Of a DNA stretch of 64,000 nt, positions 1-64,000 are shown piece by piece. The notes below the pieces were generated by a model, which was not told where the DNA came from, made no database searches, and saw only the letters and a list, made by a program, of their open reading frames with translations. Source of the DNA: Parelaphostrongylus tenuis (Eukaryota > Nematoda > Chromadorea > Rhabditida > Metastrongylidae); assembly GCA_019055375.1 (NCBI GenBank), contig JAHQIW010007225.1:1-64000 (forward strand), written 5' to 3'. Positions within the stretch are counted from its first letter, which is position 1. Each line of letters begins with the position of its first letter. The translations under genes were made by a program, and so were the position numbers.

Positions 1-2600
1 GTCGATTCAGTGAACTCCAAGGGAAGAAAAAAAAGTAAAGGGAAACCGGAGAATAATCGGAAAATATTGGTACCCAAATGAGAGGCTGCAAAACAAATGA
101 GGGGGATAGGTGTAGTGTGGATTATGGTGAAATAAAGCAGAGGGAACGGAAAATCTAAGAGATAGAGAGGGAGTAGGATGTGGAGGAAAGCGCGCGCAAT
201 TATTAACACAGCATAAAACAAAAGCGGTATTTAAAGTACGGCCCGGGTAACGACGCGAAAAGCAAACACGCACGCAATAACAAGGGAGAGGTTAATGGAA
301 GCAACGACAAGGAGAGCGTGGCCGGGGGGGCGACGTGCGGCACGGTGAGGGCGGTGTGGTGTAGCGGGGACGGGGCCGGGGGGGGGGGGGGGCTGTGGGG
401 TGAGGGCAGCGGCTTCTGATAAAAGTGCCAAGGGGGAGGCAGGGAAGGGGGTGGGCGTGATGGAGGGAGCAAAAAACAAAAAAAAAAAAAAAAAAAAAAG
501 ATAAAAATCTAAATAATAAACAAAAAAAATAATTCAAAAACAAAAATTATCAAAAAAAAAAATTTATTTCCAAATCATAACACAAAAAAAGCAACTACAA
601 GAAGAGAAAATCACTAAGATTAGTAGAAAAGAAACAGAAAGGGCAGGATAGTGAATAGACAAGAAAATGAAGAGCAAGAAGACAGAAAAACAAAAACACC
701 TAAGCGAAGAAAAAAAAAAAAAAAAAGAAATTCAGAAAAAAATCAAAAAAAAAAAAAAAAACAACAGAAACATTATGAAAGGAAAAAAAAAGGTAAAATA
801 AAACAACCAAGGACAAAATTAAAATAAGTAATCAAAAAAAAAAATTAAAGGGAAAAAAAAAAAAAAAGCGGAGCATAAAACGGACATCTATATTTATTCT
901 TCCCCAGTCTTATTGGTATGGGCTAACCAGAAAATAGTGCAGTGTACGATGAGCAAATAAGGTGAGTATGGGTGATCGATAAGGTAACTCATTGTGGTGC
1001 TTGTTATATCATGTTAAAACATAAGAGAGGAAAAAAATAGGTATCTGCTTAAAAGAACTTCAATAAAATATATAGTAAAAGCGAAATAAAAATTCAAAAA
1101 ACCTCAGATTCACAAGGGATATATTGTCATCTTATAAAAGATAACGAGACGATGGTCAGCATATCAGCAGAGATTCGAGAACTTCAAACAAAAAAAGAGG
1201 AGACAAAAGTCAAATAACCGGGGTACAAAGCATGGTGGCGACACCCCTTGAACCCAAGTTAATGGTAATAACAATGACCTGTGATTATAAAGAACAACAA
1301 ATCATCCCCCCAAAAAACAAAAAAATCGAAAAGGAAGAATTTCAGCCTGGCCTAATTCATTATTAAACTACAAAAAGAAAAAACACCTAATCAGATCCTA
1401 TGCAAATCACAAAAGTCAACGTCGTCAAAAAAAAACATCAGCTTTAGAAAAAGGACAATCTTTACAGCGAACAAACTACCCTCTTTGAATCAAACAATCA
1501 AAAACAAAGCAACAGGCAGAAGACTCAATTGAAGTCATGTTTCGAATGAATCGGATCATTTTATTACTTCTAAATCAATTTATTGCATTTTTAAGCAATG
1601 GTGTAGCGTGATGAATTATTTTTAATTTAAAATTTCTTTTGTTTATTCACAATTGATCTTTCCTGTATCCCAATTGTTTTTCAGAACCCCATTGTGGCCC
1701 ATTGTGGTGAACAGATATTTATATTTATGTGTCGATTGTCCAGGCAATAATTTAGGGGTCAGGGGTGTAGTGGGAATAGGGGTGAGTCTCAGATTGGATA
1801 TAATGTGAAAGGAAGTCAAGTCAAAAACACAAAACTAATGCTAGTGCCTAGTTAGCAAACTTTAAAAATTTAAAATTTGGCACAACCATTGTTATCCAGA
1901 ATTGGCTCAATATATGAACAGAATACTTCTTTGATTTTGCGTCTTCTCAATGTATCAGATACCGGAAAGCTAATTATTTTAGAAGAGACATCAACATCCT
2001 GTTAAAAAAAAACCGCGTCTGTAGTAATAAAAAACGGCACCACCCTGCACAGATTCTTATATCAACAAAAAGAAAAGAACGAAAAAACGAAAAAAAAAAA
2101 AAAAAACATTAAAACAATGGCAGAAAAAAAAAATAAAAATCCCAAACAAGGAAAAAAAAACAAAACCAAAACAAAAAAAATAAAACCGGCCACAGGAGAA
2201 ATATAAGTGAAGGGTGCAGGTGTGGATAAAAAAAGTTATGAAGCAACAAAATAAAATAGAAGCAACAAAGTATTTCAAGCCTAAAGAGAAAAAAACTAAA
2301 AACGAGCTTCAAAAACAAAAAAAGAGACAAAATTACAATTTTTAGTCATGGACCAGAACGGACTTACGAACTTAAGCGACTGCACGCTTCACAAGCGTGA
2401 AAAATCCAAGGAGAGGTGGAAATTCATTTATTTTGGCACAACAAACCACTCAAAGAAGAGATGGACAGAAAGAAAGATACGAGGAAAGTACGTAATCACG
2501 TGACTACGCGTCTGTGTTCCTAAAACGAGGAAAAGAAGACTAATTGGGTACTAAATAATTCAAGATTAATTACGATCTGCCAAAAAGGAATAGAACCTAG
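1..2600. other. A-rich, strand-asymmetric low-complexity DNA, no gene seen
   Basis: From 1 to about 890 the plus strand is strongly purine-rich, with long A runs (479-499, 711-726, 746-762) and a G-rich island with a 15-base G run near 379-393. A second A-rich block lies at 2060-2340. Minus-strand ORFs here are poly-Phe/Pro/Ser translations of low-complexity sequence and are not accepted as genes. Confidence 0.7.
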
Positions 2601-3304
2601 TGACCGTTTCAAAAAATAATATTACTCACACACGTCCCTTGTTGGGGTGGGGGGAACTCTCAGCTCAAACTAGAAAGGGCCTAAGGATAAATCTCATCCT
2701 CTGCTTACTGCTCAGTGGCGGAGGGAGACTGACCAGTCGTGATTTGGCTGAGGAGCTTAGTAGCAGCAAACCGTTGTCAACGATATGTACGGGTTCACGA
2801 TGTGAGTTGTATGCGTGGAGTAGTCCAGCAACGCCTGGGGAAAATCTGGGGAGTGTCATTCGTAGGTGTCCTGTTGCTTGCTGGATGATGCGGTGGTATC
2901 ATAGTGGTTAGTATTATAGATGCCTGCTGATACTTCGTGGGAAGATCTGATCTACTCTTTTTCTCTGCGTCTCGTGGGTTCCTATTGCGCGAGGGTGATT
3001 CTTGGTGGTCTGACATGTGGGGGCGATGTACACGGGTACACAAATGGAATTTTTTCGAAAATTTCTTAGAACTTTTGCTCAACCCTAGGCAAAATTCTGT
3101 GATTCATGGCAGCAGTCTTCAGGCCAATTCACTGTCATAAACATTATAGTTGCTTCACCTTCTTTTTTGAATACCGCGAGCACACTTTCACACAACAGTT
3201 GTTATAGATGCATTTGTTTCAGTCGGCGTATTTTTTTATCTTCCAAATGCTTTCATTCAATGGAAATATCTCTGTCTGCACTTTTTGTAATTTATTAAAC
3301 CACT

Positions 3305-3545
3305 TTTCACAGAGTTTTTTCACTGTGCGGATCCCAGTACTTCTAGCATTCAATTCATTCTATTGTCTTCTTCCTAAACGACGTAGCATGGTAATTGGAC
3401 GCGTCTCATTGCAATTTAAATGATAGCTTGGCAGTTGTGTTACATATGGCCTTCGCTGCTCACTGCCGAAGAGTGCTGGGGCGGGGCATAGCTCGCGCGC
3501 GCCGCGACGAGTATCACAACCACTCGACCACGGCGGCTCAGTTAA
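3305..3545 (-). repeat. Family C tRNA-derived SINE
   Basis: On the minus strand GTGGTCGAGTGGTTGTGATA forms a tRNA-like A-box segment next to GC-rich DNA. The body contains GGGATCCGCACA and matches copies at 30.7-30.96 and 61.0-61.3 kb. The B box is degenerate here. Confidence 0.55.
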
Positions 3546-4254
3546 ATTTACTTTCACTGTTATGGGAAGAAATTGTTTTCCAGCATTTGTGATCAAACGG
3601 AAAATGAAAATTCTCTCTATATTTCACTTCGCAAATCAGAAATCTTTCTTTTGATCATAAAATGGTAAACTTGAAGTTTTTGGACAAATAATTTTAATAA
3701 ATAAATCCAAAGGAAGTTAATCCAGGTTGAGAGATGCACCAGCAAGTAGTTGCGATAAAAATGTTGATATCCATCAATCAAGAAAAAATAGGTTACAGTT
3801 GGTGTGAAGGTTACAAAGAAAGCGCTTCCGAAAACTAGATTGCTTGATCATCGCCACTGTGAAGCAGTCTAATCAATGATGTCTTCATGCTTTAGCAATA
3901 TGATAACTATTGTAGCATTCAAAACGATAGCCAATCGATTATTATTGTTAGAAAAATTTGCTGCGCTAATCAAATTGCTTTTATCAGACGGTCATGTTGG
4001 CTTAGCATGTCTTCTTTTCAGTCCACAGTTGATATTTTTCACCTATAATTTTGAATATCCACTAACAAAATAGGCAAATCGAAAGCCTGTGACCTTTTAT
4101 TTACAATTCAAAGCAATGTCCAGTAGTGAGAAATATATCAGTTATTCTCTATCTTCAATTGAGCTCAACTCAATGTTACCGTAACGTCTGTGCTGCTGTT
4201 TCCTATAAACCGTAACACCCGTACCCCACTTATCACTTAATGATTGTAGTTTCA

Positions 4255-4500
4255 TTTATTTTTATATAACCGTCTATCCGAAGGGATCCATACAGCTTTC
4301 ATTCGATTCGTTTCCTCGTATTCATCTTCTACAAAAGTCATCAAACATTTCACATGTTGTTTCAGCTGCTTCTTAAAAATTTCTCCTTCTTCACGTACGT
4401 CGTGGAATGCTGATCGAGTCACTTTTCTTGCATTCGTGTGCATAACCTAATTAAACCATTACCACTTGGATTGCAAGACAGTGCCGAGATGAGTTCTGTG
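4255..4500 (-). repeat. Partial family C SINE body
   Basis: The body segment around GTGGAATGCTGATCGAGTC, with the stretch preceding it, is similar to 7415-7620 and 61080-61180. No tRNA-like head is visible. Confidence 0.45.
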
Positions 4501-5074
4501 CAATTTGCCGACAGTTCGAGATACGAATTAAAAGGAGCCGACATCCAGCCTCGTTCTCAAATGGTCCACACCCAGTCCTCCAAAGTACGGACGTTGTATC
4601 AAGTGCTATAGAAAGCTGTCAAAGGTTAGGACGTTGGTTTTGCTCGACAAATATCTTTTAAACATCGTTGAATAAAATGGCTTGCACCCTCGCCAAAAAA
4701 AGGCTGATTACCTTTACTTTGGCAAAGGAGCGCAATAACACGGCTGTCTCAGGCTACAGAGCCCAACGGTTTTGACCAGTAGTCAACGAAACCTGTGACA
4801 AACAAGAAAAATCCTCGAATAGCAATTACGACACTTTTAAAAAAGTCTGCCCCTCTAAAGTCGATACTGAGGCTGATAAGAATTGGAAAGATGTTCCTCT
4901 CTTGGAGATGTCGTTTTTTCTACTGAAAAGTACGAATTATTAGGACGCATGGATTGTTCTTACTAAAAAATTACCTATAGAGATATTCTCGGCTAGGATG
5001 TCACCTCTCGCAAAGATGAAGTGCTTCCCATCATCTAAACTTCGTACAGCTGCCAGCAGAGCCCGCTTGAAATG

Positions 5075-5330
5075 CGCTACACATTTGCCTCCAAGTTTAG
5101 TTTCGTTTGAGGTGGTTGAATGCATATCTGGCTTTTGTAATGACTTGCGGTGATCTATCGATGTATCAAGTCAGTGCTACCTATTCTACCAGACAGGTCT
5201 GATACCACTTTTAGCGACCCCGGAGAAATGGAAGGCTTGATGATTCACGGGTGCGAGATCGGACTATCGTCATTGTGTGCAACACAGGGTAAACCTAACC
5301 ATTTCCGCCACATTTGCTCTGCTGACTTTC
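5075..5330 (-). repeat. Family B tRNA-derived SINE
   Basis: Shares TGAATGCATATCTGGC and the GACCCCGGAG block with copies at 7.9, 27.3 and 37.3 kb. The tRNA-like head (A-box-like GGCGGAAATGGTTAGG, minus strand) is at its high-coordinate end. The flanking 3.5-5.1 and 5.4-7.4 kb show no gene that I can support. Confidence 0.6.
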
Positions 5331-7414
5331 AGAAGTTTGAAATTCTATGCAACACGGGTGAAGTGCTAATCGGGTGCAACACATGAATAGAAGCAAATTG
5401 CTGTTCCTAGACGCTAATTGTATAAGTTGTTGATTACTGAATAAATCATTTTAAGGAGAGGAATTAAAGATTTGGTCAAAATTAGCAATTTTCTAAAAAA
5501 GTATTCTTCAAACTAATGAATGCTAACTCTATCAAGGCATCACTCCACTTGCGCATAAAAACTCCTCCATATAAAATTCTTCAAAAAAACCGGACAATTA
5601 AAAAAATTGTGTTTTTGAATGATAGTCTCACAACACCAATGTTGAAAGAAGTGTGATAAAAGAAGCGTCCTTTACCTATTTATGGGGCTTTTGTATTGAA
5701 TGAGAGACATGTGGAAGTTCTTTTTCACTATAACTAAAATGTGTTTATAGAAGTCTTACTAATAGTAATCAATCTTTTTGCAGCGAAAAAGTTTGCTGAG
5801 AACAATTCTACTACATATCATCCAAAAAATCCGCTAAGAATTTGAAACAACTCACTCCGAAGGCAAAATGTACTTTTCTGAAAAGTAAAACATGAAATGA
5901 AGGACTTTTCACAAATGAAACCCAGGTTCAAAATTGGAGTTTTTTCATACTATTGGATGATTGCAAGAAAGAGACAAAATATGGAAAAAATAGTCATATA
6001 GTATCCGAAGTATATTTTCTAGTTGAAAGTTGAAGATTTTTGAAGCATTTTAGGCACTTTCTGCAACAAAAACCGCTATAAAAAGTGTCTTCTGTGGTCC
6101 TTCACCATACAATCTCGATGATGTGTTCTTGAAACCTAAGCTTTACTAATTAAGGTCGGGTGAAAGGAAGAGGGGAGTGGGACGCGATGTGCCCAATGCA
6201 AATTCTCTCGGACGATGACGGCAGTCGGTGTATCATATAAGCTACAAGCGGATCCTAAAGGATAGCGTTAGACATTTCGCTATCCTGAGGCAGATTATTG
6301 ACCTAAACCAGACCCAATCCTCGACCATCTACGACTCTGTGCGACTAGTCTTTATCATATGTCAGTGGAAATAATCTGAGAAAGGCAAATAGGCATTAAA
6401 CGCAGTCAAGCTAAAGCTGTAGGTGAAATTGCTGCGTAACTTCCAATATCAATTTACTTTCATTCGAAGATGGTTTTTTAAAAAGAATGATCAAGTTTTC
6501 GAAGTCAAACTGTGGTTTCCAGTCGCTCATATATATCACCATTCTTCTACTTGAATTTTACAGTCACCGAAAGATAATAGTTTTTAAAGAAGCTATTTAC
6601 TATGCGAGTGAAATTTATATATTGAGTTTTCTGTGCTGAGGTTATGAAGGTGTTCGGCCGAGTAAGCAGCGTATCAATGTGACCTTTCAAAGTCTTGAAG
6701 AAGGCAAAATCGTCGGACTTTGGCTACTATGGAATAAATGTTGTGCTAATAAGATACCGTTTGTTCATCAATAGAATAGCGAATTGATAATTTTCTTGGT
6801 ACTTTTATGCCCACCTATGACTGATGGGTGTTCTTGATTATTGAGTTACAATTCACATGTGGAAAATTTTCATTCAAACATAAGAATAAGAGGTTTTGTT
6901 TTCTATTGTCAAAATCGCCAATCCGAGCATGAAAGTATATAATCAATGAGTCAATAAGTGGAAGGAAGCGAACTTTTGCAGCAGCCCCTGCGCCTACCTC
7001 AATTCAGTTACCGCCCAGATAGTCGCACAATTATCGGAAGCCTACCCCCTTCGCGCCCCCTCCTTTACCCCGTGAGCCATTCCCTTTTTGTCTGAATGAT
7101 TTATTTGTTTTCAAGCTTGGTTCTGCACTTCCTGTCAATGATTTTGTTTTCTATCGAATATTATTTCCATGAAACGATTAGCAAAAGGTAGTTCATAGTT
7201 AGTGAGAAGGTCACCCTATGCGCCATTCATGCACAAACGAACGAGCAAACGAATTTATTTCCAAGGCGGATAGGCGATTTCTATATCAAAATGTTCGGAA
7301 GAAAACGCACGATTGAACTACACAAAAACCATGCAGAACGACCTCTTATAAATGGTGATTCTGCTTTGGTATTTGAACTATTCAACCTAATATTTACATA
7401 ACCTTCCATCTACA

Positions 7415-7620
7415 TCTATTTCGGAAGTTCCTCCATTTGATTCGTATCCTCGCATTCGTTCTCTATCAAGTAAGTTCCTGAATATTCACCTTACGTTTCC
7501 GCTGCTCCTTGAACATTTTGCCTTCATCGTATATGATGTGGAATGATGATGCAAATCGACTCTTCTTGCAATCGTAAGCATACACGAGCTAAGAAGGCCA
7601 TTACTACGTGGATTAAGGAA
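7415..7620 (-). repeat. Partial family C SINE body
   Basis: Diverged match to 4255-4500 over the segment with GTGGAATGATGATGCAAATC and the downstream CCATTACTACGTGGATT. No head visible. Confidence 0.45.
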
Positions 7621-7909
7621 GTTTAAGAATGGGGTTTGAACCACGAACCTCCTTAGTGACACGCCACATCACTACTACACGTTACCCCTCCATATAGTCA
7701 ACTAACTTCAGAACTTTTTCTGATGCTTGTCTTCCTTATTATGTTATGTGGCCTATGTGGGTGTTTGGGCCAATTTTGAGTTTATCGGTTACGTGTTATT
7801 ATATGCCAACAGACCGTGCTTTGCTCGTTCCCTCAATGTAATCAATTTTCTATTTAATTGCTTTATATCAGTAACATAATGTTGTAGCTATATATACATA
7901 AAAGGATAA

Positions 7910-8150
7910 AGCTCTCGGCGTTTGATGAATCCCTGAGGGTTTGCGCCATGCATTCGACTTCAATTTTTAACTTCGTTTGAAATGATTGAATGCATATCTG
8001 GCCTCTACAATGACTCGCGGAGGCCTCCCGCTGAACTGAGTCAGTGCTGCTTATCCTCCCAGACAAGTCTGAGACCTGTCTGGTACCAATTTGCCGACCC
8101 CGGAGGGATGGGTGGCTTGGTGAGCCATGAGCGCGAGATCGAACCATTGA
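7910..8150 (-). repeat. Family B SINE, head truncated
   Basis: Strong match to 37255-37480: TGCGCCATGCATTCGACTTC, TGAATGCATATCTGGC, CCTCCCAGACAAGTCTGAGA and the GACCCCGGAGGGATGG block. The tRNA-like end is lost after position 8150. Confidence 0.65.
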
Positions 8151-8293
8151 CCATTATAGCAAGAAAAAAAAGACCAACTTATTCAATGATCTGTATATAG
8201 TTGAATAGACCACGTATTATACGCTCTATTATATGGACGTATATATGTGTGTTGAAATCAAGAATAGTGGCTTCAACGATGGATCGGTCGATT

Positions 8294-8301
8294 AGAGTAT
8301 A

Positions 8302-8346
<45 letters not shown>

Positions 8347-8351
8347 ATATA
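8294..8351. repeat. (TA)n microsatellite
   Basis: Nearly pure alternating TA with two short interruptions. Simple repeat. Confidence 0.9.
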
Positions 8352-11300
8352 AGGCAAGAGATTAGTTTTGTATCTTCTTTCTACAGGTGTTCTATCCATG
8401 TTTATTTTGATATACGTCTTATTGTTCCGTAAAATCGGAATATTAGAAATAGCAAAAACTTAACTCCTGACAATCCTTCTTCTTATGATTAAGCTAATAC
8501 CACGAGGTTAATGATCAAGCTTTATTCGCATTTGAATCGATTTTCCACACCTCGTTGTCTTCGCCTTCGTTGTCATTCGAGCCAAAGTATCTTTTGGTGG
8601 AGCACCCATTCGAATGAAGAACGCGCACTCGGCGACATCCTCATGTACAGGATAACTGATATGGTGAAAACCCGCTGATACTAATGGTTTCTCTGTGCAT
8701 TCTATCCTCCATGTCAACTCATTATGACATCCACTACTGCAGAATAGATTTTTCGGAGAAATGAATTCGTCGAGTAACGTGCTTATTCGAACGCCATTTC
8801 ACTAGAGAAGATTCGATACGAATGATAATGATTAACTAATGTATAGACTAACGACCTTTGAACAATGGACTCTACTCACCGGCACTGAAAAACAAAAACT
8901 TTGAAACGCCAGTCGATGAAGGTTTTCATAATAATCTCGTGATTCCAAATCAATCATTGAAGACAATTATGATTAGGGATGTCAAGGTGCGGAAAGGCCA
9001 GTTTTCAAAATATCAAAGCACCCCGCTTTTCTAAAGAGACTTTTTTGCCTCTCGCGATTGGTTGGACACGTTTTACTAAATAGATGCTTACTAGCCATTC
9101 ACTCTTTGGAGGTCCACAGCATTCATCTATTTTGATTGAGCAGGTGAATAAATCTCATTAAGTAGCCTATGTTGTTAACAAAAGGCATTTGAAATATTTT
9201 CTAGCACCATTGTTTTCCTATAATTTCTATATGAACAGGTTTAGCATTAGAAAAGTTTCCTCCAGTTTAAGTAAGAATTTAGTGGAAGATAATCCATGTG
9301 GTTTACTAATTTCTCGGCACATACTGTCAATCTGTACTAATAAAAATGAAGAGTCAATGTTCACCAGCGATAAAGCTGTCATATCAGCAGAGGGTGACCC
9401 AGGTTTTATTGAACACAAAACAATTTTAGAATGTGAGGGTTAACGGCGCTAACACGGCACATAACAAAAACAGACTACGGTGATAAATCACTTTGTTATT
9501 CAACTTCTCTAATTGCCATCGAGAGAAGATACTGAGATCCACAAACAGGCATAACACTCAAATAATAGGTTGCTTATTCTTTCAAAAAACACTCGATTTT
9601 CTAGATTGGACAGATTTCATTTGAACATTTCTGGCTTTATAATGAAACGGTGGAGAAAATCATAAAGCTCTTATTTCTTCATTTACTGTCTACATTCTTT
9701 TCACAACTGGGTTCAGTGAGCTCAGTGTCAATTTCTGCTTCCAGATCGTTATGGTTGCTGTTGCTGATACTTTTGATAGAGTAAAAACATGATTGAAAAA
9801 AAGTAAAGCAAAAGCCATGGTTGGTGTACTAGGCAGCACATGAACGCGCGAAAAAGTAATCACGAGTACAGAATCCATCTGAAGTTCTTCAAGTTTTACT
9901 CGTTTTTCGATCATGTTGCGGTCGTATAATCTTTTTATGTCAGAAGTAGTTCAACGAGGCAGTGCTCTTTGATAGAGGCGTCAGTAAACGTAGGGCTTAA
10001 AAGTACCTTGCTATGCAAATGGTTTATAGTTTGATCTCGCAAGCGGGAAAAAGCAGCCATCCATCATTTCTGCTATCGATAAGTTCATAAGAGATCATCA
10101 GGGAGATTGAATCACAAATTTGACTTTTCGATAGGACTGCATGGGTCATTTTCAAATGCCAGTATGCTTTCATCCACTAGAGATGTTCAATGGTTTGCGA
10201 ATCTGAGATCCATCTTCAATTTATTGATCAGTGTCACGTCTAGCACTTTGCCCTTTATCGATCTCATTCATGGATATTAGCTTATCATCTTATTCAGTGG
10301 AAAACATCCTTCATCTCCCGGCAATCAATATTTCCTAGAATAGTATACTGAACAGTAGAGAACTTGTAGAAATTCGCTTAGGTCAAATCAACTGTTTGTC
10401 CTGAAATTATTTCATGTTAGCCAATATATGAAAAACAAATTGGGCAACCCTTGCCTCAAAATATCCGCTATATGTCTCGAAGTAAAGTGTTACTTGAGAA
10501 AGCGGGAATGGAAAAATAGCTAAAAAAAAATTTCCAAAAAACTTGCTCAGTACTCTTTGCAAGGTGGACAAAGCAAAATATTCGGCAGTTATCATCACTT
10601 AGTCTTTCGTAGAAAAAAACACATTCAGAAAGCGATTGTGACTGTTTTTGCGCCTATCGTGGCGAATTTCCAATTATGATTCTTCTCCGTGAAGTTCAAA
10701 GTACGACGATCATAGAACAACACATCAAGATATGAGCGTTGTCACCAATTGGATTAGTTTAGATTCTCTTCGCTCCCTCCAATCGACAACAGCTGGCAGT
10801 TCTTGTCCATGGTAACATGAAAACTCCCGAACACTATCCTAGAAGTTTAGAGGAACAACCCAACCAGCATTCTATGACGTTCACAGAGAAGATTCACATT
10901 CTAGGTTATACTTGAAGATCTCTTAAAAAGCAATGCATACCGAGCATATGTAGGTAGAAAAGTTTCATTGCGAATAAAAATAGTATTTCTTGAGGAACAT
11001 TACGTAAAAATAAACTGAAGAAAAAAAAAGAAATCAATATAGTCTGTGAGAATCCTCAGAGCCCTTTGAGGGCGGTATATCAGTGGCTTACGTACGTTTT
11101 GGCAGTATCGCCCGCTTCTCAGAGCCACACGCGCTACAACTATTTTTTACCTTTTTTACCCTAATTTTTTACCCTATTCTTATAGCAGAGACGCGGAGAG
11201 TTATAGTGATAGCACACGATATTCCGTTATCACCATTTTTTGATTCGATAGATTATGGCTGGTAGTGAGTATGTAGACATCCATCTTAAAAACATTCAGC

Positions 11301-12716
11301 ATGGCCTGTGAGAATGTTTGAAGCCTTTTCGAGGTTGGTGCGTTAGTGGCTTCCGTGTTTATTTCTCTAATTCTATAAATCTCCATTTAAATTTTAATAT
11401 TTCCGTATGATGAATGGGACCAGCTCACTCATATTGAAGGCGGATTACTTCATGCAAGTAAGAATCGTGGCCACATGTGCTTGAAATTTTTGTAGAATTA
11501 ATCTCCACTGATTCAACTTCCGTACAACTCCCAGCATTTCCTGTCCGTTAACGACGTTTTTCAAAGAAATTCTTAATCGATGGCGCTGAAGTTTTACGTA
11601 ATCGGTTGGTTGTCGTGGAAAATCGACTCGTTATCGACGCTTTGCCCTCCTCTCCGAACGACGATTGCTCTTTGTAGCGTCAGAGTAGCTTGTTTATTTC
11701 TCCGATCTTATGAATCTCCATTATTATTACAGTCTCTCTAGAGATGAGCGCTATGTTCATCACGCAACTCGTCCACGTTCTTACGCCGCTTGTCCGAGAA
11801 ATCCGCTGTTTCGACGCTGAAAATCGTAAGCAGATCGTCGAGGTCATCGTGGCACGTGAAAGCCAACCAGCCGATAGATGAAATAGAGAGAGTGTGTCGT
11901 TCTAGAGATAAGTAATGCAGAAAACACGCCCACTTTGGGTAGAAAAGAGAAGCCGCCGTTTCTGGAGCACTTTGCCTGGATGATATCGTCGGGGCGGCAT
12001 TCACTTCCAGAGTTTCTTCTCTTCCCATGTGCGCTATCCCATGAGTGTGTGAAGACCATCTAGATCTCTCTTATGAGGGTTAAGTCATTCAGATCAACCA
12101 GTTAGATTGTTGTTATATGAAAATTATTGTATCCCTTTCTATGATTTTCCTTCGTCTCGTGTTCAGTTTCTCCTTTTCATTCTCTTCAGTTACTGTTTTT
12201 GTTTCTATCAAATTCCAATGTAAGAACTCCATTGGAAGAGCGAATGATAATTAGCTGGCACTGAGACGTATGTAATTCAATAAGGGAATGTCGCATTTTT
12301 TCTAATAGACATTCTCATCAGTAGGCTTATGTAGAAAGAGCTGAGGAGAATAGCTATAATTGGCATGTCATGTGAGTATGAAGTCATCTTCCGAAAGCTT
12401 TCCAAGCTGCGGTTTCGTAAAGTCCTCACATCTTTTGCGTTCCACAAGAATTTTATTTTGTCAGCGAGATCAAGGATCTCCTATCTGTATCTAATTCGTG
12501 ATTACGTGTAGAAATACCAAACTTATTTCTAAGCCATGAGATTTCTTATGAGCGTATTTCCTTCCTAAATTGGACTCATTTTCCGCAAAGGACATAACAC
12601 AAATGTTTGAGATCTCTACATCTGTGGGCGTGCTAGGTTTCTCAACCATTTCGTCCGACAGTCTCAAAAGAGTATCTTTTGCGAAATTCTACGAATAACA
12701 TCTGCTCTACCACTCG
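8352..12716. other. Intergenic DNA upstream of the aminotransferase gene
   Basis: No gene supported. Weak repeat matches occur at about 10855-10915 (a piece resembling family C) and at 11040-11130 and 11290-11400, which resemble the CCTTNNCGAGGTT repeats at 53 kb. The open frames at 11738-12059 (-) have no recognisable domain or splice support. Confidence 0.5.
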
Positions 12717-12727
12717 TTTTCAGGAGA

Positions 12728-12730
<3 letters not shown>
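12717..12730 (+). promoter_or_regulatory. Probable spliced-leader trans-splice acceptor of the aminotransferase gene
   Basis: A polypyrimidine/TTTTCAG acceptor ends at 12723 and the ATG begins at 12728. No upstream exon is evident. In nematodes such a site directly before the first ATG normally receives a spliced leader. It also decides the start codon. Inferred from sequence alone. Confidence 0.65.
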
Positions 12731-23189
<10,459 letters not shown>

Positions 23190-23935
23190 TGAACATGATC
23201 TACTTCCACGAAGAAATAGCTTAATGTCTTCTATGAAGATTTAATAGAATTTAACACAAAACTGTTTATATTATAAAGCTTTACCGTTTCGTTGATAACA
23301 CATTCATTTTCGCTCAAAGGAATATTAGAAGAGAGTCACGAAACGAACAGAAGGAAACAGCAAGCAGTGAAAAACTTGGGATCTGACAGTCGAATGTGAC
23401 TGGTCGACAAATAGTCATTATGTTAACAACTTCCTATGAATTAAACTTTAGACATTACCTTCGGACTGTGAGCAAAATCTTACATCATTTGTATGTTCAA
23501 GAATTTGTTTCCAAAATTGGCCATGTCAACTGAGCATTGGAAAGTCAATAGGATTTCTATCAAATTTTCTGAATTTTGCCCAGATCGCGGTGAGCCAACG
23601 GTAGACTGTCCGTATTCCAATTGCACACTAGAAGACATCTGTAAAAGATAAATACCTTTATATTACGTGAAGATTTCATGACAGTGTCCATAAGCACAGT
23701 ACACATTTAGCACAACGTATCATTTCTCCGGTTTTGAACACTTCATGCCACTGAAAGAATTGAATTTAACACTATTGTCGCACTTATGTCGATCAAGAAG
23801 ATGTTTTTCTTCAACCAGAGCCATCCAGTAGGCCTTTGGAACAAGTATTCTGTTTATTTGATATCGATGCTAATATATCCATTACTCCCTACTGCAGACA
23901 GTAAGACAGACAGACATGTTGAGATCTGACGGTTT

Positions 23936-24565
23936 TCAGTGACGCCAATGTAAGAAGTTATCAACGAACTGATAGTTCATATGGCATAAGAACATATTTT
24001 GACGAAAGCGAATACATCGGCGAATAAGAACCATAATAATCAACAGTTGCAACTCACAAATTTGTAGGATACTAGGTTTAAATGGAAGTGTCCATCGTCT
24101 GATAAAACATTCAAAACTTATGCATATATCGACAACAAACAGCAACATTACTCTTCGACTACAGGCATCATTAACCACTACTTTTGCCATCGGTCCGCCA
24201 AGTTTCGGATCTGATCGAAGTACCACTCCTTCGGCTTTGAATCAGAGAACTCTTGACATGTCTCTTCAACTTCATCGAAAGATTCAGATCGACGACCTTC
24301 CAAAAAAGTGTTGCATTGATCGGAAAAAGTCGTAATCAGATGAAGCAACGTCCGGACTATAGGGTGGATGCGGTCGAATCTCCGTCCAATTCTTCAAACT
24401 TTGCCTTGGTCTTTTTGGCTATGTGTGTTTTGCGTTGTCTTGCTGAAACAAAGCGCGCTTTCGACGAAGCATCAACAAACGTTCTTGTTCCTGGACAATT
24501 CCATGCTGCAGCAGATATAGACAAATTATATACCAATAGATGCAAAAGAAGTAGACCTTCCAAAT
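23936..24565 (-). pseudogene. Decayed mariner transposase (catalytic half)
   Basis: Read across several frames on the minus strand: LFQQDNAKHT (second catalytic Asp), then HPPYSPDVASSDYDFFRSMQ (third catalytic Asp; D34D-type spacing is the mariner hallmark), then a broken C-terminus ending near DRWQKVVV in one frame. Stops and frameshifts throughout show it is dead. Terminal inverted repeats were not identified. It sits in the 3' flank of the aminotransferase gene in the opposite orientation. Confidence 0.8.
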
Positions 24566-24859
24566 GATATGAAAATCACACACGATTCATGCGAAAAGAA
24601 CGACATGCCCAATCAAACGATAGAAATTTTCTTTCCAACCAATAGATCTCAAGAGAAACTGAGCGTCTGTCGTATTACCAAATCACGTCAAATACTCCCT
24701 TTATCAAGGTAGATGAGCAATAAGCTAGATTTTGAACCTCAGTCGGGAGTTGAACCCGCATTTCATTATACGAGAGACGCGTGCCATTACTGCAACACTG
24801 TTTTGAAACCATTATCGCCAGACTTGTCGGGAGGAAAGCGGCACCGAGTTGATGAATAG

Positions 24860-24960
24860 TGGGCCATCGCGAGTGTTCTATAGGCTAGATATGCATCCAG
24901 TCACCTCAAACGAAGCTAAAAATCGAGACGAATGCATAGAGCATCACTCAAAGATTGGTC
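24860..24960 (+). repeat. Family B SINE fragment
   Basis: GATATGCATCCAGTCACCTC followed by a body similar to the 3' part of the 37.3 kb copy, in the opposite orientation. About 100 bp, no head. Confidence 0.5.
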
Positions 24961-25089
24961 AACGTCGAGAGCTTTTTCCTTCATCCTTTACATACACTTG
25001 TTCGGATACTTGGACAACACCTCCACTGGCAATACTTGTTCGGGCATCGTTATCATTCCTTTTTCTCTCGCGCAATTGATGTTCATGAT

Positions 25090-25860
25090 GTTGTGCTGTC
25101 TCGATCATGGTGACGTACGACGCGGTCTATTTAGTGATTCTGAGCCAGTTAACATCTGCGATGCAGATGGTTCACCTTGGCCACAACCACGACCGTTCAT
25201 TGTTTGTCCAGGAGGACTCTTGCATTCACTTGGAATCCAATCCTCTGTCCTTCCCGTCCACCTGTCATCTGATCTTTTTACGATGTAAAAGGCCCAACTG
25301 GGTTTCGCTATCAATGTAGATATTTTTGGATCGCGAAGATGGGGTAGATTTGGAAGATCTGAAGTGCAAAAAAGCAGCTAAAGCTGTGAGTACTGGTTGA
25401 ATTTTAGAAAGCTTCGCTCAAGTGCCTTGTGGGTGGTGCACAAACTTTTTGACGTAATATTAGTCCACGTATGCTGCATAACAGAGCGCTGAGAGGACGG
25501 TTCAATCTAAAAGGTGTGCGCGGAGTTTGGAGTTCGCTATTTGGCTGGTGGTTCTTCTTAAAAGACCCGAATGCGACCCATTCCGCTCTCCTTCATCTCT
25601 CTGGTTCCTACAAACTTGCTTCACATATTGAATGAGCTTCCAAAGTAGATGTAACGAAGTGGTCCGCGTATCAAAGAACTATCTAGCTGAATTTGTTCGA
25701 CCATCGCACCATGATTTCTTTATGAACTAGGTCTCCATCCTGATTATGCGTAGCCCAATCTTCTTTCCCACATCGTTAAGTTAACTGAGCATCGTCTGTG
25801 CCTCTCTGGTTCTTTTCGCAGAATGACGATGCAGTCCGCAAAACAAAGATTTGATAGGAA
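25090..25860 (-). pseudogene. Decayed RTE-type LINE, reverse transcriptase C-terminal part
   Basis: Minus-strand translation in shifting frames gives MLS-LNDVGKKIGLRI (end of the RT palm/thumb), then NSKLRAHLLD and TVLSALCYAA, then RSDDRWTGRTEDWIPSEC. This is the order found in RTE-clade LINEs of strongylid nematodes. Several stops and frameshifts; the 5' part (endonuclease, RT fingers) is missing. Confidence 0.75.
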
Positions 25861-27300
25861 TTTCTCATTAATGCGCATGTACTAACTTATTTCAACTCTT
25901 GGTGCATTTTGGATAAATATATAATGGTATAGTTATCCAAAGTGAATCAAGAGTTTTATGCATTTGTGTTTTAGAAATCTGTACGAGAATAGTGAATTTT
26001 GCTTTGAAATTTCCGTTATGTCGTTGTTCCCTTTGCCTAACTCGTGGAGTGTTTTGTAAAGGTTTTCGTTAGCGTTGAGCTGCTGTTCGTGGAAATAATT
26101 GTAAAGGAACAGAACGAAGAACTCAAACATGCCATTTGAGCTTCCCCACGAAGTATCTTTTACAGGTACGAAACTAGAGAGCCGGTTCAAGGATTCTCCA
26201 CTCAGAAGAAAGTCTAATTGTCATAATTTAATAGCCTAATTAGTTCTAACTGGCAGCGAAATTAGCAGCTCTTTACTGTGCAATCATGTTTTCGCCTATA
26301 CAGAAACAATACCACTCCATACCTGATCTAATGTGTCTTTCAGCGATCTTCTCCATCCGAACTTCCACTGCGAAAAATTGGAAGAATTTGAGATGTCGAT
26401 GGCGATTGTCTCTTGGTTGGATGGTTCACGCGCGACTTTTTCGTCACACCACATCACTGTTTCACGGTGGTCTCTCATTAATCTTGTCTTATTGTGTGTT
26501 CAAAATTCTGTTTGTATCAAATGTTTAGCTATAGAGCCATGCTTCCAGACATGCGAACCAACTGATGTTGTGGTCATTTAGCACAATCCGTAGCTTACTG
26601 TTGGCCAAAATAAAGTCATTTCCTACTATTTGTCTACAGTCCCAAGTCTACTGCAACCTGCGCGCAACGACTCTAAGCGACAAGCTCAAGAACCTATGCT
26701 GTACTGCTTTGCTAGATGCCACTACCATATGTGCTCTTGTTTTCCTTTATAGTGTATCTTTCAAGAAGCAAGAAATGGGTCAACAGCAAGTTAGTGACAC
26801 AGCGTACCGAGAATCCACGTAGAAGGTGAAGCTTCTACTTTATACATGAAGGTGATGGCTAGGCTAGGCGCTGGATTGTCGCGCTCACGTGACTTTCACG
26901 CTGACTTAGGGGCCTGGCTTCTAGTCAACTGACATATCTAGCAAAACGTTGTCGTAGAAACAAGTCTTGCACAAATTTTGGGCCAGATTCGTTTGATTCG
27001 ACCATTTGTTTCAAGACGTCGAGGATCACAAGCGCAAGACATCGCATTGCTTCTTTTTTGGGGCAATTCATATAAAATTGAAACTTTTACAATTACCTCA
27101 GCGTGCAATTCTCAATTGCATATACATTTCTTTTTATACGAATGCGAGCGCTCTCTCGTTCTAGCAAAGCGTTTCTTGGACTTCTGATGCAAAACAGCTT
27201 AGAAGCGTGATTAAGCTGTCTATCGTAGATCATTTACCGCGTGTGAATGTTAGTAAGGATGAAGCGTTCTACTGTACCCAATCTCTAAGGTATTCGCCGT
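25861..27300. other. Intergenic, nothing recognised
   Basis: Short ORFs on both strands only (at most 85 codons). No domain, repeat or splice-supported exon that I can defend. Confidence 0.4.
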
Positions 27301-27319
27301 GCATTCAGCCTCATCAAAC

Positions 27320-27535
27320 AGTGGTAGGGGTGACCGAATGCATATTTGGTTTATGTAATAAGTTGCGGAACTCTACCGATATATCAATTTAGTGCTGCTA
27401 CCTTCTCAGACAAGTATAGTACCAGTTCACGTATTATGAAAGGACCAAAGGTTTGATGACCTTAGGGAGAGCGAATAAACGTACGACTACCTCTGTATTA
27501 CAGGACACCTGTTATCACTACACTACAAGCGCCCC
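27320..27535 (-). repeat. Family B tRNA-derived SINE
   Basis: Contains CGAATGCATATTTGG and the AGACAAGTATAGTACCAG region matching the family body. Its high-coordinate end (TATCACTACACTACAAGCGC) is the complement of a tRNA-like A box. Diverged copy. Confidence 0.55.
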
Positions 27536-27539
27536 TTTC

Positions 27540-30350
27540 GAAAAAAAAGGAAGGAGTTCTACAATCGTATAACTAAAGAGTTTCAATGTGGCATTCACGT
27601 CATAACAATGTTCAAAATTCAAACATTTATAAAGTTTTATTAACGAGAGGTTTGTCATACGAAAAGTGCTGATAATGAAGAGAGGATACTAAATGAATAC
27701 AATGCAACGCTAAAAGCAATAGTTATGCTATTAACTCATTCGGATATGCGGACACAGATCATGTAGAAGCATGTATTAACAAGTTGGATGAATCTGATCC
27801 AGTATTTGATTAATTGCAATGACCGTCTAGTCCGTCCATTTAGGCCATACTACGAGCACAAAGAACAACGTGAACGAGGAATCACACAAAAAGTGAAGCA
27901 GCACAGAACACGTCAGAGTTTTCCACAAACCGCAACCAACTAACAGATAAAAGTTTCGCACTCACGTATCTTCACATACAAACTTGTTTCAGACATGGGT
28001 AGAACAAGTCTGTGAAACCCACCTCAACTTTGTTAGAGAGGATGACGTCCAGCGATGGCGGAAAAGCACGTAGTACACGCATGCTATGAAAAACACGCTA
28101 CAGGGTAACGGCACAAGATTTCTGGAGTGTGCTCCAATAAGACGAAAGCACTCTTTGTTATAATAACTTACATGATTGATCGAAGAGTTATTGATTTACA
28201 CATGCTTTCGGCATGGAAACGACTCACGGATAAAAAAATACGCCTCCCCGACGTCACCATATTTGATGCAGACCGCGGTCACGACGATTGCGAGAAAAAG
28301 AAAAGTAGTTAAGATATGCTAATGTCCGCACTGCTAGTGAGCAGTGAGGGCGAATCATCTAGGTACAGAGATATATGAGCTGCGAAATGAGAGAGAAATT
28401 TGTAAGCGCAGCCGGAATCATATTCAACTCAAACTTTGTCTAATCTCTCTATGAATAAGAGATATGAAGAGGAACTGAGCAAAGAAGGAAAGCAAAAATT
28501 GCGACATATTTCTCTTTCGAAATGACGGCTGACTAAAGGAGAATGTGAATCATTCTTTTCATCTCTTATGCCTAATAATTCATAGAGATTCCACTCAAAT
28601 GAAGCTATGAACTTCAACAACAAATAAAGTTGAAAATTTTTCTGAACAAATAGAATCGCAGAACTCTATAACAGAAAGACTTTATCAAACAATTAAAACT
28701 CTTTAAAAGTGTCGAATTTCCAAAACTGGAAATGGTGATAACTACAAATGACACTTAACACAACTGAAGCAACTGAATAATCCAGGCGGATCTCGGCGAC
28801 GTTCTTATAAATAAAGTGCGTCATCATAGGAGTGGATCTCGAGTGAAGGAATTGACTGAAGTCTCCGACGTAACTGGTAGAAATTGCAGAATGTATATCC
28901 AAACATGCATTTTGTTCCTTTACATAGATGGGAATGAACTTTCTACAGAATGATTCTTGATTTTCTTCTTTGAGCAGAACACGAGGTGTTACATTAAACA
29001 CTGAAGCATGCCGAGGTTATAGACAGTCGGACTTTCTACAGAATCAAAAAGTTTTGACGGTTGTTCCACCACATGATTCAAGCAGTGAGTCTGTCCTAAC
29101 AGCGAGCATAATAAAGGCGAAAAATTCAAGAATTTCCGCAAAAACACGCCTAAGCTATTCGCTAATTTCTTTGCTCAACTATTATTGACTACACAGACTA
29201 AACGTCCTTTTTAGGAACAATAAGATTTCCGGATAGTGCGGTAAGAAATCGTTCACCTGGTGGTGAAACAGATTATATTCGCATTATCCTTGAATAAATC
29301 GTTTATTTGCTCAGATATCTAAAGAATTATTGTTGCTCGTGAATTATTCACAATGAAGATGATGGTGTATGAGTCGGTTCTTCGGCAAAATGTGAACAAC
29401 TTGTCGTTTTCTAGCAGAGTTTGCACTCTTTGCCACAATACTGCATTTTTTGAACAGTAGTGTAGAATACGCTGTCACAGAAGCCGTTTCGAACCCAGTG
29501 AGAACAGCTGAATATGACAGTTAAAAAAGAGCGATGTAAACATTGCTATTAGTTCTCTCACTGAACAATGCTTTTCGAGAAGAAGTAGACGATCACCTTG
29601 GATGAGATCCACACAAAGAACCTAAAAGTCATGAAGTCTGCTTGAAGAATTTTATTATTTATACAGTATTAAATGTCTTACAAAATAGCTTGCCGTAAAT
29701 ACGTTCAAAGAGAAAATTGCTGCTAAAGGCGAAATCAAACAACTCCAACCGATATTTGGAGCGCAAATAAGGCAATATTCCTTCTTTGGTTTTATCTATT
29801 ATCATATCTAGTGTATCTTGAGCAAGGTATAAGCGACTGCTCTGTGTTTTTTCGTGCCTATAAGGGATGTGAGCTTATCGAGGCGGAGAAAATGTAATGA
29901 ACTCAATGATAGACTTACTTGGAGCACTCGTTGACGCGGTTTGGCAGAAGCCACATGTTTTTTTACAGTTAGCCTAAAAAGAAAGCTTATCTCCATTATA
30001 AGGCTAAGAGAGATCTGAGTCTACTAAAGGTGAAACAGTGGCAACGACAGAACTAAAAGTGTAAAGTGTATACCTTTATGAACGCTTGTAAATCGATGTT
30101 ACCGCAGATCGAGCGATCTCTGTCGCAATCAGGGATTGCGTCAGCACATCCACCAGAAAAAAAGGAAAAGGTTTGAAAATGGTTATAAAGAAGTAATAGT
30201 TCCTACAGAGAGTGACTCACCAGCCTCCGCACATAATCCACACTTTTTCGGGCAATCGTCGACTAGGATAGATTTCCATATTGGATTGCTACACATAGGC
30301 GACGTTACCAAATCACAGCTAATGCGCGAATCTAAATTTGCCATGAATAG
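27540..30350. other. Intergenic, no gene supported
   Basis: The longest frame is 102 codons at 28693-29001 (-), with no signal peptide, domain or flanking splice signals. That length is expected by chance in this AT-rich DNA. No repeat family recognised. Confidence 0.4.
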
Positions 30351-30354
30351 TTTT

Positions 30355-30650
30355 GACGCCAGAACGGATGGTGCAGTGGCTCATGATGCAGTGAATGAGG
30401 AAGCAATGATAAGCAAGGTGTTGGTTCGATTCCCTAGACCTCCACCCTCTGGAATCAATCAACTGAAAACTTAGAAACTCCTCAATTTGACTACTTCACA
30501 GAATGCAAGGAGGATGATTTCAAGCAGCATTCTACGACATGCATCAAGAAGGAGAAATCCTCAAGTGGCATCTGAAAGAGCACGTGAAATGTTTGAAAGC
30601 CTCTGTGGATGATGAATGGAAGAAAAAAAATTGATTCAAGAAACGCTAGT
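30355..30650 (+). repeat. Family C tRNA-derived SINE, near full length
   Basis: A tRNA-like head (GATGGTGCAGTGGCTCATGA as A box, GGTTCGATTCC as B box at about 30423) is followed by the family C body, including GAGAAATCCTCAAG and AGCATTCTACGAC. The best-preserved polymerase III promoter of this family in the window. Confidence 0.65.
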
Positions 30651-30719
30651 ATTCGCACAGCAAATCATGATGATGGATCGTGTGACATTTAAACTTTGGA
30701 CACTTTATTGATCCATCTT

Positions 30720-30960
30720 CCCAGTGATTCTTTTTTTTGTGCGGATCCCACTATTAGCATTCAGTTCGTTTTCTCTTCTTCTTGAATATCATAGATAACT
30801 GGTTAAGCACGTCCCTTTGCAATCTTGAGGATAGCCTGGTTGTGGCGCTCCATAGAGCGCTCGTTGTTGACTGCTAGGCAGTGTTGGGGGTGAGGTTAGC
30901 TCGCGCGCTCCGCGATTAACATCACGACCACTCCGCCGCGGTGCCCCGTCGTGTAATTAT
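30720..30960 (-). repeat. Family C tRNA-derived SINE
   Basis: Inverted relative to its neighbour at 30355-30650. GTGCGGATCCCA, the CTGCTAGGCAGTGTTGGGGG block and the complement of GGCGGAGTGGTCGTGATG match the copies at 3.3-3.5 and 61.0-61.3 kb. Confidence 0.6.
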
Positions 30961-31708
30961 AGAAAGAAGTTTCAAAGATGTCTGCGATATTTTCGCAGTG
31001 AGCTGCAAGAGTCGCGAGTTCGGAAAGGAAGAGAGGCGGGTTCAACTTCCTCCCGAGGTTCAAAGTTTTGCATATTACTCAGCACTCTTGGTATTAGGTT
31101 TTTTCTTGCATTTCGCCCGAGATGTAAATAAAAATATTACAATTGTTATTTAAGCTATTTCTATTTTAGAAAAACTAAAGGAGGCACGACTAATTATCTG
31201 CTATTTACTGATTTCTATCGACAATCTGGTGCTCCAACTCACTTTGCTTATTCTCGCAGTTGTAAGCAGGGGTAATACAACAATATCCACAAGCCTTAGG
31301 GCAAGTTCTTACTGCGACCCTCACCAATTCTGGATCCAGTTGATTTGCTGCATTCTGAAAATTGTTTATCTAAAAGATTCTACTTTTTGTGGTCAAAAAA
31401 AAAGTTCTGGCTTTCTAAGTGGAATACGGATCGTTTTCGTTATCGGATAGGGATTTTAGAAGAGAAAATATCACTGCTGAAAAAAAGAAAAAAGAGGAAG
31501 AAGCGCTACAGCATTTGAAATAAAATTGTGTCTCACACGCGTCGCGCGTTTGTGAGGATTTTTTAGCACTTTTCCGTTATCTGCACTCCTTTGCGACATA
31601 TTAGAAAAAGCTTATTTTGTGCTCATTTTTGACGTTTCAGTAATCACTAGAGAGTGTGAAAATTTTAGTGGTGCATTTCATCTTCGAAAAAGCCTTTGCC
31701 ATTATGAA

Positions 31709-31795
31709 AGATGTCTCTGCTTAGTCGACAAGTCCGATGCTGGGAGTAATGCATATGGTTCAAGACCGACGTCAACGATTAAAGATGAAAGATTC
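31709..31795 (+). other. Exon-like segment, inverted partner of 32776-32863
   Basis: The 29-codon frame encodes VDKSDAGSNAYGSRPTSTI and stops at TGA (31799-31801). The copy 1 kb away on the opposite strand encodes nearly the same peptide. Eight of about fifteen codon differences are synonymous, most at third positions, which suggests the peptide was once constrained. No flanking donor is visible in this copy. Family not recognised. Confidence 0.35.
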
Positions 31796-32775
31796 CGCTG
31801 AGCACTCCGAAATGGTAGATCGAGTGTGCCGGACACGTGCTATGTCTAAAGGAAAATAGTTCGAGAAGAAACATTAGTGAGAGTACGAAATGATATCTGC
31901 ACAGTAACCGTTGATTCAACCGATGAAATTCTTCACATAGTGACCGAGAGTATGTTAACCTAAGCTCCGGTAACGTGCAGTAGGTACTTGTCTACTCTCA
32001 TACTTGATATGAAGTCAACTATATTTTTTGGAGTCTGGGACACTTGAAAAATAATGAGTCATACATGTAGATCGAAAGAACTTATCTTGATTAGCTGACG
32101 TCAGGTTGATAGAGGAGTAACATCAATAGCTCAGCTGACGTCGAGCGACCCACTTTCTTCAGAGCTTGGCCGTATGTGGTATTAGACTACTTGAATGATC
32201 CGGGAGATATTATATACCGCATAAGTCAGGCCAAAAGAGCAAGCAAAAAAAGGGCGCGAGGTCTTGCATGATGGTGCCGCATTCGTCCTTCTGGTTCATT
32301 TTAGGGTCTTCGGCAATTGAATTCCTGCGTTGGAATTGTGGCAGTCACATCAATATCATTATTGCTATGTTTTTATGCCCTGTGTAAACTAAAGATTTGC
32401 TTTTTCCAAATTTAGATTTACTATCTAGATGTTTTTTCATACGGGTGAAAAGTGGTCCACCAGTTTCTTTTACATTTTCCTAACCTTATGTCTTATATGT
32501 AATCAAACAAATTGTGCTCGATCTCATACAATCCCCCTCCTTTCCGTTAGAGCAGATTATACAGCTTGTTGTGTTGTAGAATCGATCGTAAAGTCTATTG
32601 CTGATCAGTTAATGGCGCAGGATGGGGGTGGAATTTCAATAACTGTCACAGTATTTTCAAGACCGCACCTTTTGGGCACCGTCTAATCGCGCTACCAATT
32701 TCGTTTGATATAAATGCCACTTGAAGGGACTTTTATTCAGATATGGAATGTTGATCTTTTGGAGCCTAGTCCTAC

Positions 32776-32863
32776 CTAGTTTTTCATTTTTGATCATGGA
32801 CGTTGGTCTCGAGCCGTATGCATTACTCCCATCATCGGGCTTGTCGACTAGGCAAAGAAATCT
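32776..32863 (-). other. Exon-like segment, inverted partner of 31709-31795
   Basis: Encodes VDKPDDGSNAYGSRPTSMI on the minus strand. A possible donor (GTAGGA) follows at 32775-32774, and an AAAG acceptor is possible near 32864. It could be a single exon of a larger minus-strand gene whose other exons I cannot identify. Function unknown. Confidence 0.35.
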
Positions 32864-33710
32864 TTCATTCTACTTACGTAGTTACTAGGCCTACAAAGTG
32901 TATGTTGAGGAAGAAGAGATCGTGTAATCGAAAATAAAAACTTTGAACTAGACGCTTTTAATCTTTCTCACCACATTCCTAATGCTAATTAAAAGTTCAA
33001 TAAGTCGTTTTCTTCCGCTCACTCAATTTTGGAGGTAACTCGCTATTCATATAGGTTTCCCAAACAAAATGCACGAGGCTTTAGCATTCGCTGTATATAT
33101 TTCGGTGAGAGTGAATGGGACACGAGAAGAAATTCCGTACTTATAGAACGGTGATATCTTTTCTATGAAATTATCAAATGGCTTAAGAAGGTAGCATGTC
33201 AACCCCTTCCATGTTCAATACGAAGGTTTACTGAATTGACTGTACAACACAGTGTGTCTGTACGTGAACATCTCAGCCATGTATGTATGGATTTATCTAC
33301 TTGAACTCATAGATATACATCATATCGCCACATCAGGAAAGCGGTTTACATTAATTGCCTAATAGGCAACTAAAGGGTTATTTTGGTTGGGTGCGTTTTT
33401 CATTCTAAGTGCCACATGAGGCGTGACACGCAACCTAGAGACCAGTTGGCTAGGAGGTTACTCAGTGAGAGAAATCCTCGTATCGCTTTCATAGCTACTA
33501 CTAAAAGAAGCGGCTAGTACTATTAGTTGGGCTGTAAAATATCCTATAGTGTGAAAGAAAATCAGAAGTTATGCGAAACGAAAGAGTTATTATGAAATTT
33601 CTTGAGCTACTGTGTCTCTTGATAGTTTTCCATTACTTGTCATCTAAGTGAAATGTCTAACTTTACATGTTCTTCATATTTTTTGATGAATTAAATAACA
33701 TATATCTTAC

Positions 33711-34100
33711 CTTCCAGCATTTCTCTGGTCGATCAGCATCGACTATTTCTAAGGCTTTTTTCCCGTATAAATGTTCGCAGCTTTCATCCGATATTTCATT
33801 AAGACAATTTATAGCCTCAGGAGCGAACTGCAAAGAGTTGCGGTAGTCGAGGAGTAAATGATCAAAGTAATATCAGGCGTTTAATAATGTTATGTGTATT
33901 TCTACTCAAAAGAGCATATTGTAAAATAAACCGCTATCACTGAATATTCGTCGATTAGTCCTGTACTCTGGATAGAATGTGAACTGCGGTAAAGGACCTA
34001 CTTTCAAATTACCATCTACAGCCTTTGTACAATTCGAATCCATTATTGCTCCGGCCACAATGCCTGAGATAGTAGTAATGTAAGCCAACGAGGTGAGCAT
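33711..34100 (-). CDS. Small putative secreted cysteine-containing protein (partial)
   Basis: Exon 1 (34100-34002) starts with ATG one base after a TTTCAG acceptor (a probable spliced-leader site) and encodes a hydrophobic, signal-like start, MLTSLAYITTISGIVAGA, then a short Cys-containing segment. Exon 2 (33827-33711) follows in phase 0 after a GTAGGT donor and a TTTGCAG acceptor, and encodes AINCLNEISDESCEHLYGKK and a further Cys-Trp; its donor is GTAAGA. A possible last exon at about 33090-33040 would add 15 residues before TAG but is weak. At least four cysteines follow the signal region. No family recognised; the gene model comes from splice signals and phase agreement only. Confidence 0.45.
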
Positions 34101-34104
34101 TCTG

Positions 34105-35125
34105 AAAGCTTACAGAATTTTTTGCACACAGCTGACGAAAATCGACTCTTGGATTGACCATGTATCTGCTTGGCCAACTTTTAAACCCCAAATTAACCAT
34201 ATAAATGTTTAACAATTAATAAAAACTACCAGCTGAGCACTTCAATAAGCCACTGCTTTTAACATAATGAGCGAACTACAATTCGCTTCGAAACATGGAA
34301 AAAGACGTATGGTTTTCGCAATTTCTCCGTGTTTGCGTAGCTGCAACGTGTGTCTAACCATGGATTTTATGACATCATCGTATATCTCGAACATGAGAGT
34401 TTCACAATTTCTCAAATGTTCTGCTCTGAATCAATTAGGAGATCCTTGAAATGACTCCATACAACTCAGTGATTAGAGAAATCGCTTAATATATAGCTGT
34501 ACGATCACCGCTTCGCTTTCATATCCTCTGCCCACCTAGGTCATCATCCTTCCAGGATCACAGATTTCTACGAGAGCTGTCTGGAAAGCATGGTTTATCC
34601 ATCAAGGATTAAACAGTGCCAAACCTCTTTTCCTCGCATTTATTTATTTGGAGAAGTTTTAAATAAATTCCTTTTTCAAAACAGAGTTAAAACTGATTCA
34701 TTTTCATTGTTTTCTTGTTAAGACCTTATTTAATTGTGCACCAATCACAGCTTGTCAACCAAAACTCTAGGAAATGTCTTTTCTTTAGTCAATATTTACA
34801 CGAGGTTGGTAGTCCTTTCCTGAAGTTTCATAACTACATTTCGGCGGCCTCACCTTCGTCAGAACGTGGACGTGCTATATCATACCGTATCTGATTATTC
34901 GGATAATATTTCGTATGCATTAAGAATCTATAAAACGATTTAACAGTCTAATTATTATATAAGAGTCCCACTTCTAACACTTATATGTGGAAATGGTCAC
35001 CGGTGCGTGTGAGAAATGATCCAAATAATCAGATCTAGTATGATGGATCAGGCCCTCTCATAAGTTCTGGCACTAGAGCAATACATAACAAAGTTCTTAA
35101 TCAGACTTAATTAGATTCGCTTAAC
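34105..35125. other. Intergenic, nothing recognised
   Basis: Upstream of the putative secreted-protein gene and before the mariner remnant. Only short frames. Confidence 0.4.
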
Positions 35126-35127
35126 AA

Positions 35128-35392
35128 CATTATGGACTCGCTAGATCGTCCACCGTACAATCGTAACTTGTCGCCGTCTGGCTATCACCTCTTCCGGCCA
35201 CTGGGGCACTTCCTGAGCAAGAAGGCGTTGAGAGAGATTAACCATTTGCATGGAGGATTGACAGTATTCTTTAATCCAAGGATGATGGGTTCCATGAGCA
35301 CGGTATTGACTGGTTGCCTGAGAGATGGCTGAAATGTGTTATGCTGACGGCACATACTTTAAAATAGTGTTGTTGAGCAATTTGAATTACTT
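35128..35392 (+). pseudogene. Mariner transposase C-terminal remnant
   Basis: DRPPYNRNLSPSGYHLFRPL corresponds to the mariner block around the third catalytic Asp, here with Gly in its place. Downstream, after a one-base frame change near 35325, comes ERWLKCV. The catalytic residue is lost and the frame is broken. The upstream two thirds are absent. Confidence 0.75.
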
Positions 35393-35419
35393 CTGGTTAA
35401 TAAGTCTAGTGTTGAGCCT

Positions 35420-37250
35420 CAGAGCTAATGAGAGGACCTAATGCTAAGTCTAGGCTCTGACGAAAGCGAGATCGCCGAAACGTTAGCCATTATATTCCAA
35501 GAAAGGAGTGCCAACCTCGTGCAAGTTTTGATTAGAGAAAAAGATAGTCCGTATTTAATTTTGCGTTTATTTACTCATGCCGAGGTTTGAAGAGTCGGAC
35601 TTGCGAATTACTCTAGAAATATCTGGTTATCATATAGCTTTCGAAAAAATTTTGTGCGGTAATTGTTGCAAACAAATGACTTGAAATTAAAGTATATCAA
35701 CAATGACGATGTGTGCCTATAATGCGCGTCCCGTTGCATCTACCTCTTTCATCCAGGAGCTGAAGGCTTACGTTAAAAGAATGAAATTCTTCTTATCCAC
35801 TTCTCCTCTTTCTTTCTTCTCTTTCAGCACTTTTTTAACTTTCTTTTTCTTTGTTCTAAGAGTCCCTCTTTCTAATTTGATAATTCTTCTGAGAAACTGA
35901 GAACGCTATACCCTTGAGAAAAATTTCCCAGTTGATTAGGAACAAAGTTTTTGAGAATCCGTGGTTTTTTTTTTTGATGAATAAGAATTATGATGATGTC
36001 ATGTATATATGACTAAATTTGCGGCAACGCAAACATTTAGCAATTTCGATTACCATACGATTTTTGCTCAGCTGTTAGTTTTTGTTCGTTGCGCAACATT
36101 TCTATGGATGATCGTGGTCCAAAAGTTGGCCAGGCAGGTGCACAACCACTCGTTATTCCTTTTTCGTTAGCTCTGTCGAATCATTTCAATATTATAACAT
36201 TTTAATATCAGGATGCTCACCTCCTTGGTTTACATAACAATTATCTCATATATCGTGGCTCGAGGAGTAAAAGATTGTAGGCGGTATCTATAAGTAGGTT
36301 TTCTACCGTTAGTGACATTATGCTGCCCAACATACAAGATCGTTTTGTGCAGTTTCTGGCATCGTGATTTCACTTGCAATATGTCCTTATTGGGCGAAAA
36401 TATGAATAATTTTGATTAGATGCCCAATACTGATGTCACTGTGAGCCCCTGGACTAACACAATTCTTTACAGTTCGCTGCAGTGGCTGTCTAGCAGATCA
36501 TCAGAAGAATATAGCACGAATAAGAAAACTTCTTAGACATAAACAACGCTTATAATTGAGCTGATAAATACCGGAAAGTACAACACTTATTCTCTTTATA
36601 TCACCTAGTTTATAGATCATGTGAAAACAGGCATTTTAATCGAAAAGAAAATGAGCAATGAAAAATCAAGAAAAGTGTAAGAAAATGACCCGTATGTTCA
36701 CGCACAAACATACTGTGTGCTGCAACTTCATTCGGCAAACCTCAACTGGCTATGATAAAGGATTATCTGTACCATTTTGAACTAAGTGACAATTTCACGG
36801 CCTGAACATCACGGTTCTACAAATACGGGTTCGTTCTTCGTGTTCTCTTCACTCTCAACAAGAAGAATACAGCTAATAGTGTGTATTTGGGTTGCGATAG
36901 TAGCGAATCCTAACACTGAAAAAAGAATCGAACTACGACGCTGTCATGATTGACCATGCCATTTAAAATCTGTCATGTGTTGGCCGTGCAAAATGGTCAG
37001 CTATAGTTGTATGATGAATGATAGAGAGCTTGCGTTTAGCTCAAATTTGGTTCTTTTTGGATTCTTTTTTGATTTTCTTTTGACTCGTATTCTCTCAACC
37101 AGTTGTCTTGCACACAGGAATGCTCTAGTTCTATCAACGTGTTGCAGTTAGATGTTCCAATGCTTTAGGATAGCTATCTAATTGCAAAATTAAAACGGGC
37201 TCCTTCCTCAAGGTTGGAAAGCACAATCTGGACTGCATACCGTACAAAAA
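35420..37250. other. Intergenic, nothing recognised
   Basis: AT-rich DNA with only short frames. No repeat or exon that I can support. Confidence 0.4.
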
Positions 37251-37254
37251 CTAT

Positions 37255-37545
37255 GAAGCTCACGGCGTTGATCAATCCCTGATGGATGCGCCATGCATTT
37301 GACTTCAAATTTCCAACTTCATTTGAGGTGATTGAATGCATATCTGGCGTTTACAATGACTCGCGGTGACCTCCCGCTGAACTGAGTCAGTGCTGCCTAT
37401 CCTCCCAGACAAGTCTGAGACCTGTCTGGTAATAATTTACCGACCCCGGAGGGATGGATGGCTTAGTGAACCATGAGTGCGAGATCAAACCATTGACCTT
37501 GTGTGCGACGCAGGGCATCTCTAACCACTGTGCCACATGCGCTCT
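37255..37545 (-). repeat. Family B tRNA-derived SINE, most complete copy
   Basis: On the minus strand the head reads GTGGCACAGTGGTTAGAG (A box), then GGTTTGATCTC (B box). The body has TCCCTCCGGGGTCGG, TCTCAGACTTGTCTGGG and GCCAGATATGCATTC, and the 3' part runs to about 37255. It serves as reference for the copies at 5.1, 7.9, 24.9 and 27.3 kb. Confidence 0.75.
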
Positions 37546-38329
37546 CTGCATACCAAGTTTCTGAGAAAATCAGATCTCTTCTTGAAGCCTGGAACAGGAT
37601 AAGAGCTTCAAAATTAGATATGCTTATTACCATCATTTATTTGGCATAGAATTTGGATGAAGTTATAACATTTGAACGAGAAAAGGTGCCCTGGCATTTC
37701 AAAGGAAAACATCTGCAACTTTCAATCATTTTTCTTTCAGCAACATGTAGAGTACGGGTTATGCATCTCAATGGAGGTTACCACGGGAAATATCGAGGAA
37801 AGTACAGAATTATGATTTGCGGTGATTTACTAATGTGTTATCAATGGCAGCGTTCCTGTCAATCAACTGTCGTGAACTTCATGATATTTGCAGCCCTCCT
37901 CTGTAAGTACCGGCACGATAATTTTTGGAATAGTGGACGACAAAAGCATTCGTGTCGATTGGCGCTTTTTCTTATCTCCTAAATGCCTTCATTCGTTTTG
38001 GATTTATTTTCACACAGGAAGATTTTCAGCACTTGTGACTAGGGAAAGGAAGAATATCTACGAGTATTACACTTTGAGAACCACAAATATCTTTTTTGTG
38101 GCAGAACAGTAAACTAGAATTTCCGAATAATCTTTTGAACGATAAGACGATAAAAATGGATCGACAATGGATGAAGGTGGCACTAAATACTTGCCTTTAG
38201 ACGTGCGGACACCGTGGTATCACACATTATCATGAATGCGAGACCAAACGAAGTGAGTTGGTCATCAAATAGTCGTTAAAAATTCATAACTGTGAGAGTT
38301 AGTTAAATTCATGGACGGCCGCTTCCGCT

Positions 38330-39385
38330 TGTAGTGCGGTTCCCAGATAATTTCCATTCATTTCTTTCTCGTGCACTTGCCGTTCATAGTAATGGTCTGT
38401 TTGATATTGTGGCATATTGCGATGCCCATTTCGTGGTAAACCTTTTGCCATCTGCAGTTGCTGATGGGCGTAGCCACAAACACGTCCGCCTATAGTTTTC
38501 AGTGATCTTCCAAGAGGATGCTCGGATACACCTGAAGATCGTCCTACTGTTCATTTTATTCATCTGGCATCTGTATTTCCTAGTATGAAATCGGTGTTTC
38601 GCAAATGATGTATATATTTCTGGATTGAGTATTGAGTGGCTTCCGAAGACTAAGCAGCTCAAACCGGTCAGACTTTGTGAGTTGCGTTTGAATTAGGGTG
38701 CTTCGTTCAAGTGCCGTGTGGGTCATGCTTAGATTTTTAACGTGGTTATAGCACCAGAATACGTCTCTGCTGCATAACAGAGCGCAGGGAGACTGCTGAA
38801 TTGAAAAGGTGAGCACGGAGTTTGGGGATTGTTATCTGGTCAGTGGCTTCTTTGAGAAACTCGAATTCGGCCCATGCTGCTCTACTTCTTCTGTCTAATT
38901 CTTTGTACATGTTGTTCTCAATGTTTATTCTACGTCGAAAACACTTATGCGATGGAGGCTGGAATTTGAGAACATCTAACTTGAATTTGTCCACACTTGC
39001 ACTATAGAATCTTTATGAACTGGATCTACTTCCTATTTATGCGCAGTCCAATGTTTTTTTTTTAGCTTAATTGAGTTCACTGTGCAGTGCCTCTGATTGC
39101 CTAGCATTTCTCGGAAGTTTTAGTGGTTTTTCCTCAACACGAATGAACTTTTCGTTCCAATTGAGCGACTTCTTTATCCATTACAATACGGCAGTGGACA
39201 CCTTCAGCGATATACTATCGCCTTGTCGACCTACATTCCTAATAGATCTGTTGAGGAGTCGATGAAAATGATATTTTTTCGATCTAACTTCTAGCAATTA
39301 TCTATCGCATGTAGGGCAGCTCACACTGATCGACATGCGCTGATAGGATTGGAATCGTTTTCTCATAGTCGATAGAGGTTGAAAC
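38330..39385 (-). pseudogene. Decayed RTE-type LINE, reverse transcriptase to C-terminus
   Basis: Minus-strand reading, high to low coordinate: SIDYEKTIPIL, GRQGDSISLKVSTAVL and WIKKSLNWNEKFIRVEEK (RT motifs around the FADD region), KIGLRIN-like remnants, then IENNMYKELDRRSRAAWAEF, LKEATDQITIPKLRAHLFN, and near the end ARERNEWKL. Frames change several times. It covers the same C-terminal region as 25090-25860 and extends further 5'. Non-functional. Confidence 0.8.
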
Positions 39386-39399
39386 AAGGGGTATATGGC

Positions 39400-40700
39400 A
39401 CTAGCGACAGATCTCAATGATCCATTTAGCCTCAGACAAAATCTTAATATTCTCAGAAGGACGTTCTCCGTCAGCTTCTAGAGTGAACTCAACAAGCACA
39501 CTGAACGGTAATTACGAGGCTCCTTCAGTCACATTTTTGAGTAGAACGACTATGAGCGAAGTCCTCCACTTTTTCGAAAGTTTTCTTTTGGCAGTCAAAT
39601 GAAAACTCACTTATCAAATAATAATCACATTCTTAGTAATCTTTTCATGATAGATTTGCAAGGAATCAGAAAATGCTAGCAAATCTTAACTTTTCTCATT
39701 GCTAAAATGTAGTATGAAGGTCGAACCAATATTAAGCTCAATGTGTAAGTCGGCATTTTTTAAGCTATCGAATGACCACAAGAACATCTGCTAAAAAATA
39801 AATGTTATATATCAGCTGGAAATATGGCTCATATCTTTCATAGGATGTAGTTTTCTCGTTAGAAAAAGAAATATAGATGTAATATGAAACATAGATGACA
39901 TAATTCTTTTCACCTAAATTACCTCTGTAGCTCTTTCAATGAAATTCCATCAATTTATGATAATAATAATTTCCTGAAAACCTGGCTTGTTTTCCTCGCA
40001 ACCGTCGTCCCAAAGGTCTTCAGATACGCTGACAGATAGCCATGCTTATCTGTGCAGGACTGTTATGTTGTCTTTGTCTCTCTTCCCGCCTTTCTCACGA
40101 GGCGCGATGTCGCCATTGCGGTAGCTGAGTGAGATTTAACGTCACGTGGCACGGTACGAAACGTCCCGCTTCATATTTAGAGGGTCAAGGTAAGCATCAA
40201 CATATTTCCATTCGCCCATATAAACGCAGACCGAACCATAGATACTCGTTCTCTCAAGAAACAATTGAAGGCCATAATTTTTCTCGAAAGTCTCTGGGTT
40301 TCACAATTAGGCCTTGTGTGATTTCTAATTATGTGCATAAACCTGCACTCTTGTTGGATGCTCTTAAGTTCTGCGAAATGGACGTGAGCTGTGTATTAAC
40401 CAGAAATCCTTATCTGCCAAATGAGTACGACACTTTGTTGAGCCCTGCTTATGGACGTATCATTTTTGATAGATTTTTCTTCCACTAGAAAAAGTTTATG
40501 AAAAACTATGTATCTCTTCTCGTCAAAATTCGTAAAAATGCTCAGGGCAGCACTTTTGTGAGAGCACAACGATTGTTCCCACTTAAACTTATCAAGGAAG
40601 TTTTCTCCGACGAAATTTTTGAGAAAATGTAAGAGTGAAGATTGTGTGAAGAATTTCTCTTAAAAAGCCAATTAAAGTGGATATTTGAAAACTGTAGTGC
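39400..40700. other. Intergenic; unexplained 119-codon frame
   Basis: A 119-codon ORF at 40129-40488 (+) has no recognisable domain. A segment near 40100-40150 (CACGAGGCGCGATGTCGCC and flank) is similar to 60519-60575. No gene supported. Confidence 0.35.
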
Positions 40701-40760
40701 TTAGTTAATATAGAGGTGAGTTAATCTGATAAGGATATACATATTTTGAGCCATAGGTCT

Positions 40761-40810
40761 AGTGCTATATAGGCGCCTATTTCGTCCTATTGGGACTCAT
40801 CAGTAGCACC
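40761..40810 (-). ncRNA. Hammerhead ribozyme, type I, intact (copy 1)
   Basis: Minus strand: stem I strand GGTGCTA, core CTGATGA, stem II GTCC/GGAC with loop CAATA, CGAAA, stem III TAG/CTA with loop GCGC, then T-A and the stem I partner TAGCACT. All conserved core bases are present. Predicted cleavage lies between plus positions 40768 and 40767. Confidence 0.92.
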
Positions 40811-41046
40811 CTCCCTCGGTTCCGTCGATCCCTTGAGGTGAAACAATCCTCCAAAGGAACCGACGCCGAGTAAAATTAAGCACCCAAAGTAGGATGATGT
40901 TATTACCTGACTTTGTGGTGACCGGCAGTCGAGCTTACGGCTTTTAAAATGAACTATACTTCTGCTATCGACTGCTTTTTTACAGACCCGCTCAAAATGA
41001 TTTAATCTGATAAGGATATACATATTTTGAGCCATAGGTCTAGTGC

Positions 41047-41066
41047 TATATAGGCGCCTATATAGC
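41047..41066. repeat. 20-bp perfect palindrome at the inverted unit junction
   Basis: CTATATAGGCGCCTATATAG joins the minus-strand and plus-strand units. Its centre is the stem III sequence TAGGCGCCTA of the ribozyme, and the plus copy resumes at CTCGACTGCCGG, truncated. Confidence 0.8.
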
Positions 41067-41189
41067 TCGACTGCCGGTCACCACAAAGTCAGGTAATAAC
41101 ATCATCCTACTTTGGGTGCTTAATTTTACTCGGGCGTCGGTTCCTTTGGAGGATTGTTTCACCTCAAGGGATCGACGGAACCGAGGGAG

Positions 41190-41239
41190 GGTGCTACTGA
41201 TGAGTCCCAATAGGACGAAATAGGCGCCTATATAGCACT
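41190..41239 (+). ncRNA. Hammerhead ribozyme, type I, intact (copy 2)
   Basis: Stem I GGTGCTA (41190-41196), CTGATGA (41197-41203), stem II GTCC-CAATA-GGAC, C then GAAA (41217-41220), stem III TAG-GCGC-CTA (41221-41230), T41231, A41232, cleavage, then TAGCACT (41233-41239). The three-pair palindromic stem III is typical of ribozymes thought to act as dimers in tandem transcripts. Confidence 0.93.
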
Positions 41240-41469
41240 AGACCTATGGCTCAAAATATGTATATCCTTATCAGATTAAATCATTTTGAGCGGGTCTGTA
41301 AAAAAGCAGTCGATAGCAGAAGTATAGTTCATTTTAAAAGCCGTAAGCTCGACTGCGGTCACCACAAAGTCAGGTAATAACATCATCCTACTTTGGGTGC
41401 TTAATTTTACTCGGCGTCGGTTCCTTTGGAGGATTGTTTCACCTCAAGGGATCGACGGAACCGAGGGAG

Positions 41470-41519
41470 GGTGCTACTGATGAGTCCCAATAGGACGAAA
41501 TAGGCGCCTATATAGCACT
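41470..41519 (+). ncRNA. Hammerhead ribozyme, type I, intact (copy 3)
   Basis: Identical to copy 2 over all 50 positions, 280 nt downstream. Cleavage is predicted after 41512. Together with copy 2 it would release a 280-nt RNA with 5'-OH and 2',3'-cyclic phosphate ends, the substrate form for circularisation by RtcB-type ligase. Confidence 0.93.
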
Positions 41520-41620
41520 AGACCTATGGCTCAAAATATGTATATTCTTATCAGATTAAATCATTTTGAGCGGGTCTGTAAAAAGCAGTCGATAGCAGAA
41601 GTATAGAGGTGAGTTTTGAG

Positions 41621-42476
41621 ATTCTTTTTGATTAGGGAGGGACAAATGAAAAACGACCTCATTCACTGGAGAGGAAATTTCTATAGGAGTATTAGTAACC
41701 ATTCGAGAGCTGAGCCTTCAGGCGACCGCACCACGCTGTCTTTTTTTCAGAGCACTCTTTTGTAACATTGTAACACTTAGATCAAAAATTATGTCCCACA
41801 CTCGCCTTTTGCCTTCATTTTTACTACGCATGTAATTCGCTGAAAGCCGAAAAGCATGTCAATGTGTAGCAAAATTTTTGTAGCATCTTAGAAAATCGTT
41901 TTATCTGCAGGTTCTTTCAAAGCAGGGGAAAGTTCTCAATTGAATGACAAAATATCGATCGTTCCGCCTCGTCCCGCCCCTGCCACGCCTCCACTCTCCG
42001 CGCTGCTCTAGCTTTGTCGAATAGTTGGTAAACAGCGTTGCTAAAAATGTAAAACTCAATCTTATTTTCTCTGCTAAACCGTATTTCTGGAAAGTATGCA
42101 CATCGCTAGAATCAGGAAAGGAAGGACAAAGAAGAGCTCTGTCCAGCGGAGTCAAAAGATCAAAGGAGATCAAAAGATAGAAAGAGCTTTTCGAGGAACA
42201 AGTACATGTTTGTTTCTTCAAAGGCTGTGCTATAGCTTGAGTACTGGAGTATTGTCCAGCGAAATGTGAGCGAGATAACAGAAGAAACACACGCGGTTTC
42301 ATGAACGTGATTTTATTTCGAATGTTACAGCGTTATATAGGGGGTGCTTTGAAAAACCGGCTACGTGGGGCTATAGCCTCCAGTCTCAGCTTTTGAATGG
42401 TTACTAACGTTTCTGTGAAAATTCTCTGGGAATGATTTCGGTTATTCATTTGTCCCCTCTCAATCAGAAAGAACCA
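41621..42476. mobile_element. Non-autonomous DNA transposon with long terminal inverted repeats, copy 1
   Basis: The left end (GGGACAAATGAAAAACG, TTAGTAACCATTCGAGAGCT) is the imperfect inverse of the right end (complement of GGGACAAATGAATAACCG and TTAGTAACCATTCAAAAGCT), over roughly 75-90 bp. The interior is shared with copy 2 but contains no transposase. The 133-codon frame at 41901-42302 (-) is not convincing as a gene. Confidence 0.7.
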
Positions 42477-42516
42477 CTTTTGAAATGACTGAAAATAAAA
42501 ACTATGAATGGAAAAA

Positions 42517-43404
42517 CCGATTCTTTTCCGTTAATCGCGAACAAATGAAAAACCGATCTCATTTACTGGTGAAAAATTTATAGAAGCGTTGATAATCTTT
42601 GGAACATTTAGATCTCTGGCTACAGCTACATGTAGCCGTTTTTTTTTTTTTTTGAAAGACGGTTTTACTACGCTGTAGTATTCAAAAGAAAACTGGGTTT
42701 CGAACCCTTCTTGCGCTTTCGTTTTCTTTCACACGTATAATTTGCGGGAACCACGAAAGTATATGCGCGCGTGGAGAAACTCTCGTAGTATCTTAGCCGA
42801 TCATTTTATGTGGAAGTTTCCTTCAGGGCGGAAAAAAATTCATAATTGAAAACAGCTTGCATCCCATATGTCTAACGTATAAGGGCATCGATCGTCGCCC
42901 CCCCCCCCCCCCCTCCAGCTGGACCGGTAAACAAGCTCACCGAATATGTGACACTCGATCTTGTTTTTCCCTGCTACAAAATACGCATAACGCTGGTGTC
43001 AATGAAACTAGCGCTATCAAGTGACTGCTAATAGTCTAAAGAAAGAGCTATGTCCGGCAAGTTGTAAAACACTAATGTTTCCTTTCTTTAACAACGCTAT
43101 AAAAAGAGCTTTTCCGGAAAGCAAATAAATTTTTTTGCTCTTTGAGACTTATGCTGTCGAAAGAGTGCTGGCAATCCAAAGAAGGAGTTTCGTCCAGCGA
43201 AATCTAAGCGAGATAAGAAAAAATGCATGGTCGTGTGGGACATGATTTTATTTTGGATTTTGCAGCATATAAAATGGTGTTTTGAAAAAGCAGGCACGCA
43301 AGGCCCTTACCAGAGATTCAAGCTTTCGAATAACTAGTAATACTCCTGTGAAAATTTTCTACCCGGTCGATTTTCATTTGTTTCTGTACAACGGAAATGA
43401 ATCG
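42517..43404. mobile_element. Non-autonomous DNA transposon with terminal inverted repeats, copy 2
   Basis: Terminal inverted repeats begin CGATTCTTTTCCGTT at left and CGATTCATTTCCGTT as the complement at right. Interior blocks parallel copy 1 in order (for example TCCAGCGAAATNTNAGCGAGATAA). A 15-18 base C run lies near 42898. Copies are substantially diverged, so the pair is old. Confidence 0.65.
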
Positions 43405-43609
43405 AAAATGCCTCATCCTTGGTTTGACGAAGCAGTAACTAATTTGTCAATTTTATACCCAAATTCTCTCTTAGTAAGTGATCTCAAAAGGAAATTTTTG
43501 GGATAAAGTTGTTCTGCTACTATACTGCTCCCATTGCTAGCATAAACAGCTAGGAATTGAGTGGTAATTGAAAATTCTACTTAAGATTGGAGGAGGATGC
43601 ACGTTTCAG

Positions 43610-44930
43610 TTATGTTGGTTTGGGTAAAAGGCGGGTTCAACTCCCGCCTGATTGAGTTTTTCCTTACCACTTAATTCTCTTGGATGGATCTGGAACATCA
43701 TAACAGCGCAAAAATTCAGTGGAGGCATGCGAAATCTTGAGAGTATGAACAGCATTCATTCTTATAACAGTACTATTACGCAAAGTAGATTTTTTCGCTT
43801 TTTAAACGATCAACGCACTCGATCGAACGTTAGTTGAACTCAGTGAATGAGTCAATGAATATGACTAATATGATGTTTCCATTAAAAGCTTGATTTCTTC
43901 TATAAAGATTGAATAGGCTTCGAACAGATATCGCAAATGCCAAAAAAACTTTACCGTATGGCTTGCAATACATTCATTATCGATCAAAGAAAATATGAGA
44001 TGAATCACAAACGAAACAGAAAGAAGAATGCAACAACAATGAAAAGACTGGATTCTGATAGCTGAACGTGGCATGTCGACAAAATTGTCATGTAATGTCA
44101 GCTTAACAATTCATAAAATAGATTTCTGACCTCATATTAAAACTGCGGGCAGAATCTTACATCATCTATATGTTCAAAAATTATAAAAAATGGGCATGTC
44201 AATTAGGCATCAGGAAACCAATGCAAATATCATCGGAATTTTATGAATTCTTACTAAATTGTAGCCATCCAGTGGTGAATTGTCGTATTCGAATCAATAC
44301 TGAAAGTTATTTCTACAAGGTGAGATAATTTACATTTCGGAGGGATGCATCACAGTATTCTGTTACAAAAAATATACACATTTATCACAACGTGTCACTC
44401 TGTCGGCCTTCATATTGTGTAACATAAATAGAAGTGAACTATATATCAACGTCGCGGTCATCTCGATCACGAAACTCTCTACTTGAGAGCCACCCAGTCG
44501 GTCCCCGAAAACGGGTGTTCGGTTTTGTTTCGTACTGATGCTAGTATAACTCGCTACTCTTTGCCAGTGACAGCGAATTATGTTGAGATCTGACGGTATT
44601 CAAAGGTGTCGAAGCGGATGAAGTTATTTTTCGTGATCTAAATAGCTTCAACATAGGCAACATGACGATAGTGTTCACAGAAGCAAAAACATTGGCAAGA
44701 TTAGAAAAAATCCAATAAAATTTATAAAAGCGAATGTCGCCTGGCAAGTTTTGTTTGTTGAATATGAGCAAAAGTGAGGGTGGTCTTCAGACCATCATTA
44801 CCAAAATAGCTTAAGCAGCTTCCCTTTCTAAGGATGATCAGTGACATGCAACACTTTGAATCTCAGGCGGAAGTTGAGTCAGGGTTTTACTCATAGCGAG
44901 GCGCGTGTTACCTCTACAAAACCAAAACCA
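43610..44930 (+). pseudogene. Segmental duplication, copy B: orphan last exon of the aminotransferase
   Basis: At 43810-43854 the frame gives TINALDRTLVELSE then TGA, matching the terminal exon TVNALDRTLAEAVWMS of the gene 20 kb upstream. The acceptor is lost (TTTTTAA instead of TTTTTAG). The similarity continues into the 3' flank (to about 44615) and to shared SINEs at both ends. No other aminotransferase exon is present, so this is a non-functional fragment. Confidence 0.7.
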
Positions 44931-45264
44931 CCGTTTTGTTACCACTCTTTCTTCGACATAAGGCATCGCAGCTGTGAACAACAAACCATCACAGAGTTTG
45001 GTCTTGCAATGACATATCGGGATTCAAACTACTCTAAACCAACAGCCCTTGAATATACACATTTAACTTGGTGCAAAGAAAAATTGCGGTTTTAGACCGT
45101 GCTGAGACCGCAATAACTCGGCTGGCTAGACGGGAATTGGTTGACGTTAAATTTTTCTGCAAAATCTCGTGTAGATTCCAGAAGATCGGCTTTGGTGATC
45201 AAAAGAAATATCTCAATAGCAAACGGCGCATTTCGACGCTCAAATCGCAATCATTTTTTCACTA

Positions 45265-45375
45265 AGTGGTACCACGCGCCTCCAGTATGAGTTGACACGA
45301 GTTCGATCCCAGCATGTAGTTCAAAGTGCTGTACATCACTCGTCATCCTTGGTATATCGTCATAACATTACAGCA
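45265..45375 (+). repeat. tRNA-like SINE (family A type)
   Basis: AAGTGGTACCACGCGCCTCC as a degenerate A-box side and GAGTTCGATCCCAGC as B box, followed by a CATAACATTACAGCACTGTC tail like the family A 3' end. Confidence 0.5.
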
Positions 45376-46535
45376 CTGTCAAAACATCTGTGTGGAATAG
45401 AAATCTAGTTTACTCGCTGAATATTTCCACTTTGAAAAGAGCTCGAGAAGGCTCAATTTTTTCCCATTTCATTTAAGTTAATTAGGCTTTCGTGGGCTGA
45501 CAAAAGGAGATTGCACCTACTATCATGCTTTTTTATCTTTATGTAGATAACCGTTTAATTTGTTGCCTGAAAATATTGTAGGCAGAATAAGTAATGGAAA
45601 AATGTCAATGAGTTTCATTTGACCGCACCACATACCATGCCAAGATGCACTTTTTGTTAACAAGATGATTTATGCATTCAAAAAAGCAATTTGAGTCACT
45701 TTGAAACAATTCGAACGATTCATTTGAAGTTTTTCAGTGAACGGAATATCTACGAGTTTTATGTGGTCCTATGTTCATTTGTTAATCACTGTTGTTTCAG
45801 TATGATTTTCGAATTAAGCTATGACACTCCATTATGTTAAGTTTGGAGGGAGAGTTTAATGACAATAATTTACACAGTGCCCCTACTTGTAATCCGATTT
45901 CATATCTGAATGAAGTGTGAAGATGTAAAGTGAAACTAAAGGGAACTGGCACAAGTAGACAAGATAGAGCACTGCATCCATATAAAGATACATAACGAGC
46001 CCAGACGTCGTCGACCTAAAAAAACCGAGAGTCATTCTATCACCCGATATTTTTTTCAGCTACCATATTATACTGCTATCACTCTAAAAATAATCAATAC
46101 TAACGATATCTTGAATATTACGCTCTATGTGCTATGAAATGCTCTCATTGATCAGATGTTCACCAACTATAGTACGTATTCATTCTGTTGATTTTGTAAA
46201 AAAAAAAAGTCAAATGTTTTCCTTCATGGCTCATGTTCTCATATTGTGCAGATTTTTGTATAATCTCCACCGACTACCCTCCATTTAGAGGTGTTTTCAA
46301 ATTCTGCATTGAGTTTAGTCTCCAATCAACGATCTTGCTTTACCCATCAATGTCGCTGAATGGTGGTGGACGAAATGATTCTTTCTACATGGCTGGGACA
46401 TCTTCATTGCTTATCCAGATTTTCTTCACCTTTGGCCTTTGGCCACCTCTGTAGATCGCAAACTTTTCTCAGGCACGTTTGTTACAATCTTGGTGACACT
46501 GGGGATTGGCGGGTGCTGTTTGACTCGAGTGGTGG

Positions 46536-46986
46536 TCAACCAGTGACCATGATTGTATTGTACAACATCATAAACCCCTGCGTCATCCGTACGGTCCATA
46601 AGAAAAATTTGAAACGCTTCAAAGGAAGTGTCTTTCTGTGCAAAAGTCACACTAATTTCTTTTGTATTAGTACAGTTTTAGTACTTTTTGGAATAAACAA
46701 TCAGAGAATAACAGTGAAAAATGATCAGGTGAGCAAAATAGATAGCCCCGACACATTGATCAAATTCCATCGGATTATGAGGCGTAAATTGTAAGGACAC
46801 AACTTAATAGTGATTATATGGTTTTGTACAGTCACGAGACTGAGAATATAAAGAAATCCGAACTTACTGCAAAGAATAGACTTCGTCGATAAATTGTAGG
46901 GTATAGTACGGAGCATTGAAGATCATTTGTACGGTGGCCATAAATAGACATCTCCGAATGGCTCGTTGACGTCGAAAATTTGTCAC
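46536..46986 (-). CDS. Seven-transmembrane receptor-like gene, two 3' exons (TM6-TM7)
   Basis: Exon 46986-46868 opens in phase 0 after a TTTCCAG acceptor, encodes a basic loop (RRQRAIRRCLF), then a TM6-like stretch MIFNAPYYTLQFIDEVYSL, and ends at a GTAAGT donor in phase 2. Exon 46635-46536 follows a TTTTGCACAG acceptor and continues in phase: KTLPLKRFKFFLWTVRMTQG then FMMLYNTIMVTG and TGA. The basic-loop, TM, short loop, TM order fits the end of a 7TM receptor, with a QG in TM7 as in the gene at 54.4-58.7 kb. The protein stops right after TM7. Upstream exons were not found. Possibly a chemoreceptor; ligand unknown. Confidence 0.45.
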
Positions 46987-47689
46987 CTGGAAACGCTGAA
47001 GTTGAAGAAATGACACTTCAACACATTTGCGAAAAAGAAAGAACTATATTCATTTTGGAACAGATTTGGAATCTGCTCTAGATTAGAGATGCTGGATTGC
47101 AATCTACCTACGATTACAATAACTCTACATCTTTTTCCTCTATGACGTTTTTAGTGGTTAGAAAGACGCACTTAACATTTTCCAATTTTTCACGGGCAAA
47201 ACCATTTTCTATGTTTGTTGAATAACTCAAGCATTGATTTTACATCATAGATATCTGACGCTATCCGGGAAAAATGCATGTTTCAATGAAGTATTTGATC
47301 AACGCTTTACTGCTATCTCTGTAGTTTGACAGTGCCGCATCGTAACTAGGGGGTGTTCATGAATGTCGCATTGCGGTGTGAAGTGGCGATAAAGGACTTT
47401 TCCTTAGTAAGGTTTTTTGGGATGAAAAAGAGTTCTTAGTGCACGTAAGAATTTCCAAGTAAGAGTAAACCAAGGGCGAGATTTAGAGCGGTTCAGATAT
47501 CTAATTAGTGGCAACGCGTCAAATTCCTCTGTCCAACGAAAGTCTGCGATTGAATACGGTAACGACTTTATTGAAGCTCCATTAACCTAATCTAAGGGTT
47601 CCGAGAAGTCACGATGAGCTCAAGTGTCAATGAATCATGTCAGTACCCACTCATGAGCGCCCCCGCCTACTACGTCGCGCGGTGATGCC

Positions 47690-47895
47690 AAACCTTGAAA
47701 AAAAATCCAGACCAGCGAAGGGCGTTGCCTACGGTCATACCACCAGAGAAAGACATTTGAAGAGGTCTTTGTGATTACCGTCCGATATGTCTCTCGAATG
47801 CGCTGTACAAGTGTTGTACAAGCTGTTCACGAAACTGTCCTACATTGAATATCACAGCTTTTAATGAGACGCATGTGGTTGAACAGGTAAGTTTT
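47690..47895 (+). pseudogene. RTE LINE reverse-transcriptase fragment
   Basis: CDYRPICLSNALYK in one frame, then VLYKLFTKLSYIEYHS after a frameshift, corresponds to the start of the RT domain of RTE elements (DYRPI..L....YK..). About 200 bp, opposite in orientation to the two other RTE pieces. Confidence 0.65.
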
Positions 47896-47899
47896 TGAC

Positions 47900-49320
47900 A
47901 GACTTTCTGCTACATGGGTCACGGATTAAAGGCGTCCAATCTTTGCCCAGCAAATGGTCACCTATAATTGATCATGATGGTAATTATATTGCTGCTTCAT
48001 TGGTTTCTTCAGGTCTATATCAAAAAATTAACATAAATGTCAATATGCGAAGGAAATCAAAGGAGACAACATTCTCCATAATATAACGAATTTTGTCTAC
48101 CATTTCCCAAGTGTAAATCACTGATTTTTAATGTTACACTTAATCCGTATATTCTATTTTCGTAAGTCTATGCATATGCATCGAAAGACGGTTGAACTTC
48201 TACAGTAAGTGCTCGAACAATCTCGTGACTAGCGTGACATAATCACTCTCTTTGTACCTTTGAATCAGAGCTTATTTTGGTATTCGATCTGGAGTCTCCA
48301 ACTTTAGCTTTGCCTTTGTTTTACTCTAAACTTGAATCCGCCCTTTGTGAATTGTATATAAATGGTCAAAGGTTATTTCTAAGCTTCCAGTTCGACTTGC
48401 TTCTTCTTCGACTAGCTCTTGGACCTCCTCTTCTGTTGTCTACGCTAATTCTAACCTCCTTCTATAATCCATTGATATTGTTGTACTAATATCATAAAGA
48501 TAAACGGTAGTCCAAGACAAGGAGTTCGGCACAGAAGCAGCTAATAAAAGTCCCGCGTGGCCTAAACAACTTAACAACTCAATATAGCCACTGAACTGCC
48601 TCTGCTACAACAATAGGATAATTGATTGTGTGTGAATGCCCTTAGCGTCGAAAGTATTATATGACCGGCGTTGAGTGCATCTAATATGTGGTTTATCAGA
48701 CTGTAATTGATTGCCATGGGTGATCTAGTCCTGTTAAGTATCTTTCTTGTGCTTTACGACATATTTCTGCTTTGAGTGAACAGCTTTATGTAGGTTTTTT
48801 CTACAATTGGAAATTCTCGACACGTTTGCGACGGCGTGTGCCCACGGTTAGGCTACCAAAACTGGGAATTGTCGCAACATCGAACTGGTGTTTCTGTAGC
48901 AAATTTCGAGGACATTTTCTTTAGGAAAACCGCATACTCGTGAAAAACATACTTCCAACTGTTATTGAACATTTTCCCTTACTCATATTTTTAAAGTCCT
49001 CAAAAAGCTTGTAAGGTGCAAATTTTACTTTCAAACTTGACTTAAGAATCTCTCATGCAACAACCTACAAACTAGGACGTCTCTCATGGGGCATCCTCCT
49101 AACTGGGACAAGAATACGCTTTGCTTTAGAAGTATCTATCCCTCTGTTCAAACTTCACAACAAATTTATCTTTACGTATGTAGTAAAAAGATTTATCTAA
49201 TCAAAAATACACTTACAAAAATTTCTTCCGCAACATTTCAACTTTCAATCAAATAAAGACCGCTTACAATACAAATTGCATTATATAAGTGCCCGAACAT
49301 CAATGGAAAGATCGCCGCCA
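47900..49320. other. Intergenic, nothing recognised
   Basis: Only short frames. The 70-codon hydrophobic frame at 48277-48489 (+) has no supporting signal. Confidence 0.35.
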
Positions 49321-49329
49321 GCCAAGTCG

Positions 49330-49445
49330 CCCAAACGCTTCCATCCAAAAATGTTCGTAGTCCCGAATCTGGGGGGTGGGTAACTGACGCGGAGGGCGAG
49401 ACCTCCGAAACAAGCGTGTATGGCACGTGGCGTAGCAACCTCGCT
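49330..49445 (-). repeat. Dispersed repeat E (GTTTCGGAGGTCTCGCC)
   Basis: The complement contains TTTCGGAGGTCTCGCCCTCC and a following GTCAGTT block matching 52890-52950 (+). It explains the Arg-Arg-Ser-Arg-Pro frames read from both copies. Confidence 0.5.
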
Positions 49446-49449
49446 TAGG

Positions 49450-50935
49450 CTTTGGACATTCTTTTGAAATTATTTTATGATAATTTTTCATTTTTACTCA
49501 AGAATGTCGAAGAGGGTTCGTTCTTTCCAATTCCTTGTTAATGAGATAGCGGTGATTCCATGCAGTGGTTCATTCTTTGCTGGAGAAAATCATTTCCTAG
49601 ATACTGCTGGAAAAATGAATTTTGCTGTTTATCGCTGACACTAAGGAACAACATTCATCAATAGCGGTAATAGCGGTGAACGCCGTAAATGAACAGTGGA
49701 AGCGGCGTAAAGTTAAGGGAGCCCTTCGAAGAAATAAGAGTCGCGGAGGTTACAAGTTCCATGAAAATAAACATTTTTTCTGCATAAAATCAGTAGAAAA
49801 ATATCTTGAACGACGATAGCTGATTCAAACTCGGACTGTAATGACATAATCATCATTTTCAAAAAACTATAGACACTGTCACCGTCAGACAAAAAGTAGA
49901 CAACAAATGAATAGCACGCAAGAAAACATCATGTGGACTCACTCGAATACTCTCTCGAGATTGTATCTTGAGTCCTTCAAAAGGCCTTTTGAATGCGTTC
50001 CGTTTACTCACCGAGTCACTCGACAGTACCGTAAACCTTTAAGAAAAGCCTATAGATCGCCTTTTTCAACTTGTTCGACTAGCAAACGCTCTAAATCCAC
50101 TAAAAACCAACTTGTTAGTATTATTATAACAGCAAAGTACAAGAAGATCGGCAATTATAGTGCTTACGAACGGACACACATAAGAGACGATAGCTTCGAA
50201 TAATGCTACCCACTTGTAGCCTTCATCACTGAAACACTAAAACTTATTCAACGTTAGGAAGTTAAGCGCTCTCGATCAGACTAAGACAATGATTTTGATG
50301 CCCGAGATATATTCGTATCAGTGATCAAGAAATAATTTTGTATTTCTCTTCTAAACAACAACAGTAGCGAAACATCTCTCACTAAAGGCGTTCGCCCAAA
50401 ATTTGGTGCCACTTTGCCAGCCTCGGAAGTAAAGAAGGCTTGGTGAGTCCGGGCTGCACTGTATTGAATGAGATGTCGACCCGGTGTCCATTGTAGGGCA
50501 CTAATGATCCACACCTGCCTTTTCAATTCCAAAAAATTATTGTTAGCAATTTGGTTGGCTGGGACGGACCATCTAATTTTCCTTTTTTGAACTTCAGCAC
50601 TATAAGAACTTTCATGTAAATATAGTAGTCGATATAAAAAAAACAACACGTGGTGGTAGCGGTCTAAGATACCTCATTATTGTGGTATCTCTTTCACATG
50701 TGACAGCTATAATACCTTCACCCATGCTCACATATCTCTCGGTCACCAAAACGAGTGGCCAACTCTGAAATAAGAGCTGTCGATAATAAATCCGATTTAG
50801 TGAAAAAAGCCTTGGACAATATGCAAGGCGGGTCTTCGGTTAATAAGATACTTTTTCACACGGCTTAAACACTTTTTTTCCAGCTGAGCTCCATTCTACT
50901 TTGATCTCTTAGCGCGGTGGATAAAGATATCTTAT
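49450..50935. other. Intergenic, nothing firmly recognised
   Basis: Frames of 98 codons (49907-50203, +) and 122 codons (50281-50649, -) have no domain, signal peptide or splice context that I can defend. Confidence 0.35.
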
Positions 50936-50941
50936 GCATCA

Positions 50942-51252
<311 letters not shown>

Positions 51253-51499
51253 TGTGCGATGTGTACGTATCCACGAACGTGTGTGTTGGACTGTCCCGAA
51301 ACTTCTTCACAGTATTGTTTTATCGTTTTTTTTCTATTCAAACCCGGCTTATTGCCAAAAGAATGTGGTTTACTAGAGAATGTTGTGGTAGCTTGGCCGT
51401 AGGACCGCGGCAATATTGCTCGCCATCTTAATGAAATGGGCATCCGCAACGTGAATGTCTCGATAGACACCTCATCGCTTGACCGAGTGTCTCAAACTG

Positions 51500-51795
51500 C
51501 AAAGCCGAGTCACCACATATTGAAGAAAATGGGCTGCACCACGGTATCACATTCACCTCAAAGCCCTGATATTGCTCCATAAGTTTATCATCCCTTTCAT
51601 GGCCTGAAGCAGTGTTTGAGTGTAGAAAATTTTAAAGACTACAACCTGCTCAAATGTGTCCCCACTAACTTCCTTGATCGCCGATCTCATTCGTCTTGAG
51701 AGGAAGGCGCAATCTTTGTTCACAAAATTCTTGCATACCATTAGTATTCGTGGCGAATATACTGCCGATCAATTGATTCTTTAGTTGGATGGCAA
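51500..51795 (+). pseudogene. Mariner transposase C-terminal remnant
   Basis: SHHILKKMGCTTVSHSPQSP then DIAP, a stop, VYHPFHGLKQCL and ENFKDYN correspond to the mariner HPPYSPD-AP-SDYHLF block. The third catalytic Asp region is interrupted by a stop. A lineage different from the pieces at 24 and 35 kb. Confidence 0.7.
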
Positions 51796-51799
51796 TCAA

Positions 51800-52845
51800 A
51801 TCAACAAACGTTTGGAAATAAAGAGAAATATGATAGGCCTAATATGTATGCATGCATTTATGTAGGTAAGTAGGTACGTATGTGCATATCCATCTTGGCG
51901 ACATAGTCTTGTTTAATTGCTCAATTTACGTCAACAACTATTCCTTCGTACATCTGTGTGACTGCATCCACTGTTTACGATGTAGCTCCTTCCTGTGGTG
52001 ATTTATTGTTCCTGTAAAAGATGTACTTTTCAACCGCAGTCCTCTCAACTGGGGTCCGGAAGCTAAGGTGGATCAAACAAGCTCTCCAGTATCAAATACT
52101 CAGCATTGCTTTACATTCTAGTGAGGCATGCGCTTATTTAGAGTTGTGAAGAGCTTCATCGTTGTCCATCCACTGGCAGGTCGTCATCGGTTGCCATATA
52201 AATATCATTCATTGTGACACAGCTAATGCGGTTGAGGGACTGGCTGTTTGAGCTGCACAGAAAAAGTGTCGAAAATTCAAGATGATGATTTATTTGATTG
52301 AGTTAAGTCGACATTCCACCTTATACTTTTTTTCTGCGTTAATCGAACTCCTTCTATCTTCTCATTTTCTCGATTTTCGAGTTTCTTCAGTCTTCTAATG
52401 CTTTCAAATGTTCTAAAACTGTTGAGCTACTTACTCCAGGTTTGTCAGCAAGTTCTGGAATAGTTTTTCGTGTATTTGCTTGCAGGTGAACCCTTGCTCT
52501 AACGCCGCCACTTACTCGAATTCGCAACGACAAAGTTTTCCAAACCAACGTAGCATTTTGCGTCCGTTTGGCTCCATGCCCTTTAGTATTTCAAGCCATT
52601 TGTCATAAAGTACGTCCCGTGTATTCAACTTTGCTATGGCATATAGTAGTAAAATATAAGAAAGAATAGCTATCGCTGTAACAAGTGAGATAAATACGAA
52701 ATCACAAATCAGACATCAATTTTCAGAAAGACTCAATTCCATCTACTATGTGATTTCCACCTCCACTATCGAGAAAAATTTCTGGCGATCACAGCTTCCA
52801 TTAGTTTTGAACTACGCGTATACTTTCCATATATATAACCCCGAT
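51800..52845. other. Intergenic, nothing recognised
   Basis: No exon or repeat supported. Confidence 0.4.
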
Positions 52846-52849
52846 ATTT

Positions 52850-53230
52850 TCTCAAGTATGGTCTAAAGCCTTGCCGAGATTTTATGCCAGAACCATACAC
52901 GTGTTTCGGAGGTCTCGCCCTCTTCGTCAGTGGGCCACGCCCCACATTAAGCCCTGCATTGTAGCAAGGAGGGAGGCGTATGTGGCGACAGCGAGTACAA
53001 TGACTTGCTATCACACTTTCAGTCGATGGATAGCGGCTGGTAGATACAAATCGATCTATAGCATCGACTGTTTTTTAACCTCGCAATAAACATTTGATAA
53101 ACTCTTGAAGAATGTTCAAAGCCTTAGATATAACTCTTAAACTTTTTCAAAGCCTTACCGAGGTTATTACGTCAGATCCATACACGTGTTTCGGAAGTCT
53201 TCATTCTATTTAATTTCTTAAGAATTATAT
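52850..53230 (+). repeat. Dispersed repeat E, two adjacent copies
   Basis: AAAGCCTTGCCGAGATTTTA, CCATACACGTGTTTCGGAGG (52865-52910) recurs as AAAGCCTTACCGAGGTTATT, CCATACACGTGTTTCGGAAG (53155-53195). A third copy lies inverted at 49.4 kb. Confidence 0.65.
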
Positions 53231-53377
53231 TGAATGTTTATTGAAGTTAAAAAACAGTCGTGTATGGATCACTTTGTATCCACTAACCTCGATACTGTTT
53301 CTTTCATAATATGGCATGGACTTATGAATTATGAAGTTTGGCACATCTCTATATCTCTTCCACGCTGTTCAATGGTA

Positions 53378-53900
53378 AATGTAGCGTAGAAAGAGTGCTG
53401 CGCAACGACGCCGGTCGTGCAACGGTTAGCATACGTTCCCCGAAAGAGTGAGATTCTGGTCCGAATCCCGGCTCGACTGCAAACGTTTTTGCACAGCACA
53501 CTACATTATTAGGTATGTTCAATGATAGTATGAATCCTTCATCACGTGTTCAAAGAAGTTTTGTCCATTCATAGACAGAATAATGTTTTCATATATTTCT
53601 TGTGGCTATACAAGAAACATAATAAAAATAAATTCTTAGCGAAAAAGCGATGCAAGAAAAATTTCGTTGTACATTCTCGACGACTCCCAAATTTACTTTG
53701 GTACCGCGAAAAAAACCTGCGCCCAATATTCTGTTGATTAGGAAATGGCGGGTTTTTTGATATTGGATTATGGTATTTCGATTGATGCGTTTTAGCGTAG
53801 AAAGAGTGATGGCAAAACATGCGTTGTTAGCGCACTTGGTTGGCACGCGCCATCGGAAGGGTGAAAATGCGGGTTCCATTCCAGTCTGACGTGAAAGTTG
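53378..53900 (+). repeat. Two family D tRNA-like SINE copies
   Basis: Both start TAGCGTAGAAAGAGTG (53388 and 53793). The first continues with GTGCAACGGTTAGCATACG (A box) and GGTCCGAATCC (B box). The second has GTTGTTAGCGCACTTGG and GGGTTCCATTCC. Neither folds as a full tRNA, so they are called SINE heads rather than tRNA genes. Confidence 0.6.
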
Positions 53901-54450
53901 TGCACATTACTCGATATAATTAAGTATTTCGAGTAAATGTAAGACCTAAAGAGTTGAAAACATAATATCACCTGCGGAAAAAACTTTGTTATATCGCTAT
54001 TTAGGCATGATTAGTCTGCAAACCACGTTTTTTGTATGCTTATAATCCCTCTTACAAACGCATTAATGTCGTTATCCAGAAATGTCACGCACTTTGTTAC
54101 AATTTCATACTCTAGCGGTTTAAAGTAGTATGATCCACTGATGCGATCAAAAATGAAAAAGCAGAGAAATATCAATTAACACATTTTCGACCAGCCAATC
54201 TCAGAGTGGCTGGTTATCATAGTGAATCCAATATCAATTCACTAATCAGGAATCAGTTTCGACTAAACTAATTTCATGAGGTCGTCGTTCTCTTCTTGAT
54301 TTCAAAATTGAAAAAGTACCTAGGAAAGCTTGAAAGACCACAAAGATAGTTCCAAAACGGTATAACTACCGTGTTTGTAGATATTATAGTGTCCACAAAG
54401 TCGCCAACATAGTGAACTACGTACTAGAGAGAGAAAAGGAAAAGTTTCAT

Positions 54451-57400
54451 TTACATTCTGTTTGAAGGAGAAGCTTTCCATACATTTCTAGTCCCAGAAC
54501 GATGTTTACAGGGTGTCAACGTCCATAAAAAGATCCCCTGTATTGAATGAGCTACTGCATTCATTACAACGAATATATAGAAAACTACGCCAAAGTAAAC
54601 ATCAAAAGATGATTGATTTCTATGAAGACATGTCGGCCATGATATTCCTTTATTTATGACTCTTCTAAAAGTCACGTCGTTTCTAATGCGTCAGAAATGT
54701 CAGTGAATATTTTGGCGCATATTTTTTCTCTACGCATACTTTAAATAAATTTATTAGAATTGAAATACAGTGACGATTTTGATAGAAAAAGCGTGCGACA
54801 CCGATTTTTAGAACTGCGCCATGCATTCAAATTCAATAGTTGTATTCGTGTCCCAAAAGTCATAAATAAAAAGGCCTTCCGAAGCGAACGAGGCATCGTG
54901 ATACATATACAATGTTTTAATTTTGCAAAAATTTTTTCCATGGAAGCTTTGTTCTGCAATTTTTGTGATTTGGTATGCTGTACAGCACAAACATTGTGTT
55001 TTTCGGTAAGCGTCGGGTATGGAAGGCTGTATAGTTCTCATAAGCACACATAACAGTCAATTTCTTTTTGAGCAAATTCATTGGTCCATAAATTTGACTG
55101 TTAACCAAGTCTCGCTCCGTATATAACCGCGATGATGAGTCGTGGATATTTTCCCAGATTATTCAACATAAACGAGATTGTAATGAAATGTTTGCCTAAC
55201 GTTTCGGCGCTTTCGTCTCCATAATAGCAGCGATGATCCGAACCGACTGTCTAAAGTGTTCGTTCTCGTGATGCGGATCTTCGTAATTAAACCGAGAAAG
55301 GCGTCGAAACGTTAACCCGAGGTAAATTTCATATCAAACTCGCGTAGCTGAACCGCTTGCGGCGAGAATGATTTCTTATAACCAGGTTAGAAAATGGATG
55401 AGATGAATTTCAGTTATTGCTATCGTTAGGAATGCATAAGCATAAAGAGGAGTGAAGAAGGAGATTTAACAAAATCAGCGAGACACTTCCTAGCGCTAAT
55501 AGTAATGTCTTTGCATGACAGACAGCAGTAATATATCCTAGGCATGTAAACATATCATCATGTCCAGATCACGAAAGAGAATAATCTTCTCTATAATCCC
55601 ACAGTCTTTTCAAACACTCAGCTCTCTAAATATTATGAAATTCCCGTTTACTGAAAGATATAAGCATGTTCGAGATAGCTTTTATAAGAGCGTCTCCGCT
55701 TTCTGCGTCCTTCACAAACACAGACAAGTGCAAATTAGGCATGGGCACTAATAAGTTCATCATCGTAAAGTTGATAAAACGAGAGCTTGACCTTTCAAAC
55801 ATCATATTGCAGGGGAGAAAATGCTTACATTCTACCGGACATGTGTGGTAGTATTCCAATTCTGGTATGGAAAAGGAAAAGGTTAACTCGTAAGCTTGAG
55901 TCGGTAATTATGCCTGCCTTGCAGGCACATCTTAACTGCGGTGTACGCTCTTCCATTCTTAACAAGAGCAGTGACAACACTTTTAATTAGTCCCGCTAAG
56001 TGGTATGTTTTTTTTTTATCCAGAAACTAGAAATGGTCATAATATTTCCCATGAATAAAAAAGTTTTGAAAAAAATCATGCGTGGTTTTTAGGTGTAATG
56101 CGAAAAATTGGTTGAATACTGCAAAAAGCGTATGGAATTCTAATTGTTAATTTCTCGTAGATTTATTCTTCAGCTGACTTCGTGGATATCACTCTCCATG
56201 TAAGTCACATCACTGGCTCTTTGATAGCAGAAAAAAGTCAACAGTTCGGTAATGTCTGTGAAATTCTCCACATTACCAAGAGATTGATAGAAGGTAAGTG
56301 GAGCATCTCTTGCCGTACGCAGTTGTCATCCAAGTAATTCTTTCATCGACATATTGCCATCATCTATTGTTAGTTATTCTGTGAAACCTTCTTCAAATGA
56401 CCTTGGCGATTTTGGAAGGTGTTTTTTTTTGAGTCGATTACTAGATTGTCAATAAAACGTGATTTATAATGGACAAGAAGAGCACATGCAGTGCCGTAAT
56501 TAGAAGTATCCTGAATCAACTTATTCCTGCACCCTTTGGTCATGGGTAGACCATTCCTCAAATGCACCGGGGTTATGGAAACGATATCAGGCTGCTTTGA
56601 GAGGATGATAACACTTGTGGCAGAGGTTGCTACTCAGAACTCAGTCATTGGTGGGTTAGTCGTCATACGCGAATAAGCCAAACCCTGTATTCATTGCAGA
56701 TTAGCAAATTGGTGGCATGGTTATCTGAGAAGATAGAACCTAGACTTGGTACAGTGACAGGTAACGCATGTCGATAGTCAATATGTGTTCAATAACGTCT
56801 ATGATGGTCGAGTGAATACGGCTGACATTCTAAGGGATTGATTCTGAACGCTTTATCATCGATGATACTGCAGATAGGAATTCCAGCGTCAACACAAAAT
56901 AAAAACAAAATAAAATAAAAATAATAAAATAAAATAAAAACAACCTGAGTGAGGACAGCAAGAATGGCTGTGCTTGTTATCAACTTCTTCGTATTCCATA
57001 GAAAACCGAAAAGACCGCGTTGATCTCTAAATAAACTCAATTTACAAGCGGTATAATTCTTATATGAGGGGCATTCAGCAAAACTACAGCAACGTATGCA
57101 TCGAAATCAACGCATGTCGTCGTGGATGTGCTAAATGCGTAATCAAATACATTGGAAACTATTCGATTTTGCATAAAGAACCTCCCAAACGTCAAGTAAG
57201 CAATAAAATTGTCAAATTTTTTTTTCCGGTCCCTATCCTGTGTTAAACATTTGGCTCAAGATTGAACTGAGAATCTCTCTACAATTAGCGGCGTTGTTGA
57301 ATTTGGAATACCGCTACGCTATCAGTTTGTTAGTGAAATATTAACAACATATGCTTTACCTTCTCAATGGAAAAGAATAACTACGCATCGCTGCAGGAAC

Positions 57401-58694
57401 ATCACCAGCCATACCCAATTTACGAAACAAGCAGATGAATTCGAGATGAACAATAGTACTTTGCATAGAATTGGACCTGGAAGGATAACTATGAACAGCC
57501 ATCAAACACTCCTTTCACTCCTCTTACAATCTTACACATGTCCACTAATATTCATGCCCTATTATATTTCAATAAACATGTAATCCATGACATTGCGTTT
57601 GGAATGAATAACTTATTCAAGACAATGTCTGGGTACTCAAATTGCCCTCATTTTGAGGTTCTTGAATTGCCATCATTATGTGCTTTCGCGTTACAGAGAA
57701 AATGAGCACAAATACATCAATTGTAAATGTGGTAAATTTACAACCGTGGGCGAAGCGCAACAAAACGCAGCAAAGTATTGGCGCATGTCCACATTCTACC
57801 AGATTCATCGAAAATAATGCCTTCTGTATTAATTATAAAATCGATTTGGCAGCCAAGTTTGATTTTTGCATCGATGAAATAACCGATGAAAATGAATCAA
57901 ATAAGGTCGGCAAGGGAAGGAAATTTTCAATCGTCTTTGATTATGAGTTTGAGGAAAATTCATTAGGTTATAGGAATAAAGCATTCCACAGAACTCAGTG
58001 CAATTAGACAAGCATTTTCTAAAAAATAAAAAGTTTCTATTCTGGAAAAATAGGAAACCGGCGAACCTTTCATAGAGATGAACAGTGACTGAGACATGAT
58101 ATCGATGAGAATAATGAGGAGGGTCGTAATATCGGCAAAGATGATCCAGATGAGGAATTGGAAACAATACGATTTCTTCATGTGAAACAACATAAAAAGT
58201 GCCTAAACACTAAGATCGGTTTAATTAACTGATTTCGAACTGCGTCTGTTAGAACTGAATTTAGCTGAATACCAACACCACTTTTTTTAGTCTTTGACCA
58301 AAAAAATAGGCTAGACAGTTATGCTTGGCATGAAAAACCCATGGGGTTAACATGGTGCGCTCAAGTGGTGAATGGAAATGTGAGTTATTCGGTCGGTGAT
58401 AAACAGGCTAATAATAATACTACGATAATCTAGTCTTTCAAAATTCCAGATATAATCACCATATAAATAGTCGAATTTGAATGGCATCAAAAGCATAAAG
58501 AATGGAAAAAATTCCATGCACTCAAATGTTCATAATGTATTTTGAATTTACAATAAGTAAAAGAACTGATCACATACCCATGATATCACTGCTACTGAAA
58601 CAAAAATAATTATCAATATCAACCAGAACTGAACTCTTGACACCATTATCCACACCCGAAGCGAGTTCTCTTGCCATTCAGATGACTGTGACAT
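54451..58694 (-). CDS. Seven-transmembrane receptor-like gene, damaged or incompletely resolved
   Basis: Exon 1 (58694-58578): ATG directly after TTTTCCAG, then TM1 (FWLILIIIFVSVAVISW). Exon 2 (58202-57967) joins in phase 0: TM2 (FLIWIIFADITTLLIILI) and TM3 with FLENACLIALSSVECF in the place of the DRY region. Exon 3 (57026-56945) joins exon 2 in phase and carries a basic loop and TM4 start (NTKKLITSTAILAVLTQ). A TM5-like exon (56510-56442) reads ILLITALHVLFLSIINHVLL. The last exon (54619-54451) holds TM7 (FYIFVVMNAVAHSIQGIFLW), a basic tail and TAA. Problems: the exon 2 donor reads CTAATG instead of GTAATG, exons 3 to 5 do not join cleanly in phase, and TM6 is uncertain (a hydrophobic stretch near 55.4-55.5 kb). 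Probably a chemosensory-type receptor; pseudogene or sequence errors both possible. Confidence 0.5.
56895..56942. repeat. (AAAAT)n-type microsatellite next to or inside the TM4 exon
   Basis: An imperfect AAAAT repeat starts right after the TM4 segment of the receptor-like gene. If no intron is spliced here it is translated as VFILFYYFYFILFLF, lengthening TM4. Confidence 0.7.
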
Positions 58695-59212
58695 CTGGAA
58701 AAGGGGTGGTCGAAGTGAATAAACGGCGGTTACAGTTGCACGGAATTTTCGAACACGGACGGCATAGGAACGATTGGATACGGACTTTTAATTCTATGAC
58801 AATCAGAAAGGGTACAGAATAGTGCTCGAAAATATACGATAAAAAAAGCAGAGCACTAAGTTGCACTTATTGCTACTTATAATTTATTTGACACGAAGGT
58901 AACCGCATGGAATATACAGATTTTATGGGGATGGCAATCATGACCTTCAGAATCATTACTCAAAGCACCGTAAGCCTATGGCGATTGCAATAAATCGCTT
59001 TAATGCACTAAAATTCATTATTGATTATTGAAGCAATGCAAATCAAGTACTCCAGTCAGCCAAACTGTAAGCGGTTGGTTCTTGATGAAGTGACCGATTT
59101 ACTTGAATAATGTTTTATTTGTCTGTTTGTTTTCAAATAGCCCTTAATATATAATTATCATACACTGTTGTTGAGACGTGATGAATTTGTACTCATTTTG
59201 ACATTTACATAC

Positions 59213-59363
59213 CAAATCCACAGTACGAAAACTTAGAATATTTATATTGTCGCTTTTAAAAAAGCTGCCGATAAGCATCACGAAATAGCAGTCAAAACAG
59301 CTTAGACCGATTAAAAGCTTTAGTCTGAGTGAGTCAAGTCGAATAGTAGCTTTTCTTCTCAAA
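59213..59363 (-). other. Isolated TM2-like exon candidate
   Basis: After a TTTCTAG acceptor the frame reads LRRKATIRLDSLRLKLLIGL then SCFDCYFVMLIGSFF, ending at a GTATGT donor. This resembles the first intracellular loop and TM2 of a rhodopsin-like receptor. It lies upstream of the start of the 54.4-58.7 kb gene and no partner exons were found. May be a relic or chance. Confidence 0.3.
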
Positions 59364-59724
59364 CTAGAAAGAAAGTTCATTTGAACTATATTAATAAAAA
59401 TATAGCTTAGTAAATCGCGATGCATTTTCGCCCTACAGCCTCTTAACATCGCTGGCTCACTGTTTCAATTTTACACGTGATTAACAAAGTCTATGAACAA
59501 AGACACCTTGCGTTAAATTAGTGCATAAGTAATGGCGCTCATGCGCTGTTTAAATTTGCCGTTCCATATAAAAATAAATTTTCAGATAAATGTGTATATG
59601 CTACAGATCGTTTTTAAAACGCATTGTTACTCTTTAGTTTATTGCTAACGACGTTTACTCTTTTTTTTTTGTTTTCAGACTACGGAAAAGATGTGGGCTG
59701 GTGCAAAAGCCATGGCAGTTTTAC

Positions 59725-60030
59725 ATCGTAAATGAATTCAAAATGGGTCGTAAAGTAGCATAGACAACTCGCAACATTAGCAGCATATCTGGAAACTGCT
59801 GATGAACGTACAGTACAGCGGCGGTTCAAGAAGGTTCGCACATGTGTCGCATTTCAACAATGCATAAGCTGCAATTACATTCTTACCAATTTCATTAGAG
59901 TCATGAGAAAAGCAATCACCGAATCTGATACTCTTAAAAGTAAGCGAATGCGGCAAAAAAAACTCAACGTCGAGCAGTCTACTGCCGTTAATCATCTGAA
60001 AGAAATTAGGAAAAGAAAAAATAGGTGCAA
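59725..60030 (+). pseudogene. Mariner transposase N-terminal remnant
   Basis: EFKMGRKVA, then TADERTVQRRFKKVR, then VEQSTAVNHLKEIRKRKN match the two helix-turn-helix modules at the mariner N-terminus, with stops between. The catalytic part is missing. This is the only N-terminal mariner piece in the window. Confidence 0.65.
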
Positions 60031-60049
60031 AAGCAATCGCAGCTTTTTG

Positions 60050-61010
60050 TAGCTAGCCGATTGTTATATGTCGCACAACGAAGGCTTCAAAAGTCTAACG
60101 GACTGAGCTACTTTGTTTTGTTTCATACTCCATATTCACGCATCTCGATAACTTCTTGCAGGGAAACGCCTCGATAATCAACAGGATATAAAAAAAAAGC
60201 CTTTCAAGAGTTCCTCACACCCGAAGACAGCTATTTTTACGCCATAGGAGTAAACAAATTCATTTACCGTTTGCAAAAATGTGTTGATTGTAGCTGTTCA
60301 ACTATTGCACTAAACGCACTCCTTTCATTACGCATCTAGTTTTTATTCTAATTTTGTTCCTCTAAAGGCATTATAAGGTACAACAATTGGTAACCAGCTT
60401 GACAGGAAGGCGGCGTCGTGCCGTCACTTGTGTGACAGTCAGACAAGCAGCCAAGCATGCAGCCAGACAAGCGGTTCTGCACGTGTGTACATGAGTGTCT
60501 GGCTGCCTGCCTGCTTTCCCACGAGACGCGACGCCACAACCACGGTAAATGAGTGGAATTTGACGTGACGCAGTGAGCATTACAATGACTATCGTCATTT
60601 TTAAAGGGATAATGATGCGAGAAAAGCTTTCAGATTACCGCCTCTAGTTTAATCAAAGTTCCCTTATTCTATGATCACTACCTAGCAGATTAAACTGTGG
60701 TTTGAGTTGTCATTAGATTAAGAAAAATCGCACAGATTTATTCCACGAAGTAACATGAGTGGAAAGTTCTATCATGTCTTTCCGATTAGCTTTACATCCG
60801 ACAAAAGTCTGTATTTCAAAAGTGCCCAGTTGGGATAACTTCAATTTTTTATAGACTTGAAAGAGTTTCATCAGATAAGACCATGGAAGGAAAGATTATG
60901 TCATGCATATTTTGCCCTTCCCGCTCCCTCTCTCAAAATTTAAGAGATGATGAGAATGTGTTGGACTGTATCAATGTTGCCCAACACTTCGCTTTATCGA
61001 TCTACATCAC
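60050..61010. other. Intergenic with an inverted-repeat hairpin
   Basis: GCAGCCAGACA (60459-60469) pairs perfectly with TGTCTGGCTGC (60496-60506). The adjacent segment 60519-60575 is similar to about 40095-40150. No gene supported. Confidence 0.45.
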
Positions 61011-61014
61011 AGCT

Positions 61015-61285
61015 TTTACCACTGTGTGAATCCCAGTATCTCTCTCACTGAATTCGCCTCCTTTGATTCATCGTCATCGATTGATTGAGCATTAATCTTC
61101 ATCATGAATGTCATAGAATGCTGGTCGAACACGTCTTGAAATCTTGAGAACAGCCAGGATGAGACTTTCCTTATGACGTTCGTTATTAGTTGCCTCAGCA
61201 TGTTGGGGAAAAAGGTTGAAGATCAACCCCGCGTCGACTCGAGCCAGGCATTACTAGCCACTCGACCACAGGGCTTCCCTGCCCA
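61015..61285 (-). repeat. Family C tRNA-derived SINE
   Basis: On the minus strand CCTGTGGTCGAGTGGCTAG (A box) and GGGGTTGATCTTC (B box) head a body that contains both segments seen separately at 3.3 kb and 4.3 kb. This copy therefore links those two as one family. Confidence 0.65.
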
Positions 61286-61289
61286 ATGT

Positions 61290-64000
61290 TGATATTAGGT
61301 AATCTCGCTTTTCGGATATCGTGACTCCTTGTTCATTTCGGATAAAATTCCCATTTGGCCTATTCGCAAATCCTGGTTATCTCCGCCGTCATCGAGGAAT
61401 GTTGATGGGATGAATAACAAGCGTCACACTTACTTCAGGTTTATTAAAACTGAACTAGTTTTTAGATTATCACAAAAGCATATACTCCTAGTGAATTCTT
61501 CTAACTACTTCATGTAAAAGTCTATTATATGTTGATAGTAATACGCTGGACATATGATGAAGTTGATCATTTACATAAATTCCCCTGATTTTGGATGCTT
61601 TTTCGTTTAAGCTGAAGGAAATTCAAAGAGAAGTGTCGCACAATGAACGACGGAGGTAGGATAATTTTGTTCAGAGTATAAGGATTAAAAAAATTTGCAA
61701 AAATGTCTTTAATTCAGTTGTTGCAAATGCATTTTTTACAGTTTAAAGTATTAATGATTACGACTACATCAATGAAGATTACTGTAAAGCGAATATGAGT
61801 AAACCGAACAGATATTTATGAAGAAACACGACAACACTTTCATTCGCTCAATGATTAGACTTTATATCATGAAAAAGTATGATATAAACTTTCTGCACAT
61901 AATATAATGTGTACGAGGGGAATCGTCCGAAGTCTATAGGCGTGATAAAGACATTTGCAGCCTTGCTAGCTGCACGATGCTTTTCGTCTGAGCCAAATCC
62001 CCTTCTGGGAGAGAACCCCCTTACATAGAGAAACTGCAGACGTAATATTTATACGCGCCGTCACGTGATAAAAACTGGCTCAAAAAAGTTATCGGGCATT
62101 TTCAAAGACAGTTTCATGATCTACTTGATAGTGTAAAACACTGAACCACAAACATCGCTGCCCGATTCAAACTATGGTGAAATTTTGTTAACGTTTATCA
62201 AAATAAACATGGGAAAAACGCCGCCTTTTCAACTTCCTAACTTTCTTTTGTTTGCCTGGTTTATTTCTATCAGCAGATGTGATGTGAAACATGGCAAGAT
62301 GCTGAGATATAAGCAAAACTTGGAACCTAAGGCGGCTTGAAATTTGCGACATTACTATTAAGGGGTAGTTAAGCGTAAAATCAAGTCCAAAACTGTTATC
62401 TCAACGACGGCTGCAGCTTGACTTAGTTTTATGCTGACTTGTTTTACCGCAAAGCAAGTGCATCGGTGGCATCGTGAGTGGCAAGTGAGCACCCGAAAAC
62501 GATAATTGGTGGTTCGCAGCCGCCTGAGGTTCCAAGTATTGCGCGAATCTCAGCATTCTTGTGACTACACTCATCGAAACACCGAGGCTTTCATCCTATG
62601 AATACATCTAGAGATGATAATGGGATATTATCATTCACACTGTAAATGCTTCTGCTTCATACTACAATAAAAACTACTCTTCTGATAAGAGTATGAAGCT
62701 CATCCGCTTAATCCTCCTTCCTATCCACAAGCTTTTATGCTGAGGAATTCCTGAACTGGGTAGCTATTTTGAATTTCTCAAGCTCTTGTGGCTTGAAATG
62801 CGTACACAATGTCTTTTAACATTATCCCAACTCAACAATATTGTAAAATGTCTATGAATTTTGCCTAAAGTGTTCGAATTTCGAAAGTTGCTTTGAAAAA
62901 TCTTTTTTTTCTACTTTCTTCCTGTCGTGTGTAACGTTTTCTACAATATGCCATGTATACTTCCGAGAAAGATATCGCTTCTTGTCAAACGAATGCGTCA
63001 CAAACCGAATGAATAGTTTTACAAGTTTTGAGAGTTCGTCAAAAAACAGAAAGCCAATATCGACAACAAGAAGCATATGATACAAAGGAAACTTTGAAAG
63101 CCTAACTATTTCCTTCACGAGCAGTGATGGATGCGACCACTCTGGAACAAAATCGGTTCATGTGTGAGTAACTCAACAAGCAGTTATGGAATAAAATATA
63201 ACGAAGAAGAAAGAACAGAATCAAGAAATGGGAAACATAAAATACAGAAAGAAAGCGTGGAACAAAGTATAAGAAGTCACCTGGCAAAATTACGCTCAAC
63301 CAAAACCTTTCTAAGCTGCGAATTTGTCGACTCTGAGTTGAAAAAAATCGAAATTGGTCGCAAGAATGTGAGCTGATATAAGCCTTTTAACTTCTCATGC
63401 AGATCCAATCTGATTAAACTAAATTGAACCAACTAAGATGAAGTAAAAAAAAAAACGAAAAGATTTGACAAGAAGGCAAGGCATTTGGAAGAATTACGGC
63501 AGTTTTGACGGAGCTTTCGCTATTGTTACAGAGCAAGCGTAGCATAGAATTAAAACGCAAGTTGAGAAGACTAGAATAATTATAATTGTTACTATTCTCA
63601 CACTGTGATTGATAATAGCAGAGCAGTTTTACTAGTTGTTCAATTCTCATGTACAGAAATAACTTCATCCCACATTTAGGACCAGTCAAATTGAGATCTT
63701 TGCAATTTCTATTCATAAATTCAGGTAGGAACAAACGCATGCAATAACAGAACTCGGAGAGTTATTGACAGATACTTTTTCGCCATAAATACGTAAAAAT
63801 AGAAGGCTTATGAAGAGAAAGTATGTTGTTCTTCGTACCCCTCAGTAAGCAAAGCTCACTTGGCAACTGACGCTGGCCTCGCGTGATGGAGACTTAACTG
63901 GTGTCAGCTTGAGTGATTTGGTGATAAGCGGATTACAACTTGTTTTGAAATCGGAAACCTGCGTGTAGCATGATGTTTACAAATGCTCAATAGTACACGC
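61290..64000. other. Intergenic or gene-flanking DNA, no gene supported
   Basis: Frames of 81 to 108 codons at 62852-63118 (-), 63131-63376 (+) and 63414-63740 (-) have protein-like composition but no recognisable domain or convincing splice context. They overlap on opposite strands in part. A GGTTCGCAGCC near 62512 may be a lone SINE B box. Confidence 0.35.

Follow-up and report, generated by a model that had tools for sequence, protein, structure and literature searches.

A hammerhead retrozyme family in a nematode genome and its Penelope-like insertion ends

An insert of about 0.9 kb at 40717-41606 of the window (the whole 64-kb stretch of DNA that was analysed, contig C4900 of a 481.5-Mb assembly) is a member of a multi-copy family of nematode retrozymes. 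It was likely made by the reverse transcriptase-endonuclease of a Penelope-like element (PLE), which would have copied retrozyme RNA, probably circular, starting from each strand of a target cut with a stagger. The two-armed insertions that were mapped in this family mostly share the layout of the PLEs resident in the same genome, and thus the small elements are likely to have been copied by Penelope enzymes.

We take the host to be a strongylid nematode. The nematode origin put forward in the initial annotation agrees with a tandem SL1-like RNA (47 bits, with an SL1 gathering score of 75), whose letters are presumably those of the nematode spliced leader, and with a COX1 that is 93% identical to that of Angiostrongylus. 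The SL1-like RNA gene lies in a 568-bp tandem repeat at locus L029 (contig C3131). Stop-ridden COX1 pieces are present on C1055, C1054, C3631 and other contigs and are perhaps nuclear mitochondrial copies or contaminant contigs.

Anatomy of the insert and its hammerheads

The insert is composed of an inverted array fused head-to-head with a direct array of a noncoding repeat unit, which is about 282 nt long and has a GC content of 0.44 (Table 1). In the initial annotation it had been placed at 40723..41602, with two of its three hammerheads in tandem. Its bounds had to be corrected to those given above, within a 14-nt target-site duplication, and it is not a tandem dimer with a stray third copy, as the minus-strand hammerhead turned out to be part of the same insertion, being the one in the inverted arm. 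That no ORF is present holds for long frames: no ATG frame across it goes beyond 82 aa, and the one of this length is in the inverted arm.

Table 1: Features of the insert (positions in the window; windows A and B are the predicted start windows derived from the insertion ends of the family).
Feature	Position	Strand	Basis and remarks
Left target-site duplication TATAGAGGTGAGTT	40709-40722		Exact 14-nt match to right copy; includes microhomology with the element
Inverted arm, 1.22 units	40717-41061	-	blastn to unit, 99-100%; its outer end falls in zone A (BLAST: unit 220; before the duplication: 214)
Hammerhead, inverted arm	40762-40809	-	RF00163, 29.5 bits; predicted cleavage between 40768 and 40767
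Head-to-head junction	41061-41064		blastn map; exact point blurred by palindrome
Direct arm, 1.93 units	41064-41606	+	TRF period 280, blastn; its outer end falls in zone B (BLAST: unit 264; before the duplication: 259)
Hammerhead motif 1, direct arm	41191-41238	+	RF00163, 29.5 bits, covariation; predicted cleavage 41232^41233
Predicted reverse-transcription start window A (unit 199-214)	41262-41277	+	30 A-type ends; loop of predicted hairpin
Predicted reverse-transcription start window B (unit 255-272)	41318-41335	+	21 B-type ends; loop of second predicted hairpin
Hammerhead motif 2, direct arm	41471-41518	+	RF00163, 29.5 bits; predicted cleavage 41512^41513
Right target-site duplication TATAGAGGTGAGTT	41602-41615		First 5 nt (TATAG) match the RNA too

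All three hammerheads with conserved core that had been listed for the window are present at their places, identical to each other and of type I. The covariance model RF00163, proposed as a check, matches each of them (E 5.7e-5 in a search of 1,051 bases) at a score that stays under its gathering score of 34, and for this reason a scan of the whole window at gathering score comes out without them. The 24-nt core, searched with up to three mismatches, occurs three times in the window, each time without a mismatch, and in none of 100 shuffles; the motif is not a chance occurrence. Relatives elsewhere in the genome reach 45.8 bits with RF00163 (of 119,811 candidates 74 were scored, and 31 of these match), and the exact 35-nt ribozyme pattern had no match in viral contigs, a collection from which records near the window's own genome were possibly left out.

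Within the ribozyme, the 4-bp stem II and the spacing of 280 nt between the two plus-strand copies are as first described. Stem III does lie within a palindrome, one of 12 nt (ATAGGCGCCTAT), but it measures 4 bp including A15.1-U16.1 and not the 3 bp given before. The predicted cleavage context of the window ribozymes is CCTATA^TAGCAC. The minimum-energy fold of the isolated 48-mer lacks stem III; the ribozyme fold was taken from the family model and from covariation. For the latter we used 26 distinct ribozymes out of 29 from the genome, after one unrelated sequence and two with indels had been dropped. Hammerhead pairing is found in 94.8% of the cells, compared to 23-43% for slid partners. 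Both partners change in 4 of 14 pairs, and in stem III six sequences have CG in place of UA. Further pair types among these 26 ribozymes are not above shuffles (78 of 500 shuffles are as high), in a test that takes its structure from the family and whose shuffles are blind to the kinship of the ribozymes.

Around windows A and B hairpins are predicted by single-sequence folds of 41233-41320 and 41300-41368 (z -1.7 each), and it is on these folds that the hairpins rest, since RNAalifold gave no supported structure for 38 A/B regions. A search for the empty site with the joined flanks of the insert returned full-length matches only to the window's own two flanks. The right flank (41615-42563) is part of a dispersed repeat with at least 38 other places at 78-86% identity among the matches listed, so that polymorphism gives no age for the insert; inverted pieces lie further right in the window. 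At 19208-19867 the window also holds a 291-bp tandem duplication with two plus-strand tRNA genes, beside a minus-strand tRNA.

A dispersed family with two end zones

The element is far from being single-copy, as the 48-nt ribozyme (up to three mismatches) occurs at 1,990 places in the genome and at none in a reversed-read control. Cluster analysis covered the first 100 ribozyme places listed of these 1,990, all of them exact and falling into 55 clusters. Mixed strands are found in 21 clusters, and all of these (21/21) run minus-then-plus, which is the head-to-head order; the same-strand spacings (n = 24) are 281-285 nt. Seven exact ribozymes stand in a row on contig C435. In the fetched loci 124 of 155 intact-core ribozymes are letter-identical to those of the window, a share that does not gauge decay, since only ribozymes with an intact core fit the pattern and mirror duplicates were counted too, and full-length units among the matches listed are 95-100% identical to the window unit. 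Judged by these identities the family would indeed be young, as the initial annotation had it, and its term 'retrozyme-like' is well chosen for tandem noncoding units of about 282 nt with type I hammerheads, many copies and target duplications. From the 31 RF00163 matches 15 loci were fetched; they contain relatives of the retrozyme unit (71-98% identical), several of them head-to-head, showing that the layout is not limited to the youngest copies.

A few conserved amniote hammerheads seem to be active in mRNA biogenesis according to the available part of PMC7229834, and one could see host regulatory ribozymes in the hammerheads described here, with no part in mobile elements. With near-identical copies dispersed over about 2,000 places and with target duplications at the majority of the loci looked at, the family leaves practically no room for this reading.

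Some insertions are met more than once together with their target duplication, either mirrored or on two contigs (L023 and L024 on C4448; L034 and L036 on C4926 and C3537), and the pattern of L034/L036 has further matches on C3537 and C1553. Such mirrored or repeated insertions indicate palindromic or duplicated contigs.

In order to define the insertion ends we used a similarity set of 36 non-duplicate loci (38 looked at, two duplicates dropped), 22 of them two-armed and 14 one-armed. At 20 of the 22 two-armed loci one arm ends in a zone A (unit 207-226 by BLAST) and the other in a zone B (256-280), a pairing with P 5e-5 under independent ends, and the two exceptions are A+A. The 14 one-armed loci of the 36 comprise ten A ends, three B ends and one other, a class in which second arms of less than about 19 nt would go unnoticed. 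As these loci had been ranked by similarity, a second set was formed by going through the mixed clusters in contig order and taking the first ten; nine of them show the A/B pair and the tenth ends at 198 and 217. Over both sets the BLAST ends place zone A at about unit 198-230 and zone B at about 256-280, with one arm in each at 29 of 32 two-armed loci. Moved back to where the duplication begins, the ends occupy 199-214 in A (30 ends) and 255-272 in B (21 ends), two zones roughly 50 nt apart. Counted in this way, the distance downstream from the predicted cleavage site is 30-45 nt for A starts and 86-103 nt for B starts.

Target duplications of at least 9 nt were found at 31 of the 36 loci compared to 40 of 1,260 mismatched-flank pairings, the 31 including L032, where the pick is false (an internal repeat) and a 15-nt repeat lies further out. 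All ten contig-order loci have target duplications of 8-16 nt, a figure without control. The median length is 12 nt in both retrozyme insertions and PLEs, and their AT content is 71-74% as opposed to 61% in the window. Microhomology at the start, counted between the duplication and the next letters of the RNA, has a mean of 2.3 at A (30 ends, control 0.56) and 2.9 at B (21 ends, control 0.68), with duplications swapped between loci as controls; choosing the longest duplication inflates these means, by estimate perhaps by half a letter, and the difference survives this.

The mirror and repeated copies at L023 and L024 on C4448, and of the L034/L036 insertion on several contigs, might speak for head-to-head arrays as DNA-level or assembly products, be it satellite inversion or palindromic read artefacts. 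Such an origin appears very improbable, as the outer ends are closely flanked by target duplications, each of the two arms has an end zone of its own, and both the junctions and the arm lengths differ between loci. LINE insertions can also have inverted 5' parts and target duplications, and a LINE could have moved the units in trans, with the inversion as ordinary twin priming. We consider this improbable as well, if somewhat less so, because the arms of 29 of the 32 two-armed loci end one each in two internal zones, the outer ends inspected at retrozyme loci show no consistent poly(A) or microsatellite tail, and the layout is matched by PLEs within the same genome.

Resident Penelope-like elements and the likely template

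A search for GIY-YIG matches in the genome gave 1,723 candidates, of which 150 were scored, and by our count they include 20 outward-facing, that is head-to-head, pairs. One of the PLEs (L052) has an ORF of 892 aa with matches to RVT_1 (1.1e-11) and GIY-YIG (2.4e-7) and relatives at about 48-63% identity in the named strongylids Necator, Ancylostoma and Haemonchus, with a best match, unnamed, of 73%. A small hammerhead-like motif CTGAAGAAGGCGAACTGCCGAAACGTC lies 3' of this ORF and has no Rfam hammerhead match. The fetched PLE ends L090-L103 comprise at least two kinds of 3' end, and 12 of these 14 contain CTGA.GA...GCCGAAA by pattern.

The PLE ends were measured at L052 and ten fetched pairs, which makes 11 of the 20 outward-facing pairs. 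In all 11 one outer end lies at ruler position 354-368 and the other at 402-419, i.e. 56-70 and 104-121 nt past the predicted cleavage, and the two ends of a pair are 34-65 nt apart. Target duplications measure 12-13 nt in nine of these pairs and 8 nt in two. The initial annotation had remarked on a likeness to Penelope-like element repeats, and this is borne out more strongly than it was put: the retrozyme insertions carry the PLE tail signature, at 29 of 32 two-armed loci as compared to 11 of 11 PLE pairs. The available parts of the literature describe PLEs as having inverted pLTRs with an optional tail on one of the two (PMC3846280), and report a PLE enzyme that cleaves the two target strands and extends each of them, with two adjacent internal start sites defining the tail and no difference in start site seen between the strands (PMC11167929). 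Between the retrozyme unit and L052 (best E 0.61) or 14 other PLE 3' ends (best E 0.98) there is no sequence similarity, and hence no shared cis signal was found.

The arms themselves tell something about the template. Those longer than one unit, with a maximum of 13.75 units, cross the ribozyme cleavage site, and the inner ends are not piled up there (1 of 58 in unit 165-175, with 2.3 expected), so that the template is not, as a rule, a cleaved linear monomer. Unit divergence is 0.0066 within one arm and 0.0204 between loci, and the arms of one insertion are closer to each other than re-paired arms (p 0.00045, 21 insertions). The longest array mapped is that of L027 with 13.75 inverted and 4.3 direct units; here 254C>A is present in all 17 units that cover position 254 (18 tabulated), in both arms, and elsewhere in the table only at L039 and L047, and the other changes are private to single units. 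This variant pattern is what one would expect if one monomer circle was recopied. Beside this array, in the right flank of L027 (after 7452), lies a stretch (TTACCCAAGTTTGAG) that resembles the spliced leader's 3' portion and could be a trans-spliced retrocopy.

Variants common to both arms are also found at L040, L045, L046 and L047, the last of which scores as having unlike arms because its end was over-extended. At L013, L016, L023 and L033 the arms are no more alike than arms of different loci, and at L013, L025 and L042 the 3'-terminal (outermost) unit of an arm belongs to another variant, one that has diverged further than the units inside it. These foreign 3'-terminal units and unlike arms suggest template switching or the use of two RNAs, and one circle per insertion is thus not general. 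Twin priming on one RNA molecule was dropped as a general model, as the arms of several insertions differ.

A PLE enzyme might also have used a long uncleaved multimeric array transcript as template, with ribozyme cleavage being off-pathway, a reading that is one step apart from the one preferred here and compatible with the rest of it. Arms that mix different units (L042, L025, L013) would agree with it, as would the existence of transcribable arrays, for example the seven ribozymes in a row on C435, and, as far as the available part of PMC11167929 goes, the Anolis PLE whose ribozyme mutants inserted unaffected in vitro. However, one would expect such a transcript to be cut by its ribozymes, which are intact in the units, and the single-unit changes of L027 are absent from neighbouring units as if one short template had been recopied. 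We therefore see the uncleaved transcript as a possible template, although a rather unlikely one.

For a retrozyme circle copied by a PLE enzyme, the following course can be proposed. A retrozyme array would be transcribed, the transcripts would cleave themselves at the hammerheads, and the resulting monomers would be ligated into circles. The PLE protein would bind the retrozyme RNA, and its endonuclease would cut the target with a stagger of about 12 nt. Each 3' end of the cut would then anneal by microhomology in a start window of its own, A or B. The reverse transcriptase would copy the circle in one or several rounds, and joining of the two cDNAs in the middle would give the head-to-head arms. 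The RNA and protein steps are derived from established work on retrozymes and PLEs, and the helper PLE is a candidate. The chances are about even that a fixed rule stands behind this, by which priming is divided between the cut strands, with window A for one and B for its partner, each enzyme subunit rolls round an RNA circle and the cDNAs fuse head-to-head. If true, nematode retrozyme insertions would be direct genomic records of rolling-circle reverse transcription.

Comparison with known retrozymes and Penelope-like elements

Metazoan non-LTR retrozymes are described as noncoding tandem units of about 170-400 nt with one type I hammerhead each (available parts of PMC7229834 and PMC7761336). 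The nematode element resembles them in its short tandem units (spacing 281-285, within a range of 150-450 nt), the type I hammerhead in every unit and the lack of a long ORF, as well as in its many near-identical copies, a GC content of 44% (below 50%) and target duplications of more than 4 bp. By the sequence tests made it is a retrozyme of this kind, with RNA circles that are predicted from sequence. It differs in its host, as nematodes are not named in the available parts of PMC7229834 and PMC7761336, and in its head-to-head arms with two start zones, which are absent from the available part of PMC7229834. Among the matches listed from the open-licence literature there were neither nematode retrozymes nor PLE-type ends in retrozymes.

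With endonuclease-positive PLEs the family shares head-to-head arms, a type I hammerhead upstream of the starts and short AT-rich target duplications. A tail on only one arm is common to both, with a length of about 50 nt in the retrozyme, 34-65 nt in the local PLE pairs and 30-40 bp in the available published descriptions (PMC11167929, PMC3846280). Start microhomology is seen in the retrozyme, whereas the start site of the Anolis PLE has no homology to the cut according to the part of PMC11167929 available. Unlike PLEs the retrozyme encodes no protein, as it has no ORF over 82 aa, and hence possesses no reverse transcriptase or endonuclease of its own and is non-autonomous. Its stem III has 4 bp, whereas the local PLE motif GAAACGTC has almost none. 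Small hammerheads of PLEs that are active as dimers have reportedly been described by Luense et al. in 2017. The palindromic stem III (ATAGGCGCCTAT in the window, ACGT in the local PLEs) would likewise allow dimers, but the window ribozyme could also close stem III by itself with a 4-nt loop.

PLEs have been named 'a strong candidate' (PMC7229834) and 'likely candidates' (PMC7761336) as movers of animal retrozymes, in the available parts of both papers on the basis of co-occurrence and shared ribozymes. The present family goes beyond co-occurrence in that the end signature of PLEs is seen in its very insertions, and the same genome has about 2,000 ribozymes and long PLE ORFs. Defined RNAs can therefore be used to test which PLE is the helper, where copying starts and what part the circles play. 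The rule of one A and one B end also bears on PLE integration, for whose later steps validation is still to come according to the available part of the 2024 in vitro study (PMC11167929), and the known range of retrozymes may gain the nematodes.
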